NCBI GenBank assembly: GCA_030540395.1
Contig: JAUNWI010000002.1
Location: forward strand, 1 to 64,000
From: Phascolarctobacterium sp.
GTDB lineage: Bacteria > Bacillota > Negativicutes > Acidaminococcales > Acidaminococcaceae
Length of the DNA: 64,000 bases
Direction: 5' to 3'
In this document: positions 1 through 64,000 of the stretch, piece after piece
Numbering within the stretch: position 1 is the stretch's first letter
Layout: each line of letters begins with the position of its first letter
Notes under the pieces: model-generated
What the model was told of the DNA's origin: nothing
What the model saw: the letters and a program-made list of their open reading frames with translations, nothing else
Database searches by the model: none
Translations under genes and position numbers: made by a program

Positions 1-2
1 AA

Positions 3-53
3 GGCGGTCGTACCGTTGGCGCTGGCGTTGTTTCCGAAGTTGAAGAAGTTTAA
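3..53 (+). CDS. tuf: Elongation factor Tu, C-terminal end (partial)
   Basis: Only the last 16 codons and the stop are inside the window. They read GGRTVGAGVVSEVEEV, which matches the conserved GRTVGAGVV end of domain 3 of EF-Tu, the GTPase that carries aminoacyl-tRNA to the ribosome. The gene starts upstream of the window. Its place just before rpsJ is the usual str-to-S10 junction. A strong hairpin follows at 103-132. Confidence 0.93.
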   Translation, partial: GGRTVGAGVVSEVEEV

Positions 54-102
54 TTCTTAAAACTTACGGTAAATCCCAATTTTTAAGTTAGATCCCTGAT
101 TT

Positions 103-132
103 ATATGAGGGGGGCTAGTCACCCCCTCATAT
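103..132 (+). terminator. Hairpin terminator after tuf
   Basis: An 11-bp stem (ATATGAGGGGG paired with CCCCCTCATAT, loop of 8) lies 50 bp after the tuf stop. The T-rich tract after it is short, so termination may be partial and some transcription may run on into the S10 operon. Confidence 0.75.
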
Positions 133-133
133 T

Positions 134-254
134 CTTATGTTTGTTGGTATGGCCCTGCGATGATGTGAAAGGTTGCTTGCCTGTTAGACAGGGAGATTTT
201 CACGGAGTATGTCCGTTCATAGAAACTGGGCGATTTTAGGAGGTTATTTTTTTA
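134..254 (+). promoter_or_regulatory. Leader of the S10 ribosomal operon
   Basis: The 120 nt before rpsJ can fold into a hairpin with an outer GTGAAA/TTTCAC stem (165-170 with 198-203) and an inner CCTGT/ACAGG stem (180-184 with 188-192). A strong AGGAGG Shine-Dalgarno follows at about 238. S10 leaders commonly carry autoregulatory structures, but no specific protein-binding site was recognised here, so a regulatory role is inferred. Confidence 0.4.
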
Positions 255-566
255 ATGGCTAAGTCTCAAAAGATTAGAATACGCCTGAAAGCGTATGACC
301 ACAAAGCACTTGACCAAAGTGCTACCAAGATTGTTGAAACTGCAAAACGTACCGGCGCACAAGTATCCGGTCCGATTCCCCTGCCGACTGAGAAAAACAT
401 TTACACCATTCTGCGTTCTCCTCACGTAAACAAAGACTCTCGTGAACAATTCGAGATGCGCACTCACAAAAGACTGGTAGACATTCTGGAACCCACCGCT
501 AAGACTGTAGATGCTCTGATGCGTCTTGATCTTCCCGCTGGCGTTGACATCGAAATTAAACTGTAA
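255..566 (+). CDS. rpsJ: 30S ribosomal protein S10
   Basis: Protein of 103 residues, full length for S10 (usual 102-105). S10 sits in the head of the 30S subunit, and in other bacteria it also works in NusB-dependent antitermination. The sequence shows [17 protein letters not shown] at the N-terminus and the [14 protein letters not shown] loop diagnostic of the family. ATG start after AGGAGG. First gene of the superoperon, 16 bp before rplC. Confidence 0.98.
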
Positions 567-581
567 GGAGGAGGTGCAATA

Positions 582-1223
582 ATGGCTAAAGGTATCTTAG
601 GCAAAAAACTGGGCATGACCCAAATTTTTGAAGCTGACGGCAAGCTGATTCCTGTAACTGTTGTAGAAGCTGGTCCTTGCGTAGTACTTCAAAACAAAAC
701 CGAAGAAACAGACGGTTATAACGCTGTTCAACTTGGTTTTGGTGAAATTAAAGAAAAACATACCACCAAACCGATGAAAGGCCATTTTGACAAAGCTGGC
801 GTAGCGCCGGTTAAGTTTGTCAGAGAATTGCGTCTGTCTGCTCCTTCTGAATATACAATCGGTCAAAAAATCACTGCTGACATTTTTGCAGCTGGTGAAC
901 TGATCGATGCAAGCGGCGTATCCCGCGGCAAAGGCTTTGCAGGCACTATTAAGCGCCACAATTTCGCTCGTGGTCCTATGAAACACGGTTCCAAATCCCA
1001 TCGTGAACCCGGCTCCATGGGTCCCATGCATTCTGGTCCTGGCGGCCGCGTAATCAAAGGCAAGAAACTGCCTGGCCGTATGGGCAATCAAAATGTAACC
1101 GTTCAACGTCTGACCGTTGCTCGTGTAGACGCAGAACGTAATCTTATTCTGGTTAAAGGCGCCATCCCTGGTGCAACTGGTTCTTACGTAGTTCTGAAAG
1201 AAACCGTAAAACCGAAGAAATAA
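582..1223 (+). CDS. rplC: 50S ribosomal protein L3
   Basis: Protein of 213 residues, usual for L3, one of the first proteins to bind 23S rRNA during assembly and a neighbour of the peptidyl-transferase centre. It begins [16 protein letters not shown] and carries the central loop with [13 protein letters not shown] and the [11 protein letters not shown] segment typical of the family. A clear GGAGGAGG site precedes the ATG. Confidence 0.98.
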
Positions 1224-1252
1224 GATAAGCGAAAGAAAGGAGGATGCTTCTA

Positions 1253-1879
1253 ATGCCGAAGTTATCAGTATATAATCTGGCCGGTCAAGTTGCCGGTGAA
1301 ATAGAATTAAATGATTCCGTATTTGGCGCTGAGTTCAACGAAGCTGTAGTACACCAAGCAGTAGTAATGCAGCTGGCTAACCAACGTCAAGGTACTTCCG
1401 CAACCAAGACCCGTGGTATGGTTCGTGGCGGTGGCCGCAAGCCTTGGAAACAAAAAGGCACCGGTCATGCACGTTGCGGTTCTATCCGTTCCTCTATCTG
1501 GGTAGGCGGCGGCTGCACTTTTGGCCCCCAACCCCGCAGCTATGCAAAGAAGATGCCCCGCAAGGCTCGTCGTCTGGCTCTGTGCTGCGCACTGTCTGCT
1601 AAAGTAGCAGCTGGTGAACTGGTAGTTGTTGAAGGCTTGGCTTTCGACGCTCCGAAAACTAAGAATGTAGCTTCCATGCTGAACGCTTTTGAAGCTGCTG
1701 ACAAGAAGGCTCTGATCATCACCGATGGCAGCAACGTAAACGTTGAACTTTCCGCTCGCAACATGCCGAAAGTAACCACCATCACCAACATGGGCCTGAA
1801 CTGCTTTGATATCCTGAACAGCAAGAAAGTATTCCTTGCTAAAGATGTTGTAGAAAAAATTGAGGAGGTGCTCGCATAA
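1253..1879 (+). CDS. rplD: 50S ribosomal protein L4
   Basis: Protein of 208 residues with the L4 signature loop ([21 protein letters not shown]) that lines the peptide exit tunnel, followed by the [20 protein letters not shown] segment. In some bacteria L4 also represses its own operon. The ATG at 1253 is preferred over one 9 bp upstream because AAGGAGG sits 9-10 bp before it. The stop overlaps the rplW start (TAATG), implying translational coupling. The loop has a few extra Cys residues. Confidence 0.97.
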
Positions 1880-2169
1880 TGGCTGCTAATCCTCGCGACG
1901 TACTGATTCGTCCCATCATCACTGAGAAAACCTCTCAAATGATGCAAGAAAACAAATACACCTTCCAGGTTCCCCTGGACGCTAACAAAGTTGAAATTCG
2001 TCAAGCTGTTGAAGCAGTATTTGGCGTAAAGGTTGTTAATGTAAACACTATCCGCGTAATGGGCAAAACCAAGCGCATGGGTAAATATGTTGGCAAACGT
2101 TCCGATTATAAGAAAGCAATCGTGAAGCTTGCTGAAGGCAATACGATTCCCCTTTTCGAAGGAATGTAA
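1879..2169 (+). CDS. rplW: 50S ribosomal protein L23
   Basis: Protein of 96 residues, normal for L23, which lies at the tunnel exit and docks trigger factor and SRP. It shows [13 protein letters not shown] near the N-terminus and the [14 protein letters not shown] strand typical of the family. Its start overlaps the rplD stop by one base, and GAGGTG inside the end of rplD is its ribosome-binding site. Confidence 0.97.
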
Positions 2170-2196
2170 TTAACGTATAATAGGAGGTCAAATTAA

Positions 2197-3027
2197 ATGG
2201 CTATTAAAAGCTTTAATCCGTATTCTCCTTCCAGACGCTTTATTACTGTGTCTGCCTTCGAAGAGATTACGACTGACAAGCCTTACCGCCCGCTGGTCGA
2301 GAAGCTCGACAAACATGCTGGCCGTAACAACACTGGTAAAATGACTGTTCGCCATCAAGGCGGCGGCCATAAGAGACAATATCGTATCATTGACTTCAAA
2401 CGTAACAAAGACGGTATCCCCGCTAAAGTTGCTACCATTGAATACGATCCTAACCGTAACGCTCGCATCGCTCTGATTAACTATGCAGACGGCGAAAAAC
2501 GTTATATCATCGCTCCGCTGGACCTGAAGGTTGGCGATACCGTAGTAAGCGGTGCTGACGCAGATATCAAGACTGGTAACTGCCTGCCGCTGAAAAACAT
2601 TCCTCTGGGCACCACCGTGCACAATGTAGAAATGAAAATCGGTAAGGGCGGCCAAATGGCTCGTAGTGCTGGCACCAGCGCTCAGCTGATGGCAAAAGAA
2701 GGCGACTACGCTCTGCTGCGTCTGCCCTCTGGCGAAATCCGTAAAGTACACATCAACTGCCGTGCTACCATCGGTATGGTTGGCAATATCGACGCTGAAA
2801 ACATCTGCATCGGTAAAGCTGGTCGTTCCCGTTGGATGGGCATCCGTCCTGCAAACCGCGGCGTTGTAATGAACCCGAACGACCATCCGCACGGCGGTGG
2901 TGAAGGTCACTCCCCCGTTGGTCGTAAGCGTCCTGTTACTCCTTGGGGTAAATGTGCATTCGGTACTCGTACTCGCAAAGAGAAGAAAGCTTCTACTAAG
3001 TTAATTTTGAAACGTAGAACCAAATAA
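2197..3027 (+). CDS. rplB: 50S ribosomal protein L2
   Basis: Protein of 276 residues, full length for L2, which is needed for subunit association and peptidyl transfer. The C-terminal functional segment is intact: [20 protein letters not shown] carries the conserved histidine of the peptidyl-transferase region. N-terminal [15 protein letters not shown] is typical. TAGGAGGT precedes the ATG. Confidence 0.98.
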
Positions 3028-3058
3028 TAGAACAGGATAAAGAAAGGAGGCTAACCTA

Positions 3059-3334
3059 GTGTCCAGATCAGTTAAAAAAGGACCTTTTGTCCATGCAAGT
3101 CTTTTGAAAAAGATTGACGCGCTTAATGCCGCTAATGATAAAAAAGTTGTTAAGACCTGGTCTCGCAGCTCTACTATTATTCCGTCTTTCGTTGGTCACA
3201 CCATTGCGGTTCATGACGGACGCAAACATGTTCCCGTGTTCATCACCGAGGATATGGTAGGCCACAAATTGGGAGAATTCGCTCCTACTCGTACTTACAA
3301 AGGTCACGCAGACAAGACCACCGGTTTAAAATAA
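3059..3334 (+). CDS. rpsS: 30S ribosomal protein S19
   Basis: Protein of 91 residues with [19 protein letters not shown] at the start and the conserved [11 protein letters not shown]-like segment ([24 protein letters not shown]). S19 forms the head of the 30S subunit with S13. GTG start, supported by AAAGGAGG 7-12 bp upstream. Confidence 0.97.
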
Positions 3335-3355
3335 GGGGAAGGGAGGAAATAGACA

Positions 3356-3688
3356 ATGGAAGCAAAGGCAGTTGCTAAATATATTCGCATTGCTCCGCGC
3401 AAACTGCGCATCGTAATCAATCTGATCCGCGGCAAGTCCGTTGGTGAAGCATTCGCTATCCTCAAATTCACCCCGAAGGTTGGTTCTGAGGTAATCGAGA
3501 AAGTTCTGCGCAGCGCAGTAGCTAACGCAGAGCATAACTTTGACATGAACGTGGATAACCTGATCGTATCCTCCTGCTTCGTAGATGCAGGCCCGACCAT
3601 GAAACGTATTCATCCCCGTTCTCGTGGACAGGCTTTCAAGATTTTGAAACGTTCTAGCCACGTAACCGTAGCTGTTAAAGAAAAATAA
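3356..3688 (+). CDS. rplV: 50S ribosomal protein L22
   Basis: Protein of 110 residues matching L22, which has a globular surface domain and a long hairpin into the exit tunnel where macrolide-resistance changes occur in other bacteria. Visible landmarks are the [18 protein letters not shown] helix near residue 11 and the C-terminal hairpin with [23 protein letters not shown] site upstream. Confidence 0.97.
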
Positions 3689-3715
3689 TATCCCGTCAGA
3701 AGGAGGGAAAAGATA

Positions 3716-4384
3716 GTGGGTCAAAAAGTTAATCCGCATGGTCTCCGTGTTGGCGTTATCAAAGGCTGGGATTCCAAATGGTACGCTGATAAGGACTATG
3801 AGAAGTACTTGTTAGAAGATATTAAAATCCGTGAATTCATTAAAGAAAAATTGTTCCTGTCCGGTATCTCCAAGGTAGAAATCGAACGCGCATCCAATAA
3901 AGCCCGCATTTCCATCCATACTGCAAAACCTGGTATGGTAATCGGTCGTCAAGGCAGCAACATTGAACTGCTGAAATCCGACCTGAAGAAAATGACTGAA
4001 AGCGCTATCGACATCAACATCGTAGAAGTTAAAACCCCGGATATGGACGCAACCTTGGTTGCAGAGAACATTGCAGCTCAACTGGAACGCCGCATCGCTT
4101 TCCGTCGTGCAATGAAACAATGCGTTGGCCGTACCATGCGTATGGGCGCTAAGGGTATCAAGATTACCTGCGGCGGTCGTCTGGGCGGTGCTGAAATCGC
4201 TCGTAGCGAATCCTATCGTGAAGGCAGCATTCCTCTGCACACTCTGCGTGCTGACATTGATTATGGCACTGCAGAAGCACATACCACCTATGGCCGCATC
4301 GGCGTTAAGGTATGGATCTACAAAGGCGAAGTTCTTCCTGAAAGCAAAGAAGCAGTTAAGGCTGCTCCGGCAAAGGAGGCATAA
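3716..4384 (+). CDS. rpsC: 30S ribosomal protein S3
   Basis: Protein of 222 residues beginning [21 protein letters not shown], with a KH domain around residues 40-110 ([13 protein letters not shown] holds the GxxG loop) and the C-terminal S3 domain (GCKI-like [16 protein letters not shown]). S3 lines the mRNA entry channel. GTG start after AGGAGGG. The end contains the GGAGG that probably serves rplP. Confidence 0.97.
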
Positions 4385-4390
4385 TCTGAC

Positions 4391-4843
4391 ATGTTATTAC
4401 CGAAGAGAGTTAAACATCGTAAACAACATAGAGGTCGTATGACCGGTCGTGCTATGCGTGGTAACAAAATCTCCCATGGCGATTTTGGTCTGGTAGCACT
4501 GGAGCCCGCTTGGATCACCAACCGTCAAATCGAGGCAGCTCGTATTGCAATGACCCGTTACATCAAACGTGGTGGTCAAGTATGGATTCAAATTTTCCCG
4601 GACAAACCGATTACCGCAAAACCTGCTGAAACTCGTATGGGTTCTGGTAAAGGTTCTCCGGAGTACTGGGTAGCAGTAGTTAAACCTGGTCGCGTACTGT
4701 TCGAAATGAACGGTGTAAGCGAAGAAGTAGCTAAGGAAGCTATGCGTCTTGCTAGCCACAAACTGCCTATTAAGTGCAAATTTGTGACCAAAGCTCAACA
4801 GGAAGCTGAAGCTGCCGCACAAGAAAAGGGTGGTGAAGCTTAA
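4391..4843 (+). CDS. rplP: 50S ribosomal protein L16
   Basis: Protein of 150 residues, slightly longer than the usual 136-144 because of a Glu/Ala-rich C-terminal tail. L16 contacts A-site t[20 protein letters not shown] and the [16 protein letters not shown] segment identify it. The ribosome-binding site lies in the end of rpsC. The stop overlaps the rpmC start (TAATG). Confidence 0.97.
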
Positions 4844-5037
4844 TGAAAACAACAGAAATTCGTGAATTGTCTGCTGCTGAGTTAGACACCAAATTGGCAG
4901 ATTTGAAAGAACAACTTTTCAATCTGCGTTTTCAAATGGCAACCGGTCAATGTGAAAACCCGATGAAAATTCGTGACGTAAAGAAATCCATTGCCCGTAT
5001 CAAAACAATCCAGCGTGAACGTGAGCTCAAGGCTTAA
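4843..5037 (+). CDS. rpmC: 50S ribosomal protein L29
   Basis: Protein of 64 residues, two helices forming the L29 hairpin at the tunnel exit next to L23. The motif [24 protein letters not shown] and the [13 protein letters not shown] segment are typical. Its ATG overlaps the rplP stop by one base, indicating coupled translation. Confidence 0.96.
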
Positions 5038-5069
5038 CTGTTTTGAAGTATAACAAGGAGGAAACAGTC

Positions 5070-5330
5070 GTGACCGAAGAAAGAAACGCACGTGTTACCC
5101 GTATTGGTAAAGTTGTCAGCGATAAAATGCAGAAAACTGTAGTAGTTGCAGTAGAACGTTTCGTTCAGCATCCGCTGTACAAAAAAGGCGTACAACATAC
5201 TATTAAATTTAAAGCTCATGACGAAAATAACGAAGCACACATTGGTGACGTAGTTCAAATTATGCAAACTCGTCCTCTGTCCAAGGATAAATGCTGGCGC
5301 GTTATTGAGATTTTAGAGCGTGCAAAATAA
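5070..5330 (+). CDS. rpsQ: 30S ribosomal protein S17
   Basis: Protein of 86 residues, an OB-fold primary binder of 16S r[23 protein letters not shown] and the [23 protein letters not shown] segment are diagnostic. The start is set to GTG at 5070 because AAGGAGG lies 9-15 bp before it; an in-frame ATG at 5043 would add nine residues not found in the family and lacks a good site. Confidence 0.95.
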
Positions 5331-5367
5331 TTTTGCCGAGTGTTAGTCCGGCAAGGGAGGGAAATCC

Positions 5368-5736
5368 ATGATACAACAACAAACTATCCTTAATGTTGGT
5401 GACAACACCGGCGCTAAGAAAGTTATGTGTATTCGTGTATTAGGCGGTTCTTACCGTAAATATGCTAATATTGGCGACGTTATCGTAGCTTCTGTTAAAG
5501 ATGCATCACCCGGTGGCGTTGTAAAAAAAGGTGACGTAGTTAAAGCAGTTGTTGTTCGTTCCGCTAAGGGTGTGCGCCGTGCTGATGGCTCCTACATCCG
5601 TTTCGATGAGAACGCTGCTGTAATTATTAAAGACGACAAGAGCCCCCGCGGCACCCGTATTTTCGGGCCTGTTGCTCGTGAGCTCCGTGAAAAAGACTTC
5701 ATGAAAATCATTTCTCTGGCACCGGAAGTGCTGTAA
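5368..5736 (+). CDS. rplN: 50S ribosomal protein L14
   Basis: Protein of 122 residues, the exact usual length of L14, which forms an intersubunit bridge. It begins [19 protein letters not shown] and holds the [21 protein letters not shown] ending. Preceded by GGGAGGG. The 37 bp before it contain a small CCGGCAA/TTGCCG hairpin. Confidence 0.98.
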
Positions 5737-5773
5737 GAAATTAGATAACGCACTATAAGGAGGTGTTCTTGAC

Positions 5774-6103
5774 ATGGCAAATGCTGTAAAGCTGCATGTT
5801 AAAAAAGGCGATACCGTTCTTGTTCTGTCCGGTAAGGATAAGGGCAAGCAAGGTAAGGTCGTTGAAGCTCTGCCTAAGAAAGCCAAAGTGGTTGTTGAAG
5901 GCGTAAATAAAGTAAAACGTCATACCAAACCGTCTCAAGCAAATCCTCAAGGCGGTATTATTACTAAGGAAGCTCCGATTACCGCTTCTAAAGTAATGGT
6001 GGTATGCCCGGCTTGCAAAAAAGCTACCCGCATTAAAAAGACCGAAGTTGCTGGTTCTTTCGTAAGAGCTTGCAAAAAATGCGGTGAAGTAATCGATAAA
6101 TAA
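5774..6103 (+). CDS. rplX: 50S ribosomal protein L24 with two CxxC pairs
   Basis: Protein of 109 residues with the KOW segment near the N-terminus ([21 protein letters not shown]), an assembly initiator of the 50S subunit. The C-terminal half carries CPAC and CKKC about 20 residues apart, which would form a zinc knuckle. Many Firmicute L24 proteins show this and many others do not, so a bound metal is an inference from the cysteines. Confidence 0.96.
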
Positions 6104-6131
6104 TTTTTCCGGGAAAGGAGGAAATAACTGA

Positions 6132-6677
6132 ATGGCAAAGACCAGATTGCAAGAAAAATATTTGTCTGAAGTTGTTAAAGCTCTTCATGACAAATTCCAA
6201 TATAAAAATGTAATGGAAATCCCCAAAGTAGAGAAAGTTGTCATCAACATGGGCGTTGGCGAAGCAGTTGGCAACAGCAAGGCTCTGGAAGCAGCAGTTG
6301 CTGATATGACCCAAATCGCAGGTCAAAAACCTGTTATCACCAAAGCTAAGAAATCTATCGCAGCTTTCAAAGTACGTCAAGGCATGCCTCTGGGTGCTAA
6401 AGTTACCCTGCGTGGCGACCGTATGTACTATTTCCTTGATAAACTGATGAATCTCGCTCTTCCGCGTGTACGTGACTTCCGCGGTGTTAGCGCTTCTGCT
6501 TTTGACGGCCGTGGCAACTATGCCCTGGGCCTGAAAGAACAATTGATTTTCCCGGAAATCGAATACGACAAGATCGATAAAGTTCGTGGCATGGATATCA
6601 TCATTGTAACTACCGCTAAGACTGACGAAGAAGCTAGAGAATTGCTCAGACTTCTCGGAATGCCGTTTGGCGCATAA
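6132..6677 (+). CDS. rplE: 50S ribosomal protein L5
   Basis: Protein of 181 residues, usual for L5, which carries 5S rRNA into the central protuberance and touches P-site tRNA. Landmarks are [31 protein letters not shown] and the [21 protein letters not shown] loop. Good AAAGGAGG site. Confidence 0.98.
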
Positions 6678-6693
6678 GTGAGGAGGGAATACC

Positions 6694-6879
6694 GTGGCTA
6701 AAAAAGCCCTGATCGAAAAATGGAAAGGCGAGCCTAAGTACGAAGTTCGCCAATATAACCGCTGCAAAGTATGCGGCAGACCTCATGGCTATATGCGTAA
6801 ATTTGGCCTCTGCCGTATCTGCTTCCGTGAATATGCTTACAAAGGTGCTATTCCGGGCGTAACCAAAGCAAGCTGGTAA
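6694..6879 (+). CDS. rpsN: 30S ribosomal protein S14, zinc type
   Basis: Short (61-residue) S14 of the zinc-binding class: CKVC and CRIC pairs 16 residues apart in [21 protein letters not shown]. The S14 protein type in the spc operon of Firmicutes is usually this one. GTG start, 10 bp after GAGGAGG. Confidence 0.97.
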
Positions 6880-6910
6880 GACAGACAACAAGGAAGGAGG
6901 GTATTTAAGT

Positions 6911-7309
6911 ATGGTAATGACTGACCCGATTGCTGATATGCTTACCCGTATTCGTAACGCAAATTCAGTTCATCACGATAAAGTTGAAATCCCCAGCAGC
7001 AAGATGAAAGTTGCTATCGCAGAAATTCTGAAAGCTGAGGGCTTCATTAAAGATTTTGAAGTAATTGCTGACAACAAGCAAGGAATGATCAAAGTCAGCC
7101 TGAAATACGGTGCAAATAAAGAGAAAGTTATCTCCGGTATTAAACGTATTTCCAAACCCGGTCTGAGAGTTTACTCTCAAAAAGACCAACTGCCTAGAGT
7201 CCTCGGAGGTCTGGGTATTGCATTAATTTCTACTTCCCAAGGCTTGATGACCGACAAAGCTGCTCGTAAAGCAGGCTTGGGCGGCGAAGTTCTTGCATAC
7301 GTATGGTAA
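6911..7309 (+). CDS. rpsH: 30S ribosomal protein S8
   Basis: Protein of 132 residues. S8 binds the central domain of 16S rRNA and in enterobacteria also represses the spc operon. [14 protein letters not shown] at the start and the C-terminal [20 protein letters not shown] segment identify it. The ATG at 6911 has GGAGGG 9 bp upstream; a second in-frame ATG at 6917 is also possible. Confidence 0.97.
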
Positions 7310-7336
7310 TACTGAAAAGATAGGAGGTGCTCGCAC

Positions 7337-7885
7337 GTGTCTAGAATTGGTAAAATGCCAATTACTGTTCCCGCTGGTGTAACAGTTACCATTGATAATA
7401 ACTACGTGACCGTTAAAGGTCCTAAAGGCGAATTGGCTCGCCAAATCAGCAAAAACATGAAATTGACCATGGACAACGGTGTTATCACTGTTGAGCGTCC
7501 GAACGATGAAAAAGAAAACCGTTCTCTGCATGGTCTGTCCCGTACTTTGATCAACAACATGATCGTTGGCGTAACCACTGGCTTCTCCAAGACTTTGGAA
7601 ATCCAAGGCGTTGGTTACCGTGCTGCTAAACAAGGCAACAACATTAACTTCACTCTGGGTTTCTCTCACCCGGTTGTTAAAGAGCCGCCTGCTGGTATTA
7701 CTTTTGAGGTTCCCGCTCCGAACAAGATCGTTGTAAGCGGTGCTAATAAAGAAATGGTAGGTGCAGTTGCTGCTGATATTCGTACCCTGCGTCCGCCCGA
7801 ACCCTATAAAGGTAAAGGTATCCGTTATGAAGGCGAACATGTTCGTCGTAAGATTGGTAAAGCTGGCGCAAAAGGCAAGAAATAA
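7337..7885 (+). CDS. rplF: 50S ribosomal protein L6
   Basis: Protein of 182 residues with two L6 repeats, near the sarcin-ricin loop. [15 protein letters not shown] and the C-terminal [21 protein letters not shown] signature are clear. GTG start after AGGAGGT. Confidence 0.98.
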
Positions 7886-7910
7886 TTTCTAAAAGAAGGG
7901 AGTGAAACTC

Positions 7911-8273
7911 TTGCTTAACAGAGTTGATAAAAACGAGAAACGTCAAAAACGTCATCTCCGTTCTCGTAGATATATCATCGGTACTGCAGAAAAACCTCGT
8001 CTGAACGTATATCGTTCTCTGGCTAACATTTATGCTCAGGTTATTAACGATGAGACCGGCGAAACCATCGCTGCTGCTAGCACCGTAGAAAAGAATCTGA
8101 AAGAAAACTACGGCGGCAACATTGAAGCTGCTAAGGCTGTAGGTAAGGCAATCGCTGAAAAGGCACTGGCTAAAGGCGTGAAGGAAGTAGTATTCGATCG
8201 TGGTGGCTATCTGTACCACGGCCGTGTTGCTGCCCTGGCAGAAGCTGCTCGCGAAGCTGGCCTTGTATTCTAA
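7911..8273 (+). CDS. rplR: 50S ribosomal protein L18
   Basis: Protein of 120 residues that binds 5S rRNA with L5. The start is set to TTG at 7911 (reading [15 protein letters not shown]), which matches the family N-terminus and lies 9 bp after AAGGGAG. The in-frame GTG at 7902 is part of that ribosome-binding site. The C-terminal [26 protein letters not shown] is diagnostic. Confidence 0.95.
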
Positions 8274-8290
8274 GAGAAGGAGGAAATAAA

Positions 8291-8791
8291 GTGGCGAACT
8301 TCGAAAATAAAGAAAACGAATTGCAAGAAAGAGTCGTTTTCATCAACCGTGTTGCTAAGGTTGTTAAAGGCGGACGTCGTTTCTCCTTCGCTGCACTTGT
8401 TGTTGTAGGTGATGAAAATGGTCATGTAGGCATGGGCCTGGGTAAAGCTGCAGAGGTTCCTGAAGCTATCCGCAAGGGCGTTGAAGATGCTAAGAAGAAC
8501 CTGGTTAGCGTTCCTCTGGTAGGCACCACCATTCCTCATGAAATCATCGGTGTATTCGGCGCAGGCCGCGTATTCCTGAAACCGGCTAGAAAAGGTACCG
8601 GCGTTATCGCTGGCGGTCCTGTTCGTGCCGTATTGGAACTGGCAGGCGTTCGTGATATCCTGACCAAATCTCAAGGTTCTAACAACCCCAATAACATGGT
8701 TCGTGCAACCATTGAGGCTTTGAAGACCTTGAAATCTGCTGAATCTGTTGCAGCTCTGCGTGGTAAAACCGTAGAAGAACTGCTGGGCTAA
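8291..8791 (+). CDS. rpsE: 30S ribosomal protein S5
   Basis: Protein of 166 residues with a double-stranded RNA-binding N-terminal fold ([20 protein letters not shown]) and the C-terminal S5 domain ([18 protein letters not shown]). S5 helps decoding accuracy and mRNA unwinding. GTG start after AGAAGGAGG. Confidence 0.98.
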
Positions 8792-8806
8792 GAGGAGGAA
8801 TTTGTC

Positions 8807-8986
8807 ATGGCACAAGTTAAAATCACCCTGACCCGCAGCTTGATCGGTTACCCCAAAGATCAACGCGCAACCGTAAAAGCTCTGGGCTTAGGAAAAATTA
8901 ATACTAGCGTAGTTAAAGAAGATACTCCGACTATTCGCGGCATGATTCATAAAGTAGAACATCTCGTGAAAGTTGAAGAAGCGTAA
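8807..8986 (+). CDS. rpmD: 50S ribosomal protein L30
   Basis: A 59-residue protein translated from ATG at 8807: [20 protein letters not shown] and ending in HLVKVEEA. This is the short bacterial L30, with the family [22 protein letters not shown] segment. AGAGGAGG lies 8 bp upstream. It sits between rpsE and rplO, its normal place. Confidence 0.97.
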
Positions 8987-9006
8987 GACAAGGAGGTGTA
9001 CTGAAG

Positions 9007-9447
9007 ATGAATTTACATGAATTGTCTCCCGCTCCGGGATCTAAACGTGTAGCAGTTCGCGTAGGTCGCGGCCTGGGCTCCGGCCTTGGCAAAACTTCCG
9101 GCAAAGGCCAGAAGGGTCAAAAATCCCGTTCCGGCGGCGTAAAGCGCCCTGGTTTTGAAGGTGGTCAAAGACCTTTGTACCTGCGTCTTCCGAAACGCGG
9201 TTTCTATAATAAATTTGGTAAAGATTATGTTGAAATCAACGTTTCCGTACTCAACCGTTTTGAGGACGGCACCGTTGTTGAACCCGTAATGCTCATTGAA
9301 GAAGGTATCGTTAAGAATGTTCGCGACGGTATCCGCATTCTTGGCAATGGCGAATTGACCAAGAAGCTTACTGTTCAAGCTATGGGCTTCAGCAAATCCG
9401 CTGAAGAGAAAATCATTGCAGCTGGCGGTAAGATTGAGGTGATCTAA
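9007..9447 (+). CDS. rplO: 50S ribosomal protein L15
   Basis: Protein of 146 residues, a late assembly component. The Gly/Lys/Arg-rich N-terminal arm ([20 protein letters not shown]) and the [17 protein letters not shown] segment are diagnostic. The secY start follows one base after its stop, so the two are probably coupled. Confidence 0.98.
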
Positions 9448-9448
9448 A

Positions 9449-10705
9449 GTGTTAGCAGCCCTCGCAAACATTTTTAGAATAACAGAACTCAGGCAAAAAG
9501 TTATATTTACTCTCGCCATGTTCATCGTATTCAGGGCTGGAACACATATCCCTGTTCCTGGCGTAAACGCTTCAGTAATTGAACAGCTCTTCCGCAGCGG
9601 CAACTTGTTTGGGCTGCTAGATATGTTCAGCGGCGGCGCCTTGAGCAAATTCTCAATTTTTGCTATGAGTATTACCCCATATATCAACGCTTCGATTATT
9701 TTGCAGCTGTTGAAGGTGGTTGTACCGACCTTGGAGCAATGGTCCAAGGAAGGCGAAGAAGGCTACAAGAAAACGACAAAGCTCACTCGTATGCTGACAG
9801 TGGCTTTGGCGTTTATCCAAGCCTGCGGCATGGCTTACGGCCTGCGCATGGCAATCAATAACCCCGGAATCGGTTCGATTCTGCTGATTGCTCTGACCTT
9901 AACCGCAGGAACGGTCTTCCTCATGTGGATCGGTGAGCAGATGACTGCTCGCGGTGTTGGCAATGGTATCTCCTTGATTATCTTTGCCGGTATCGTTTCA
10001 CGACTGCCTGATGGTCTCAGAATAATTTTCCAATATTTACAAGCAGGCACGGTCAACATTTTGAATGTAATTTTGTTCGCGGCTATTGCTCTGGCCATGA
10101 TTGTTTTCGTAATCATGATTTCTCAGGGTATTCGCAAAATTCCCGTTCAATATGCAAAGCGTGTTGTAGGCAAGAAAGCATATGGCGGTCATACCAGCTA
10201 TATTCCCCTAAAGGTCAACACAGCAGGCGTTATTCCCATCATCTTCGCTTCCAGCGTTTTGATGTTCCCGGTGACTATCGCCCAGTTTGTGGATGTACCC
10301 TGGGTTAAAACCCTTGGCAAGTGGTTCGAATGGGGCAGCCCCGTGCAGACCACTCTCTACGTTCTGATGATTTTGTTCTTCACTTACTTCTACACAGCAG
10401 TAAGCTTTAACATCGGAGACCTCTCCGACAATATCAAAAAGAACGGCGGCTTTATCCCGGGACTTCGTCCTGGTAAGCCTACAACTGATTATCTTGATAG
10501 AGTAATGTCCAGAATAACTCTGGCAGGCGCCATCTTCCTCTCTTTAATCGCGCTTATGCCTCACGCTATTGGCTGGATGACCCGCATCGAAGGCATTTAC
10601 TTCGGCGGCACTGCTCTTTTGATCGTAGTTGGCGTAGCATTGGATACTATGAAGCAGATAGAGTCTCTGGTACTGATGCGTCATTATCATGGCTTTATGA
10701 AATAG
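9449..10705 (+). CDS. secY: Preprotein translocase subunit SecY
   Basis: Protein of 418 residues with ten predicted membrane segments, the channel of the Sec translocon through which exported proteins in this window would leave the cytoplasm. It begins LAALANIFRITELRQKVIFT and shows the plug/TM2 region (FSGGALSKFSIFAMSITPYI) and GIRKIPVQYAKRVVGKKAYGG in a cytoplasmic loop. GTG start one base after rplO; GAGGTGATC in the end of rplO is the ribosome-binding site. Confidence 0.98.
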   Translation: MLAALANIFRITELRQKVIFTLAMFIVFRAGTHIPVPGVNASVIEQLFRSGNLFGLLDMFSGGALSKFSIFAMSITPYINASIILQLLKVVVPTLEQWSKEGEEGYKKTTKLTRMLTVALAFIQACGMAYGLRMAINNPGIGSILLIALTLTAGTVFLMWIGEQMTARGVGNGISLIIFAGIVSRLPDGLRIIFQYLQAGTVNILNVILFAAIALAMIVFVIMISQGIRKIPVQYAKRVVGKKAYGGHTSYIPLKVNTAGVIPIIFASSVLMFPVTIAQFVDVPWVKTLGKWFEWGSPVQTTLYVLMILFFTYFYTAVSFNIGDLSDNIKKNGGFIPGLRPGKPTTDYLDRVMSRITLAGAIFLSLIALMPHAIGWMTRIEGIYFGGTALLIVVGVALDTMKQIESLVLMRHYHGFMK

Positions 10706-10717
10706 GAGGAATTCAGA

Positions 10718-11368
10718 ATGTATATTCTTTTAATGGGACCTCCGGGTGCTGGCAAAGGCACTCAAGCAGAAAGACTCATTGATGAATTTAAAATCCCTCA
10801 CATCTCTACAGGTGACATGTTCCGTGCTGCTGTAAAGCAAGGCACCGAACTTGGTAAAGAGGCAAAAAGATACATGGACGCTGGTGGCCTGGTCCCCGAC
10901 GTCGTAACCATTGGCATCGTTCGTGAAGGCTTGTCCAAGCCCGAATGTGCAAATGGCTTCATTTTAGATGGCTTCCCGAGAACTGAGGAGCAAGCAGTTG
11001 CTCTGGACGGAATCCTGAAAGACCTGGGCATTAAATTGACCGGTGTTGTAAATATCGCTGTTCCTGACTCCGAGCTGGTTGGCCGTGTAACTGGTCGCCG
11101 CATCTGCAAGGCTTGCGGTGCAACCTATCATGTAAGCTTCAACCCCAGCAAGGTAGAGGGAGTTTGCGATAAGTGCGGCGGCAACCTCTATCAACGTGAT
11201 GATGATAAAGAGGAAACCGTAAAGAATCGTTTACAAGCATATCATGCACAAACTGAACCGTTGATCGAGTACTACACTAAACAAGGCTTATTCAAGGATA
11301 TCGACGGCCTGCAGGCTATCGACAAGGTATATGCTGATGTTAAGGCTAGTCTCGGATGTAGCAAATAA
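10718..11368 (+). CDS. adk: Adenylate kinase, zinc-LID form
   Basis: Protein of 216 residues converting ATP and AMP to two ADP. The P-loop [10 protein letters not shown] is at residues 7-16. The LID holds C130, C133, C150 and C153, the four-Cys zinc site typical of Gram-positive-type enzymes. The neighbour map (methionine aminopeptidase), which normally follows adk in Firmicutes, is missing; infA comes 12 bp later. Confidence 0.98.
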
Positions 11369-11380
11369 GGAGGTAAAGAA

Positions 11381-11599
11381 GTGTCCAAACAGGATGTAAT
11401 TGAGGTTGAAGGCACAATTCTTGAAGCACTTCCCAATGCTATGTTCCAGGTACAACTGGTAAACGGTCATGTAATTCTAGCACATATATCCGGTAAGATT
11501 CGTATGAACTTCATCAAGATTTTGCCTGGTGATAAGGTTACCGTGGAGCTTACTCCGTACGACCTCAATCGTGGAAGAATTACTTATCGGTATAAATAA
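11381..11599 (+). CDS. infA: Translation initiation factor IF-1
   Basis: Protein of 72 residues, the standard length, an OB-fold that binds the ribosomal A site during initiation. [21 protein letters not shown] and the [23 protein letters not shown] segment are diagnostic. GTG start, AAGGAGG 8 bp upstream. It follows adk directly. Confidence 0.98.
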
Positions 11600-11625
11600 C
11601 CAAGACAGGCAAAGAGGAGGTTTAA

Positions 11626-11742
<117 letters not shown>

Positions 11743-11759
11743 GAAGGAGGTGCACATTA

Positions 11760-12128
11760 ATGGCACGTATTTCTGGTGTCGATTTGCCGAGAGATAAACG
11801 CATTGAGTATGCACTGCCGTATATTTATGGTATCGGCCTGACTCTCTCTCGTGAAATCTTAGCTAAAACTGGTATCAATCCTGACACTCGCGTTCGTGAT
11901 CTGACCGAGGAAGAAGTTTCCAAGATTCGTGAGACTCTGGATAGCGACTATAAAGTAGAAGGTGACCTCCGCCGTGAGGAATCCCTCAACATCAAACGCT
12001 TAATTGAAATTGGCTCCTATCGTGGCCGTAGACATCGTATGGGTCTGCCCGTACGCGGTCAAAACACTAAGAACAATGCCCGCACCCGTAAAGGTCCGAA
12101 ACGTACTATTGCAGGCAAAAAGAAATAA
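11760..12128 (+). CDS. rpsM: 30S ribosomal protein S13
   Basis: Protein of 122 residues in the 30S head that contacts P-site tRNA and L5. [18 protein letters not shown] and the C-terminal [21 protein letters not shown] segment are diagnostic. AAGGAGGT precedes the ATG. Confidence 0.98.
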
Positions 12129-12150
12129 TTAGCGAGGGAGGGATAAACCA

Positions 12151-12543
12151 GTGGCTGGCAAGAAAGTTGTTCGCAACAAAAAGAAAGTTAGCAAAAATAT
12201 CATTAACGGTGTAGCACACATTCGCTCCACCTTCAATAATACTATTGTTACCATCTCCGATACTGAAGGTAACGTTTTGAGCTGGGCCTCCGCAGGTGGC
12301 CTCGGTTTCCGTGGCAGCCGTAAGAGCACTCCGTTTGCTGCACAAATGGCTGCTGAAGAAGCAACCAAAGCTGCTATGGAGCATGGCTTGAAAAATGTTG
12401 AAGTATTCGTTAAAGGCCCCGGCGCAGGTCGTGAAGCTGCTATCCGTGCACTTCAAGCTGCAGGTCTGGAAGTTAACTCCATTAAGGACGTAACCCCCAT
12501 TCCGCACAACGGCTGCCGTCCGCCGAAACGTAGAAGAGTTTAA
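12151..12543 (+). CDS. rpsK: 30S ribosomal protein S11
   Basis: Protein of 130 residues on the platform of the 30S subunit near the Shine-Dalgarno helix. [20 protein letters not shown] and the ending [18 protein letters not shown] are diagnostic. GTG start after GGGAGGG. Confidence 0.98.
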
Positions 12544-12559
12544 TTGGAGGTGTACATAG

Positions 12560-13153
12560 ATGGCAATTGATAGAACGCCTGTCCTGAAAAGATGCAGATC
12601 CTTGGGTCTGGCTCCGGCATTTCTGGGCATTAGCAAGGAATCTAAACGCCAAGCTAAACGCCAAAACAGAAAGAAAAGCGAGTATGGCATTCAGTTAACT
12701 GAAAAACAAAAAGCTAAATTTATCTATGGTGTCCTGGAAAAACAATTCCGTGGCTACTATGATAAAGCTAAGAAAATGGAAGGCATCACCGGTGAAAACC
12801 TGTTGATCCTGTTGGAAAGAAGAATCGATAACGTTGTTTTCCGTCTGGGCTTGGCTAACACCCGCCGTCAAGCTCGTCAAATCGTAAGACATGGCCACAT
12901 TGCTGTTAACGGCAAACGTTTGGACATTCCTTCCGCTTTGATTAAAGTTGGTGACGTTGTTACCGTTATGGAAAACAGCCGTGCTAAAGAATATTTCAAA
13001 GGCATGGACGAAACTCTGGCTACTAAAGCAGTTCCGGCTTGGCTGGTTCTGGATGCTGCTAACCTGAGCGGCAAAGTAGACCGTTTCCCGACTCGTGAGG
13101 AAATTGATGTTCCTATCGAAGAGCACTTCATCGTTGAGTTGTACTCTAAATAA
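12560..13153 (+). CDS. rpsD: 30S ribosomal protein S4
   Basis: Protein of 197 residues, a primary 16S rRNA binder with an S4 RNA-binding domain around residues 90-150 ([19 protein letters not shown]). This is the form without N-terminal zinc cysteines. Its position in the alpha operon is usual for Clostridia and Negativicutes but not for Bacillus, where rpsD stands alone. Confidence 0.98.
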
Positions 13154-13223
13154 TTAGTGAACATCTTGTGCCACCCACTGAGAGACGTATTGTGGTAATA
13201 CGCGAAAGAAGGAGGCTTTCCGA

Positions 13224-14186
13224 ATGATTGAAATTGAAAAACCTAAGATGGTTACAGCTGAGATCAGCGAAGATGGTCGCTATGGCAAATTTGTTTGGGA
13301 GCCGCTGGAGAGAGGCTATGGCATTACACTGGGCAACAGCCTGCGTCGTGTACTGCTGTCCTCCCTGCCGGGTGCCGCAGTAACTTACGTCAAAATTGAC
13401 GGCGTACTGCACGAGTTTGCTACTATTCCTGGTGTTCGTGAAGATGTTGCAGACATCATTCTGAACATCAAGGCATTGTGCCTGAAAATGGAAGGCGAAG
13501 AGGAAAAAGTCCTGCGCATTGAATGCTCCGGTGAGCAAGAGGTAACTGCAGCTAACATTATAGCTGACAGCGATGTAGAGATTTTGAACCCTGAGCTGCA
13601 CATTGCGACTTTGGATAAGGACGCAGTTTTCAATATGGAAATCCATGTTGATAAAGGCCTCGGTTATGTGCCTGCGGATAAGAATAAGCAGCCGGATCAA
13701 CCTATCGGCATCATTCCGGTAGATTCCATTTACTCTCCCATCACTAGAGTAAAATTTGCTGTTAATGATACCCGCGTAGGTAATGTTACCAACTATGACA
13801 AGCTGACTTTGGAGGTTTGGACTGATGGTAGCATTATGCCCGATGAAGCTGTGAATATGGCTTCCGGCATCTTAATTGATTATCTCAAGTTGTTCCATAC
13901 TGGCGATTCTGAAGCTGGTTCTCTTACCCTGAAGGGTGGTAACGACACTACAGCAGAGGAAGCACCTAAGGATGGACCGGCTACAATGTCCATCGACGAT
14001 CTTGATCTGTCCGTTCGCAGCAACAACTGCTTGCGTCGTGCCGGCATCAATACCGTTGAGGAATTGACTCAAAAATCCGAAGAAGATATGATGAAGGTTC
14101 GTAACCTGGGTAAGAAATCCTTGGATGAGGTTAAGAAGAAACTTAGCGATCTGGGATTGTCCTTACGCAAAACTGATGAAGACTAA
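13224..14186 (+). CDS. rpoA: RNA polymerase alpha subunit
   Basis: Protein of 320 residues. The N-terminal assembly domain (about 1-230) has [20 protein letters not shown]; the C-terminal domain (about 250-320) that binds UP elements and activators has [17 protein letters not shown] and [19 protein letters not shown] 70-bp gap before it can fold into a small CGTATT/AATACG hairpin. AAGGAGG site. Confidence 0.98.
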
Positions 14187-14205
14187 TTAAGGGGGTCAGA
14201 AGCAC

Positions 14206-14544
14206 ATGGCATACAGAAAACTGGGTCGTAACTCCAGCAATCGTAAAGCTCTGTTTCGTAGCATTTTAACTTCCTTCTTCAAATATGGCAGAATCGAAAC
14301 CACCGTTACCAAAGCTAAAGAAGTTGCAAAGCAATCCGCTCAACTGATTACTTTGGCAAAACGCAATGACCTGCATGCTCGTCGTCAGGTTCTGGCTGTA
14401 CTGGTTGACGAAACTGTTACCAAGAAGCTGTTTGAAGAAATCGCTCCGAAATATGAAGGCAGACAAGGCGGCTTTACTCGTATTTACAGAGTAGGTCCCC
14501 GTCGCGGCGATGCTGCAGAAATGGCTATTATTGAGCTCATCTAA
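14206..14544 (+). CDS. rplQ: 50S ribosomal protein L17
   Basis: Protein of 112 residues, normal for the short bacterial L17. It begins [20 protein letters not shown] and ends [16 protein letters not shown], both diagnostic. Last gene of the superoperon; a strong terminator follows. Confidence 0.98.
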
Positions 14545-14560
14545 TTGTAGAGCATACAAA

Positions 14561-14587
14561 AGCAGGAACTTTAGTTCCTGCTTTTTC
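14561..14587 (+). terminator. Terminator of the ribosomal superoperon
   Basis: Perfect 10-bp stem AGCAGGAACT/AGTTCCTGCT with a 2-nt spacer, then TTTTTC. It begins 17 bp after the rplQ stop. This is a textbook intrinsic terminator. Confidence 0.9.
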
Positions 14588-14634
14588 TTTATTCCGAATA
14601 CAGAACGGAACTTTAGTTCCTGCTTTTTCTTTAT
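14565..14634 (+). repeat. Exact 28-bp tandem duplication of the terminator core
   Basis: The 28 bases at 14565-14592 (from GGAACTTTAGTTCC through the T-run) recur without change at 14607-14634, separated by 14 bp. The second copy keeps a 6-bp stem (GGAACT/AGTTCC) and the full T-run but lacks the outer AGCA of the first stem. It may give a back-up terminator. Confidence 0.9.
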
Positions 14635-14773
14635 ATATATTTATTAGTCAAGAAGCAATTTTTGGTTTTAATTTCCTATGATAGCTAAAGAATTTAGGGG
14701 CATAATGTGTTATACTATGAGTAATAAAGAGTAAAAATTGATTTTTGACTGACTGTGATGCAGGAGGAATAGC

Positions 14774-15973
14774 ATGCTTACGAAAAGTTTTATAGAGTTT
14801 TTATATGAAGCAGCGCATATTCAGCGCTGGAACGAGCATATCCGTCCCATGGGCTTTACGGAGCTGGATAAGCAAGCACACAAGATGATGATTGTGTACG
14901 TTTTGGCTCGCCATGAGGAGGATGACCATGGTGCCAAAATCAACTGGCGGCAGCTCATTGAGGGTGGTATTTTTGAGTTTTTGCAGCGTAACGTGCTGAC
15001 GGATATAAAGCCACCTGTCTTTCATGAGATGATGCGTGTTTATGGCAAGGAGTTGAACGCTTGGGTATATGGAGAGCTGCGCCGCCGCATTCCGGATATT
15101 CAAGAGGACTTTATGCAAAAGATGCAGCGCTATTTGGAGGATGCCAGCTATTGTCCTATGGAAAAGAAGCTCCTGCGTGCTGCACATTATTTGGCAACCA
15201 AATGGGAGTTTGAGATTATTTACCATTTTAACGAGGGCATCTATGGTAGCGAGGACACTAAGGCCATTATCGAAAGCGAGCTGGAGGACCATTATGATTT
15301 GGCAGCAGTGAAGAAGCTGGCCTTGAAGGGAAAAAGCAGTAAATTCATCGATTTGATTGGACAGCTGCGCTTTCAAAGGCGTTGGGCTCAGTCTCCTCGT
15401 GTACCGGAAACTTCGGTAATGGGGCATGTTCTTTTGGTAGCAATCATGGGCTATTTTTGTGCTGTGAAGCTGGGTGCTTGCGATGAGCGCATTGTGGGCG
15501 ATTTTCTGTGCGGCCTGTTCCACGATTTGCCGGAGGTGCTGACCCGTGATATTGTGAGTCCCGTCAAACGCAGCGTGCCTGGATTGGATGATTTAATCAA
15601 GAAAATCGAAGAACGTTTGGTGGCAGAAAAGATATTGCCCTTGCTGCCCTATAGTTGGCATGAGGACATAATATATTATACTCAAAATGAGTTTACCAAC
15701 AGGGCGAAGGTAGATGGAAAAGTTATTCAAACAACAATTGAGGAGCTCAATGAAAAATATAATACTGCCGGCTATCACGCTATTGATGGCACAGTGCTGA
15801 AGGCCTGTGACAATCTGGCTGCCTTTGTTGAGGTTTGGCTGAGCAGGCGTTATGGTATTACCTCTCCCCACATGGAGGATGGGGAAAGGGGCATCAGAGC
15901 CATGTATAGGGGTAAGGTTATCGGTGGCATTGATTTTGGCAGAGTTTACGATGAATTCCCATTAAACGACTAA
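14774..15973 (+). CDS. HD-domain hydrolase, probable phosphohydrolase
   Basis: Protein of 399 residues with an HD metal-dependent phosphohydrolase region: R203/W204, E212, H218 (MGHV), then H250-D251 in LCGLFHDLPE and D259, the pattern of the YfbR/HDDC2-like group that acts on nucleotides. The first 190 residues are all-helical, with a second HD-like pattern (DKQAHKMMI, residues 32-40, and HEEDDH, 47-52). The substrate cannot be read from sequence. CAGGAGGAAT precedes the ATG. Single gene between two terminators. Confidence 0.75.
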   Translation: MLTKSFIEFLYEAAHIQRWNEHIRPMGFTELDKQAHKMMIVYVLARHEEDDHGAKINWRQLIEGGIFEFLQRNVLTDIKPPVFHEMMRVYGKELNAWVYGELRRRIPDIQEDFMQKMQRYLEDASYCPMEKKLLRAAHYLATKWEFEIIYHFNEGIYGSEDTKAIIESELEDHYDLAAVKKLALKGKSSKFIDLIGQLRFQRRWAQSPRVPETSVMGHVLLVAIMGYFCAVKLGACDERIVGDFLCGLFHDLPEVLTRDIVSPVKRSVPGLDDLIKKIEERLVAEKILPLLPYSWHEDIIYYTQNEFTNRAKVDGKVIQTTIEELNEKYNTAGYHAIDGTVLKACDNLAAFVEVWLSRRYGITSPHMEDGERGIRAMYRGKVIGGIDFGRVYDEFPLND

Positions 15974-15982
15974 GTAATATTG

Positions 15983-16015
15983 CGAAAAGGCAGCTCTTTT
16001 AGGGCTGCCTTTTAT
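15983..16015 (+). terminator. Terminator after the HD-domain gene
   Basis: Stem AAAAGGCAGC/GGCTGCCTTTT around an 8-nt loop, ending in a T-rich tract, starting about 10 bp after the stop. Confidence 0.85.
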
Positions 16016-16093
16016 ATGTTAGACTATAAGGCGAAAATATCGCTATAGAGCATACTCTAAATGAGAAAAAATTGTGAAATTAGCTGAAAATTA

Positions 16094-16123
16094 TTTACAA
16101 GTATTCTGTATACACGCTATAAT
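16094..16123 (+). promoter_or_regulatory. Sigma-A-type promoter of the glutamate dehydrogenase gene
   Basis: TTTACA at 16094-16099 and a perfect TATAAT at 16118-16123, spacing 18 bp, 45 bp before the start codon. No operator was recognised. Confidence 0.7.
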
Positions 16124-16168
16124 ATGTACAGGACTAGGGAGAAAATACCCTGCAAAGGAGGCGTGATT

Positions 16169-17404
16169 ATGAATATTTTTGAAATGGCCCAAATTCCTCT
16201 CAACAAGGCAATTGCAGCAATGAAGCTGGACGCAGGTGCAGCACAGATTATTGCTACGCCGGAACGGACTCTAGAGGTTTCTATTCCTGTGAAAATGGAT
16301 GATGGCACGACGAAGGTTTTTACCGGCTATCGCAGCCAGCACAGCACTATTCTTGGCCCAGCTAAGGGTGGTGTGCGTTATCATCAGAATGTGAATATGG
16401 ATGAAGTCAAGACCTTGGCTTTTTGGATGACCTGTAAGTGTGCAGTAGCCGGCTTACCCTATGGCGGTGGCAAGGGCGGCATTATTGTGGACCCCTCCAA
16501 ACTGTCTAAACGGGAGCTGGAAGCCTTGACTCGTGGCTTTATTGATAAAATCGCGCCGATTATTGGTGAAAAACGTGATATCCCGGCACCGGATATGAAT
16601 ACAAATGCACAAATTATGGGCTGGATGATGGACGAGTTCAGCAAGCTGACCGGCCAATATGAGCCTGGCTTTATCACTGGCAAGGCTATTGCTGTGGGTG
16701 GCTCCTTGGGACGCACTGCCGCAACTGGTCGTGGCGTTGTGGTGGCTGCTTTGGAGGCATTGAAGCTGAAGGGCATTGCTCCCAGTGATGCTACTGCTGC
16801 TGTACAGGGCTTTGGTAACGTGGGCAGCTGGACGGCGAAGCTGTTCTGCGATGCAGGCGTAAAGGTTGTGGCTTTGAGCGACGTTTTTGGTGCGATTTAT
16901 AATCCTGATGGCTTTGATTGCTATGCTGTTGATAAATATGTAAAGGAAACTGGTAGTGTTGTTGGCTATCCTGGCAGCAAGGCTATCACTAATGCGGAGC
17001 TTTTGGCCATGAAGGTTACCGTGCTTGCTCCCTGCGCTATGGAGCTGCAAATCACGGCAGAGAATGCTGATGCGGTGCAAGCAACAATTATTGCCGAGGG
17101 TGCTAATGGTCCGACCACTCCGGATGCGGACGCTATTTTGGACGCTAAGGGAGTATTTGTGGTACCGGATATTTTGGCGAATGGCGGCGGCGTAACGGTA
17201 AGTTATTTTGAATGGGTACAGAATTTGTATCGTTATTTCTGGACTGAGGAAGAGGTTATCGAGAAGCAGACGGCGATGATGATCAAGGCGTTCAAGGAAG
17301 TGCATGCAAAGGCAGAGCAGTACGGCGTTGATATGCGTGTTGCTGCGTATATTGTGGCACTGTCAAGCCTTGTAGAGGCTATGAAGATTCGTGGTATGTT
17401 CTAA
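16169..17404 (+). CDS. Glutamate dehydrogenase
   Basis: Protein of 411 residues of the Glu/Leu/Phe/Val dehydrogenase family, interconverting glutamate and 2-oxoglutarate plus ammonia. GPAKGGVRYH (63-72), K90 and the catalytic LPYGGGKGG (about 96-104) are intact, and VQGFGNVGSW marks the Rossmann fold. Length fits the roughly 420-residue catabolic hexamers of fermentative anaerobes. NAD or NADP preference cannot be settled. The ATG at 16169 follows AAGGAGG; an upstream in-frame ATG at 16124 lies on top of the promoter and is rejected. Confidence 0.93.
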   Translation: MNIFEMAQIPLNKAIAAMKLDAGAAQIIATPERTLEVSIPVKMDDGTTKVFTGYRSQHSTILGPAKGGVRYHQNVNMDEVKTLAFWMTCKCAVAGLPYGGGKGGIIVDPSKLSKRELEALTRGFIDKIAPIIGEKRDIPAPDMNTNAQIMGWMMDEFSKLTGQYEPGFITGKAIAVGGSLGRTAATGRGVVVAALEALKLKGIAPSDATAAVQGFGNVGSWTAKLFCDAGVKVVALSDVFGAIYNPDGFDCYAVDKYVKETGSVVGYPGSKAITNAELLAMKVTVLAPCAMELQITAENADAVQATIIAEGANGPTTPDADAILDAKGVFVVPDILANGGGVTVSYFEWVQNLYRYFWTEEEVIEKQTAMMIKAFKEVHAKAEQYGVDMRVAAYIVALSSLVEAMKIRGMF

Positions 17405-17425
17405 TTAAATATAAGAGTTTTGCTC

Positions 17426-17456
17426 TAGAGGAGGCAGCGCAAGCTGTCTCCTTTTT
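17426..17456 (+). terminator. Terminator after glutamate dehydrogenase
   Basis: Stem GGAGGCAGC/GCTGTCTCC (one mismatch) around GCAA, then TTTTTT. It starts about 25 bp after the stop codon. Confidence 0.88.
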
Positions 17457-17487
17457 TATGTTATATTAGTTTTAGAGTAATCGCTCA

Positions 17488-17695
17488 AAGCGTATACCTG
17501 AGAAGTGCTCCGGTCTGCGAATGCTTGACACAATGTTCACATAGAGCGCTTAATCCGTCAAGAGAAAATCGTGCCGTAGCGTGACGAGGCGCTTCGCGAA
17601 CATGCGAGCCTGTCCGTTGCTATTGCAATTCGATTGTTCATCGCGATGCTATTGTAGTCGCATTCTTGCCTCCGCCACTTCCCAGGTATACGCTT
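17488..17695. repeat. Element with 20-bp inverted ends, 208 bp, no gene
   Basis: The arms AAGCGTATACCTGAGAAGTG (17488-17507) and its reverse complement at 17676-17695 match at 19 of 20 bases. The interior continues in a weaker, imperfect pairing. No convincing gene lies inside. It looks like a miniature inverted-repeat element or a long structured RNA. No second copy was found in the window. Confidence 0.7.
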
Positions 17696-17898
17696 TTCGC
17701 TTGTGAAGTTTTGATGTAATAATTGAAATTGAGTAATGATCACTTATTACGAATTTCATTATGTGAATTTGAATACAAAGGAGAATTTACTTTAGCTGAT
17801 AGCAGGAAAAAACATCTACCTTATGGAATACTAAAATGTTAGTTGTGTTTCTGATTGTATGATATAGATTTATAGACAAGTGCAAAGGAGGGAAAAGA
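17696..17898 (+). other. AT-rich intergenic stretch before the hydantoinase-like gene
   Basis: Holds a two-part hairpin, GAAATT (17725-17730) with AATTTC (17752-17757) and GTAAT (17733-17737) with ATTAC (17746-17750). After it AAAGGAG at about 17777 is followed by an open stretch from 17792 (LADSRKKHLPYGILKC, stop at 17840-17842) with no start codon. That may be a decayed gene start, but it is too short to identify. The true ribosome-binding site of the next gene is AGGAGGG at about 17886. Confidence 0.4.
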
Positions 17899-19581
17899 AT
17901 GCTATTGGGTATAGATGTGGGCGGTACGTTTACAGATGCGGTGCTGTTGGATAATGAGCGTGCCGCAACCAAGGGTGTGGCACAGGTGTTGGCGCAGGCG
18001 AAGGTGCCTACTACCCATGAGGATGTTTTGCAGTGCTTGCTTGCTGCGCTGGATGCGGTGCTGCCTCAGGTTGAAGCTGCTGCAAGCAAGATTGAGCGTG
18101 TGGTAATTTCTAGTACGATTGTGACTAATGCTTTAACCGAAAATAAGCTGGACCCTGTGTTTTTGGCAGTGATTACGGGTCCGGGCATGAATATTAAGGG
18201 GCATGTACCGGTTACGCCCTATTATTTGACTGGTTATGTGGACCATCGGGGCAAGATTACGGCGCAAATTGATTGGACAAAGCATAGGGATTTATTGAAT
18301 AAAAAGGGCAGTGGTGTGTGCACTGTGAGTGGTAAGTTCGCCGTGCGCGACCCACAGCTGGAGTTTCAGGCAGAGCATGAGCTCACAAGATGTGGTTATA
18401 AAAAGTTTTTTTTGGGCAGCGAATTATCGGGTGAGCTGAACTTTGTACGCCGCACCAATTCTGCCTATTTTGCGGCGCAGGTTTATACGCTCTTTCAAAA
18501 ATTTAGCCAGCGCATTGCCCGCGCGCTAACGGAGCGCGGGATAAATGCGCCGGTGCACATTCTGAAGGCCGACGGGGGCACACTGCCCTTGGAGGCTGCT
18601 ATCCAGCAGCCGGTGGAGGCAGTGTTCACGGGCCCGGCGGCCTCGGTGCTGGGCATTGAAGCCTTGGCTGCGCCGCAGGTAAATAGCATTTCCTTGGATG
18701 TGGGCGGAACGACCACGGATATCGCCTTTTGGGAGCAGGGCTTGCCATTGATGGCTAAGCGCGGCGCGGTTATCAACGGCTATCCTACTGCCGTGCGCTC
18801 CTTCCATATGCGCAGCATTGGCATTGGCGGCGACAGCCGCATCCACAAGCTGCCGGACGGCAGCTATCAGGTGGGGCCGGAGCGTGAGGGACCGGCTGCC
18901 GCCGTGGGCGGCAGCGTGGCTACCTTGAGCGATGCTCTTATTGTTGCTGGTTACGTAAGCTTTGGCGACGCAGCCCGCGCTAAGGCTGCTATCGCAGCCT
19001 TAGGCGGTGAGCCCTGCGCCGAAGCGCGGAAAATTATCGCCAGCGCCTGCGCTACAATCCAAGCAACGATTAACGAGATGCTCACAGAGTGGGCTAAGCA
19101 GCCTGTCTATACGGTGGACGATGTGATTAAGGGCACAGAATTCGTGCCCGCCCAGCTCATTGGCGTGGGCGGCGGCGCCCCCGGCCTCATCAAGGCCTTG
19201 GGCGAAGTGATGCAGCTGCCTGTAGACATTCCCTTAGGGGCTATGGTAGCCAATGCCGTGGGCGCCGCCGTAGCACGCCCCACGCTGAGCGCGGGACTGC
19301 GAGCGGACACTACCGATAATTATTATATCATTCCTGAGAGCGGACGGAGGGAGCGCCTGCCGCGTCGCTTTAATAAAGCTGTGGCCGAAGAAATACTCGG
19401 CCAATGGCTGCGGGAGCAAACAGTTCAATGGCTGCTGCCGGACCAAGAAACGGAGCTCATCAGCTATGAGCATTTTAATACCGTCCATGGTTATTACGAT
19501 ACGGGTGATATTTACAGCTTGCGCATGCAGCTGAAGCCCGGCATTTTGCATAAGGTTCAGGGCAAGGAGGTGGACTTCTGA
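17899..19581 (+). CDS. Hydantoinase/oxoprolinase family ATPase (HyuA-like)
   Basis: Protein of 560 residues. MLLGIDVGGTFTDAVLLDN is the N-terminal phosphate loop of the actin-like HyuA family, and a second ATP-fold segment with LDVGGTTTDIAFW lies near residue 270. Family members hydrolyse hydantoins or 5-oxoproline, or carboxylate acetone or acetophenone, normally with a HyuB partner. No HyuB gene is present, and this is the short form that often stands without one, so the substrate is unknown. The stop overlaps the start of the deacetylase-like gene (TGATG), so the two are translationally coupled and probably act together. Confidence 0.8.
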   Translation: MLLGIDVGGTFTDAVLLDNERAATKGVAQVLAQAKVPTTHEDVLQCLLAALDAVLPQVEAAASKIERVVISSTIVTNALTENKLDPVFLAVITGPGMNIKGHVPVTPYYLTGYVDHRGKITAQIDWTKHRDLLNKKGSGVCTVSGKFAVRDPQLEFQAEHELTRCGYKKFFLGSELSGELNFVRRTNSAYFAAQVYTLFQKFSQRIARALTERGINAPVHILKADGGTLPLEAAIQQPVEAVFTGPAASVLGIEALAAPQVNSISLDVGGTTTDIAFWEQGLPLMAKRGAVINGYPTAVRSFHMRSIGIGGDSRIHKLPDGSYQVGPEREGPAAAVGGSVATLSDALIVAGYVSFGDAARAKAAIAALGGEPCAEARKIIASACATIQATINEMLTEWAKQPVYTVDDVIKGTEFVPAQLIGVGGGAPGLIKALGEVMQLPVDIPLGAMVANAVGAAVARPTLSAGLRADTTDNYYIIPESGRRERLPRRFNKAVAEEILGQWLREQTVQWLLPDQETELISYEHFNTVHGYYDTGDIYSLRMQLKPGILHKVQGKEVDF

Positions 19582-20906
19582 TGGCAAAAAACACTTTGGG
19601 ATTGGTCTTTTTCCCGGCCTTTGACTGGATGATTTCCCCGGGACACCCTGAACGTCAGGAGCGCCTGCTTTATACCCGTGACCAATTGGAAGAGGAAGGC
19701 CTTTTCGATTGCGAAGAAATTCGCGAATACAGACCTCGCCTTGCGGAAATCAATGATTTGCAGCGCGCTCATGTGGGCGTGCCCGCTATTTCCCGGGTAA
19801 TAACCCCTGCTCATCTCACCTCCGCCGGTGGCTGTCTCGTGGCCGCTGATGCAGTAATGAAGGGTGAAGTAAAGCGTGCCTTTGCCTTGGTGCGTCCGCC
19901 CGGACATCATGCCATGCGTGTTGTGCACGGAATTCGTGGATTTTGTACTGTTAATATTGAAGCAATAATGGTAGAATATTTAAGGAGCAAGTATGGCATT
20001 CGCAAAATTGCTGTGGTGGACACGGATGTGCATCACGGCGATGGCTCCCAAGATGTTTTCTATCACGACCCTAATACCCTCTATATTTCCTTCCATCAGG
20101 ATGGACGTACCCTTTATCCGGGCACGGGCTTTCCTGAGGAGGCTGGCAGCCCTGCTGCTTGGGGCACAAATATTAACCTACCGTTGCTGCCGGGAACGGG
20201 TGATGAAGGCCTGCATCGTTTATATGATGGCCTTATTACCCATATTTTGGAGGATTTTCAGCCGGAGCTCATTATCAACAGCGCCGGTCAGGACAACCAC
20301 TTTAGCGACCCGTTGGCTTCCATGCAGGTGACTGCGGCTGGTTATGCTCGCTTGGCAGATAAGCTGAAGGCGGATATTGCTGTTTTAGAGGGTGGCTACT
20401 CCATTGAAAGCGCTTTGCCCTATGTGAATACTGGCATTATTTTGGCTATGGCCGGCATGGATTACAGCAAGGTTGTGGAGCCAGATATGAGCCTTTTACG
20501 CCGTCAGGACCCGCGCTGCAATCAACGTGTGGACCAGCTCATTCAGCAGGCAGGCGAAATCTATTTCAAGCGTGAAGAAATGCAGCAGCGCCTGTTGGCT
20601 AAGTGCAACGGTGTATGGCAGCGGCGTAAGCATATTTATTACGATGAGGAAGGCATTCGCGAGGAGCAGGTGGAAACGCTGCGTTATTGCAGCTACCATG
20701 CATGCGGTGGCTATTTTACCATCCAGACAGCTGCGGAGGGTACTCGTTTTGGGGACCAGAGTGCCTTTATCGTATGCTTGCCTAGGGGAGTTTGCCCACA
20801 TTGCCGCGACAATGCCTATGACGAGGCTCTGCGTGAGAAGAAGGCAGGCAAGTGGCAGTATGTGCTGATACAGGACATTGCCACAGGTGTTATCGAAAAT
20901 ATTTAA
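19581..20906 (+). CDS. Histone-deacetylase-family amidohydrolase with Cys-rich C-terminus
   Basis: Protein of 441 residues. The catalytic core is intact: RPPGHH (H109, H110), DTDVHHGDG (zinc ligands D149 and H151), SAGQDNH (D238) and EGGYS (Y273). Bacterial members remove acetyl groups from acetoin-pathway proteins, polyamines or other amides, so the true substrate is open. About 110 residues beyond the core hold C370, C375, C399, C405 and C408 (CSYHAC and CPHC), suggesting an added zinc module. The start overlaps the HyuA-like stop. The gene is followed by rdgB. Confidence 0.85.
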   Translation: MAKNTLGLVFFPAFDWMISPGHPERQERLLYTRDQLEEEGLFDCEEIREYRPRLAEINDLQRAHVGVPAISRVITPAHLTSAGGCLVAADAVMKGEVKRAFALVRPPGHHAMRVVHGIRGFCTVNIEAIMVEYLRSKYGIRKIAVVDTDVHHGDGSQDVFYHDPNTLYISFHQDGRTLYPGTGFPEEAGSPAAWGTNINLPLLPGTGDEGLHRLYDGLITHILEDFQPELIINSAGQDNHFSDPLASMQVTAAGYARLADKLKADIAVLEGGYSIESALPYVNTGIILAMAGMDYSKVVEPDMSLLRRQDPRCNQRVDQLIQQAGEIYFKREEMQQRLLAKCNGVWQRRKHIYYDEEGIREEQVETLRYCSYHACGGYFTIQTAAEGTRFGDQSAFIVCLPRGVCPHCRDNAYDEALREKKAGKWQYVLIQDIATGVIENI

Positions 20907-20924
20907 TCGAAATGAGGATTTTAC

Positions 20925-21518
20925 ATGTTAAAGGAATTAGTTGTTGCTACCCATAATCAGGGCAAGGTGGAGGAGTTTAAAATCTTGATGAAGGATTTGC
21001 CCATAGAAATCAAATATTTGGCAGATTTTGAGCCTGTTGATGAACCGGTGGAGAATGGGCGCACCTTTGCGGCCAATGCTCGTTTAAAGGCGACCTATTA
21101 TGCCAAAAAGCTGGGCAAGCCCTGCATTGCCGATGACAGCGGCCTTGAGGTGCAGGCCTTGGATGGTGCACCGGGTGTGCGTAGTGCTCGTTATGCCGGA
21201 GAAAAGGCAACGGATGAGGACAATAATAATCTGCTGCTGATGAATATGAAGTTCCAAGTGAAGCGTACCTGTCGCTTCCGCTGTGCCCTGTGCGTGGCTC
21301 AGCCCGATGGCAAGGTGCTGCATGAAGTGGATGGCATTTGCGAGGGCATGCTTTTGCACAAGCCCTTGGGAGAAATGGGCTTTGGCTATGACCCGCTGTT
21401 TTGGTCAACGGAGCTGCACAAGGGTATGGGCGAAGCATCCATGCAGGAAAAGAACAAAATTAGCCACCGTGGCAAGGCGATTCGCAAATTGGTGGCTATC
21501 TGGAGCAAAAAGAAATGA
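20925..21518 (+). CDS. rdgB: XTP/dITP diphosphatase (RdgB/HAM1)
   Basis: Protein of 197 residues that removes non-canonical purine triphosphates from the nucleotide pool. VVATHNQGKVEEFK at the N-terminus, ADDSGLEVQALDGAPGVRSARYAG in the active site and the GFGYDPLF segment are all diagnostic. Its stop overlaps the start of the phosphoesterase gene (ATGA). Confidence 0.97.
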   Translation: MLKELVVATHNQGKVEEFKILMKDLPIEIKYLADFEPVDEPVENGRTFAANARLKATYYAKKLGKPCIADDSGLEVQALDGAPGVRSARYAGEKATDEDNNNLLLMNMKFQVKRTCRFRCALCVAQPDGKVLHEVDGICEGMLLHKPLGEMGFGYDPLFWSTELHKGMGEASMQEKNKISHRGKAIRKLVAIWSKKK

Positions 21519-21994
21519 AAATCGGTATTACCGGCGATACCCATGGCAGCATGCAGGCCATGCGCAAGCTGCTTAGCGTGATGCCACCAGTGGATTTGTG
21601 GCTGCACACAGGTGACCATGCGGAGGATGCCAATCTTTTGCATAATCTGACGGGTATCAACACAATTTCTGTACGCGGCAATTGTGATATTGTGGCTAAT
21701 GGGGCCAAGGTGGATGAATTTCTCGTTTTGGAGAATTTCAAGGTTTGGCTCACCCATGGGCATAAGTATATTCAGTGGAATACTAAAGCGGATTTGGGTT
21801 ATTGGGCTAAGGAGCTGGACCAAGACATTGTGGTCTTTGGGCACACCCATATGCCTTTGTGCGAGTATTATGGGGACGCGTTGCTTATCAATCCAGGTAG
21901 TCCCTCCCGTCCGCGCGGTGGCTCCAAGCCTAGCTTTGCGGTGCTCACTTTGCAGAAGGGTGAGACGCCGGAGGTGGAGTTTTTTCAGCTGTAA
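21515..21994 (+). CDS. YfcE/MJ0936-type metallophosphoesterase
   Basis: Protein of 159 residues with the calcineurin-like motifs: GDTHG near residue 8, GDHAED near 34, GNCD near 55, and paired histidines in THGH and FGHTHMP. Members hydrolyse phosphodiesters in vitro; the physiological substrate is generally unknown. It overlaps rdgB by four bases, a common arrangement of these two genes in Firmicutes. Confidence 0.9.
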   Translation: MKIGITGDTHGSMQAMRKLLSVMPPVDLWLHTGDHAEDANLLHNLTGINTISVRGNCDIVANGAKVDEFLVLENFKVWLTHGHKYIQWNTKADLGYWAKELDQDIVVFGHTHMPLCEYYGDALLINPGSPSRPRGGSKPSFAVLTLQKGETPEVEFFQL

Positions 21995-22033
21995 TAAAAC
22001 AGAATGAATAAACGCTTGTTTCGAGTAACGTTT

Positions 22034-22057
22034 CGTTACAGGAACCTAAATCGAACT
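22034..22057 (+). repeat. Copy 1 of a 24-bp intergenic hairpin repeat
   Basis: CGTTACAGGAACCTAAATCG and the next four bases match 21 of 24 bases of 47012-47035. A flanking GTTTC pairs with GGAAC across GTTACA. Both copies lie just after a gene. Confidence 0.7.
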
Positions 22058-22095
22058 CTTTGTTTACTGTGAATGGATAAATTATAAAGCAAATA

Positions 22096-22143
22096 AAAAC
22101 TGCGACCAAAATGACAATGCGATGTTGTTTTGGTCGCAGTTTT
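22096..22143. repeat. 48-bp palindrome upstream of the AAA ATPase (copy 1)
   Basis: Arms of 16 bp (AAAACTGCGACCAAAA and its exact complement) with a further ACA/TGT pair inside. It differs at two of 48 bases from 23435-23482 on the other side of the gene. Its right arm supplies TTGTTT (22125-22130), a good -35 for TATAAT at 22148-22153 (17-bp spacing), so it probably carries part of the ATPase promoter. Confidence 0.9.
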
Positions 22144-22153
22144 GTTATATAAT
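22125..22153 (+). promoter_or_regulatory. Promoter of the AAA ATPase gene, overlapping the palindrome
   Basis: TTGTTT (22125-22130), 17 bp, TATAAT (22148-22153). The -35 box is inside the right arm of the palindrome, so hairpin formation or a protein bound there could change expression. Confidence 0.6.
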
Positions 22154-22179
22154 ATTAGCAGCTGATGGAGGTACGTGTT

Positions 22180-23430
22180 ATGTATATAAAACGTCATGTT
22201 GAACAAGTGATTATGGATGCTGCTGAATCCTTTCCCTGTATCGTTGTCTATGGTCCGCGTCAGGTGGGAAAATCCACTACCATTAATATGCTTTTTGGCG
22301 AGCAGATGCCCTTGGTTACCCTGGATGATGCGGAGGACCGCAATCTAGCTCTCAATAATCCCCGTTTGTTCTTGGAGCGCTATGGATGGCCCTTGATTAT
22401 TGATGAGATTCAGAAGGCGCCCAATCTGTTGGACGAAATAAAAATAAAGATTGATGAGCAAAGATTAAGCTGGATGCGTAGTGGCCAAGAGCGTCAGCTC
22501 ATGTATGCCCTTACTGGCTCCAATCGTTTCGAGCTGCAGCAGGGTATCTCGGACTCTTTAGCAGGACGCTGTGGTATTATCGAAATGCTTTCGCTCTCCC
22601 ATTCTGAAAAACAGAAGCTGCCCAGCAGACCCTTCAGTCCGGAAATTCAAGAGCTACTGCAAGATGAAAGGCAAAACAAAAGTCTATATGAGCCAAGAAA
22701 TGTAGTTTTTCAAAAAATCTTCGATGGCGGTATGCCGGATATCTTTACCGGTGTTTCTAAAAGAGATGTTTACTTTCGAGCTTATGTAGATACCTATATC
22801 GAAAAGGATGTGCGGAAGCTTATTGCTGCCTCTAGTGAAATGCAGTTCAGAAATTTTATCAATATTGTTGCTTTGAGAACTGCTCAAGAGCTGCATTATG
22901 ATGAAATTGCCAATAGTGTGGGCATCGATGTGCGAACCTGCAAGAAATGGATATCCATTTTGGAAACTTCAGGTATAGTCTATTTGCTTCAGCCGTATAT
23001 GGCCAATATTTCTAATCGCATCATCAAAGCTCCCAAGCTTTATTTCCTCGACACAGGCTTATGCTCCTATTTGTGTAAATGGCAGGATGCCCAAATGCTG
23101 GAGAACTGCGCCATGGGAGGAGCATTTTTCGAAACCTACGTTGTTAGCGAGTTAGTAAAGAATTTCTATGCTCAGGGCAAGATACCCAAGGATTATCTTT
23201 TCTACTATCGTGATAAGGACCAAAAGGAAATAGATTTGTTATATGTTGACAGGGGCATGATATATCCCATGGAAATAAAAAAGGGCCTTGCTCCTAAAAA
23301 AGCTACCAAGAATTTCAATGTTTTAGATAAGTATCATCTTAATATTGGTAATGGTTTAGTAATTGATTGTTGTGACAAGATTAGGCCCATTTCTGAAAAT
23401 CAGTATTATATTCCTGTGCATCTCTTATAA
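22180..23430 (+). CDS. AAA ATPase with DUF4143 domain
   Basis: Protein of 416 residues. The N-terminal AAA_14 domain has Walker A GPRQVGKST (25-33) and Walker B LIIDE (D75, E76). The C-terminal DUF4143 part ends in a restriction-endonuclease-like pattern, KEIDLLYVD followed by MEIKKG. Such proteins are abundant in gut anaerobes, often in many copies per genome, and their role is unknown; defence, toxin-like or DNA-transfer functions have been suggested. The ATG at 22180 is chosen because GGAGGT lies just before it. The gene is alone between two matched 48-bp palindromes, which suggests it moves as a unit. Confidence 0.85.
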   Translation: MYIKRHVEQVIMDAAESFPCIVVYGPRQVGKSTTINMLFGEQMPLVTLDDAEDRNLALNNPRLFLERYGWPLIIDEIQKAPNLLDEIKIKIDEQRLSWMRSGQERQLMYALTGSNRFELQQGISDSLAGRCGIIEMLSLSHSEKQKLPSRPFSPEIQELLQDERQNKSLYEPRNVVFQKIFDGGMPDIFTGVSKRDVYFRAYVDTYIEKDVRKLIAASSEMQFRNFINIVALRTAQELHYDEIANSVGIDVRTCKKWISILETSGIVYLLQPYMANISNRIIKAPKLYFLDTGLCSYLCKWQDAQMLENCAMGGAFFETYVVSELVKNFYAQGKIPKDYLFYYRDKDQKEIDLLYVDRGMIYPMEIKKGLAPKKATKNFNVLDKYHLNIGNGLVIDCCDKIRPISENQYYIPVHLL

Positions 23431-23434
23431 AGAA

Positions 23435-23482
23435 AAAACTGCGACTAAAATGACAACGCGATGTTGTTTTGGTCGCAGTTTT
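23435..23482. repeat. 48-bp palindrome downstream of the AAA ATPase (copy 2)
   Basis: Begins 4 bp after the ATPase stop. Identical to 22096-22143 except for two bases, one of which breaks a stem pair. It can act as a terminator because it ends in TTTT. The flanking ACGTTA extends the match to the third partial copy at 27460-27479. Confidence 0.9.
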
Positions 23483-23554
23483 ACGTTAGTTAATATTGTA
23501 GATTAAGTTTTAAATCGCAAGCAATCTAAGGCATAGCAAGTTAATGTACAACTA

Positions 23555-24163
23555 TTAGTCCTCTGTAATCATTACTCTAGTGCCAACTCCTTTAGCCGGA
23601 CCATAAATGATCGCCTTGAGCTCAGCCACATCTTGATTGTGCATGCGAATGCAGCCTTCACTGGCCATGGTGCCAATGGAAGCAGGATCATGGGTACCAT
23701 GAATACCGATGCCAATCCAGCCCGTATCGAGGGAAATAAACCAAGGACCATAGGCACCCTCAATCTGGCCATTACCATCGCCAAAATCATGGGTCCAAAA
23801 GCTGGAGTCGCAGATTTCCTCCACTACAAAGGGCACTTGGGCAGAGGGTACGCCTGTAGCAGCACCAGTATATTTTGACGGAATGGCAGCAGCGGAGCCC
23901 CAAGAGGTGGGGGTCCTGTTGTCACCAGTCATTTGTTTATCGCCAGGATTCTTGGCCACAGCAATGCTATACACCTTGAGAGGCTGTGCCATTCCGTCCT
24001 CAAAGAGCTCCAAGCGATAGCTTTGTTTATGTACTTTAATCAGATGCTGTTGGTCGGCGTAGGCACTATTGGCTGCAAAAAACGTTCCTAATAATAAGCT
24101 CAAAAATACTAACTTGCTCCAATTTACGCTCCCTTTTCTAATCATTATCATCACCGCTTTCAT
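23555..24163 (-). CDS. Exported L,D-transpeptidase (YkuD family)
   Basis: Protein of 202 residues with an N-terminal signal peptide (hydrophobic SKLVFLSLLLGTFFA, likely cut after AYA near residue 36). The YkuD catalytic site is present: H155, then SEGCIRMHN with C171 and R173. Such enzymes make 3-3 cross-links in peptidoglycan or anchor proteins to it. The start may be ATG 24163 or the in-frame ATGs at 24151 and 24145; the ribosome-binding site is weak for all. Single gene, convergent with the ATPase. Confidence 0.88.
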   Translation of the reverse strand: MKAVMIMIRKGSVNWSKLVFLSLLLGTFFAANSAYADQQHLIKVHKQSYRLELFEDGMAQPLKVYSIAVAKNPGDKQMTGDNRTPTSWGSAAAIPSKYTGAATGVPSAQVPFVVEEICDSSFWTHDFGDGNGQIEGAYGPWFISLDTGWIGIGIHGTHDPASIGTMASEGCIRMHNQDVAELKAIIYGPAKGVGTRVMITED

Positions 24164-24253
24164 TGAAGTACTCTTGGTATTATTCTACTTCTATTTTTCA
24201 CAGGTGTAAATAAAAAATACTATAATCGGTGCTGCAGTGAAAGGAAAGTAGAA

Positions 24254-24301
24254 GTTATGACCATAACGACATCGTGACGCCTTTTTATATACAGTCACGA
24301 T
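24254..24301. promoter_or_regulatory. Two palindromes upstream of the arsR-type gene
   Basis: GTTATGACCATAAC (24254-24267) is a 14-bp dyad. ATCGTGAC (24271-24278) pairs with GTCACGAT (24294-24301). They lie between the divergent transpeptidase and arsR genes and just upstream of the arsR promoter. They could be operators or a transcribed hairpin. Confidence 0.5.
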
Positions 24302-24312
24302 CAAATAACACA

Positions 24313-24341
24313 TTGACAATTATCGATATGAAGCTTATAAT
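24313..24341 (+). promoter_or_regulatory. arsR promoter with an ATCGATA half-site in the spacer
   Basis: Perfect TTGACA (24313-24318), 17-bp spacer, perfect TATAAT (24336-24341). ATCGATA at 24322-24328 lies between the boxes. The same word forms both arms of a dyad before the permease gene, so it is the likely binding site of the regulator. Confidence 0.75.
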
Positions 24342-24368
24342 GTAATTACGACAGTGAGGTGATTATTG

Positions 24369-24677
24369 GTGCAAGAGAATGAAAAACAAGCTAGAATTTT
24401 TAAAGCCTTCTGTGATGCTAACAGGTTAACCATTCTAAAGCTTTTGCAAAGTGGTGAAAAGTGCGCCTGTAAGCTTCTGGAAGAATTACATATAGGCCAG
24501 CCCACATTATCCCACCACATGAAAATCTTGTGTGACGCAGGTATTGTCACAGGGCGCAAGGAAGGCAAATGGACTTATTATTCCTTTAATAAAGAGGGTA
24601 TTGCCAATGCTCGCAGTATTTTGCAGGAGATTACTACTTTGAATTATGAAGCAACGGATAAATGCTGCTCTAAGTGA
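24369..24677 (+). CDS. ArsR-family metal/metalloid repressor
   Basis: Protein of 102 residues with a winged helix (LHIGQPTLSHHMKILCDAGIV is the recognition region) and C32/C34 in GEKCACKLLEEL, matching the alpha3 CxC sensing site of ArsR-type arsenite sensors. More cysteines (CC) lie at the end. In the family, binding of arsenite or similar releases DNA. GTG at 24369 is preferred over TTG at 24366 because GAGGTGA lies 6 bp upstream. It probably controls itself and the permease that follows. Confidence 0.88.
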   Translation: MQENEKQARIFKAFCDANRLTILKLLQSGEKCACKLLEELHIGQPTLSHHMKILCDAGIVTGRKEGKWTYYSFNKEGIANARSILQEITTLNYEATDKCCSK

Positions 24678-24706
24678 AACCGTTTGCGTTGTGCAGACGG
24701 TTTTAG
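24676..24706 (+). terminator. Hairpin after the arsR-type gene
   Basis: AAACCGTTTGC pairs with GCAGACGGTTTT around a short loop right at the gene end. It would separate the regulator transcript from the permease transcript, or act as an attenuator between them. Confidence 0.65.
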
Positions 24707-24715
24707 CTTCAAGCT

Positions 24716-24747
24716 TTACATCGATAAATAGCGATATATCGATGTAA
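24716..24747 (+). promoter_or_regulatory. Operator-like dyad before the permease gene
   Basis: TTACATCGATA (24716-24726) and TATCGATGTAA (24737-24747) are perfect 11-bp inverted arms 10 bp apart, containing ATCGATA in both. The same word lies in the arsR promoter. Spacing and symmetry fit a dimeric ArsR-family repressor. No clear -35/-10 pair was found around it. Confidence 0.65.
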
Positions 24748-24820
24748 TATGTTGTGAGAAAGAGATGCAGGCTGATTAGCTTTTAGTTCAAATTTATACA
24801 TAAAGAAAGGTTCTGAGAAA

Positions 24821-25810
24821 ATGTTTGATTTCATTATCCAGCAGGTTTTGGGCATGCAGTGGCTCAGCAAACTAATTTGGCAACTTTTAGAGAGCAGCTT
24901 CGGCGCAACGCAGGCCTCTCCCATGTGGGGCAGCGTGCACTTCTTCCTTTACGACACTATTAAAATTTCTATTTTGTTAGTGTCCTTGATTTTCATGATT
25001 ACCTATATCCAGTCCTATTTCCCGCCGGAAAAAACCAAGCGCATATTGACTAGCTTTCGCGGCGTCAAGGGTGCGATTATCGCTGCTCTTTTGGGCACGG
25101 TGACACCCTTTTGCTCCTGCTCCAGCATTCCTATTTTCATTGGTTTTACGAGAGCAGGCCTGCCCCTTGGTATGACATTTTCCTTCTTGATTTCTTCGCC
25201 CATGGTGGATTTGGCCTCCATGCTTATGCTGATGTCCTTTTTTGGCAGTAATTTCGCAGTTGCCTATGTAATCATGGGCCTAGTTTTGGCTGTGGCAGGA
25301 GGGCTTTTAATTGATGCCATGGGCATGGAGCGCTATTTGCGCCAATATAATGACCCTATTCGTGATTTTTACAGCGAGTCTGAGTATTTCAACCAAAGAC
25401 AAAGACTCAACTATGCCTACAACGATACTAGCATCATCGTGCGCAATGTCTTTCCCTATGTGCTGGCTGGTGTGGGCATAGGGGCCTTTTTGCACAATTG
25501 GGTACCACAGGAGTGGATTTTATCTGTGCTGGGCTCTAAGAATGCCTTGGGCGTAGTTTTGGCGACGCTTATCGGTGTGCCCATTTACGCTGATATTTTT
25601 GGAACCTTGCCCATTGCAGAAGCTCTCTATTTGGCAAAGGTTCCGGTTGGTACCATCCTTGCTCTAATGATGTCTGTAACAACTCTCTCTATGCCTTCAC
25701 TCATTATGCTGAGTAAGGTGCTTACTAAAAGGCTTTTATTCACCTTCATTGGCATTGTTGTGGCTGGCATCATCTTCATAGGTTATGCCTTCAATTTCCT
25801 GTGGCACTAA
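24821..25810 (+). CDS. ArsP-type permease (PF03773 family)
   Basis: Integral membrane protein of 329 residues with about eight hydrophobic segments in two blocks and the hallmark TPFCSCSSIP at residues 95-104. A second conserved block reads GVPIYADIFGTLPI. In this family Campylobacter ArsP exports trivalent organoarsenicals, and its paired cysteines matter for substrate. With an ArsR-type regulator immediately upstream, export of an arsenic- or thiol-reactive metal compound is a reasonable inference. The ribosome-binding site (AAAGG) is modest. Confidence 0.83.
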   Translation: MFDFIIQQVLGMQWLSKLIWQLLESSFGATQASPMWGSVHFFLYDTIKISILLVSLIFMITYIQSYFPPEKTKRILTSFRGVKGAIIAALLGTVTPFCSCSSIPIFIGFTRAGLPLGMTFSFLISSPMVDLASMLMLMSFFGSNFAVAYVIMGLVLAVAGGLLIDAMGMERYLRQYNDPIRDFYSESEYFNQRQRLNYAYNDTSIIVRNVFPYVLAGVGIGAFLHNWVPQEWILSVLGSKNALGVVLATLIGVPIYADIFGTLPIAEALYLAKVPVGTILALMMSVTTLSMPSLIMLSKVLTKRLLFTFIGIVVAGIIFIGYAFNFLWH

Positions 25811-25829
25811 AAACGCAGTAGCTTCATAA

Positions 25830-25864
25830 AATAATCCCCTGACTCTATAGGCCAGGGGATTTAT
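25830..25864. terminator. Bidirectional terminator between permease and lyase-like gene
   Basis: AATCCCCTG pairs with CAGGGGATT around an 11-nt loop. T-rich flanks on both sides suit the two convergent genes. Confidence 0.85.
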
Positions 25865-25867
25865 TAT

Positions 25868-27373
25868 TTACAGCAGCTCCTTGAAGCGTTTGTTCAGCTC
25901 TGCTTCAGCGTTATCAACTTTACTTTTTGCCTTAGCTTGCCATTCTTCTTGCTTGGTTAAGCGTTTTTGGGCTTCGCTGAGCATCAGCTGTAGCTCCTTA
26001 GGTTGAGGACCGCCCTTCACAGCCCTGTTGTGTACGATGGCCACGGGGTCAAGGCAGGAGCGGAACTCTGCTTCCGTCAAAGGCAAGCTTTGAGGCAGGG
26101 AGCTGTCTTCAGCGGCTAATTTAGCATATATTTTGCAAGCTTCTACGTAGGTGAAGGTTGCCGGAGTCACATCGTTCTGCCGAGCGTAGGTCACGATTTC
26201 CGAAGCAAAGTGGTGCCCAGTGCGGAAGGGTACTTCATATTTACGCATCAATAAATCGGCAATTTCTTGGGAGCAGGTCCAGTCCAGATTCAGCTCCTCC
26301 AAAGCTCGCTCCGGCTTCACCTCAAGTGCATTCAAAATGCGATTGAACTGCTTCACTACGCTGATAGTCTGCTTGGTGAGCTTGTCAGTACCGCGCAAGC
26401 GTCCATCCGCCATGCCAGCAGGAATGTTGTGCGCTCTAAAGGTACCCTCTACAGCTATACCTAACAAAGTGGAGCAATCGGTACGTGCACGATTGAGGAT
26501 GCCGGGGTTGCGCTTTTGGGGCATAGCGCTAGAAACATAGGTGTTGCCGTTGCCTTCATTGAGCAAAATCCAGGGTCGGGGTTGAGCGTATTGCTGCATA
26601 ATCTCTTCAATGAAACCACCAATATGAATAGCAATACTGCTGGAAATGCCGCCCATCTCAAGGGGAGCCTCCTGTGGGAAAACCTGTCCTGCATCGTAGG
26701 TATTATAGGCAATGCCATCAAAGCCCAATAAATGGGCCATTTTGTCACGATTCAAGGGCCAGCCGGTGCCGTTAAGCACGCAAGCTCCCATGGGAGAACG
26801 ATTGATTCTGGCATAATAGGCCTGCAGACGGTCCATATCGCGCGAAAAAGCGTCGTTATAAGCCAAAAGATAGTGAGCCAAGCTGTTGGGCTGGGCGGCA
26901 ACGCCGTTGGTATAATTGGGCAGCACAGTGTCCTGATTTTTCTCTGCTAAAGCCACTAAGCTGCGCTGCATGGTGTTCAGCTCTTGTGCCAGCTCCAATA
27001 GCTGCTCTCTTTGCATGGCCAGGCTAACAGTGGTCAGCATGTCCTGGCTGGAACGACCGGCGTGGAGCTTGGTAATTTCCGGCCCCGCTGCCTTGATAAG
27101 CAAGGGCTCGAAGGTAATGACCACATTGGGCCTTGCTCCATCGGGTTTGTCGCCCTGCTCCAAAACCGCTTCGATGCCCCGAGCAAAGCGGTGTCCTTGC
27201 TCCGGTGAGAGCAGTTTTTCCTCGGTATTGATGACAGCGGTAGCCTTGTTGATTTGGCCAAGCCAAAAGAAATTATCACGCTTTGCTGCTTCCGTGATAC
27301 CGCTCAAAGTCAATGCAGCTGCAAAGGCAGCCACGGATAAAGTTTTTCCTATAGAAAATGCTAGCCTGCGCAT
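25868..27373 (-). CDS. Secreted argininosuccinate-lyase-like protein
   Basis: Protein of 501 residues. It begins with a signal peptide (MRRLAFSIGKTLSVAAFAAA, probable cut after TEA near residue 29) that normal argininosuccinate lyases never have. The rest fits the fumarase/aspartase superfamily: HAGRSSQDM (104-112; HTGRSRND in lyases), YTNGVAAQP (154-162) and the signature SSAMPQKRNPG (281-291). The lyase THLQ histidine is Asn (N156) here, so chemistry may differ. A C-terminal charged helix follows. Divergent from malic enzyme and fumarase, so a link to extracytoplasmic fumarate production is possible but inferred. GGGAGG precedes the ATG. Confidence 0.8.
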   Translation of the reverse strand: MRRLAFSIGKTLSVAAFAAALTLSGITEAAKRDNFFWLGQINKATAVINTEEKLLSPEQGHRFARGIEAVLEQGDKPDGARPNVVITFEPLLIKAAGPEITKLHAGRSSQDMLTTVSLAMQREQLLELAQELNTMQRSLVALAEKNQDTVLPNYTNGVAAQPNSLAHYLLAYNDAFSRDMDRLQAYYARINRSPMGACVLNGTGWPLNRDKMAHLLGFDGIAYNTYDAGQVFPQEAPLEMGGISSSIAIHIGGFIEEIMQQYAQPRPWILLNEGNGNTYVSSAMPQKRNPGILNRARTDCSTLLGIAVEGTFRAHNIPAGMADGRLRGTDKLTKQTISVVKQFNRILNALEVKPERALEELNLDWTCSQEIADLLMRKYEVPFRTGHHFASEIVTYARQNDVTPATFTYVEACKIYAKLAAEDSSLPQSLPLTEAEFRSCLDPVAIVHNRAVKGGPQPKELQLMLSEAQKRLTKQEEWQAKAKSKVDNAEAELNKRFKELL

Positions 27374-27459
27374 ATCATAAGCCTCCCAAATGCAATTTTG
27401 TTAGGTACTATATTCGCTAAAAATGCTGTAAAACCTGCTAAGCAAGACACTAAGTGTGC

Positions 27460-27479
27460 AACGTAAAACTGCGACCAAA
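27460..27479. repeat. Partial third copy of the ATPase-flanking repeat
   Basis: AACGTAAAACTGCGACCAAA is identical to the reverse complement of the outer 20 bases at the right end of the 23435 palindrome plus its flank. The pairing arm is lost here; unrelated sequence follows. This shows the repeat is a family, not just a duplication around the ATPase. Confidence 0.8.
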
Positions 27480-27560
27480 GGGGACCCTTCAACATCCTGC
27501 AACATTCATTACAATAGTCTGACAAAAAAGTAAAATATGTTAAAACACTAAGATTTTACT

Positions 27561-27589
27561 TGCATTATCAGCGCACTTCATATACAATA
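27561..27589 (+). promoter_or_regulatory. Promoter of the malic enzyme-fumarase operon
   Basis: TTGCAT (27561-27566), 17-bp spacer, TACAAT (27584-27589), about 39 bp before the start codon. It overlaps a palindrome-like ATATACAATATAGTGTATAC that could be an operator. Confidence 0.55.
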
Positions 27590-27627
27590 TAGTGTATACT
27601 AATCAATACCTAATGGAGGGAAGTTTT

Positions 27628-28860
27628 ATGACCATGACATTACGTGAAGAGGCCCTGAAATTACATTTAGACAATAATGGTAAAATTGCCGTTAGCTGCA
27701 AGGTGCCCATTGCCAACCGCCATGATTTGGCTCTGGCTTATACCCCCGGTGTTGCTGAACCCTGCAAAGATATTAAAGAAGATAAAGGCTTGTCCTTTGA
27801 ATACACCTGCCGTGGCAACATGGTAGCCATCATCAGCGATGGTACCCGCGTGCTGGGCTTGGGTGATATCGGTCCTGAAGCTGCTATTCCTGTAATGGAA
27901 GGCAAGGCAGCTCTCTTCAAAACCTTTGGCGATGTGGACGCTGTTCCCGTTTGCCTGGGTACCAAGGACCCGGATGAATTCATCCGCACTGTGAAAATCT
28001 TAGAGCCCAACTATGCTGGCATCAACCTTGAGGATATTTCCTCTCCCAAATGCTATGATATTGAAGACCGTCTGAAGGAAATCGCTGATATTCCTGTTTT
28101 CCATGATGACCAACACGGCACTGCTATCGCTTGCTGCAGCGCAGTAATCGGTGCTCTGCGTTATGTGAAGAAGGATTTCCGCACTGCTCGCTTCGTAGTT
28201 AACGGCTGCGGCGCTGCAGGCTCTGCGATTGGTCGCCTGTTGGTGAACATGGGTGCTCAAAATGTAATCATGGTTGACCGTTGGGGCATTCTCTATGACG
28301 GCATCGACCAAAAGCTGGACCGCATCCAAGCACAATTGGCTAAGACCACCAATAAGGAAGGCCTGCGTGGCACCTTGGTTGAGGCTGCCAAGGGCGCTGA
28401 CGTTTTGATTGGCGTATCCGCTCCCAACGTATTTACAAAAGAAATCATGCAAAGCATGGCTGAAAAGAACATTGTTTTCGCACTGGCTAACCCGGTTCCC
28501 GAAACCAGCTATGATGCTGCTAAGGAAGCAGGCGTAACCGTTGCCGGCACCGGCCGCAGCGATAGACCGAACCAAGTTAACAACGTATCCGTATTCCCCG
28601 GCGTCTTCCGCGGTGCCATCGACGTGCGCGCTAAGGCTATTACCGAGGAAATGAAGGTAGCGGCAGTATTTGCTATCGCTGAATTGATTGATGAAAAGGA
28701 TCTGCGCGAGGACTATGTTGTTCCTGATGCCTTCGACCCCCGTCTGGCTCCCGCTGTAGCTGCTGCTGTAGCTAAGGTTGCCATCGAAAGTGGTCTGGCA
28801 CGCAAAATCGTGGACCCGGAAGAGGTAAAGGCCAACACTGCTAAACGCCTCGCTCGTTAA
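27628..28860 (+). CDS. Malic enzyme, short NAD-type
   Basis: Protein of 410 residues that decarboxylates malate to pyruvate. It is the short bacterial form of malic enzyme: [12 protein letters not shown] at about residue 35, [15 protein letters not shown] and the DDQHGTAIA segment with metal ligands, and [15 protein letters not shown] in the dinucleotide fold. ATG at 27628 has GGAGGG 7 bp before it; the upstream in-frame ATG at 27592 lies at the promoter. Followed after 11 bp by fumarase, so fumarate to malate to pyruvate is encoded in one operon. Confidence 0.93.
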
Positions 28861-28871
28861 GGAGGAAATAA

Positions 28872-29717
28872 ATGAGAGAAATTAATGTTAGTGAAGTAAC
28901 TAGCACCGTTGCTAAGCTGTGCATGGATTCCTGCTACTACCTGCCGGAAGCAGTGAAGAATAAGATTCGCGCTGCTGCTGTAACCGAAGAATCCCCTTTG
29001 GGTAAGGAAATCCTGAATACTTTGATTGAAAACTTTGAGCTGGCCCAAAAGAAGGCTGTGCCCCTGTGCCAAGACACCGGTCTGACCGTTGTCTTCATTG
29101 AGATTGGCCAAGAGGTACATTTTGTAGGCGGAGATTTGTATGAAGCAATCCATGCAGGCGTGGCTCGCGGCTATGTGGATGGCTATCTGCGTAAATCCTC
29201 CGTGGGCGACCCTGTCTTTGACCGCAAGAACAGCGGTGACAATACTCCGGCCATCATCCACACCAAGATTGTCCCCGGTGACAAGGTAAAAATGGTGGTA
29301 TGTCCCAAGGGCTGTGGCAGCGAGAACATGGGCGCTTTGAAGATGCTCAAGCCTGCTGACGGCGTGGAAGGCATCAAAAAGTTTGTAGTCGATACCGTAC
29401 GTGCAGCAGGTCCCAACCCCTGTCCGCCCATCACTGTGGGCGTGGGCATTGGCGGTAACATGGAGCAGGCAGCTATTTTGGCAAAATATGCTCTGACTCG
29501 CCAGCTGGGTGAGCACAATGCTGACCCTCGCTATGCAGCACTGGAGGACGAACTCTTAGAGCTGGTCAACAACACTGGTGTTGGTCCTTCCGGCTTGGGT
29601 GGCAGAACTACTGCCTTGGGCGTGAATGTAGAGTTTACCCATACCCATATTGGCGGTATGCCCTGCGCAGTTAACCTGAACTGCCATCAGGCACGTCGTG
29701 CGGAAGCAGAAATATAA
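28872..29717 (+). CDS. Class I fumarase/tartrate-dehydratase-type, alpha subunit
   Basis: Protein of 281 residues, the iron-sulfur half of a two-subunit class I fumarase. The three cluster cysteines are visible in PLCQDTG, PKGCGSENMG and NPCPPITVGVGIGG. It interconverts fumarate and malate, and is oxygen-sensitive in known enzymes. The same subunits serve in L-tartrate dehydratase, but the malic enzyme beside it favours fumarase. GGAGG precedes the ATG. Confidence 0.92.
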   Translation: MREINVSEVTSTVAKLCMDSCYYLPEAVKNKIRAAAVTEESPLGKEILNTLIENFELAQKKAVPLCQDTGLTVVFIEIGQEVHFVGGDLYEAIHAGVARGYVDGYLRKSSVGDPVFDRKNSGDNTPAIIHTKIVPGDKVKMVVCPKGCGSENMGALKMLKPADGVEGIKKFVVDTVRAAGPNPCPPITVGVGIGGNMEQAAILAKYALTRQLGEHNADPRYAALEDELLELVNNTGVGPSGLGGRTTALGVNVEFTHTHIGGMPCAVNLNCHQARRAEAEI

Positions 29718-29730
29718 GGAGGGCGCGCAG

Positions 29731-30297
29731 ATGAGTGAACAAGCAACTATCAAATATGTTCAAGCACCTCTGACTGCTGAAACTATTAAGGATTTGCACG
29801 CAGGCGATGTAGTACGCATCTCCGGTTACATTTATACCGCTCGCGATGCTGCTCACAAGCGTTTGTATGAAGCTTTGGGTCGTGGCGAAAAGCTGCCCTT
29901 GGATTTAAAGGATAATGTGATTTACTATGTGGGCCCCACTCCGGCTAAACCCGGCGAGGTAGTGGGCAGTGCTGGTCCTACCACCAGTGGCCGCATGGAT
30001 AAATACACTCCCACCATGATTGAACAGGGTATGCGCGGAATGATTGGCAAGGGCTTGCGCAGCCAAGAAGTAATTGACGCTTGCGTAAAGCATGGCGCAG
30101 TTTATTTCGTAGCTGTAGGTGGTGCTGCAGCCGTTATTGCCCAATCCATCCAAAGTGAAACCATGATTGCCTACGAAGACCTGGGCCCCGAGGCTATTCG
30201 CCGTTATGAGGTTAAGGATTTCCCGGCCATCGTGTGCATCGATGCTGAGGGCAACGACTTCTATAAGGTTGGCATTGCTAAATACAGCAAAGAGTAA
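29731..30297 (+). CDS. Class I fumarase/tartrate-dehydratase-type, beta subunit
   Basis: Protein of 188 residues, the partner of the alpha subunit, holding the substrate-binding GPTTSGRMDKYTP segment and IGKGLRSQEV. Start ATG at 29731 (MSEQATIKYVQ) is supported by AAGGAGGGC; an in-frame ATG at 29698 lies inside the alpha gene. The two subunits are 13 bp apart. Confidence 0.93.
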   Translation: MSEQATIKYVQAPLTAETIKDLHAGDVVRISGYIYTARDAAHKRLYEALGRGEKLPLDLKDNVIYYVGPTPAKPGEVVGSAGPTTSGRMDKYTPTMIEQGMRGMIGKGLRSQEVIDACVKHGAVYFVAVGGAAAVIAQSIQSETMIAYEDLGPEAIRRYEVKDFPAIVCIDAEGNDFYKVGIAKYSKE

Positions 30298-30310
30298 CAA
30301 ATATTACAGA

Positions 30311-30344
30311 ATTGGGATGGCAAATTGCCGTCCCAATTTTTTTA
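30311..30344 (+). terminator. Terminator of the malic enzyme-fumarase operon
   Basis: Stem ATTGGGATGGCAA/TTGCCGTCCCAAT (one mismatch), then seven or more T. It begins 13 bp after the stop. Confidence 0.92.
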
Positions 30345-30354
30345 GAATTTAATA

Positions 30355-30383
30355 TTGACAAAATTAGTAGGCAATGGTATATT
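30355..30383 (+). promoter_or_regulatory. Strong sigma-A-type promoter of metQ
   Basis: TTGACA (30355-30360), 17-bp spacer, TATATT (30378-30383), 41 bp before the start codon. The short leader leaves no room for an S-box or T-box. Confidence 0.8.
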
Positions 30384-30424
30384 ACAGTCATTCGCTTATG
30401 GTGTATCAAAAAAAGGAGTGAATA

Positions 30425-31246
30425 ATGATGAAAAAATTATTGATTGGTGCGCTGGCTTTGGCTAGCATCGCTGTAATTGCTGCCGGCTGCGGTGGCGAGA
30501 AAAAAGCAGCTCCCGCTGCTGACAAAAAGGTTGCTCTGAAGGTTGGTGCAACCGCTGTTCCTCATGCTGAAATCTTGAACCACATTAAAGCTGGTCTGGC
30601 TAAGGATGGCGTGAACATGGAAGTAATCGAATTCAGCGATTATGTAAAACCCAATCTGTCCTTGAACGACAAGGAGTTGGATGCCAACTTCTTCCAACAT
30701 GAGCCCTATCTGAACAAATTTGTTGCTGAGCGCAAAATGAACCTGATTAGCGCTGGCAAGGTTCACATTGAGCCCATGGGCATTTATTCCAAGAAGATTA
30801 AAGACATCAAGGCTGTTCCCAACGGCGCTAAGATTGCTATCCCCAACGATCCCACCAACGGTGGCCGTGCTCTGGCTATCCTGGAAAGCGCTAAGCTGCT
30901 GAAGCTGAAGGAAGGCGTAGGCGTTAACGCAACTGTTGGCGATATCACCGGCAACGACAAGAAGCTGAATATCGTGGAAATCGAAGCTGCTCTGCTGCCC
31001 CGTTCCATGGACGACGTGGATCTGTCCGTAATCAACTCCAATTTTGCTATGGAAGCTAAGCTGAATCCGGTGAAGGATTCCCTGTTCACCGAGCCCAAGG
31101 AATCTCCCTATGCTAACATCGTAGCTGTTCGCAAAGGCGATGAAAAGCGTCCGGAAATCCAAAAGCTGATGAAGGCTCTGCAATCCCCCGAAGTTAAGAA
31201 ATTCATCGAAGAAAAATACAAGGGTGCTGTAGTTCCTGCATTCTGA
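30425..31246 (+). CDS. metQ: MetQ/NlpA-family substrate-binding lipoprotein
   Basis: Protein of 273 residues. A signal peptide ends in AAGC (Cys near residue 22), to be lipidated by Lgt, which is encoded in this window. The mature part matches MetQ: VGATAVPHAEIL, LNDKELDANFFQHEPYL, AIPNDPTNGGRAL and the C-terminal EEKYKGAVVPAF. Members bind methionine for the MetNI transporter, but some bind other ligands. No metN or metI is nearby, so the partner must lie elsewhere. A second ATG at 30428 is an equal start candidate. Confidence 0.88.
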   Translation: MMKKLLIGALALASIAVIAAGCGGEKKAAPAADKKVALKVGATAVPHAEILNHIKAGLAKDGVNMEVIEFSDYVKPNLSLNDKELDANFFQHEPYLNKFVAERKMNLISAGKVHIEPMGIYSKKIKDIKAVPNGAKIAIPNDPTNGGRALAILESAKLLKLKEGVGVNATVGDITGNDKKLNIVEIEAALLPRSMDDVDLSVINSNFAMEAKLNPVKDSLFTEPKESPYANIVAVRKGDEKRPEIQKLMKALQSPEVKKFIEEKYKGAVVPAF

Positions 31247-31258
31247 TTAAAAATGTGC

Positions 31259-31288
31259 AAGCCCGGCTGCGCCAAGCAGTCGGGCTTT
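31259..31288 (+). terminator. Terminator after metQ
   Basis: Stem AAGCCCGGCTGC/GCAGTCGGGCTT (one mismatch) around CCAA or a similar tetraloop, then TTTCT. It ends a few bases before the sfsA ribosome-binding site. Confidence 0.87.
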
Positions 31289-31304
31289 TCTCATGAGGTG
31301 CATT

Positions 31305-32102
31305 ATGAAGTATGCAAATATCATGCAGGGAGTCTTCCTTGCGCGCCCTAATCGCTTTATTGCCCATGTGGAAATTGCAGGTCGTGAGGAAATTGTACAC
31401 GTGAAAAACACCGGACGCTGCAAGGAGCTCTTGGTGCCTGGGGCCACAGTGTACGTGCAGCACTTTCCTGAGGGCAAGCGCAAAACTAAATATGACTTAA
31501 TTGCGGTGGAGAAGGTGGTGGAAAGCTTAACTCAATATGCGGGTGAAGCTACTTATGGTGCTGTGGCATGCGATGGCGCTTCTGATAGTGGTGGCGTAAT
31601 ACATTCTACGCCAACAAATAAACAGCCCACTTTGCTCATCAACATGGACTCCCAAGCGCCCAATAAAGTGGTGCAGGAGTGGCTCGTGGCCCAAGAGCCC
31701 TTTGGGAAAATCACCTATCTTAAGCCCGAATGTAAGCATGGTGACTCCCGCTTTGACTTTTATTTGGAAACAGAAACGCGAAAGATGTTCATTGAAGTAA
31801 AGGGCGTGACCTTAGAAGAAAATGGTGTGGTCATGTTCCCGGATGCTCCCACGGAGCGGGGCGTGAAGCATGTGCAGGAGCTGTGCCACTGCCTAAAAGA
31901 GGATTATGAGGCAGCGATAATTTTCGTTGTACAAATGAGTGGCATGCGCTATTTCACGCCTAATAGACGCACTCATTTGGCCTTCGCCGAGGCGTTGGAA
32001 AGGGCGGAGGCCTGCGGTGTACGCATGCTGGCGTTAAGCTGTGCGGTAACCCCCGACTCTTTAGCAATAAATGGCGAGATACCTATACATTTGGCAGGGT
32101 GA
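31305..32102 (+). CDS. sfsA: SfsA family protein
   Basis: Protein of 265 residues. Motifs of SfsA are RPNRFIAHVE, VHVKNTGRCKELL, SRFDFYLE and IEVKGVTLEENGV, with the SfsA nuclease-like core and PDAPTERGVKH. The family was named for sugar-fermentation stimulation in E. coli and has a DNA-binding or nuclease-like fold; the biochemical role is not settled. A short insertion (about residues 80-100) lengthens it. ATG at 31305 follows GAGGTG. Confidence 0.92.
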   Translation: MKYANIMQGVFLARPNRFIAHVEIAGREEIVHVKNTGRCKELLVPGATVYVQHFPEGKRKTKYDLIAVEKVVESLTQYAGEATYGAVACDGASDSGGVIHSTPTNKQPTLLINMDSQAPNKVVQEWLVAQEPFGKITYLKPECKHGDSRFDFYLETETRKMFIEVKGVTLEENGVVMFPDAPTERGVKHVQELCHCLKEDYEAAIIFVVQMSGMRYFTPNRRTHLAFAEALERAEACGVRMLALSCAVTPDSLAINGEIPIHLAG

Positions 32103-32211
32103 TGTGCTATACTTTAGAGAGCAGTGTGAGCTAGAAACGTAATCCAATGTGGCTTTGTTTAGCTTTGAACACAGTTAGGCTCACGCCATTTTCAAGTAAA
32201 CGAGGTTAATT

Positions 32212-33435
32212 ATGCGCAACTTTGCAAAGTTTTTTATTACTCCTAAGGGAGAACGAGCTGCTCGCAATGGGCATCCTTGGGTTTTTGGTGAAGAAGTGAC
32301 CAAGGTAGAAGGCAGCTATACTAATGGTGATTTAGTAGATGTAGTGACCAACAAAGGGAAATATTTGGGCACGGGCTTTGTGAACGACAAGTCCAAGATT
32401 CGCGTGCGCATTATTTCCACCAATACCAATGATAAATTTGATGAGGCCTTTTGGGAGCGCCGTTTGCGCTATGCACTGGAATATCGTCGCACGGTCATGG
32501 GTGAGACGGACTTCAAGTGCTGTCGCCTGATTTTTGGCGAAGCGGACCAATTTCCGGGCCTTACGGTGGATCGCTTTAACGATTTACTAGTGACCCAAAC
32601 CCTGTCCTTGGGCATCGAGCTACGCAAGGAAATGCTCTTTAACCTGCTCATCAAGATTTTGCAGGAGATGGGCGAGAACATTCGCGGTTTGTTCGAGCGC
32701 AACGATGTGAAGCTTCGTCTGCTGGAGGGTATGCAGGAGGGCAAGAACTGGTTCGAGACCCCGCTATTGCCCAATCATGGCGAGGTAACTACAGAAATCA
32801 TAGAAAACGGCATCAAATACACGGTGGATGTGGAAAATGGCCAAAAAACTGGCTTCTTTTTGGACCAAAAATATAATCGTCAGGCCGTAGCCAAAATTGC
32901 CAAGGGCAAGCATGTCCTCGACTGCTTTACTCACACAGGCAGCTTTGCCCTCAATGCTGCTCAAGGTGGTGCAGCCAGCGTGACAGCAGTAGATATCAGT
33001 GCGGAAGCCGTGCGCATGGCGGACCATAACGCCAAAATCAACGGCTTTGACCACGTGATGAAGGGCCTTGAGGCCAATGTTTTTGATTTGCTCAGCGAGC
33101 TTTTCAACAACCATTCCCATGCCTATGACTTCATCATTCTAGACCCGCCAGCTTTTACCAAGTCCGGCAGCACGGTGAAGAACGCAATTCGTGGCTACAA
33201 GGAAATCAACCTCAAGGCTATGAAGCTGCTGCCCCGGGGTGGTTATTTGGCCACCTGCTCCTGCTCCCACTTCATGAAGGAGGAGCTTTTTGTGGAGATG
33301 CTCAAGGACGCCGCTCATGATGCCAATGTGTCCTTGCGCCAAATCGAAGCGCGCCAGCAGGCTCCCGACCATCCCATTTTGTGGAATGTGCCCGAGACCT
33401 ACTATCTCAAATTTTATATCTTCCAAGTGGTGTAA
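32212..33435 (+). CDS. RlmI-type 23S rRNA cytosine methyltransferase
   Basis: Protein of 407 residues: N-terminal PUA domain (about 1-80; GHPWVFGEEV), a central RlmI domain, and a class I methyltransferase fold with DCFTHTGSFAL (SAM loop near residue 238) and ILDPPAF at the catalytic region. E. coli RlmI methylates C1962 of 23S rRNA; this protein is a homologue of that group, but the exact target is not proven. Ribosome-binding site is a weak GAGG. A 110-bp leader contains GTGAGC/GCTCAC arms. Confidence 0.87.
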   Translation: MRNFAKFFITPKGERAARNGHPWVFGEEVTKVEGSYTNGDLVDVVTNKGKYLGTGFVNDKSKIRVRIISTNTNDKFDEAFWERRLRYALEYRRTVMGETDFKCCRLIFGEADQFPGLTVDRFNDLLVTQTLSLGIELRKEMLFNLLIKILQEMGENIRGLFERNDVKLRLLEGMQEGKNWFETPLLPNHGEVTTEIIENGIKYTVDVENGQKTGFFLDQKYNRQAVAKIAKGKHVLDCFTHTGSFALNAAQGGAASVTAVDISAEAVRMADHNAKINGFDHVMKGLEANVFDLLSELFNNHSHAYDFIILDPPAFTKSGSTVKNAIRGYKEINLKAMKLLPRGGYLATCSCSHFMKEELFVEMLKDAAHDANVSLRQIEARQQAPDHPILWNVPETYYLKFYIFQVV

Positions 33436-33440
33436 AAATT

Positions 33441-33476
33441 TAGCCCAGCTGTCAGTGACGGTTGGGCTTTTTTGCA
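33441..33476 (+). terminator. Terminator after the methyltransferase gene
   Basis: Stem AGCCCAGCTGTCA/TGACGGTTGGGCT (imperfect) followed by six T. Confidence 0.85.
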
Positions 33477-33557
33477 TAGTGACGAAGAGAAAAATGCGTA
33501 GCAAGGGACTTTTAGTGATATAATAGAGTAAAAGTGTATTGCAAGGGAGGTAATTAT

Positions 33558-34673
33558 ATGCTGGCATTGGAGGGTATTCGTGTCCTGGATATGTCGCGGC
33601 TGTTGCCGGGACCATATTGCACCATGCTGTTGGCAGATTTTGGGGCGGAGGTCATCAAAATCGAGGAGCCCAAGCAGGGGGACTATTCCCGCACCTTTCC
33701 GCCCTTTCTCAAGGATTTTGGCTATTGGCATTTGCAGCTCAATCGCAACAAAAAGAGCGTGACACTGGACTTGAAGAGCGAGGTTGGTCGCCAAAAGTTT
33801 TTGGAGCTGGTGCGCACGGCGGACGTGGTGGTGGAGAGCTATCGTCCCGGCGTGCTGAAGAAGCTGGGCGTGGACTACGAGGTGGCCAGCAAAATTAATC
33901 CCAAGATTATTTATTGCAGTCTTTCCGGCTATGGCAGCAAGGGACCACTGGCCAAGCAAGCGGACCATGATATTGGCTATGTGAGCCTTGCGGGCATCAC
34001 GGCCATGAGTGGCGAGGGCAACGGGGGCAAGCCCGCCATCCCCGGCGTGCTCATGGCGGATATGAACGCGGCTTTGTCCGCCGGCATGGCCATCATGATT
34101 GCTTTGCGTCATGCGGAGCGCACAGGCGAAGGGCAAGAAATCGATATTTCCCTCTATAATGTGGCCATGACCTTGATGCCGGGGGCAGCCAGCCTGTATT
34201 TTGGCAGTGGCTTCGTGGCTCAGCGGGGCAATAATTGGCTCACAGGCGCCAACGCCAACTATAATATATATCGCACCAAGGATGGTCGTTACGTTTCCGT
34301 GGGCTGCTTGGAGAAAAAGTTTTGGAGCAATCTGTGTCGGGTGCTGCAGCGGGTGGACATGATTGATTTGGTGGACGATGCGAAGAATCATCCCTATTTG
34401 GAGCAGCAGCTGACCCAAGAGTTCGCCAAGCGCACCATGTCCGAATGGGAAGCGATGCTTGCGGGCAAGGACACCTGCGTGACGCCGGTGCTCAATTTTG
34501 ATGAAGCCGTGGCAGCGGAGCAGACGAAGGCCAATGACATGGTGCTCACAGTTGAGGACGAGGAGCTGGGAACATACCAGCAGCTGGGCTTTGCCTTGAA
34601 GCTGAGCAAGACGCCTGCATCCTTACGTAAGCGTGCGCCACGTTTAGGTGAGAATAATAAAGATTATCTATAA
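33558..34673 (+). CDS. CaiB/BaiF family CoA transferase
   Basis: Protein of 371 residues of class III CoA transferases: RVLDMSRLLPGPYCTMLLAD at the N-terminus, EEPKQGDYSR, NRNKKSVTLDLK, and the catalytic Asp in ADMNAALSAG near residue 167. Such enzymes move CoA between carboxylic acids (formyl-CoA/oxalate, carnitine, benzylsuccinate, mesaconyl and others). No neighbour gives a substrate. ATG at 33558 has GGGAGGT upstream; an earlier in-frame ATG at 33534 does not. Confidence 0.88.
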   Translation: MLALEGIRVLDMSRLLPGPYCTMLLADFGAEVIKIEEPKQGDYSRTFPPFLKDFGYWHLQLNRNKKSVTLDLKSEVGRQKFLELVRTADVVVESYRPGVLKKLGVDYEVASKINPKIIYCSLSGYGSKGPLAKQADHDIGYVSLAGITAMSGEGNGGKPAIPGVLMADMNAALSAGMAIMIALRHAERTGEGQEIDISLYNVAMTLMPGAASLYFGSGFVAQRGNNWLTGANANYNIYRTKDGRYVSVGCLEKKFWSNLCRVLQRVDMIDLVDDAKNHPYLEQQLTQEFAKRTMSEWEAMLAGKDTCVTPVLNFDEAVAAEQTKANDMVLTVEDEELGTYQQLGFALKLSKTPASLRKRAPRLGENNKDYL

Positions 34674-34677
34674 AGAA

Positions 34678-34712
34678 AAACACCGCTATCCAAGGAATGG
34701 GTAGCGGTGTTT
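34678..34712. terminator. Bidirectional terminator
   Basis: AAACACCGCTATCC pairs with GGGTAGCGGTGTTT (one mismatch), between the convergent CoA transferase and PepSY genes. Confidence 0.85.
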
Positions 34713-34723
34713 GCGCTTCTAAA

Positions 34724-35215
34724 TTAGAATTGATACTTCAGTTCTTTTTCAAAAATGACGCCTGTTTCAGGGTTGATGGTATAGTTGCCACGTACGCCTG
34801 GAGCGGTGAATTTTACTTCGTATTCATACAGACCATTGTCGCGGTCCAGCTCAATTTTGCTGAAAACAGCTTGAGGATATTCCTTCATAACGAGGGCTTG
34901 CACATCGCCGGCGCTGAGCACGATTTTGCTGCTGCCCATCATGGTTTTGGCATCCATGGAATATTCCTTGATGGCGCCGTTGCTTTGCAGAACATCAATT
35001 TCGTATTCAGTATTGGTAGCATTATCATAGAATTTAACTTCAAAATAAGGAGTGAGCTTGTGCATCTCCATTTTCGTCATAATATGAGTGCTGGAAGTGG
35101 GTACTTCCTTGGCAGCAATAGCCTTAGCTTCGTCAGCAGAAATGGCTGCAAAAGCAGTGGCGGAAAAAGCAAGAGTTGCTAAACCAGTTACGATAGCAGT
35201 AGTCATTTTTTTCAT
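34724..35215 (-). CDS. Exported protein with two PepSY domains
   Basis: Protein of 163 residues with a signal peptide (MKKMTTAIVTGLATLAFSAT, cut after AFA) and two PepSY-like repeats: ISADEAKAIAAKEVP... (about 25-90) and LSAGDVQALVMKEYPQ... (about 100-160), each ending in a strand with YEIDV or YEYEVKF and a GxI turn. PepSY domains are thought to inhibit or bind proteases outside the membrane; no peptidase is adjacent. AGGAGGTCC-type site in the leader supports the start. Confidence 0.85.
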   Translation of the reverse strand: MKKMTTAIVTGLATLAFSATAFAAISADEAKAIAAKEVPTSSTHIMTKMEMHKLTPYFEVKFYDNATNTEYEIDVLQSNGAIKEYSMDAKTMMGSSKIVLSAGDVQALVMKEYPQAVFSKIELDRDNGLYEYEVKFTAPGVRGNYTINPETGVIFEKELKYQF

Positions 35216-35411
35216 AATCAGGACCTCCCAAAAGTTAAGGTTTCTTTGGAAAAAGAAAGACTCTTTTCTGTTGGCTATAGTTTATCGAAAAACTAGGAAA
35301 TAGTCAAGTGAAGAATCTGAAAACAATGAAAACAGGAAGTCACTTTCTTTATTTACTTTATTCTGCTATAATATTCGTGGGAGTATTTGTAAATGCTATG
35401 GAGGCAAGAAA

Positions 35412-36308
35412 ATGAGCTATATTAGGCAAGAAGCTTTAGTAAAAGGCAATAGACTATTAGCATTTCCTGATAATTATATTGTGATAGATATAGAGACTAC
35501 TGGATTAAGTCCGGTGCAGGATGAGATTACTGAAATTGCTGCTATAAAGTATCGCCATAATCGTAAGGTAGAAGAGTTTGTGACTTTGGTGAAGCCTGAG
35601 GGAGAGATTTCTCCCTTTATCACTAAATTGACAGGCATCAGCAAGGAAACTGTGGCTGATGCGCCGAGCATCGATGAAGTGATTGAGGGTTTTGCACGCT
35701 TTGTCGGCGAGGATATTTTGGTGGGTCACAATGTGGCCTTTGACATCAGTTTTTTGTCGAACAAGCTGGAAAATTGCTGTGGCTTGGGCTTATTCAATGA
35801 TTATGTGGATGTGATGCGCCTTTCCCGGGACAAGCTGCCGTTTTTGGGCAATCCCAAGCAAACAGTATTGGCTAAATATTTCAGCATTACTGTGGAAGGT
35901 GCTCACAGAGCAACAGTGGACTGCGAGATTTGCAACAAGTGTTATCAAAAGCTGAAGCAGCTCTATATTCCGGGCTATGAGCTGCCGCCGGAGGCACAGC
36001 TGCTCAAGGCTACGGAGTCAGCCTTGGCGGCTAAACCTTTCGCTGGCAAGCGTGTAGCCTTTTTGGGCGTACTGGAGGGCTTGGATAGCAAAAATTTAGT
36101 GGAGCTGGTGCAAGCTTTGGGCGCCGAGGTGGTAAAGAAAATTAGCTCAGCCTTGGATATGGTTATCGTGGGGACGGGGGATGAGTCCGTCTGTACTAGC
36201 AAGGAGATGCTGCAGGTGCTGGAGCTGAAAAACCAGGGCGCAGCGGTGGCGATGCTGAAGGATAGCGTGTTTGTAAAGTCTTTGCAGAGTCGTGGATGGG
36301 TAGAGTAG
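35412..36308 (+). CDS. DnaQ-type DEDDh exonuclease with C-terminal BRCT domain
   Basis: Protein of 298 residues. The exonuclease domain has D26 and E28 (VIDIETTG), HNVAFD near residue 110 and HRATVD near 157. A BRCT domain follows at about 215-298 (FAGKRVAFLGVLEGLDSKNL, GAEVVKKIS, DMVIVG). It is like the DNA polymerase III epsilon-type stand-alone exonucleases of Firmicutes; the BRCT part suggests recruitment to DNA ends or repair partners. It is not the replicative PolC exonuclease. Confidence 0.9.
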   Translation: MSYIRQEALVKGNRLLAFPDNYIVIDIETTGLSPVQDEITEIAAIKYRHNRKVEEFVTLVKPEGEISPFITKLTGISKETVADAPSIDEVIEGFARFVGEDILVGHNVAFDISFLSNKLENCCGLGLFNDYVDVMRLSRDKLPFLGNPKQTVLAKYFSITVEGAHRATVDCEICNKCYQKLKQLYIPGYELPPEAQLLKATESALAAKPFAGKRVAFLGVLEGLDSKNLVELVQALGAEVVKKISSALDMVIVGTGDESVCTSKEMLQVLELKNQGAAVAMLKDSVFVKSLQSRGWVE

Positions 36309-36325
36309 ATTTATATATGAAAAAA

Positions 36326-36360
36326 ATGAGCAGTGAGGCAGACTTTGCTTCACTGCTCAT
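36326..36360. terminator. Bidirectional terminator between exonuclease and helical protein
   Basis: ATGAGCAGTGAGGC pairs with GCTTCACTGCTCAT (one G-T pair) around AGACTTT. Confidence 0.85.
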
Positions 36361-36850
36361 CTTTATTTTTATTATGCCGGAGTGTCTTAACCAACGGGTC
36401 ATAACCTAAATCATATAATAATTCGTTGGTGTCCATGGTGGTAAGGCCGCCGTTAATAGCAAAAATAATCACATCATCCCATTCATCCTTGGCATAGAGG
36501 GTACTGAATTTGGCATATTTTAAGGCATTGTCCGTTTCTTCAAGGGTCAGCTTGCCTGCGATGGCTAGAGCAATGAGCTTGTTGCGGTCGAATTGCTTAT
36601 CGTGGGAGAGAATATGCCTTGCTTGGGTGCGTTCGAAGCTGCTTTGGGCGGCGATGACATTGGCTGGGACGCCATGAGCTTTGGCGCAAGCAAGCAGATA
36701 ATCGATAGGGTCAGGGAATTGCAAAGCGTCGCAATTATCCTTGAAAAATTTGCGTAAGGCTTCGTTATTGGACTTCTTTTGATCCAGCTTGACCTTGTTG
36801 GCTTCGTTGCGTAAATAATTAGTATCCTTGGCCACTATACTCACTTCCAT
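36350..36850 (-). CDS. Small helical protein next to a Ser/Thr kinase
   Basis: Protein of 166 residues, mostly helical, charged, no membrane segment. The last 70 residues (RNKLIALAIAGKLTLEETDN, then STLYAKDEWDDVIIFAINGG and DTNELLYDLGYDPL) resemble the C-terminal domain of a group of XRE-type proteins common in gut Firmicutes beside Hanks-type kinases. The residues before it may be a degenerate helix-turn-helix (VIAAQSSFERTQARHILSHD). That resemblance is from memory, not a search. The 3' end overlaps the terminator. Start ATG 36850 or GTG 36835, which has the better ribosome-binding site (GGAAGTGAG). Confidence 0.6.
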   Translation of the reverse strand: MEVSIVAKDTNYLRNEANKVKLDQKKSNNEALRKFFKDNCDALQFPDPIDYLLACAKAHGVPANVIAAQSSFERTQARHILSHDKQFDRNKLIALAIAGKLTLEETDNALKYAKFSTLYAKDEWDDVIIFAINGGLTTMDTNELLYDLGYDPLVKTLRHNKNKDEQ

Positions 36851-36854
36851 TCTC

Positions 36855-36872
36855 TCGTGGTATAATTATAGT
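36855..36872. promoter_or_regulatory. Shared palindromic -10 region of two divergent genes
   Basis: TATAATTATA can be read as a -10 box on both strands, between the helical protein (minus) and the kinase (plus), whose start codons are only about 46 bp apart. Polymerase could serve only one direction at a time, so the pair may be reciprocally expressed. No matching -35 boxes were identified. Confidence 0.5.
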
Positions 36873-36896
36873 ATCACAATCCGGGGAGCTTGTAAA

Positions 36897-38321
36897 ATGA
36901 GTCATGCTGCTGCTTTTATTTTACAAAAATATATTGTGCTCAAAACACTCAAGAAGTCTGATTTGGGGACCACGGAGCTTGTCTTGGGGCGGGACCAGAA
37001 GGTTTATGTGCGGAAGTGCCTTCATAACGCTGCCTATCCGGTAGAGGCTGTGCGTGGTCTTAAGCATAAAAATTTATCCCATATTATTCATGCAGTGGCA
37101 GCTGAGGATAAGGCATATCTCATTGAGGAATATTTTGAGGGCGAGACCTTGGACACTGTGCTCGGGAAAAAGGGCTGTCTGGATGAAAAGAGTGTTATAG
37201 CTGTTGCAGAGCAGATTTGTGATGCATTGCTGTATCTGCATCAGCATAATTTGGTGCATCGTGATGTGAAGCCGGCCAATATTTTGCGCCAGAGCAATGG
37301 TCAGATACGACTTATAGATTTGGGTTCTGTGCGCTTGGGCATTGCTCACGGGGCGGGGGACACAGTGGCGCTGGGTACGCAAGGCTATGCGGCACCGGAG
37401 CAGTATGGACTAGAGACTACGGATTTTCGTGCGGATGTGTATGCCTTGGGCGTGACCATGAAGGAGCTTTTGGGAGCTGGCTACGAGGGATGCTTGAATG
37501 ATGTCATCGACGGTTGTACGCGTTTCATGCGGGGCTATCGCTATGATTCTATTGCCAAGGTCAAGCGTGCGCTGTTTTTTGCGAAGTATTATAACTCTTT
37601 GCGTATGGCAGGGATAGGGCTGCTTGTAACAGTGCTTGGTATTGGGGCATATTGTTATCTTCGACCGGCCCCAGAAAGACCATTGCCTGTGCCAAAGCCA
37701 GTGGAAGAGACTGCGCCTGTGGTGGAGCCAAAGAAGCAGGAAACAAAGAAGCCTACAGATGCGCGGGATAAGTCCAAGGCAGAGCCAGCAGACAAGGTGC
37801 AGACTGAGCAGACAAAGCCTGTGGCACCACCTGAAGTAACGCCTCAGCCACAAGCTAAGCTACAGCTGGAAGTAAAGGCTGCCAATTTGAGCTTTTATAA
37901 ATTACCGGAGCATCCCTCGAATAGAATGCTTATTGATGAGGCCAAGGCGAAGGGAGCATGGCCTGTAAGCAGCAATTCTAGTACGGCATTGCCCTATTGG
38001 GAAATAATCAGCAAGGGAGATTTAATCAATCCCACATTTACTTTTCAGTTTCACGGCATCGCTGTTAAGGGACGGAATATGCAATATGGTGACAGCATTA
38101 GTCAAAAAAGCTGGAGCGTGGATAATCCCGGCGGTTGGTCGACCACAGTGCGTTTGGTGGAAAAAGGTACTGTATCAGGTTCACGCAAGCTATACTTGGT
38201 CAATGTGCAGAAATGGTTTTGTTTCACCGGTGCAGCCAATCCAACTGTGACCCTGACTGTGCAGGCCGACAATGCCGAAACCACAATAAAAGAATATACT
38301 ATTACAATATCAGACTTTTGA
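36897..38321 (+). CDS. Transmembrane Ser/Thr protein kinase with extracytoplasmic domain
   Basis: Protein of 474 residues. The cytoplasmic kinase domain (about 10-230) has K40 (YVRK), E50, HRDVKPANI (121-129), DLG instead of DFG (141-143) and GTQGYAAPEQ (160-169). The glycine loop is not recognisable. One membrane helix at about 236-255 is followed by a Pro/Lys/Glu-rich linker (256-350) and a C-terminal beta-rich domain (about 360-474) that resembles no PASTA repeat. It would sit outside the membrane as a sensor. ATG 36897 follows GGGGAG; a longer in-frame start at 36828 would overlap the promoter region. Diverges from the helical protein above. Confidence 0.88.
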   Translation: MSHAAAFILQKYIVLKTLKKSDLGTTELVLGRDQKVYVRKCLHNAAYPVEAVRGLKHKNLSHIIHAVAAEDKAYLIEEYFEGETLDTVLGKKGCLDEKSVIAVAEQICDALLYLHQHNLVHRDVKPANILRQSNGQIRLIDLGSVRLGIAHGAGDTVALGTQGYAAPEQYGLETTDFRADVYALGVTMKELLGAGYEGCLNDVIDGCTRFMRGYRYDSIAKVKRALFFAKYYNSLRMAGIGLLVTVLGIGAYCYLRPAPERPLPVPKPVEETAPVVEPKKQETKKPTDARDKSKAEPADKVQTEQTKPVAPPEVTPQPQAKLQLEVKAANLSFYKLPEHPSNRMLIDEAKAKGAWPVSSNSSTALPYWEIISKGDLINPTFTFQFHGIAVKGRNMQYGDSISQKSWSVDNPGGWSTTVRLVEKGTVSGSRKLYLVNVQKWFCFTGAANPTVTLTVQADNAETTIKEYTITISDF

Positions 38322-38326
38322 TTTTC

Positions 38327-38358
38327 AAGGCTTGGCCCGCTGTGGCCAGGCCTTTTGT
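38327..38358 (+). terminator. Terminator after the kinase gene
   Basis: AAGGCTTGGCC pairs with GGCCAGGCCTT (one mismatch) around CGCTGT, followed by TTTTGTGT. Confidence 0.82.
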
Positions 38359-38372
38359 GTCTTTTAAGGCAC
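38352..38372 (+). repeat. Left 21-bp direct repeat of the small cassette
   Basis: CTTTTGTGTCTTTTAAGGCA followed by C matches 39751-39771 at 19 of 21 bases. It overlaps the tail of the kinase terminator. Confidence 0.75.
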
Positions 38373-38507
38373 AAAATAATGCGAAATATGTATTATACTA
38401 TGCTCAAAGGTCAGTGAAGCAGGAAATACATCCTTCTCAAAGGGCTTTTGTCGTGTATCTTGGATATATGTCCGATATGTTGGGCAGTCAGGGTACGGGG
38501 TCTGTAC

Positions 38508-38513
38508 TATAAT
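38508..38513 (+). promoter_or_regulatory. -10 box before the HTH gene
   Basis: TATAAT in TACTATAATAAAG. No good -35 lies at 17 bp. The likely transcription start just after this box favours the start codon at 38538 over the in-frame ATG at 38520. Confidence 0.45.
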
Positions 38514-38537
38514 AAAGATATGAATAGGAATGTGGCT

Positions 38538-38753
38538 ATGTTTACGAATGAATACAAAAAAATTGGTTTAAACATCCTATGTGCACGCCGTCTCAAAGGG
38601 CTATCGCAGGAGGAGTTAGCTGTGAAATCGGGCGTTTCTCGCTCAAGAATTTCTGATTTGGAGCGTGGCAAGGATGTTTGCAAGCTGGATACATTGATGC
38701 TTCTGGCCCAGGCGCTGGACATGGATTATCGAGATTTATTAAAAAGTGAATGA
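38538..38753 (+). CDS. XRE-family HTH DNA-binding protein
   Basis: Protein of 71 residues made almost wholly of one Cro/CI-type helix-turn-helix (IGLNILCARRLKGLSQEELA, then VSRSRISDLERGK). Such single-domain proteins usually repress their own operon, for example in mobile or toxin-antitoxin units. It leads a run of small same-strand genes. AGGAATG is a weak ribosome-binding site for ATG 38538; the next gene follows after 15 bp. Confidence 0.85.
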   Translation: MFTNEYKKIGLNILCARRLKGLSQEELAVKSGVSRSRISDLERGKDVCKLDTLMLLAQALDMDYRDLLKSE

Positions 38754-38768
38754 GGAGAGTGTTGAAGT

Positions 38769-39152
38769 ATGGATACACTGCAGGTAAAAGAAACTTGGAA
38801 ACAAAAATTTTTTTCCACTAAAGGAAGAATCAATCGTTTAAATTATTTATTGGGTAGCATTGCCTTACAACTAATAGCAAGTGTTGCCCAATTCATGAGT
38901 ATAACCGCACTTACTCTTATGGGAATGGATTCAGCAATTATAGGGGGACTGTTACTGTTATTAATTGTTGCTTTGGTTCTAGCATGTATCTGTAGCGGGA
39001 TATGTTTAACGATAAAAAGATGGCATGACTTGAATAAATCTGGTTGGTATACTTTGCTATGCATCTTAATTATACCAGCTATTTACATTATTTTTGCTAA
39101 AGGTACTGATGGCCCGAATAATTATGGACCGAAGCCGACTAGTGATAACTAA
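38769..39152 (+). CDS. DUF805 family membrane protein
   Basis: Protein of 127 residues with three to four membrane segments. It carries the DUF805 marks: FSTKGRINRLNYLLGS near the N-terminus, KRWHDLNKSGWYTLL in the middle and GTDGPNNYGP at the end. The family is widespread and without known function; it often lies beside phage or stress-type genes. GAGGAGAG precedes the ATG. The gene is AT-rich compared with the flanking core genes. Confidence 0.85.
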   Translation: MDTLQVKETWKQKFFSTKGRINRLNYLLGSIALQLIASVAQFMSITALTLMGMDSAIIGGLLLLLIVALVLACICSGICLTIKRWHDLNKSGWYTLLCILIIPAIYIIFAKGTDGPNNYGPKPTSDN

Positions 39153-39166
39153 GTGGGAGGGTAATC

Positions 39167-39382
39167 ATGGATGAGCTATACTTATGTCTTTATATTTTTT
39201 TAGGCTATAATGCTAATCAATATTTGCGTAGACATTTGTTGGGACAGGTAGGGGTGATTTACTTTGATACAGGTCGTTATATCTTAAAAGAAATCTTCTA
39301 TGGATTCTTTCTGGGATTTATTACTATCCCGCTAGCCGTTATAGTTTTTCTGTTTAGGAGTTTGCTTTCCGGTAAATCATAA
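39167..39382 (+). CDS. Small membrane protein of unknown function
   Basis: A 71-residue protein with one clear C-terminal membrane helix (FLGFITIPLAVIVFLF) and a Tyr-rich N-terminal half. No family recognised. GGGAGG 8 bp before the ATG and a 14-bp gap after the DUF805 gene suggest it is really translated in the same operon. Confidence 0.55.
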   Translation: MDELYLCLYIFLGYNANQYLRRHLLGQVGVIYFDTGRYILKEIFYGFFLGFITIPLAVIVFLFRSLLSGKS

Positions 39383-39405
39383 GGAAAGCAGGAAGGCAAT
39401 TAGCT

Positions 39406-39555
39406 ATGTTGAAGCAATTAACTAGAATAATATGTTTGTTAACAATATTGCTATCATTTTCTGCTGCTTCTATGTACCTAGATGAAGAAGTAAATAGACA
39501 GGCTAAACAAAAATTAGATGATATTTTTGGCAAAGGTGCAAGTGATAATCTTTAA
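39406..39555 (+). CDS. Small secreted or membrane-anchored peptide
   Basis: A 49-residue reading frame from ATG 39406: MLKQLTRIICLLTILLSFSA, then ASMYLDEEVNRQAKQKLDD and GKGASDNL before the stop. The first 22 residues form a signal-peptide-like hydrophobic stretch; the rest is a short charged helix. AGGAAGG lies 8-14 bp upstream. No family recognised. It continues the small-gene run, 23 bp after the membrane protein. Confidence 0.5.
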   Translation: MLKQLTRIICLLTILLSFSAASMYLDEEVNRQAKQKLDDIFGKGASDNL

Positions 39556-39570
39556 TTTAGAGGTATCACC

Positions 39571-39744
39571 TTGGAAATCAAAAAGTTGATTAACACTTTG
39601 ATGGGCAAAAAGCACGATTATTGCGAGGGCTGTCATCGCATGGCTGACTTAAATCGTGTTGAAGTTAGTAGCTATGCTGGTAAACAAAGCTACTAATACT
39701 TGTGTGAAACCTGCGAAAGGCTAGAGGGATTTAAAAAATATTAA
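39571..39744 (+). pseudogene. Small zinc-ribbon protein interrupted by an in-frame TAA
   Basis: From TTG 39571 (AGAGGT 6-8 bp upstream) the frame reads LEIKKLINTLMGKKHDYCEG, then CHRMADLNRVEVSSYAGKQSY, then TAA at 39694-39696, then YLCETCERLEGFKKY and the final stop at 39742. The two cysteine pairs (CEGC and CETC) needed to bind zinc lie on opposite sides of the TAA. Either this is a nonsense-mutated pseudogene, or the stop is read through. An internal ATG at 39601 is a second possible start. Confidence 0.6.
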
Positions 39745-39750
39745 ATCTGG

Positions 39751-39771
39751 CTTTTGTGCCTTATAAGGCAC
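39751..39771 (+). repeat. Right 21-bp direct repeat of the small cassette
   Basis: CTTTTGTGCCTTATAAGGCA followed by C, 19 of 21 matches to 38352-38372. In this copy GTGCCTTATAAGGCAC (39756-39771) is a perfect 16-bp palindrome. Confidence 0.75.
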
Positions 39772-39815
39772 CTATTTCCTCAAAAATAGATTATAATTGT
39801 AATACAACCTGTGAT

Positions 39816-39862
39816 TTTTAGGGGCCAAATTGAAAGAAATGAGCTTAAAATGGCCCCTAAAA
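39816..39862. repeat. Left boundary hairpin with TTAGGGGCCA arms
   Basis: TTTTAGGGGCCA (39816-39827) pairs perfectly with TGGCCCCTAAAA (39851-39862), 12 bp around a 23-nt loop. The arms match the hairpin at 40484-40526, about 650 bp away. Confidence 0.85.
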
Positions 39863-39878
39863 TTTATTAAAATTGCTA

Positions 39879-39907
39879 TTGCGTTTTAATAATGGTTATG
39901 GTACAAT
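39879..39907 (+). promoter_or_regulatory. Promoter of the leader and orphan-gene unit
   Basis: TTGCGT (39879-39884), 17-bp spacer, TACAAT (39902-39907). Predicted transcription start near 39914, some 220 nt before the orphan gene. Confidence 0.6.
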
Positions 39908-39913
39908 ACCCAA

Positions 39914-40135
39914 ACAACAGAATAGTAAGAAAGTAGGGTTGCCTAGTGCAGCTTTTACCTTCCGTTTGACAACTAAAGCGAGTAAAAGGCTTTGGTGTTC
40001 GTTATGAATGAGTTCACACTGTAAGTGTGTCCAAATGTCAGATGGAGGGCTTTTTTATTGCCTCCAATGACAAAAGCTCTATGAGTGGTTCATAGAGCAG
40101 TAGTTAATTTTGTGTTTTGTTTGGAGGTGTTATTT
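39914..40135 (+). ncRNA. Structured leader with competing terminator and antiterminator stems
   Basis: CCTTCCGTTTGACA (39958-39971) can pair over all 14 bases, with four G-U pairs, with TGTCAGATGGAGGG (40036-40049), which is followed by CTTTTTT: a terminator-like form. The same 40036-40048 strand can pair instead with CCTCC (40061-40065) and TGACA (40068-40072), freeing the transcript. GCTTTTAC (39951-39958) also pairs with GTAAAAGGC (39982-39990), and 9-bp hairpin GCTCTATGA/TCATAGAGC (40076-40098) stands before the ribosome-binding site. This is attenuator or riboswitch architecture. It matches no riboswitch class I recognise. Confidence 0.55.
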
Positions 40136-40438
40136 ATGTATTACGAAAAATTAATTCATCTTCTTGAAAGCGAGGCTTCCGATGAGGAAATCATCGATTG
40201 CGCCTGCCTGATGGGGCCCCACGAGCTCTGCCCCAGCAGGGTCGAGTTGTTTGTTTTCTACTTCCTTGAGGATAAGGAGGATGAGCTGATCTGGCGTGTT
40301 CTTCACGGGAGTGAGGATATCGCCTATGGCGCGGCTTATTTCCTTGCTTGGAAGTACGATCTGTTAGGGCTCTTTTTCAAAGAGTTCGACTTGGTCAAGG
40401 CCAGGGGGCGGCTCAACCAGTTAGGGTGGTTCGCCTAA
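40136..40438 (+). CDS. Orphan 100-residue acidic protein
   Basis: Starts at ATG 40136 (GGAGGTG 7 bp upstream); MYYEKLIHLLESEASDEEII, ending GRLNQLGWFA. It is acidic, helical, with Cys and Trp residues and no membrane span. No family recognised. It uses AGG, GGG, CTC and GTC far more than the ribosomal and metabolic genes, suggesting acquisition. It is the only gene between the two matched hairpins and is preceded by a long structured leader. A perfect GTCACCC/GGGTGAC hairpin follows its stop. Confidence 0.55.
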   Translation: MYYEKLIHLLESEASDEEIIDCACLMGPHELCPSRVELFVFYFLEDKEDELIWRVLHGSEDIAYGAAYFLAWKYDLLGLFFKEFDLVKARGRLNQLGWFA

Positions 40439-40441
40439 CTG

Positions 40442-40459
40442 GTCACCCTTATGGGTGAC
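40442..40459 (+). terminator. Short hairpin after the orphan gene
   Basis: GTCACCC TTAT GGGTGAC, a perfect 7-bp stem, begins right after the stop. No T-run follows, so it may stabilise the RNA rather than end it. Confidence 0.5.
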
Positions 40460-40483
40460 TCGATCATTATTTATTCTTGAAAC

Positions 40484-40526
40484 TTAGGGGCCAAACTAAG
40501 ATATTTTTGCTCAGTCTGGCCCCTAA
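40484..40526. repeat. Right boundary hairpin with TTAGGGGCCA arms
   Basis: TTAGGGGCCA (40484-40493) pairs with TGGCCCCTAA (40517-40526), extended by ACT/AGT inside. The arms are the same as the hairpin at 39816-39862; loops differ. Confidence 0.85.
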
Positions 40527-40554
40527 ATTTGCTCGATGTACGCATTAAGGCAAC

Positions 40555-40582
40555 AAAAAAGTTCGCATCAGATGATGCGAAC
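40555..40582 (-). terminator. Terminator of the tRNA-Arg gene
   Basis: On the minus strand, GTTCGCATCA pairs with TGATGCGAAC (perfect 10 bp, 2-nt loop) followed by TTTTTT. It lies 16 bp after the tRNA 3' end. Confidence 0.92.
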
Positions 40583-40597
40583 CTACGTCTAAATATT

Positions 40598-40674
40598 TGG
40601 TGACCTCAGCAGGACTCGAACCTGCGACCTTTTGATTCGTAGTCAAACGCTCTATCCAGCTGAGCTATGAGGCC
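40598..40674 (-). tRNA. tRNA-Arg (anticodon ACG)
   Basis: The minus strand folds into a full 77-nt cloverleaf: acceptor GGCCTCA with TGAGGTC (one G-U), D arm with AGCTCAGCTGGATAGAGC, anticodon stem TTTGA/TCAAA around CTACGAA (anticodon ACG, for CGT), T arm AGGTTCGAGTCCT-like, and genome-encoded CCA. The A at position 34 would be edited to inosine by TadA. It lies about 50 bp before lgt on the same strand. Confidence 0.96.
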
Positions 40675-40727
40675 ACATGGTGCTTCTTCAAGCAACGCTA
40701 ATATTATAGCGAAGAGAAGCCGTTTTG

Positions 40728-41543
40728 TCAACGACTTTTTTTCTGTTTTTTGGCAGCGGTTGCAGGCTGCCCCTGGTGCTTCTCCTTCCAACCGCAGTAA
40801 AGGAACAATACAAGCAAAATCAAGAAAATGCCAAGGCTTGTAGCCTGGGCGGACTTCAGCCCAAAGAGCCAAGGCTCGGCGTAGTCGCCTCGCAGCATTT
40901 CGAGGAAAAAGCGCACTACAGAGTACAGCATACCATACATGCACAGCGCTTGGCCGCGGGCGTGATTCGTAGTACGGAATAAGAGCAGCAGTACGAAGAT
41001 GACTACATCCAACTGGCCCTCCCACACCTCGGCGGGCCAGAGGGGCTGGGTACCGTAGGTTTTGTAGGCCAGCGTTCCCTCCGGATACAGCAGGCCAAAG
41101 TTACCGCCCGTAGGCGTACCAAAGGCGTCACCGTTGAGCAAATTGGCCATACGGCCGATGGCCTGGCCAATCAAAAGCGACGGGGACACAATATCGCCGA
41201 AGGTCAGCCAATCAATATCGTGCAGCTTGCAGTAGGCGATACCCGCGGCAATGCCTGCCAGCATGCCGCCCTGCACGGCCATACCGCCCTGCCACACGAA
41301 GGGGATCTCCAAAAGGTGCTCGCTATAATAATCCCAATCGAAAAAGAACACATCCCACAGGCGTCCGCCGATGAGTCCGGCAAAGCCGCCGTAAATGCCG
41401 ATGTCCAGCACATGCTCGTGCCAGCGTCCGTCCTGCTTTGCTAGAAAATAGGCTGTACCGGTAGCCAGGAAAATGGCCATACATAAAACTAATCCGTACA
41501 TGCGCACAGGAAAATCGCCGATATAAAATAAATATTGATGCAT
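40728..41543 (-). CDS. lgt: Prolipoprotein diacylglyceryl transferase
   Basis: Membrane protein of 271 residues with about seven hydrophobic segments. It transfers diacylglycerol to the lipobox Cys of prolipoproteins such as the MetQ and solute-binding proteins in this window. The Lgt signature (GRMANLLNGDAFG near residue 130), the N-terminal MYGLVLCMAIF and the conserved GGLIGGRL-like FAGLIGGRLW segment are visible. A Lys-rich tail closes it. Divergent from glyQ. Confidence 0.95.
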   Translation of the reverse strand: MHQYLFYIGDFPVRMYGLVLCMAIFLATGTAYFLAKQDGRWHEHVLDIGIYGGFAGLIGGRLWDVFFFDWDYYSEHLLEIPFVWQGGMAVQGGMLAGIAAGIAYCKLHDIDWLTFGDIVSPSLLIGQAIGRMANLLNGDAFGTPTGGNFGLLYPEGTLAYKTYGTQPLWPAEVWEGQLDVVIFVLLLLFRTTNHARGQALCMYGMLYSVVRFFLEMLRGDYAEPWLFGLKSAQATSLGIFLILLVLFLYCGWKEKHQGQPATAAKKQKKSR

Positions 41544-41699
41544 AATCTGCCTCCAGAAAAATTAGATTAACAGTATATCTGTCGTGCTACAAGAGCAGTC
41601 GAAATTTCGCTCAGGTATTTATTGTAACACATTCAAGAAAAATATTCAGCCATAAAACTGTGAAAATTGTTGCTTGGTCGCTATTCTTTTCATATATCC

Positions 41700-41728
41700 T
41701 TGACAAAACTCCTAGGGTTTTATATACT
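41700..41728 (+). promoter_or_regulatory. Promoter of glyQS
   Basis: TTGACA (41700-41705), 17-bp spacer, TATACT (41723-41728); transcription would start near 41735, at the head of the T-box leader. Confidence 0.8.
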
Positions 41729-41734
41729 ATTTGT

Positions 41735-41951
41735 TAAGCTAAGAAGAAGAGGAGTAGCCTGCAAAATTAGCGAGCCGTGAGGGTGCAAGACGGCGCAGCG
41801 GGTGAAGGCGCTTTGGAGCTGCAAAAGCATATGATTGAGGCGGGCTGCCTTTGGCAGTCAAGCAGGGTGGAACCGCGGAGTTCGCACAAATAGCAAGATG
41901 AGCATCTCCGTCCCTGTAACATTTGTGTTACCGGGACGCAGGTGCTTTTTT
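41735..41951 (+). promoter_or_regulatory. T-box riboswitch upstream of glyQS
   Basis: The leader has a GA-rich start (AGAGGAGTAG), the distal stem I pattern AGCGAG...GGGTGC, the nearly invariant AGGGTGGAACCGCG (41864-41877) that binds the tRNA acceptor end, and then a large terminator: GCATCTCCGTCCCTGTAAC pairs with GTTACCGGGACGCAGGTGC, followed by TTTTTT (41902-41951). Uncharged tRNA-Gly would favour antitermination. A GGC triplet at 41807-41809 is a candidate specifier codon, not proven. Confidence 0.92.
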
Positions 41952-41990
41952 CATACCCTCGTCTTTGTAACCAGTATTAGGAGGCAGAAC

Positions 41991-42872
41991 ATGGATTTTC
42001 AAACAATTATTTTGAAACTGCAAAAATTCTGGGCTGATCAGAAATGCATCATGGCACAGCCCTACGACATTGAAAAGGGCGCCGGCACCATGAACCCGTC
42101 CACCTTTTTGCGGGTTTTGGGCCCTGAGCCCTGGCGTGTGGCTTATGTAGAGCCCTCTCGTCGCCCCGCCGACGGCCGTTATGGCGACAACCCCAACAGA
42201 CTGTTCCAGCATCATCAATTCCAGGTTATCGTAAAACCCTCTCCGGAAAACATCCAAGAGCTCTACTTGCAAAGCTTGGCCGAGCTGGGCATTCATCAAG
42301 AGGAGCATGATATCCGCTTTGTTGAGGATAACTGGGAATCTCCTACTCTGGGCGCATGGGGCCTGGGCTGGGAGGTTTGGCTGGATGGCATGGAAATCAC
42401 CCAGTTCACCTATTTCCAACAGGTTGGCAGCATTGACGTGAAGCCTGTAACCGTAGAAATCACCTACGGTCTGGAGCGTCTGGCTATGTATATCCAAGGC
42501 GTGGAAAACGTGTACGATGTAAAATGGGTGGATGACATCACCTATGGTGACTATTTCCACACCAACGAAGTGGAGCAATCCTACTACAACTTCCAAATTG
42601 CAGACACCGCGCTGCTCTTTGATTTGTTCGAAAAATACGAAGCTGAAGCGAAGCGTGTAATCGAGCTGGGCTACATCCGTCCTGCTTATGACTACGTTTT
42701 GAAATGCTCTCATACCTTTAACCTGCTGGATTCCCGCGGCGCCATCAGCGTCAGCGAGCGTACTGCTTATATTGGCCGCGTGCGCGCCATGGCTCGCCTG
42801 TGTGCAGCTGCTTATGTGGAACAGCGTGAAAAAATGGGCTTCCCGCTGCTGAAGAAAGGGGAGAATAAATAA
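41991..42872 (+). CDS. glyQ: Glycyl-tRNA synthetase alpha subunit
   Basis: Protein of 293 residues of the bacterial alpha2-beta2 enzyme, which charges tRNA-Gly. [37 protein letters not shown] and the [20 protein letters not shown] segment are diagnostic. ATG 41991 follows AGGAGG; the longer frame back to 41835 lies in the T-box. Stop overlaps the glyS start (TAATG). Confidence 0.98.
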
Positions 42873-45043
42873 TGGAAAAATTACTCTTTGAAATTGGTAC
42901 TGAAGAAATCCCGGCGAAGTTTATGCCCGGTATTTTGGCACAATTGCAAGAATTGGCCGAAAAGAAAATGACAGAGCTGCGCATCCCCTTCGAGGCTGTA
43001 AAGGTGTACGGCACTCCTCGCCGCATGACCTTTATCGCTAGCGGTGTGGCTGAGGCTCAGGCTGATAGCACCGTGGAGGCCAAGGGTCCCTCTGCGAAAA
43101 TCGCTTTCGTTAATGGCGAACCCTCCAAGGCTGCTTTGGGCTTTGCTCGCGGCCAAGGCGTGGATGTAAAGGATTTAGTTGTACGCGACAATTACGTTTA
43201 TGCTGTTAAGCATCTGGCTGGCGCTGCCGTGAAGGACTTGCTGCCCGGCCTGCTTCATGATATTTTGACCAGCCTGAACTTTCCCAAAAACATGCGCTGG
43301 GCTGACCATGAGTTCCGCTTTGTGCGCCCCATTCGCTGGCTGGTAGCTCTCTTTGGCAGCGAGGTTGTTCCCGCGGAAATCACCGGCGTGCAATCTAGCA
43401 AATTCAGCCGCGGTCACCGCTTCCTGCGTCCCTCTGCTGTGGAGGCCGGCAAGGAGCATGAGTCCGTGCTGGACGCTGCTAAGGCCTTCTTTGACACCGC
43501 TGCCAGCAAGGTTAAAAACAGCGTTGCTTCCGCAGTAATCGGTGCTACCGGCGTGGTAGAAATTCCCGATGCTGATGCTTATGAAAAAGTTTTATATGAT
43601 AATTTCGTTATGGTGGACCAAGATGCTCGCCGCGAGCTGATTCGTGAGCAGGTAACCGAGCTGGGTATTGCCGAGGGCGGCCATGTAGAAATCGATGAGG
43701 ATTTGCTGGAGGAAGTAAACTACCTCGTTGAATGGCCCACTGCTCTGTGCGGCAAGTTCGAAGAAAAATTCCTGGCCCTGCCCAAGGAATGCATCATCAC
43801 CCCCATGCGCGACCATCAACGTTATTTCCCGGTTATGGCCGAGGATGGCTCCCTGCTGAATAAATTCATCACCGTGCGCAACGGTGGCAAGGACCATCTG
43901 GAGGTTGTAGCTCATGGTAACGAGCGCGTACTGCGTGCCCGCCTCAGCGACGCCGAGTTCTTCTTTAACGAGGACCGCAAGCAGAGTCTGGCTGACCGTC
44001 TGGAAAAACTGAAGACTGTATCCTTCCAAGAGGGTCTGGGCAATATGAACGACAAGAGCAATCGTCTGGTTCAGGCTTCCAATATGCTTTCCATGGCTAT
44101 CAATGCCAAGGTTGATAAAGAAAAGCTGAACCGAGCAGCACTGCTGTGCAAATGCGACTTAGTGACCGGCATGGTTGTAGAATTTACCGAGCTGCAGGGC
44201 GTTATGGGCCGTGAATATGCTAAGCTGGATGGCGAAGCTCCTGAGGTTGCTCTGGGCATTTTCGAGCATTATCTGCCCCGCTTTGCCGGCGACGAGCTGC
44301 CCAAGACCGATATTGGCCGCATTGTAGGCATTGCTGACAAGCTGGATAATATCTGCGCAACTTTTAGCCGTGGACTGGCTCCCACCGGCTCCCAGGACCC
44401 CTATGCACTGCGTCGTCAGGCTTTGGGCATCATCAACATCCTGCTGGATGCCAACTACCACATCTCCCTGTACAAGGTAATTGCTGGTAGCCTCTATCTG
44501 CTGAATATTGCTCCGGAGCAAACCGGCAAGCTGGTACCGCAAATTGCTGAATTTATGAAGCAACGTTTGCGCAACATGCTGATTGACCAAGGCATTCGCT
44601 ACGACGTTGTTGATGCAGTACTAGCCGAGGAGCGCAATGATGACTTTGCAGATTTGTATGCTCGCGCAGTAGCTCTGAATAATTTCGTAGCTAGCGAAGC
44701 TGCTCCTGCTCTCATCCAAGCTGCAACCCGTGTGGCTAATCTGTGCAAGAAGATTGAAGAGGAGACTGCTATTAACCCGCAATTGTTCGAGGTTGAGGCC
44801 GAGTCTGCCCTGCACAAGGCTGCTATGGAGGCCAATAAAGAGGTTTTGGCTGCCTCCGTACAATACGATTATGCCACTGTGCTCACCGAGGCTACCAAGC
44901 TGGTTGACCCCATCAACAAGTTCTTCGACGATGTTATGGTTATGGCCGAGGATGTAAAGATTAAGAATAATCGTCTGGCACTGTTGAGTGCTGTTAAAGA
45001 TGTTACTCACGCAGTAGGCGATCTTAATGCTATTGTGCAATAA
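42872..45043 (+). CDS. glyS: Glycyl-tRNA synthetase beta subunit
   Basis: Protein of 723 residues, slightly longer than most GlyS (about 690). KLLFEIGTEEIPAKFMPG starts it; the middle has the HD-like block and KCDLVTGMVVEFTELQGVMG with GREYA; the C-terminal anticodon-binding region ends it. It acts with GlyQ and its start overlaps that gene. Confidence 0.98.
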   Translation: MEKLLFEIGTEEIPAKFMPGILAQLQELAEKKMTELRIPFEAVKVYGTPRRMTFIASGVAEAQADSTVEAKGPSAKIAFVNGEPSKAALGFARGQGVDVKDLVVRDNYVYAVKHLAGAAVKDLLPGLLHDILTSLNFPKNMRWADHEFRFVRPIRWLVALFGSEVVPAEITGVQSSKFSRGHRFLRPSAVEAGKEHESVLDAAKAFFDTAASKVKNSVASAVIGATGVVEIPDADAYEKVLYDNFVMVDQDARRELIREQVTELGIAEGGHVEIDEDLLEEVNYLVEWPTALCGKFEEKFLALPKECIITPMRDHQRYFPVMAEDGSLLNKFITVRNGGKDHLEVVAHGNERVLRARLSDAEFFFNEDRKQSLADRLEKLKTVSFQEGLGNMNDKSNRLVQASNMLSMAINAKVDKEKLNRAALLCKCDLVTGMVVEFTELQGVMGREYAKLDGEAPEVALGIFEHYLPRFAGDELPKTDIGRIVGIADKLDNICATFSRGLAPTGSQDPYALRRQALGIINILLDANYHISLYKVIAGSLYLLNIAPEQTGKLVPQIAEFMKQRLRNMLIDQGIRYDVVDAVLAEERNDDFADLYARAVALNNFVASEAAPALIQAATRVANLCKKIEEETAINPQLFEVEAESALHKAAMEANKEVLAASVQYDYATVLTEATKLVDPINKFFDDVMVMAEDVKIKNNRLALLSAVKDVTHAVGDLNAIVQ

Positions 45044-45060
45044 GTATAGTCAAAAATAGC

Positions 45061-45160
45061 AAAACGTTATAAGCACCATTATGCTTCGCCAAATCTCCTA
45101 GGAGTATTATGCATACGCCGTCGTCGATTTGGCGAACCCTTCAGGCACTTCTAACGTTTT
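45061..45160. repeat. Nested inverted-repeat element after glyS
   Basis: Outer arms AAAACGTTA (45061-45069) and TAACGTTTT (45152-45160); inner arms TTCGCCAAATC (45085-45095) and GATTTGGCGAA (45126-45136); and CTCCTAGGAG (45095-45104) is itself palindromic. The 100-bp unit ends about 30 bp before the next gene. It looks like a miniature repeat or a folded leader RNA. Confidence 0.75.
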
Positions 45161-45191
45161 CACAGAACAAGTATAAAGGAGACTGATCCCC

Positions 45192-45410
45192 ATGGAAAAA
45201 TTTAATGAAGAGGCCAAAAAATTAGCCGAAATGCAAAATGAGTACACCCTACTCACCAGCAAGAAGCCCAGCGAAATGTGCCACGAGGATTTCATTCGCG
45301 CTGAAGAGCTGAATTTGGAAATCAAGGATGCTACTAAGGTGATGGCAGCTTTGGCTATTGAGTTGGCCGGCTACAAAAAGGACGAAAAGGGCCTTTGGGT
45401 AGAGAAATAA
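45192..45410 (+). CDS. Small conserved-looking helical protein of unknown function
   Basis: A 72-residue protein with high Glu/Lys, predicted as two helices (EEAKKLAEMQNEYTLLTSKK, then AEELNLEIKDATKVMAALAI). No membrane segment and no family recognised. AAGGAG lies about 9 bp before the ATG. It has its own terminator-like hairpin after it, so it is probably expressed alone. Confidence 0.5.
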   Translation: MEKFNEEAKKLAEMQNEYTLLTSKKPSEMCHEDFIRAEELNLEIKDATKVMAALAIELAGYKKDEKGLWVEK

Positions 45411-45439
45411 TCTGCTTCTAGTTGTAAATTTTTGATATT

Positions 45440-45476
45440 TAGGAACGGTATGGCGAAAGCTGTGCCGTTTCTTTTT
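45440..45476 (+). terminator. Terminator after the small helical protein gene
   Basis: AACGGTATGGC pairs with GCTGTGCCGTT around GAAA with mismatches, followed by CTTTTTTT. Confidence 0.75.
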
Positions 45477-45481
45477 TTCGA

Positions 45482-45558
45482 ATTGTAATAAAATAGCTAT
45501 GGTCAGTTCGCGGTGAGTTGATGGCAGCTCGCTGCCTCATAGCTATTTTTATTACAAT
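45482..45558. repeat. Long inverted repeat before the RlmD-type gene
   Basis: ATTGTAATAAAATAGCTATG (45482-45501) pairs with the 21 bases at 45538-45558, with one bulged base, around a 36-nt middle that holds GCAGC/GCTGC. TATAAT at 45563-45568, just outside, is the likely -10 of the next gene. Confidence 0.8.
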
Positions 45559-45607
45559 ATGGTATAATTAACCCAAATTATATCGCAATAAAGGAGCGTT
45601 GAGATAG

Positions 45608-46978
45608 ATGAAGATAGATATTCCTGTGAAAAAGGGAGATACTATAGAGTTATTGGTTACTGGTTTAGGCTCCAGTGGCGAGGGCGTGGGCAAGTATGAG
45701 GACTTTACGGTCTTTGTGAAGGGTGCGCTGCCTGAGGAAAGGGTGCAGGTGACTGTTACGCTGGTGAAGAAGAGCTATGCTGTGGGCCATCTGGAAGCGA
45801 TTATCACTGCCTCCCCGGAGCGTGTGGCGCCCCAGTGCCCCGTGTACGAGGCCTGTGGCGGCTGTCAGCTACAGCATTTGAGCTATGCTGGGCAGCTGGT
45901 TGCCAAGCGCCAGCAGGTGCAGGACGCTTTGAGTCGCATTGGGCATCTCGAGGTGGAGGCCCTGCCTGTGCTGGGTGCCAACGACCCCTGGCATTATCGC
46001 AACAAGATGCAGTTCCCGGCAGCGCAGAACAGCGAAGGACAGCTGCAGATTGGCTGCTACGCCACCGCCACCCACAACGTCATCAACACCGATGGCTGCC
46101 TGATTTCCAAGGAAGCCAACAACGCTATCCTCACCACGGTGCGCAAGTGGATGGAGCATTATAACATCAGCGCCTATGATGAAAAAACCGGCAAGGGCAT
46201 GGTGCGCCATGTGATGGGTCGCGTGGGCGTGCACAGCGGTGAGGTGATGGCCGTGATTATTACCTCCGGCTACGATTTGCCCCATCGGGCGACGCTGGTG
46301 AAATGGCTGCAGCAATATGTGCCGGGGCTGACCAGCGTGGTGCAGAACATCAATAAGAAGCAGACCAATGTGGTCATGGGCAGCAAGACGAGAGTGCTGT
46401 GGGGTGCGGAAAGCATTAAGGATAGCCTTGGCAGTCTCAGCTTTAACATTGCAGCCCAAGCCTTTTTCCAGGTCAACAGTGAGCAGGCCGAAAAGCTCTA
46501 CAACAAGGCCTTGGAGTTTGCCGCTCTGTCCGGAGACGAAACCGTGGTGGATGTGTACTGCGGTACGGGCACTATTTCCCTGTATTTGGCCCGCCATGCC
46601 AAGAAGGTTTATGGCATCGAGATTGTGGCGCCCGCCATTGAGAACGCGAAGCGCAACGCTGAAGAAAATAAATGCGCCAATGCGGAGTTCATTTTGGGCG
46701 ATGCGGCTGTGGAGCTGCCGAAGCTCTTGGACAGTGGTGTAACTCCCGATGTGGTCTTGGTGGACCCGCCCCGTGCTGGCTGCGAGGAGCGTGTTTTGGA
46801 GGCAATTGCCAAGGTTACGCCCAGACGCATTGTGTATGTGTCCTGCAGTCCTGCTTCCTTGGCTCGCGATTTGCACTACCTGGAGGAGCACGGCTACAAG
46901 ACCATGATGGTGCAGCCGGTGGATATGTTCCCCATGACCAGTCACGTCGAGAACGTGGTACTGTTAGAGCGGGTGTAA
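45608..46978 (+). CDS. RlmD/RumA-type 23S rRNA uracil-5 methyltransferase
   Basis: Protein of 456 residues: N-terminal TRAM domain (about 1-65), iron-sulfur cysteines C77, C83, C86 and C164 (CPVYEACGGC and DGC), and a class I methyltransferase fold with VDVYCGTGTISL and the VDPPRAG and VSCSPASLARDL catalytic blocks. Firmicute members methylate U747 or U1939 of 23S rRNA, or both; which one this makes is not known. Preceded by GGAGCG. Confidence 0.92.
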   Translation: MKIDIPVKKGDTIELLVTGLGSSGEGVGKYEDFTVFVKGALPEERVQVTVTLVKKSYAVGHLEAIITASPERVAPQCPVYEACGGCQLQHLSYAGQLVAKRQQVQDALSRIGHLEVEALPVLGANDPWHYRNKMQFPAAQNSEGQLQIGCYATATHNVINTDGCLISKEANNAILTTVRKWMEHYNISAYDEKTGKGMVRHVMGRVGVHSGEVMAVIITSGYDLPHRATLVKWLQQYVPGLTSVVQNINKKQTNVVMGSKTRVLWGAESIKDSLGSLSFNIAAQAFFQVNSEQAEKLYNKALEFAALSGDETVVDVYCGTGTISLYLARHAKKVYGIEIVAPAIENAKRNAEENKCANAEFILGDAAVELPKLLDSGVTPDVVLVDPPRAGCEERVLEAIAKVTPRRIVYVSCSPASLARDLHYLEEHGYKTMMVQPVDMFPMTSHVENVVLLERV

Positions 46979-47011
46979 ATCAAATACAAACACCTGTTTT
47001 AAATAGCATTC

Positions 47012-47035
47012 CGTTACGGGAATGTAAATCGAACT
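47012..47035 (+). repeat. Copy 2 of the 24-bp intergenic hairpin repeat
   Basis: Matches 22034-22057 at 21 of 24 bases. CATTCC pairs with GGAATG around GTTACG (47007-47024). The stem bases differ between the copies but still pair, which hints at selection on structure. Confidence 0.7.
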
Positions 47036-47080
47036 GTGGCGAGCGGTCTAGCTTTGCCGGCCCCTGCAAATATTTTTAAT

Positions 47081-47215
47081 AATTTTTAAGGAGAATGCTT
47101 TTTGAAAAATTCTAAAGTACTGGATATTGTAGCGTAACCGGGAGGTTATGCTGCGTGTCGAGCAAGCCTCTCGGCTTCTTGTGGTCAAGTAAGGAATAAA
47201 TATGTAAGCAAGAAT
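47081..47215 (+). promoter_or_regulatory. Leader before the acetyltransferase gene with a possible leader peptide
   Basis: AAGGAG at 47089-47094 is followed by TTG 47101, reading 11 codons (MKNSKVLDIVA) and a stop. Next CCGGGAGG pairs with CCTCTCGG over 8 bp (one G-U), about 47139-47178. A short coding stretch plus a hairpin suggests attenuation or a translated leader, but the sequence alone is weak evidence. Confidence 0.3.
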
Positions 47216-47230
47216 ATCGGAGGTACAACA

Positions 47231-47881
47231 ATGTCTAATTTCGTATTTACAGCAAAAAATCCCCAAACCAAGCAAGAAATCACTATTCGCCACGAGCGCG
47301 TAGAAGAACGCACTGCTGTGGAAAATCTCGTGCGCGAATCCTTTTGGAATGTTTATCGCCCCGGCTGCTTGGAGCATTACGTGCTGCACCAGCTGCGTCA
47401 GGACGCAGCCTTTGTGCCGGAGCTGGATTTAGTCATGGAGCTTGAGGGTAAGCTAATCGGCCAAGTTATGTACATGCGTAGCACTGTCACTTTGGAGAAT
47501 GGCACTAAGCTTCCGGTCATGACCTTTGGCCCCATTGGTATAGCACCGGAGTACAAGCGACAGGGCTATGGACTCATTCTGTTGGAATATTCCATGGGGC
47601 TGGCACGCCAAATGGGTGCTGGTGCCCTGTGCACGGAAGGCAATATTGACTTTTACGGCAAGGCTGGCTTTATTACGGGTAAGAGTGTGGGCATTCGCTA
47701 TGCGGACGACCCCGATGCCGATTATTTTATCGTCAAGGAGCTGCAAGCAGGCTTTTTAGATAAGGTCAAGGGTGTTTACCGGGACCCAGCAGGATATTTT
47801 GTGGACGAAGCAGCGGCGGAAGCCTTTGATGCACAGTTCCCGCCCAAGCAAAAGCAAAAATTGCCCGGGCAATTATTTTAA
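47231..47881 (+). CDS. GNAT family N-acetyltransferase
   Basis: Protein of 216 residues. The acetyl-CoA loop region reads FGPIGIAPEYKRQGYGLILL (about 95-115), the GNAT motif A pattern Q/RxxGxG/A. A short C-terminal extension with DEAAAEAFDAQFPPKQK follows. Substrate unknown. The gene ends inside the end of the convergent alkylation-repair gene by 9 bp. Confidence 0.85.
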   Translation: MSNFVFTAKNPQTKQEITIRHERVEERTAVENLVRESFWNVYRPGCLEHYVLHQLRQDAAFVPELDLVMELEGKLIGQVMYMRSTVTLENGTKLPVMTFGPIGIAPEYKRQGYGLILLEYSMGLARQMGAGALCTEGNIDFYGKAGFITGKSVGIRYADDPDADYFIVKELQAGFLDKVKGVYRDPAGYFVDEAAAEAFDAQFPPKQKQKLPGQLF

Positions 47882-48547
47882 AGTACGCAAATAATATTTT
47901 TGTTCAGACGTAATGCGATAGCTTTCGCAGGCCTTTTGAATCGCCTTTTTGTGACTCCATTCTGGCAACAGACGTTGTTCCAGATAGGGTATGGTAGCCT
48001 CGTACTGTTTGGCTAAGGCAGTAGCAAAGAACCATGCTACCATCATTTTTACGTAATATTCATCATTTCTGTCAGACGCTACCCAAGCTAAGAATTCTGG
48101 CTTAAACCACGCGTCCAAATAAAAGCTCATGAGCATTTCCATGCCAAAGCGCACGGTATAAATGTGCTCGCTACCCATCCAGCCCTTAATGGCTGCTAAG
48201 GTAGCCTCCGGTTGCTTTTTGAGCACCTTAGGACTAAGCTGGTCGCAGGTAGCCCAATTATCAACGTAGGGCAAAAATTGCTCTAAACACTTACGGCAAA
48301 AATCATAATCTTTGATATCATTGATTAGGAAGGCATGGAGCTGGTTTTCGTCAAAATATTTATGGGGTAGCTCCTGTAAAAAGGCCGCTGCCAGCTCGCT
48401 ACCACGCAGCTCCTTTGCTAAAGCACGCATAGCAGGGGTGCGCACACCGATGATAGTGCTTTTTGCTACAGTAGGCATCAGCTTAGCCTGAAAATCTCGG
48501 TAGCCAGTGTCAGCAAGCCCCTGTAATTTTTCTACAATTGCGTCCAT
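47873..48547 (-). CDS. AlkD-like DNA alkylation repair protein
   Basis: Protein of 224 residues made of HEAT-like helical repeats. IGVRTPAMRALAKEL, the VDNWATCDQL segment and the YVKMMVAWFFA helix are marks of the AlkD family, whose members excise positively charged N3- and N7-alkylpurines without flipping the base. It is convergent with the GNAT gene and slightly overlaps it. GGGAGAAG precedes the ATG. Confidence 0.87.
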   Translation of the reverse strand: MDAIVEKLQGLADTGYRDFQAKLMPTVAKSTIIGVRTPAMRALAKELRGSELAAAFLQELPHKYFDENQLHAFLINDIKDYDFCRKCLEQFLPYVDNWATCDQLSPKVLKKQPEATLAAIKGWMGSEHIYTVRFGMEMLMSFYLDAWFKPEFLAWVASDRNDEYYVKMMVAWFFATALAKQYEATIPYLEQRLLPEWSHKKAIQKACESYRITSEQKYYLRTLK

Positions 48548-48583
48548 AAATATCTTCTCCCTTCAAGCTGCAAGTTCATATTT

Positions 48584-48628
48584 ACAAAAAACAGCAAGAG
48601 CAAGCATCAAGCTAACTCTTGCTGTTTT
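48584..48628. terminator. Terminator between the DUF1624 and AlkD-like genes
   Basis: AAAAAACAGCAAGAG pairs perfectly with CTCTTGCTGTTTTTT around a 15-nt loop. It would end the DUF1624 transcript coming on the minus strand. Confidence 0.85.
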
Positions 48629-49396
48629 TTAGTTTAGAAATAATGTTACCAAACCAAAGCATACGGGTTGGTGTAAAAGATAAATCTCCAGGCTGCGCAG
48701 TCCTAGTCGTGAAAACAGGGGCACGCGCCAATGTAGAATTCCTCCCAAGCGTTCTGTCCTTTGCAAAAAGGCGTAGAGATAGTAACCAAAAAAGTAGGCT
48801 CCTAACCAGGGCAGCAGGGGAAAATAATCGCTGGAGTAGAAATCTGCCGGTGGCAGGCCCAGTGGAGTCAACCAGTTAGTGCTGTACCAGGACTCGGGCA
48901 GTATCAGCATAAACAGCCTCGGCAGCCCCCACAGGCCATTATCCAGCTCTCGGCAGGTCAAAAACAGGAGCGAGCCTGCCAGCATGCCCCAGCTCGGGGA
49001 CAGTTTTTGCGCCCAGGGATGGCATGCACCCATAATCAGCGTGGCGCAGCCCATAAAGTTCAAAATACCAAACCAGATTGTTTCCGAGGGAATGAACAGG
49101 ATGGTGACCAAGGTAATGGCAAATCCCAAAAGGTTGAGCTCCAACCCTCGGCGTAGGCTGGACTTGCTTCCCAGCCGCCAGACGAAGCCCGCCATGGCGA
49201 TAAAAAGAAAGCATGTGCCCTCCTGCCAAATGCGGCAATGAAGCTGTTGGTCCCACTGGGGGTTGCGGCCGTACACATGATTAATGTCGTACAGCAAATG
49301 ATAGAGCACCACGCCGCTAATGCACAAGCCTCGCAGGGCATCCACAAGGTGGTAACGCTCTGTAGTTGTGGCTTGCTGGCGGGGCTTTATCTCCAT
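48629..49396 (-). CDS. DUF1624/HGSNAT-like membrane acyltransferase
   Basis: Membrane protein of 255 residues with about seven hydrophobic segments. RYHLVDALRGLCISGVVLYH and LLYDINHV with conserved histidine, and the C-terminal SRLGLRSLEIYLLHQP, match the DUF1624 family related to heparan-alpha-glucosaminide N-acetyltransferase. Members probably acetylate cell-surface sugars across the membrane; the bacterial substrate is unknown. The ribosome-binding site is weak. Confidence 0.85.
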   Translation of the reverse strand: MEIKPRQQATTTERYHLVDALRGLCISGVVLYHLLYDINHVYGRNPQWDQQLHCRIWQEGTCFLFIAMAGFVWRLGSKSSLRRGLELNLLGFAITLVTILFIPSETIWFGILNFMGCATLIMGACHPWAQKLSPSWGMLAGSLLFLTCRELDNGLWGLPRLFMLILPESWYSTNWLTPLGLPPADFYSSDYFPLLPWLGAYFFGYYLYAFLQRTERLGGILHWRVPLFSRLGLRSLEIYLLHQPVCFGLVTLFLN

Positions 49397-49467
49397 GGGT
49401 CACATCCTTAAATATGCAAGCTCTTGGCTTGGGCAAATAACTTTGCCTGGTCCTAGCTTGATGCTTT

Positions 49468-49911
49468 TTATTTTACTTCTACCAATTCAATGTGGAAGTT
49501 CAATTCCTTGCCAGCCATTTCGTGGTTAGCATCAAAGGTAATATTGGTTTCGTCCTTGGCGGTTACAAGAACAGGTACCGGGCGACCATAATTGTCGCGC
49601 AGATAAACGCGTTGGCCCACATTCAGGCCTTCGGAGCCCGGCAGTTGAGCGATGGGCATGGTAAAAATAGCCTCCGGATTAGCTTCGCCATAGGCTTCAG
49701 CAGGCATGAGGTGAATATCCACTTCTGCGCCCAGCTCCATGTCGGCAACAGCGGCATCAAAGCCCTTGATCATTTGGCCTGCGCCACAAACAAATTCCAA
49801 CGGCTCGCCGCGGTCGTAGGAAGAATCAAATTTTTTACCATCGTTAAAGGTTCCTTTATAGTGCACGCGGCAGGTTTTGCCAACGTTGCGACCAGTCAAT
49901 GCAGTAGTCAT
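49468..49911 (-). CDS. SlyD-like FKBP-type peptidyl-prolyl isomerase
   Basis: Protein of 147 residues. The FKBP half (GKTCRVHYKGTFNDGKKFDS, then EFVCGAGQMIKGFDAAV) surrounds an insert-in-flap chaperone part (about 75-125), and FDANHEMAGKELNF is the typical SlyD-type ending of the core. There is no His-rich metal tail. The start is ATG 49911, not the in-frame GTG at 49920, because AGGAG abuts that GTG. Confidence 0.93.
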   Translation of the reverse strand: MTTALTGRNVGKTCRVHYKGTFNDGKKFDSSYDRGEPLEFVCGAGQMIKGFDAAVADMELGAEVDIHLMPAEAYGEANPEAIFTMPIAQLPGSEGLNVGQRVYLRDNYGRPVPVLVTAKDETNITFDANHEMAGKELNFHIELVEVK

Positions 49912-50077
49912 AGTAGTCACTCCTTGTTTTAATTCGTAAAATAAAATTTGCGTCTTCTATTATAGCAATAAAAGTAATTTTCAACAAGCTAAAGTTGGGG
50001 CCCGGTGCAAAAACAATTTGCTTTATATTTTCCCCTAATATTGTCACCGTTTTGCTACAAAAATGTAAGCAGCATAT

Positions 50078-50106
50078 TTGTCAGAATGTGAATCTTAGTG
50101 TATAAT
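50078..50106 (+). promoter_or_regulatory. Promoter of the RNase J gene
   Basis: TTGTCA (50078-50083), 17-bp spacer, TATAAT (50101-50106), leaving a leader of about 95 nt before the TTG start. Confidence 0.75.
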
Positions 50107-50207
50107 ATAGTGGAGAGTATGTGTGCGGACACAGTGTACCCTGAAATAAAAACATTTGACATTTGTACGGATATAATGCAAAACAAAAAATTGGAGGTGT
50201 ATTTTTT

Positions 50208-51872
50208 TTGGGAAAATTTCAAAATAAAGTGCAAATCATACCCCTAGGCGGTCTGGGTGAAATCGGTAAAAATATGACTGTCTTTCGGTATGGTGATGAT
50301 ATGATTTTAATCGATGCCGGCTTAATGTTCCCCGAGGATGACATGCTGGGCATTGATTTGGTGATTCCTGATATAACTTATTTAGTTGAAAATCAAGACA
50401 AATTAAAGGGTATCTTCTTGACTCATGGTCATGAGGACCATATTGGTGCGCTGCCCTATGTCATGAAACAGATTGATTGCCCCGTATATGGTACCGCACT
50501 TACTCTGGGCATTTTGCAGGGGCGTTTGAAGGAAAACGGCGTGAGCTCCGAAAATTGCCGCACCATTAAGCCCGGCGACAAAATCTCGGCCGGAGCCTTT
50601 AAGCTGGACTTTATCCGCGTAAACCACAGCATCCCCGATGCTATTGCCATTGCTATTAATACGCCCATCGGTACGATTATTCACACCGGTGACTTCAAAA
50701 TTGACCACACCCCCGTGGACGGACAGGTAACCGAATTCAATAAATTTGCCGAATATGGCGACCGTGGCGTGTTGGCGCTTTTGGCCGACAGCACCAATGC
50801 GGAGCGACCCGGCTTTACCCCCAGCGAAAAGATGGTGGGCAAAACCTTTGATGATGAATTCCGTTATGCCAAAAACCGCATCATTGTGGCCACATTCTCT
50901 TCCAATGTGCACCGCATTCAGCAGGTAATTGATGCAGCCATGAAGTATGACCGCAAGGTGGCAGTTATTGGCCGCAGCATGGTGAATGTAGTGAGCATTG
51001 CCAAGGAGCTGGGCTATTTGAAGGCTCCTGAGGGCGAAATTATTGATATTGACGAAACCAACAATTACACTCCCGACAAGATTGTAATTATTACCACCGG
51101 CAGTCAGGGCGAGCCCATGAGCGCTTTGACCCGCATGGCCATGAATGACCACAAAAAGGTGGACATCATGCCCGGCGATACGGTGATTATTTCCGCAACA
51201 CCTATTCCCGGTAACGAAAAACTGGTTTCCCGCACCATTGACCATTTATACAAGCTGGGTGCGGATGTAATTTACGAAAAGAGTAATGGCGTCCATGTTT
51301 CTGGCCATGCCAGCCAGGAGGAGATCAAGCTGGTGCACAATTTGGTGCGTCCCAAATTTTTTATCCCTGTGCATGGTGAATTCCGCCATCTGATCAAGCA
51401 TGCCAACATTGCTAAGAGTCTGGGCATGCCCAAGGAAAATATCGTCATTGCCGAAAATGGCAGTGTTATTGAAATTACTAAAAATAGTATTGGGATTAAT
51501 GGCAAGGTACAGGCCGGCAAGGTGCTGGTGGATGGCCTTGGCGTGGGCGATGTGGGGAATATCGTGCTCCGCGACCGCCGTCAGCTGTCCCAGGATGGTA
51601 TCATGATCGTTGTTGTGACCATCGACAAGGAAACCTGTCATGTGGTTTCCGGTCCCGATATCGTCTCCCGTGGCTTTGTATATGTGCGTGAGGCCGAGGG
51701 CCTCATGGACGAGGCTAGGGACAAGGTACAGCTGGCACTGGAAAAATGTGAGGAAAATGGCATCTCCGAATGGTCCGCCATTAAATCCACCGTTCGTGAC
51801 AGCTTGGGTCGCTTCCTGTATGAGCGTACCCGCCGCCGTCCCATGATTTTGCCCATTATTATGGAAATTTAA
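50208..51872 (+). CDS. rnj: Ribonuclease J
   Basis: Protein of 554 residues of the metallo-beta-lactamase/beta-CASP class that matures and decays RNA by endo- and 5'-exonucleolytic cuts. The zinc motif is LTHGHEDHIG (near residue 75), followed by DFKIDHTP, and GHASQEEIKL plus PVHGE in the C-terminal half. The start is TTG 50208, 8-9 bp after GGAGGTG; upstream extension to 50163 would read through the ribosome-binding site. The next gene, ftsK, starts 21 bp after. Confidence 0.95.
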   Translation: MGKFQNKVQIIPLGGLGEIGKNMTVFRYGDDMILIDAGLMFPEDDMLGIDLVIPDITYLVENQDKLKGIFLTHGHEDHIGALPYVMKQIDCPVYGTALTLGILQGRLKENGVSSENCRTIKPGDKISAGAFKLDFIRVNHSIPDAIAIAINTPIGTIIHTGDFKIDHTPVDGQVTEFNKFAEYGDRGVLALLADSTNAERPGFTPSEKMVGKTFDDEFRYAKNRIIVATFSSNVHRIQQVIDAAMKYDRKVAVIGRSMVNVVSIAKELGYLKAPEGEIIDIDETNNYTPDKIVIITTGSQGEPMSALTRMAMNDHKKVDIMPGDTVIISATPIPGNEKLVSRTIDHLYKLGADVIYEKSNGVHVSGHASQEEIKLVHNLVRPKFFIPVHGEFRHLIKHANIAKSLGMPKENIVIAENGSVIEITKNSIGINGKVQAGKVLVDGLGVGDVGNIVLRDRRQLSQDGIMIVVVTIDKETCHVVSGPDIVSRGFVYVREAEGLMDEARDKVQLALEKCEENGISEWSAIKSTVRDSLGRFLYERTRRRPMILPIIMEI

Positions 51873-51893
51873 TTGTGTGAGGAGAAAGCAAGC

Positions 51894-54614
51894 TTGGCTA
51901 GTAAAAGAGTGAAAAGAAAGCAACAACAGCATACTGAATCACATGTAGCAGTTTATGCAGCGGGCTTCCTTTTCCTGGTGGGCCTGCTTACTGCCGCTGG
52001 CATAGTTTTGGATGTTGAAGGCGGCGTACTGGGCTTTGTGGCCAAATGTGAGCTTTATCTTTTGGGTAAGGGTAGCTTTGTGCTGCCTTTGACCTGCTTT
52101 TTGCTGAGCTGGAAGCTCTTTTGGGATGGAAAGCTTGGCCTGTGGCAGAAAAAAACACTGGCTCTTTTCTTGGTGATGCTGTGCCTTTTAGGCACAGCTC
52201 ATCATGTTTTTGTGCCTGTAACAGAGGAGCTTGCGCCCCACCTTTTGCCCCAGGGAGGTGGCTTAGTGGGTGGCATTTTGGTGCTGCCCCTGCATCGTTA
52301 TTTAGGGAATGTGGGCAGCTGGATGATTCTAGCTTTAGGCTGGCTGTGCGCCGCAAGCCTTTTGTTGCCCGTGGGCACCATTTTTGGCTGGTTTACGGAT
52401 TTGGTGGCTGCCATTACGGGCAAGAGCGACGAGGAGCTGGAAAAAGCTCTGCAGGAGGAAAAGGAGCCCCCTCAAAAAGGCACCAAGAATATTTTTAAGC
52501 CCATTAGCTTTGGCAAAGCACCTCAGGCTGAGGACGTTAGTGGCGGAGCAAAGTCTGCTAAGAAAAATAATATTGAAAAGGTATATCGCAGTGGGGAGTT
52601 TGGCAGCTTTACTGATGGTATCGAGAAAAAGTCCTCCTTTAAGCGCATTTTAGGAGGCGGGGATAACCCCTATGACCAGGAGCAGGTAAAGCAGGAGCTG
52701 GAGCGTGACCCCATCCAGCTGCCAGAATGGCAGGAAGCACCCCGTGAATTTGACAGGGAGCGCAACATCGTGCTGCGCCCCGTCATCAATTATGATACTG
52801 CCCAAGGGCCTGTGACTACGCCGGAGACTGTTAATACATCTGAGCCGGCCCCTGCGGCAGAGCCGCCTCGCAAGGAGGAAGCTCCCTCCGTAATTCATAA
52901 TTTTTATCGGGAGCAAAAGCAGGAGGATAGCCCTGCTTTCCAAGGCAGTGTTGCTGCTAAGGAGGAAGCTGCTTCTGCCAGTGTGTGGGATTTGGAACTG
53001 GAGGAGCCGGAGCAGGAAAGACAAATCACTATTTATGATAGTGCGGATAAGATTCAAGGGGCGGAGGCAGAGCCAGCGGCGCCTGCCGCTGGCGTGCCTG
53101 CAAGCCCTGCTTGCGCCGCGCTCGCCGCAGATGCGGGCGAGCAGGAGGCGGTAGCGGCTGCACCGGCCTATACGCTTCCGCCGCTGGAACTGTTAAACAG
53201 TCCCAAGGTCAGCGACCCGAACTCCTATCAGCGTGATATTATGGAGCAATGCGCTATTTTGGAGCAAACCTTGGCAGACTTTAGGGTGCGGGCCAAGGTT
53301 ATCGCCGTCACCCGTGGTCCCTCTGTTACTCGCTTTGAGCTGGAGCCCGCACCCGGTGTAAAGGTTAGCTCCGTGGTGAATTTGGCGGACGATATAGCCC
53401 TGCGCCTGGCGGCGCCAGGCGTGCGCATTGAAGCCCCCATTCCGGGCAAATCAGCCATCGGCATCGAGGCGCCCAATACGAAAAATGACACCGTGTGCTT
53501 TAGAGAGGTGGTGGAGGATGCCAAGGTACGCCTTGCCCCCTCCAAGCTGTGCATAGGCCTTGGCAAGGACATCAGCGGCGACATTATCTCCGCCGACTTG
53601 TCCAAAATGCCCCACCTTTTGGTGGCAGGTTCCACGGGCAGCGGCAAATCTGTGTGCATCAACACCATTATTGCCGGCATTTTGTACAAGGCCCGCCCGG
53701 AAGAGGTAAAGCTGATTTTGGTGGACCCCAAGGTGGTAGAGCTGTCTAATTACAATGGCATTCCCCATCTGCTTACTCCCGTAGTGACGGAGCCGAAAAA
53801 GGCGGCCTCCGCATTGCATTGGGCTGTGGCCGAAATGGAGCGGCGCTACAACTGCTTTGCCGAAAGCCATGTGCGGGAAATAAACAGCTATAACGCTCAG
53901 GCAGAGGAAAAAATGCCCTTTATCGTCATCATCATCGACGAGCTTTCCGATTTGATGATGGTGGCTAAGGTGGATGTGGAGGACGCTATTTTACGTCTGG
54001 CCCAAAAGGCCCGCGCCGCCGGTATTCACTTGATTTTGGCCACCCAAAGGCCCTCTGTGGACGTTATCACCGGCATCGTCAAGGCGAATATCCCCTCCCG
54101 CATTGCCTTTGCGGTTTCTTCCCAAACGGACTCCCGTACCATCATTGACATGGGCGGCGCCGAAAAGCTTTTGGGCAAGGGCGATATGCTCTTTTATCCC
54201 ATTGGCTTTAACAAGCCCGTGCGTGTGCAGGGTGCCTTTGTTACCGACGATGAATTAAATAAGATTGTGGACTTTATTGTTAAGCAGTCCATTCCTGTAA
54301 ACTACACCGAAGAGGTGACGGAGCAGGAGCTGGAATGCGATAGCAAGAATAAAAATAATGGCGCTGAGGAAGCAGATAGCGACTCTCAGGCCGAGGATGA
54401 ATTATTTGCGGATGCTTTGAGCTTAGTGTTGGATATGGGTCAGGCATCCAGCTCCATGCTGCAGCGGCGCTTCCGCATCGGGTATACCCGGGCGGCACGC
54501 TTAGTGGATACCATGGAGGAGTTGGGCATTGTGGGTCAATCCGTTGGCTCCAAGCCCCGCGAGGTGATCATGTCAAGACAGGAGGCCGAGGAGCGCTTCC
54601 TAAGGCGTGATTAA
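51894..54614 (+). CDS. ftsK: DNA translocase FtsK/SpoIIIE
   Basis: Protein of 906 residues. Four to five N-terminal membrane helices (about 20-190) are followed by an Ala/Glu/Pro-rich linker (about 200-440), a RecA-like motor with Walker A GSTGSGKS and Walker B IIDELSDL, and a C-terminal gamma winged helix ([20 protein letters not shown]). It pumps chromosomal DNA at the septum. Start TTG 51894 after GAGGAG; TTG 51873 is also in frame but lacks a site. The linker region at about 53050-53170 is unusually GC-rich. Confidence 0.96.
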
Positions 54615-54638
54615 CAAGTAAAGGTGGAGGTACTGACA

Positions 54639-55697
54639 ATGGACACTGAAAAAAGCGTTGGCACTTTGCTTAGAGAAGCCCGCTTGGCTAAGGGCATATC
54701 CCTTTCCGAAGCCGAGCATGGTACCAGCATCCGCGCCAGATATTTGGAGGCCTTGGAAAAGGACGAATATGACAAGACCCCCGGCGAGGTTTTCATGAAG
54801 GGTATGCTGCGCAATTATGGCACCTATTTGGGCTTAAACGGCCCGGAGCTGGTGCAGCTGTATAAGGAACGCGCCGCAGGCGCGACTAAGGAGGCTGTAA
54901 AGAGCTCCGGTATCCGCGAGGTGGATAAGGTACAGCTGAACATTCAGCTGAAGAATCCTCGGGATATTGGCAGCGGCACCGGTCGCATGGAGCTGCCCAG
55001 CCTGCCCAAGGTTGATATGAAGCAGATTATAGCAGGAGTGGGCGTGCTGTTAGTCTTGCTGGGTGGCTATTTTGCCATTCCCAAGGCCATGGACTACTTT
55101 AAAAATATGCCCCAGCCCATAGCCCAGGAAACGAAGCAGAACGTTAAGCAGGCTAAGCCTGCTGTAGCTTTGGACAAAGTACAGGTGGCTATGGAGGCTA
55201 CCGGCGATTGTTGGCTGGAGGTACAGGCTGATGGCAAGGAAATCTTTGCCGGCATGATGCGCGCTAAGGATAAGCAAACCTTCGAGGCCAAGGATAAATT
55301 GATTGTAAAATACGGCAATATTGGTGTGATGAAGCTTGAGGTTAACGGCGAGGCAGTGGATTTGCAGGGTGAGCACGGTGTACAGGTGAAAACCTATAGC
55401 GTGCAGAATGCTTCCGGCGAAGCTGTTAAGCCAGTTAAGCCTGATAATGCCAAGCCAGCTGTACGAGAACAGGCTAAGCAGCCTGAAGCCGTAGCAAGGC
55501 CGACGACCATGAGTGAGCCTGCTCCAGCGCCCGCTGCGCCACAAGCAGCGCCTCAAGCTGTGGCTAGCTCTGAGCTAGAGCCTGCAGCTGCAACAACCAA
55601 TAAAGCTACCACTGATACTAACAATAAAGCTTCAGCTGAAGTTACAACTAAAGCGACGACGCCTGCCGTAGCAGCTAGCCCGCAGGCTAAACAATAG
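54639..55697 (+). CDS. rodZ: RodZ-like cytoskeletal/HTH membrane protein
   Basis: Protein of 352 residues. An N-terminal helix-turn-helix (VGTLLREARLAKGISLSEAE, residues about 5-75), one membrane helix (about 132-150), then a DUF4115 domain (about 180-260; GDCWLEVQADGKEIFAGMM) and a low-complexity tail rich in Ala, Thr and Pro. RodZ anchors MreB for cell shape. ATG 54639 follows AGGTGGAGGT; an in-frame GTG at 54624 lies inside that site. Same strand as ftsK, 24 bp after it. Confidence 0.93.
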   Translation: MDTEKSVGTLLREARLAKGISLSEAEHGTSIRARYLEALEKDEYDKTPGEVFMKGMLRNYGTYLGLNGPELVQLYKERAAGATKEAVKSSGIREVDKVQLNIQLKNPRDIGSGTGRMELPSLPKVDMKQIIAGVGVLLVLLGGYFAIPKAMDYFKNMPQPIAQETKQNVKQAKPAVALDKVQVAMEATGDCWLEVQADGKEIFAGMMRAKDKQTFEAKDKLIVKYGNIGVMKLEVNGEAVDLQGEHGVQVKTYSVQNASGEAVKPVKPDNAKPAVREQAKQPEAVARPTTMSEPAPAPAAPQAAPQAVASSELEPAAATTNKATTDTNNKASAEVTTKATTPAVAASPQAKQ

Positions 55698-55709
55698 TAG
55701 GAGATTTGC

Positions 55710-57638
55710 ATGAATCGATTTTTACCTATTTCCAGGGAAGAAATTGCAGAACGTGGCTGGGAGCAGCTGGACTTTTTGTTCATTAGCGGCGATGCCTATG
55801 TGGACCATCCTTCCTTTGGCCCGGCGGTGATTTGCCGTGTGCTGGAGGCTCAGGGCTACAAGGTGGCACTTTTGTGCCAGCCTGCCTGGGACAAGCCAGA
55901 AGATTTTGCGGAGCTGGGCAAGCCCCGTTTGGGCGTGCTTATTTCCGGTGGCAATCTGGACTCCATGCTGTGCCATTATACAGCAGCGAAAAATCCCCGC
56001 AGCGTGGATAAATACACCGCTGGGGGCGCGGTGGGCCAACGGCCCGACCATGCCACCATGGTATATGCTCAAATGGTAAAGCGCCTGTGGCCCCATGTGC
56101 CCGTCATCATTGGCGGCATCGAGGCCAGCCTGCGCCGCTTTGTGCATTTTGACTATTGGGAAAACAAGCTGCTGCCCTCTATTTTAGAAAGCAGTCATGC
56201 GGACCTGTTGGTTTATGGCATGGGTGAAAAGCAGATTGTGGAAATTGCGGACTACCTTGCTGGCGGGGCCAGCATGGAGGACATGCGCTATATCCGCGGC
56301 ACGGCCTATGCCTGTGATGAGCTGCCCGAAGGGCAGGAATATGTAAAGCTGCCGGGCTGGAAGGCTATTAGGGATGATAAAAAATTCTTCGCCCAGGCCT
56401 ACCATCTGCAAAGCAGGGAGCAGGACCCCTTCTACGGCAAGCCCGTGGTGCAGCGTGGTCAAAATAAATATATCGTGCAAAATCCTCCTGTTTACCCTCT
56501 GACCCAGAAGGAAATGGATGCGGTTTATGATTTGCCCTATGCGCGCCAGTGGCATCCCAGCTACGACGCCAAGGGCGGCGTAGCGGCACTGGAGGAGGTG
56601 CAGTTTAGCATTGTCAGCTGTCGCGGCTGCTTTGGCAGCTGCTCCTTCTGTGCCATTCATGCCCATCAGGGACGAATTATTCAGGCCCGCAGTCATGAAT
56701 CCATTATTCGCGAGGCCAAAATTATTTCCCAGCTGCCGGGCTTTAAGGGCTATATTCATGACGTGGGCGGGCCCACGGCCAACTTCCGTCATCCCTCCTG
56801 CGCCAAGCAGCTAAAGTATGGCGTCTGCAAGGATCGCCAATGTCTTTTCCCGGAGCCTTGTCCCAATATTGATGCGGACCACAGCGATTATATTGAGCTT
56901 TTAGCTAAGCTTAGAGCCTTACCGGGCATCAAAAAGGTCTTTATCCGCAGCGGCATTCGTTATGATTACCTGCTGGCGGATAAAAAGCAGGAGTTTTTGG
57001 ATGTTTTGTGTCGCTACCACATTAGCGGCCTTTTGAAAATTGCTCCCGAGCATATTGCTCCTCCCGTGCTGAAGCGTATGGGCAAGCCGGGTAAGGAGGT
57101 TTATTTAAAATTTATGCGGGCCTATGCCAAAAAGAACAAAGAGCTGGGCCTGCCCCAATACTTAGTACCCTATTTTATCAGCAGCCATCCTGGCTGCACC
57201 CTGAACAATGCCATTGAGCTGGCGGAGTTTTTGCGGGATATTAAGCATCAGCCGGAGCAGGTGCAGGACTTTATTCCTACTCCCGGCAGTGCGGCTACAG
57301 CCATGTATTATTCCGGGGTGGACCCCACCACCGGCGAAACGATTTTTGTGGCCCGCAATCCCCATGACAAGGCTATGCAGCGCGCTTTGATGCAGTACCG
57401 TGCTCCCCGCAATCGCCAGCTGGTGCTGGACGCATTGCAAAGAGCAGGTCGCACGGATTTAATTGGCACGGAGCCCAAATGCCTTGTGGCGCCAGAGCGC
57501 CACGGGGGCCAGCGTGCCGGGGGCCAGCGGTCCGCCAGCGCCTCCCGCTCTGGCGGTGCCAGTGGCCGCGCTGATGGCAGGCCGGGCAGGGCAGCGGGCA
57601 AGAGCCAAGCTGCTCCTGCCAAAAAACGTCGCTCTTAG
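55710..57638 (+). CDS. YgiQ-family radical SAM protein
   Basis: Protein of 642 residues. The N-terminal UPF0313 domain has FLFISGDAYVDHPSFGPAVI. The radical SAM cluster motif is CRGCFGSCSFC (about residue 304), with CFGSC giving the CxxxCxxC form. The tail (about 590-642) is low complexity, Gly/Arg/Ala-rich, ending in Lys/Arg. The family is widespread and its substrate is unknown. Twelve bp after rodZ. Confidence 0.9.
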   Translation: MNRFLPISREEIAERGWEQLDFLFISGDAYVDHPSFGPAVICRVLEAQGYKVALLCQPAWDKPEDFAELGKPRLGVLISGGNLDSMLCHYTAAKNPRSVDKYTAGGAVGQRPDHATMVYAQMVKRLWPHVPVIIGGIEASLRRFVHFDYWENKLLPSILESSHADLLVYGMGEKQIVEIADYLAGGASMEDMRYIRGTAYACDELPEGQEYVKLPGWKAIRDDKKFFAQAYHLQSREQDPFYGKPVVQRGQNKYIVQNPPVYPLTQKEMDAVYDLPYARQWHPSYDAKGGVAALEEVQFSIVSCRGCFGSCSFCAIHAHQGRIIQARSHESIIREAKIISQLPGFKGYIHDVGGPTANFRHPSCAKQLKYGVCKDRQCLFPEPCPNIDADHSDYIELLAKLRALPGIKKVFIRSGIRYDYLLADKKQEFLDVLCRYHISGLLKIAPEHIAPPVLKRMGKPGKEVYLKFMRAYAKKNKELGLPQYLVPYFISSHPGCTLNNAIELAEFLRDIKHQPEQVQDFIPTPGSAATAMYYSGVDPTTGETIFVARNPHDKAMQRALMQYRAPRNRQLVLDALQRAGRTDLIGTEPKCLVAPERHGGQRAGGQRSASASRSGGASGRADGRPGRAAGKSQAAPAKKRRS

Positions 57639-57654
57639 GAGCGGAGGTTACACT

Positions 57655-58656
57655 ATGTTGCGTATGTTATTGCTGGCGCTGGTGACTGCCTGCAGCCTCC
57701 TGGCCACAGCTGGCTGTGGCTCGGAGGCGGAGGGCAAGCCACCGGTTGCCACCCGCACGCTTCGCCTATATTCGGAGCTGGACAGCAGCTTCACTACGGA
57801 TTTGGTGGAGAGCTTTAATAAAACCAATAAGGATGGTCTCAAGGTCCAATTTTTGGGCGAGCTCAAGGCAGGGGAGACCCTGCCGGACGTAGTTCTGGCA
57901 GAGCAGCGTACCCTGTATGGACTCAAGCAGCAGCAAAAGCTGCAGCCGGCCAAGCTGGCCTTGGCCAGTAGGCTGCCTGCCAAGCTGCAGGATAAGGAAG
58001 GCTATTGGTACGGCGTCTTTTACGACCCGGCAGTGCTTTTGGTGAACCAATATTTTGCCCGCACCATTGGGCAGAGCAGTCTTAAGGGCTGGACGGATTT
58101 GGAAAACAATGAAAAGCTGCGCATAGCCATGGAAAACCTGTCCGATAGTAACAGCACCCAAAATTTTTTGGGCTCCCTGGCGGACAGCATGGGTGAGACC
58201 ACCTCCCTTAATTATCTGTGGAATATCAACCGCTTTGTGGGCCAATATGCCAAGTTTCCCTTTACCTCCATCCGCATGACCGCGGTGGGGGATGCGGATG
58301 TGGCTATTACCCGCCAAAGCTACGTTTTTAAATATTTAGAGAATAAATTTCCCGCTTATGTGGTGCATCCCAAGGAGGGTACACCGGTAAATCTGTACTG
58401 CGTTGGTCTGTTTAAGGACTGCAGCGCGGAGCAGAAAAAGGCTGCGCTGCAGTTTATGAGCTGGCTCATGAGCAGTGACAGGGTGCAGGCCGTGGCGCAA
58501 ACCCATAACACGGGCTATATGTTCATCTTCCCCCGGGGTGTGGACGCAAAGCCTGTGGATGCCGACAAGCTGTGGCTGAACACGAGCTATTTGGAGGCCG
58601 CCAAGCAGGAGGCCCTGACCAATAGATGGCTGGAAAGAGTGCGCTTTAGTAAATAA
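57655..58656 (+). CDS. Substrate-binding lipoprotein of an ABC-type importer
   Basis: Protein of 333 residues with a signal peptide and lipobox LLATAGC (Cys about residue 21). The fold resembles type II periplasmic binding proteins for iron, spermidine or sugars: LRLYSELDSSFTTDLVESF at the start of the mature part, and YGVFYDPAVLLVN. No permease or ATPase gene follows, so its transporter is elsewhere or lost. GGAGGTT precedes the ATG, 17 bp after the YgiQ stop. Confidence 0.8.
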   Translation: MLRMLLLALVTACSLLATAGCGSEAEGKPPVATRTLRLYSELDSSFTTDLVESFNKTNKDGLKVQFLGELKAGETLPDVVLAEQRTLYGLKQQQKLQPAKLALASRLPAKLQDKEGYWYGVFYDPAVLLVNQYFARTIGQSSLKGWTDLENNEKLRIAMENLSDSNSTQNFLGSLADSMGETTSLNYLWNINRFVGQYAKFPFTSIRMTAVGDADVAITRQSYVFKYLENKFPAYVVHPKEGTPVNLYCVGLFKDCSAEQKKAALQFMSWLMSSDRVQAVAQTHNTGYMFIFPRGVDAKPVDADKLWLNTSYLEAAKQEALTNRWLERVRFSK

Positions 58657-58722
58657 AGTGCTTAGAAGCTAAGGGTGAGCGTTAAAAGCAGCGCTTGGAT
58701 AAATAGAAGGAGGAAGGAATAG

Positions 58723-60042
58723 ATGAAGATAGGTATGGTCAGCCTGGGCTGTCCCAAGAATCTGGTGGATTCCGAGGTTATGCTGGGCCTGATTCGCGAA
58801 AAACAGCTGGAAATCACCAACGACCCAGCGGAGGCCGATTTGATTATTGTTAACACCTGTGGCTTTATTGAAAGTGCCAAGGAGGAGTCCATCAACACGG
58901 TGCTGCAAATGGCGGAATACAAGCAAAATGGCAGCTGCAAATATCTGGTGATGACGGGCTGCTTGGGCCAACGCTATGCGGATGAGCTGTTCGAAAGCAT
59001 GCCTGAGGTGGATGCCATCGTGGGTACCGACAGCTTTACCGATATCGGTTGGGTTATCGATCAGGTTATGGCAGGCAAGCGCCTGAAGCATATGGAGAAG
59101 CTGGAAAGCAAAAATGTGGCTATGCCGCCCCGCATGCTGACTACCCCTAGCTACATGGCCTATTTGAAGATTGCTGAGGGCTGCGACAATTGCTGCTCCT
59201 ACTGCATCATTCCCCAGCTCCGTGGACCCTATACATCCCGCCCCTATGACGAGGTGATGGCGGAGGCCAAGGCGCTGGCTGACAGCGGCATCAAGGAGCT
59301 CATTGTAGTGGCTCAGGATACCACTCGCTATGGCGAGGACAGCACTGGTAAGCTGCTTTTGCCCCAGCTGCTGCGTGACTTGAACGCTTTAGAGGGCATT
59401 GAGTGGATTAGGGTGATGTACCTTTATCCCAATAATTTTACGGACGAGCTTATTGAAGCCTTTGCCACCTTGGACAAGGTTTGCAAATATATCGATATTC
59501 CCCTACAGCACGCTAGCGACAGATTGCTGGACAGCATGAATCGTTATGATACCCGTGAGCAGGTGGAGACTTTATTAAACAAGCTGCGCACCCGCATCCC
59601 CGGTATTACCATCCGCACCACCTTCATCGTGGGCTTCCCCGGCGAAACCGAGGAGGACTTTGAGGAGCTGAAGGATTTTGTAGAAAAACAGCGCTTTGAA
59701 AATGCCGGTGTTTTCCAATATTCCCAGGAGGAGGGCACCGTGGCTGGCGCCATGGAGAACCAAATTGCTCCGGAAGTGAAGGAAAACCGCTACCACGAGC
59801 TCATGGCCTTGCAGGCCGGTATTTCCGAAGAAATCCATCAGGAGCGCGAGGAAGCAGAGCTGGAGGTTTTGGTGGAGGGCTTTGACGAGGACAATTTGGC
59901 CTATGGTCGCAGCAGCCACGAGGCTCCGGACATTGATGGTACCATCTTTATTGAAAATGCCGAGGGACTTGCAGTGGGCGATATGGTACGCGTCCGCATC
60001 CTACAAGGATTTACTTATGAGATGGTAGCGGAAAAGGTATAA
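58723..60042 (+). CDS. rimO: Ribosomal protein S12 methylthiotransferase
   Basis: Protein of 439 residues. It has the N-terminal UPF0004 domain with GCPKNLVDSE and C-containing NTCGFIESAKEES, the radical SAM motif CDNCCSYC (near residue 150), and a C-terminal TRAM domain. RimO adds a methylthio group to Asp88 of S12; the MTTase branch is fixed by MVSLGCPKNLVDSE. AAGGAGG precedes ATG. Confidence 0.95.
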   Translation: MKIGMVSLGCPKNLVDSEVMLGLIREKQLEITNDPAEADLIIVNTCGFIESAKEESINTVLQMAEYKQNGSCKYLVMTGCLGQRYADELFESMPEVDAIVGTDSFTDIGWVIDQVMAGKRLKHMEKLESKNVAMPPRMLTTPSYMAYLKIAEGCDNCCSYCIIPQLRGPYTSRPYDEVMAEAKALADSGIKELIVVAQDTTRYGEDSTGKLLLPQLLRDLNALEGIEWIRVMYLYPNNFTDELIEAFATLDKVCKYIDIPLQHASDRLLDSMNRYDTREQVETLLNKLRTRIPGITIRTTFIVGFPGETEEDFEELKDFVEKQRFENAGVFQYSQEEGTVAGAMENQIAPEVKENRYHELMALQAGISEEIHQEREEAELEVLVEGFDEDNLAYGRSSHEAPDIDGTIFIENAEGLAVGDMVRVRILQGFTYEMVAEKV

Positions 60043-60050
60043 GTGTGATT

Positions 60051-60177
60051 ACTCCCACCGCCTCGCAAGCTCGGCACCTCCCTCAAAGAGGGAGGAATGA
60101 GTAAAGTTTTAAAATTGATCTTGTGCTCCCTCCTAGAGGAAGCTGTCATTTTGCTTTGGCAAAATGACTGAGGGAGA
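60051..60177. repeat. Miniature inverted-repeat-type element, rich in CTCCCTC
   Basis: Holds CCTCCCTC/GAGGGAGG (60077-60084 with 60088-60095), CATTTTGC/GCAAAATG (60147-60154 with 60159-60166), and CTCCCTC/GAGGGAG (60126-60132 with 60170-60176). The style of CTCCCTC...GAGGGAG elements is common between genes of gut Firmicutes. No gene inside. It fills most of the 183-bp gap between rimO and cinA. Confidence 0.75.
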
Positions 60178-60225
60178 ATAGTATGTATAGAGGTTCGATG
60201 ACGGAGGAGCTAGGAGTTGATTTAG

Positions 60226-61482
60226 ATGAAGGTTGAAATTGTAACCACGGGCACGGAGCTGCTTTTGGGCGAGATTTTGAACACCAACGTGCAATACCTC
60301 TCCCGCAAGCTGAACAGCATGGGCTTCGACGTGCTTTATCACACCACGGTGGGCGACAACCCTGCCCGCATGAAGGCGGTGCTGGAGCACGCTTTAGAGC
60401 GCGCGGACATTATTATCACCAGCGGTGGGCTGGGGCCTACCAGAGGTGATATCACCAAAGAAACGGTGATGGAAATCACCGGCACTGATAGCTACCTTGA
60501 TTTGGATACCTGGGGTCGTATTGACGCCTATATCCGCAAGCGCACGGGCCGCGCCCCCAGTGAGAACAACGAAAAGCAGGCCTATGTGCCCATTGGGGCG
60601 GAAATCCTGCAAAACGAGGTGGGCACTGCGCCGGGACTGTGGTTGGATTACAATGGCAAAATCTTCATTTTACTGCCCGGACCGCCCTCGGAGCTGATGG
60701 ATATGTGCGAAAAACAGCTGTGGCCGCGGCTTTTGCAGCGCTTTGCGGACCACGGTATTATCCTGTCCCGCACCTTGCATCTCAGGGGTGTGGGCGAATC
60801 CCGCGTCGCCGAAATTTTAGATGACGTGATTATGCACCAATCAAATCCCACCATTGCTCTTTATGCCCGCTATGGGGAAATTCTCATCCGCATGACGGCC
60901 AAGGCTGCGGACAGCGCTGCGGCTACCGCTCTTTTGGATGCTTGTGAAGCTCAGGTGCGGGATTATGTTGATGAATATGTTTACGGCGTTGACGATGCCA
61001 GTCTAGCTGCCTGCCTGGGCCAGGAGCTTTTGGCGCAGGGCAAAACTATCGCCTTTGCGGAATCCTGCAGCGGTGGCCTCGCCAGCAGCCTTATAACCGA
61101 TATACCCGGTAGTAGTGAATACTTGGTGGGCAGCGTGGTGAGCTACACCAATAAGATTAAAAATAAGCTGCTCAATGTGCAGCAGGAAACATTGGACCGT
61201 TACGGCGCTGTAAGCCGGGAAACGGCCTGCGAAATGGCTATGGGTGTGCGTCGCAATCTGGGCAGTGACCTGGGCGTGAGCATCACCGGCAATGCCGGAC
61301 CCAGTGCCAGCGAGGGCAAGCCCGTGGGCCTTGTTTATATCGCAGTTGCCACCGAGGATGTGGTTTACTGCCAGGAGCATCGCTTCACCTCAACTAGAAC
61401 AGAAAATAAGCTAAGGATAGCACTGGCTGCTATCTCCATGGCTATTGATAAACTAAAAGAAGAAAAGAATAAGAAGGCTTAA
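60226..61482 (+). CDS. cinA: CinA-family nicotinamide-nucleotide amidase/ADP-ribose pyrophosphatase
   Basis: Protein of 418 residues with both CinA halves: the N-terminal MoaB-like domain (EIVTTGTELLLGEILNTN, SGGLGPTRGD) and the C-terminal amidase domain (about 260-415; ESCSGGLASSLITDIPGSS). It recycles NMN and is often next to recA in Firmicutes. The order rimO-cinA matches that synteny, though pgsA, which often sits between them, is absent. Confidence 0.94.
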   Translation: MKVEIVTTGTELLLGEILNTNVQYLSRKLNSMGFDVLYHTTVGDNPARMKAVLEHALERADIIITSGGLGPTRGDITKETVMEITGTDSYLDLDTWGRIDAYIRKRTGRAPSENNEKQAYVPIGAEILQNEVGTAPGLWLDYNGKIFILLPGPPSELMDMCEKQLWPRLLQRFADHGIILSRTLHLRGVGESRVAEILDDVIMHQSNPTIALYARYGEILIRMTAKAADSAAATALLDACEAQVRDYVDEYVYGVDDASLAACLGQELLAQGKTIAFAESCSGGLASSLITDIPGSSEYLVGSVVSYTNKIKNKLLNVQQETLDRYGAVSRETACEMAMGVRRNLGSDLGVSITGNAGPSASEGKPVGLVYIAVATEDVVYCQEHRFTSTRTENKLRIALAAISMAIDKLKEEKNKKA

Positions 61483-61507
61483 GCCTTCTAACGGAGGATA
61501 ATAATTA

Positions 61508-63103
61508 ATGACAACACAAAAAGAAATGTTTGGTACCCTGGAACTGGATAAAAAAATCGTTGCTGCCCTGACGGAAATGGGCTTTGAAGAGCCCTCTCCC
61601 ATTCAAGCGGCTACCATTCCCCTGGTACTGGAGGGTAATGACGTGATTGGCCAGGCCCAAACCGGTACCGGCAAAACCGCTGCCTTTGGTATCCCCTTGG
61701 TGCAATCTATTGACGATTTCAAGCATATCCAAGCCCTGATTATGTGCCCCACCCGTGAGCTGGCCATTCAGGTAGCCGAAGAGGTATGCAAGATTGGTCG
61801 CGTGCGTCGCGTCAAGGCACTGCCCGTTTATGGTGGCCAACCCATTGAACGCCAAATTCGTGCCTTAAAGAGCAATGTGCAAATCGTTATCGGTACCCCC
61901 GGACGCTTGATTGACCACATCAACCGTGGCACCATCAAGCTGGACCACATCAAGTTTTTGGTGCTGGACGAGGCCGATGAAATGCTGGATATGGGCTTTG
62001 TGGATGATATTGAGGAGATTATGCGCGCCCTGCCCAGCGAGCGTCAAACCCTGCTCTTTTCCGCAACCATGCCCCGTCCCATCCTGAGCCTAACCAAAAA
62101 ATACATGCGTGCGCCCAAGAACGTGACCGTATCCAAGGAAGAGCTCACTGTTCCCTTAATCGAGCAGTATTATTTTGAAACTAAGGACAAGGTGGAGGGT
62201 CTCTGCCGCCTGCTGGATGCAGAAATCGATGGCAAGCTCATCATCTTCTGCCGCACCAAAAAGGGCGTGGATGATTTGTCCATCGCTCTCTCCAGCCGTG
62301 GTTATATGGCCGAGGGCTTGCACGGCGACTTGAGCCAAAACCAGCGCGACCGCGTGATGAAAAAATTCCGCGAGGGCGCCTGTGATGTGCTTATCGCTAC
62401 CGATGTGGCTGCCCGCGGCATCGATGTGGACAATATTACCCACGTTATCAACTTTGATATTCCTCAAGACCCGGAAAGCTATGTACACCGTATTGGTCGT
62501 ACCGGTCGTGCGGGCAATACGGGTGTGGCTATGACCTTTATCACTCCCCGTGAGTTCCGTCAATTAAAGCTCATCGAGCGTATGGTAAAGACCAAAATCC
62601 AACGCCGTCAGCTGCCCACTGCTGCTAACGTAATCGAGCGTCAGCGTGACCAAATCATCAGCAAGATGCAAACCGTGCTGGAGCTCAATGCATACCATGA
62701 TTACATGCCCATAGCAGAAAGCCTTTTGGATGATTACAGCGCTGAGGAGGTTGCTGCCGCAGCCCTGAAGCTGATGCAGGAGGGCGTGAAGGCTCTGGAG
62801 GCACCCCAAGAGGATGTGCTGGCCAAGGATTTGCAAAACACCGGCGGTCGTCCTGGCATGGTGCGCCTGTTTATGAATGTGGGCCGCAGCCAAAAGATTA
62901 TGGTGAAGGATATTGTGAGCACCATTGCCATCGAGGCTGATATTCCGGCTCGCGATATCGGTTTGATTAATATTTATGACAAATTTACCTTTGTAGAGGT
63001 GCCCGAGGATGTGGCTGAGAAGGTTATTGGCGCGATGCACAAGAACTTTATTAAAGGCTACCGCATCAACATCGAGCCCGCAAAGGTAAGAGAAAGAAGA
63101 TAA
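61508..63103 (+). CDS. DEAD-box RNA helicase with DbpA-type RNA-binding domain
   Basis: Protein of 531 residues. Q motif and motif I (AQTGTGKT), DEAD (VLDEADEMLDMGF), SATMP and HRIGRTGRAG are all intact. The C-terminal RNA-binding domain (about 450-525; MVRLFMNVGRSQKIMVKDIV) fits the DbpA/CshA group that remodels ribosomal or messenger RNA. Which of DeaD or CshA this is cannot be fixed. GGAGG precedes the ATG. Confidence 0.93.
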   Translation: MTTQKEMFGTLELDKKIVAALTEMGFEEPSPIQAATIPLVLEGNDVIGQAQTGTGKTAAFGIPLVQSIDDFKHIQALIMCPTRELAIQVAEEVCKIGRVRRVKALPVYGGQPIERQIRALKSNVQIVIGTPGRLIDHINRGTIKLDHIKFLVLDEADEMLDMGFVDDIEEIMRALPSERQTLLFSATMPRPILSLTKKYMRAPKNVTVSKEELTVPLIEQYYFETKDKVEGLCRLLDAEIDGKLIIFCRTKKGVDDLSIALSSRGYMAEGLHGDLSQNQRDRVMKKFREGACDVLIATDVAARGIDVDNITHVINFDIPQDPESYVHRIGRTGRAGNTGVAMTFITPREFRQLKLIERMVKTKIQRRQLPTAANVIERQRDQIISKMQTVLELNAYHDYMPIAESLLDDYSAEEVAAAALKLMQEGVKALEAPQEDVLAKDLQNTGGRPGMVRLFMNVGRSQKIMVKDIVSTIAIEADIPARDIGLINIYDKFTFVEVPEDVAEKVIGAMHKNFIKGYRINIEPAKVRERR

Positions 63104-63132
63104 AATAAAATATAGATGAGGGGGGATCCCCA

Positions 63133-64000
63133 ATGGCACAGAACGAAATTTACGGCAACCTGAAGGGTATCCGTAATTCTGTAATAGACGAATTGAAAAC
63201 CTTTTATGATATCCGCCTAGAAAACGGGCAGCTGCTTACTGCGGAGCTGGCTGCCCGCATGGCTGATGTGACGGACTTTATCAACCGCGAGGTGTCCGTT
63301 TACATCAGCCGCAGCGGCCAGGTCCTGGCCGTCGCCGTAGGCGACGACCAAAGCGTGGAGCTGCCCGCCATTGATGGCCGCCGGGGTAGCAGCCGTTTGT
63401 GTGGTGTGCGCTGCGTGCACACCCATCCCAACGGCAACCCTGCCCTGAGCGGCGTGGATATCAGTGCTTTGAAAAATAAGCGCTTCGACGCCATGGTGGC
63501 CATTGGCGTCGTGGCGCCTGATTTTGCTCAAAGCACCATCACCTTTGGCATGATTACCGGCATTGACGAAAATGAGCAGTACACCGTGGAATGCTATGGC
63601 CCCGCTACCCTAGAGCAGGCCGAGGGCATTTTCTTCCCCAACCTTGTGGCCATGGTGGAGCGCATCTTGGACAAGCAAGCTGGTACAGCCAGCTTGGCGC
63701 AAAGCGCCGAGCGCGCCATTTTGGTGGGCATGGAATACGCCGGCGGAGCCAGCCAGCTGGGCTGGACGCCGGAGGACTCACTTGAGGAGCTCAAGCAGCT
63801 GGCTGATACCGCCGGCGCGGAGGTTGTGGCCAAGTTCCTGCAAAAGCGACCCAAGCCCGACCCGGCCTTTTTCATCGGCCGGGGCAAGGTGCAGGAGCTG
63901 GCACTATATGTGCAGCAGGAAAATATTGACCTGTGCATCTTCGACGATGAGCTATCTCCTGCCCAACAGCGCAATATCGAGCAGGCCATGGGCGTGCGTG
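63133..64000 (+). CDS. hflX: GTPase HflX, N-terminal part (runs off the window)
   Basis: The 289 residues seen cover an N-terminal extension of about 190 residues and the start of the HflX domain (ERAILVGMEYAGG, FFIGRGKVQELALYVQQENI, DLCIFDDELSPAQQRNIE). The GTPase domain lies beyond the window. HflX splits stalled or hibernating ribosomes. The extension holds HTHPNGNPALSGVD, an exact HxH-x7-SxxD (H96, H98, S106, D109) pattern of MPN/JAMM metalloproteases, also seen loosely in other long HflX proteins. AUG with weak GGGGG upstream. Confidence 0.9.
   Translation, partial: MAQNEIYGNLKGIRNSVIDELKTFYDIRLENGQLLTAELAARMADVTDFINREVSVYISRSGQVLAVAVGDDQSVELPAIDGRRGSSRLCGVRCVHTHPNGNPALSGVDISALKNKRFDAMVAIGVVAPDFAQSTITFGMITGIDENEQYTVECYGPATLEQAEGIFFPNLVAMVERILDKQAGTASLAQSAERAILVGMEYAGGASQLGWTPEDSLEELKQLADTAGAEVVAKFLQKRPKPDPAFFIGRGKVQELALYVQQENIDLCIFDDELSPAQQRNIEQAMGVR

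Follow-up and report, generated by a model that had tools for sequence, protein, structure and literature searches.

What does a folded RNA leader of roughly 220 nucleotides do in front of an orphan gene, and what might set its state? The locus lies in a 64,000-nucleotide stretch of Phascolarctobacterium DNA, referred to here as the window, for which a preliminary description had proposed an undescribed-looking attenuator or riboswitch leader. The attenuator-like layout agrees with the folds, shuffles and conservation presented below, while a small-molecule aptamer finds no direct support in them. The leader is a genuine conserved regulatory RNA and is probably an attenuator exerting control at both transcription and translation. 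This is a known kind of design; the RNA and the gene match no described family and are restricted to their lineage. The sole other carrier found is an uncultured Phascolarctobacterium MAG (genome G003, contig CAMFZA010000117.1; loci L003 and L004 are the same place), hereafter the sister. The transcription unit has three parts:

39879..39907, forward strand: promoter TTGCGT-17-TACAAT with an extended -10 TG, from direct reading and conservation in the sister
39914..40135, forward strand: structured leader of about 222 nucleotides
40136..40438, forward strand: orphan gene encoding an acidic, predicted all-helical protein of 100 amino acids

In the promoter, read directly from the sequence, a -35 element TTGCGT (39879-39884) is separated by a 17-nucleotide spacer from a -10 element TACAAT (39902-39907), and a TG at 39899-39900, one base 5' of the -10 element, provides an extended -10. 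The -35 element matches the consensus at only three of six positions, a weakness that explains why a consensus scan did not list the promoter. The -35, TG and -10 motifs are identical in the sister, whereas the spacer carries four changes, and the promoter given in the preliminary description is thereby confirmed. Transcription of the leader would start near 39914.

The orphan gene begins at an ATG (40136) eight bases after a GGAGG Shine-Dalgarno sequence (40123-40127) and ends at 40438. Comparison with the sister gives a dN of 0.048 and a dS of 0.297, and the resulting dN/dS of 0.16 indicates that the gene truly encodes a protein and is held by purifying selection. The protein belongs to no family in Pfam, NCBIfam, PHROGs or PADLOC, and neither the sequences nor the AlphaFold model found a match in the PDB; the model itself (pLDDT 63) is too weak for fold inference. 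The gene's codon use had been described as foreign to the window. That claim is weak and is not upheld as worded: compared with pieces of equal size cut from the long genes of the window, the gene ranks at the 4th percentile, and neighboring small genes deviate more. At the 3' end of the gene, a pair of strong hairpins lies within 40418-40457: CCAGTTAGG..CCTAACTGG, which spans the stop codon, and GTCACCC..GGGTGAC. Both are kept in the sister except for one loop base.

The leader folds far more stably than its composition predicts. The segment 39914-40057 has a folding energy of -46.1 kcal/mol where its shuffles average -31.9 (z -4.3); the longer segment 39914-40145 reaches -75.0 where they average -52.4 (z -4.9), with no shuffle as good in either case. 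Across 39914-40098 the leader is 96% identical to the sister, differing at 7 of 185 positions, whereas the flanking non-coding DNA is 80-85% identical (18 of 109 positions differ; Fisher 3e-4) and changes have occurred at 17 of the roughly 60 synonymous sites in the orphan gene (Fisher 4e-7). Being more conserved than both its flanks and the synonymous sites, the RNA appears constrained in its own right. Conservation continues beyond the terminator described below, with 97.6% identity over 40058-40098, and within 39915-40034 loops and junctions are nearly completely identical, as are the stems.

Relatives beyond the sister were sought widely. The covariance-model search suggested in the preliminary description, run over 380 genomes of the class, recovered the window and the sister only, and this one homologue offers no compensatory changes between the two sequences. 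The orphan protein found no further relative in the same 380 genomes, nor did a two-sequence protein profile in 398 genomes of the phylum. Phages and plasmids, searched with tblastn and blastn, held no match to the gene or leader, and viral contigs, searched by protein, by protein alignment and with two leader patterns, held no real match. Two weak matches were set aside as chance: L005, a read-through match, and L008, which lies antisense to a dehydratase gene. A scan of the whole window against Rfam at the gathering score, which included the T-box covariance model, brought one tRNA alone to its cut-off and left the leader without a match. Relaxing the threshold for the leader to an E-value of 10 (5 for the sister) returned weak, unrelated families far below their cut-offs, in keeping with the earlier remark that no known riboswitch class could be recognized.

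The core of the leader is a set of strands that compete for one another:

39958..39971, forward strand: strand 1, the 5' arm of the terminator stem, from the minimum-energy fold
40036..40049, forward strand: strand 2, both the 3' arm of the terminator and the 5' arm of the antiterminator, from fold computations
40051..40056, forward strand: U-tract TTTTTT on the 3' side of the terminator stem, from sequence reading
40061..40072, forward strand: strand 3, CCTCCAATGACA, a partner for strand 2 (antiterminator) or for the Shine-Dalgarno sequence in the folds, unchanged in the sister
40123..40127, forward strand: strand 4, the gene's Shine-Dalgarno sequence GGAGG, from direct reading and computed folds

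Strands 1 and 2 pair over 14 bases, three of them G-U, and this stem is present in the minimum-energy fold, as is the terminator-like arrangement with TTTTTT that had been described for it. In the antiterminator, TGTCA (40036-40040) pairs with TGACA (40068-40072) and GGAGG (40044-40048) with CCTCC (40061-40065). The computed folds support the claim that strand 2 pairs either upstream or with CCTCC and TGACA, in a mutually exclusive manner. They also add a pairing absent from the preliminary description: in the minimum-energy fold CCTCC (40061-40065) pairs with the Shine-Dalgarno GGAGG (40123-40127). The leader thus holds three competing helices, namely a 1:2 terminator, a 2:3 antiterminator and a 3:4 closed ribosome-binding site. 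With 1:2 formed the Shine-Dalgarno sequence is fully paired, and when 2:3 is forced its core is largely unpaired.

Chance rarely produces this arrangement. Of the dinucleotide shuffles, 1.2% contain a terminator-like stem of at least 11 pairs before a T-run, and the complete three-way layout arose in 0 of 3000. The computed terminator stem and U-tract overlap the alternative stem, as is expected of an attenuator. The computed equilibrium energies favor the terminator form over the antiterminator form by about 12 kcal/mol, a gap more in line with a strong steric trigger, for example a ribosome, than with a weak equilibrium set by a ligand. The sister folds into the same main helices, and two within-pair changes keep or strengthen pairing (39966:40041, U-G to U-A; 40060:40128, G-U to G-C). 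Each of the five substitutions in the leader is compatible with the fold, two lying in pairs and the rest unpaired. With two sequences only, there is an 18% chance that five substitutions placed at random would all be compatible, so the comparison provides no covariation evidence either way.

Four further hairpins surround or lie within this core:

39935..39955, forward strand: hairpin P0 (39935-39942/39948-39955), in the minimum-energy fold of both sequences
39972..39996, forward strand: hairpin P2 (39972-39979/39989-39996) with loop GUAAAAG, in the minimum-energy fold
40015..40029, forward strand: hairpin P3 (40015-40020/40024-40029), in the minimum-energy fold
40076..40098, forward strand: 9-bp hairpin between strand 3 and the Shine-Dalgarno sequence, exactly paired and differing in the sister in the loop alone

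The last of these is exactly as previously described. P2 and P3 sit inside the loop of the terminator stem, which at 64 nucleotides with nested hairpins is unlike that of a simple terminator. A stem crossing the terminator had been placed at 39951-39958/39982-39990. The pairing exists, with a corrected extent: CTTTTAC (39952-39958) is exactly complementary to GTAAAAG (39982-39988), the latter forming the P2 loop. A possible pseudoknot could form through this pairing, whose duplex is weak (-4.2 kcal/mol); a 7-nucleotide complement between the P2 loop and upstream sequence arises by chance 0.9% of the time.

A candidate for the element that sets the switch, one absent from the preliminary description, overlaps strand 1 of the terminator:

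39946..39969, forward strand: candidate upstream open reading frame of seven codons, GTG CAG CTT TTA CCT TCC GTT TGA, from direct reading, intact in the sister

This candidate frame is preceded by a weak Shine-Dalgarno sequence, AGGG, located 7 nucleotides 5' of the GTG and within hairpin P0. It remains intact in the sister because a 1-nucleotide insertion there falls right after the stop codon. Every base of the frame is the same in the two genomes, and for that reason coding constraint is inseparable from RNA constraint. Blocking 39946-39965 in silico shifts the fold to the antiterminator and frees the Shine-Dalgarno sequence, and in the fold model the terminator is lost in both genomes when the frame is set as occupied. 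The antiterminator probability is then 0.88-0.94 in the window and 0.15-0.67 in the sister, the lower values reflecting the sister's stronger 3:4 pairing; when the block on strand 1 is placed at the start or stop codon, the Shine-Dalgarno sequence of the sister stays mostly paired. Two other frames were considered and rejected. A second small frame (40004-40024) leaves the terminator undisturbed when occupied, and a longer TTG-start frame over strand 1 (39939) is broken by the sister's insertion.

The nearest known system is the vmlR leader of Bacillus subtilis, which spans 219 nucleotides, carries a three-codon upstream frame in its first stem-loop, and contains an intrinsic terminator (PMC9226507). 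Its last hairpin covers the Shine-Dalgarno sequence, and antibiotic-stalled ribosomes turn on both the transcription and the translation step (PMC9226507). The Phascolarctobacterium leader shares this layout of parts: about 220 nucleotides, a very short upstream frame within the opening stem-loop, an intrinsic terminator, a helix covering the Shine-Dalgarno sequence, and an alternative pairing that would relieve both blocks. As in vmlR-type leaders, a short frame lies on strand 1 and its occupation flips the fold, with the Shine-Dalgarno step less clear in the sister. The two differ in that vmlR encodes an ABCF protein whereas the gene here is an orphan, and in the GTG start and 64-nucleotide structured terminator loop found here. 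The topAI/toiL leader of E. coli offers a second parallel, in that stalling on an upstream frame would rearrange base-pairing near the ribosome-binding site of a gene in a small module (PMC12121999). Control by toiL ends in Rho-dependent termination (PMC12121999), whereas the leader here has an intrinsic terminator.

Taken with these parallels, the folds suggest a possible mechanism, which we advance tentatively as somewhat short of probable: the leader would be a cis-acting attenuator of the orphan gene at two steps, with a ribosome on the upstream frame as the likeliest trigger. By default, strand 1 would pair with strand 2 to form an intrinsic terminator at about 40056, and most transcripts would end as an RNA of about 143 nucleotides. 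Where transcription continues past this point, strand 3 (CCUCC) would hide the Shine-Dalgarno sequence. Occupation of strand 1 would instead leave strand 2 to pair with strand 3, so that no terminator forms and the Shine-Dalgarno sequence is released. The likeliest trigger would be a ribosome slowed on the seven-codon frame (39946-39969), which would amount to translation-stress sensing as in vmlR-type leaders. The promoter, the competing helices, the conservation and the purifying selection on the gene are observed, whereas we infer termination, read-through, translation of and stalling on the upstream frame, the nature of the trigger, and any advantage that the orphan gene confers. Against this mechanism stand a comparison limited to two sequences, the GTG start, the weak AGGG inside P0, the sister's stronger 3:4 pairing, the large structured terminator loop, and a gene that is not a recognized resistance or biosynthesis gene.

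The surroundings of the leader and gene suggest a cassette, whose boundaries the preliminary description does not mention:

39818..39860, no strand assigned: palindromic GGGGCC hairpin at the left cassette edge; sister homology begins at 39814
40484..40526, no strand assigned: palindromic GGGGCC hairpin at the right cassette edge, where homology ends

The block homologous to the sister runs from 39814 to about 40530, starting and stopping at these 43-bp hairpins, of which the genome holds these two copies and no others. Their role may be that of bidirectional terminators, or they may record how the cassette moved. In the window, a DUF805 gene and small open reading frames lie upstream of the cassette and a tRNA gene directly downstream; the sister has an 83-aa open reading frame upstream and a YefM/ParE-type toxin-antitoxin pair downstream. 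From this arrangement, the leader and gene look like a cassette that occupies a variable site with an HTH gene on one side and a tRNA gene on the other. No tRNA-end direct repeat of the kind that marks an island was found in the window.

Several other features of the site were recorded. In the sister, the YefM-type antitoxin and ParE-type toxin (L004, 3458-4019) lie between the cassette and the tRNA gene and are absent from the window. The DUF805 membrane protein (38769-39152) and a small open reading frame (39167-39382) occupy the same variable site, and both are further from the window norm in codon use than the orphan gene. The tRNA gene and its flank (40528-40740) have a second copy, 83% identical, at G000:C17:16638-16851, and tRNA-flanking copies recur in the genus.

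Other explanations draw on parts of the same evidence. It is unlikely, in our assessment, that the leader is a ligand-binding riboswitch or a protein-binding leader in which a P0/P2 sensor with its pseudoknot, around and inside the terminator, decides between 1:2 and 2:3. The loops and junctions of 39915-40034, conserved like the stems, and the low chance frequency of the P2-loop complement are consistent with such a sensor, and terminator-embedded aptamers exist: the HMP-PP riboswitch likewise holds folded elements within its terminator stem (PMC6478431). The leader here has neither a sequence match to that riboswitch nor a thiamin gene, or indeed any metabolic gene, and Rfam gave no match even at the relaxed threshold. 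The weak pseudoknot duplex would also have to act against the roughly 12 kcal/mol preference for the terminator. Riboswitch classes are usually more widely distributed than the two carrier genomes seen here.

Unlikely to much the same degree is a reading in which the promoter-proximal RNA of about 143 nucleotides neutralizes the orphan protein by binding it, with the protein made from low read-through, as an RNA-antitoxin/toxin or abortive-infection pair resembling AbiF/RCd22. That system consists of a promoter, a structured RNA of about 130 nucleotides with a terminator, and read-through into the gene, with no second promoter (PMC12373285), and the parts here follow the same order. Two further features would fit: a variable location next to a tRNA gene, at which the sister carries its toxin-antitoxin pair, and an RNA more conserved than the gene. 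This reading would leave unexplained the conserved pairing of strand 3 with the Shine-Dalgarno sequence 3' of the terminator. Moreover, a direct-repeat search of the leader found none of the tandem repeats before the terminator that are expected of type III systems, the abiF RNA family (RF03085) gave no match, and Pfam and PADLOC identified no type III toxin (ToxN/CptN/TenpN-type) or Abi domain (Abi_2-type) in the 100-aa protein. A broader version, somewhat unlikely in our view, joins elements of both proposals: a lineage-specific RNA with a pseudoknotted sensor in its terminator would form, with the orphan protein, a mobile two-part cassette, the RNA being either a riboswitch of a new ligand-sensing class or an antitoxin without repeats that acts on a small toxin of a new type. 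Quite improbable is a constitutive low-expression leader that responds to no signal, in which a leaky terminator and a hidden Shine-Dalgarno sequence simply keep the gene weak. In both genomes the default fold is strongly in the off state, as this would predict, but the conserved 2:3 pairing would then have no role, and there would be no need for 96% identity in P0, P2 and P3.

If the two-step attenuator with a ribosome as its trigger is right, the locus would be a self-contained, doubly controlled gene cassette in a gut commensal. Its regulatory RNA would be under tighter selection than its protein, suggesting that control matters more than the exact product. The inducer, once found, would open a first route to the role of the orphan protein, probably within a stress, antibiotic or phage response.
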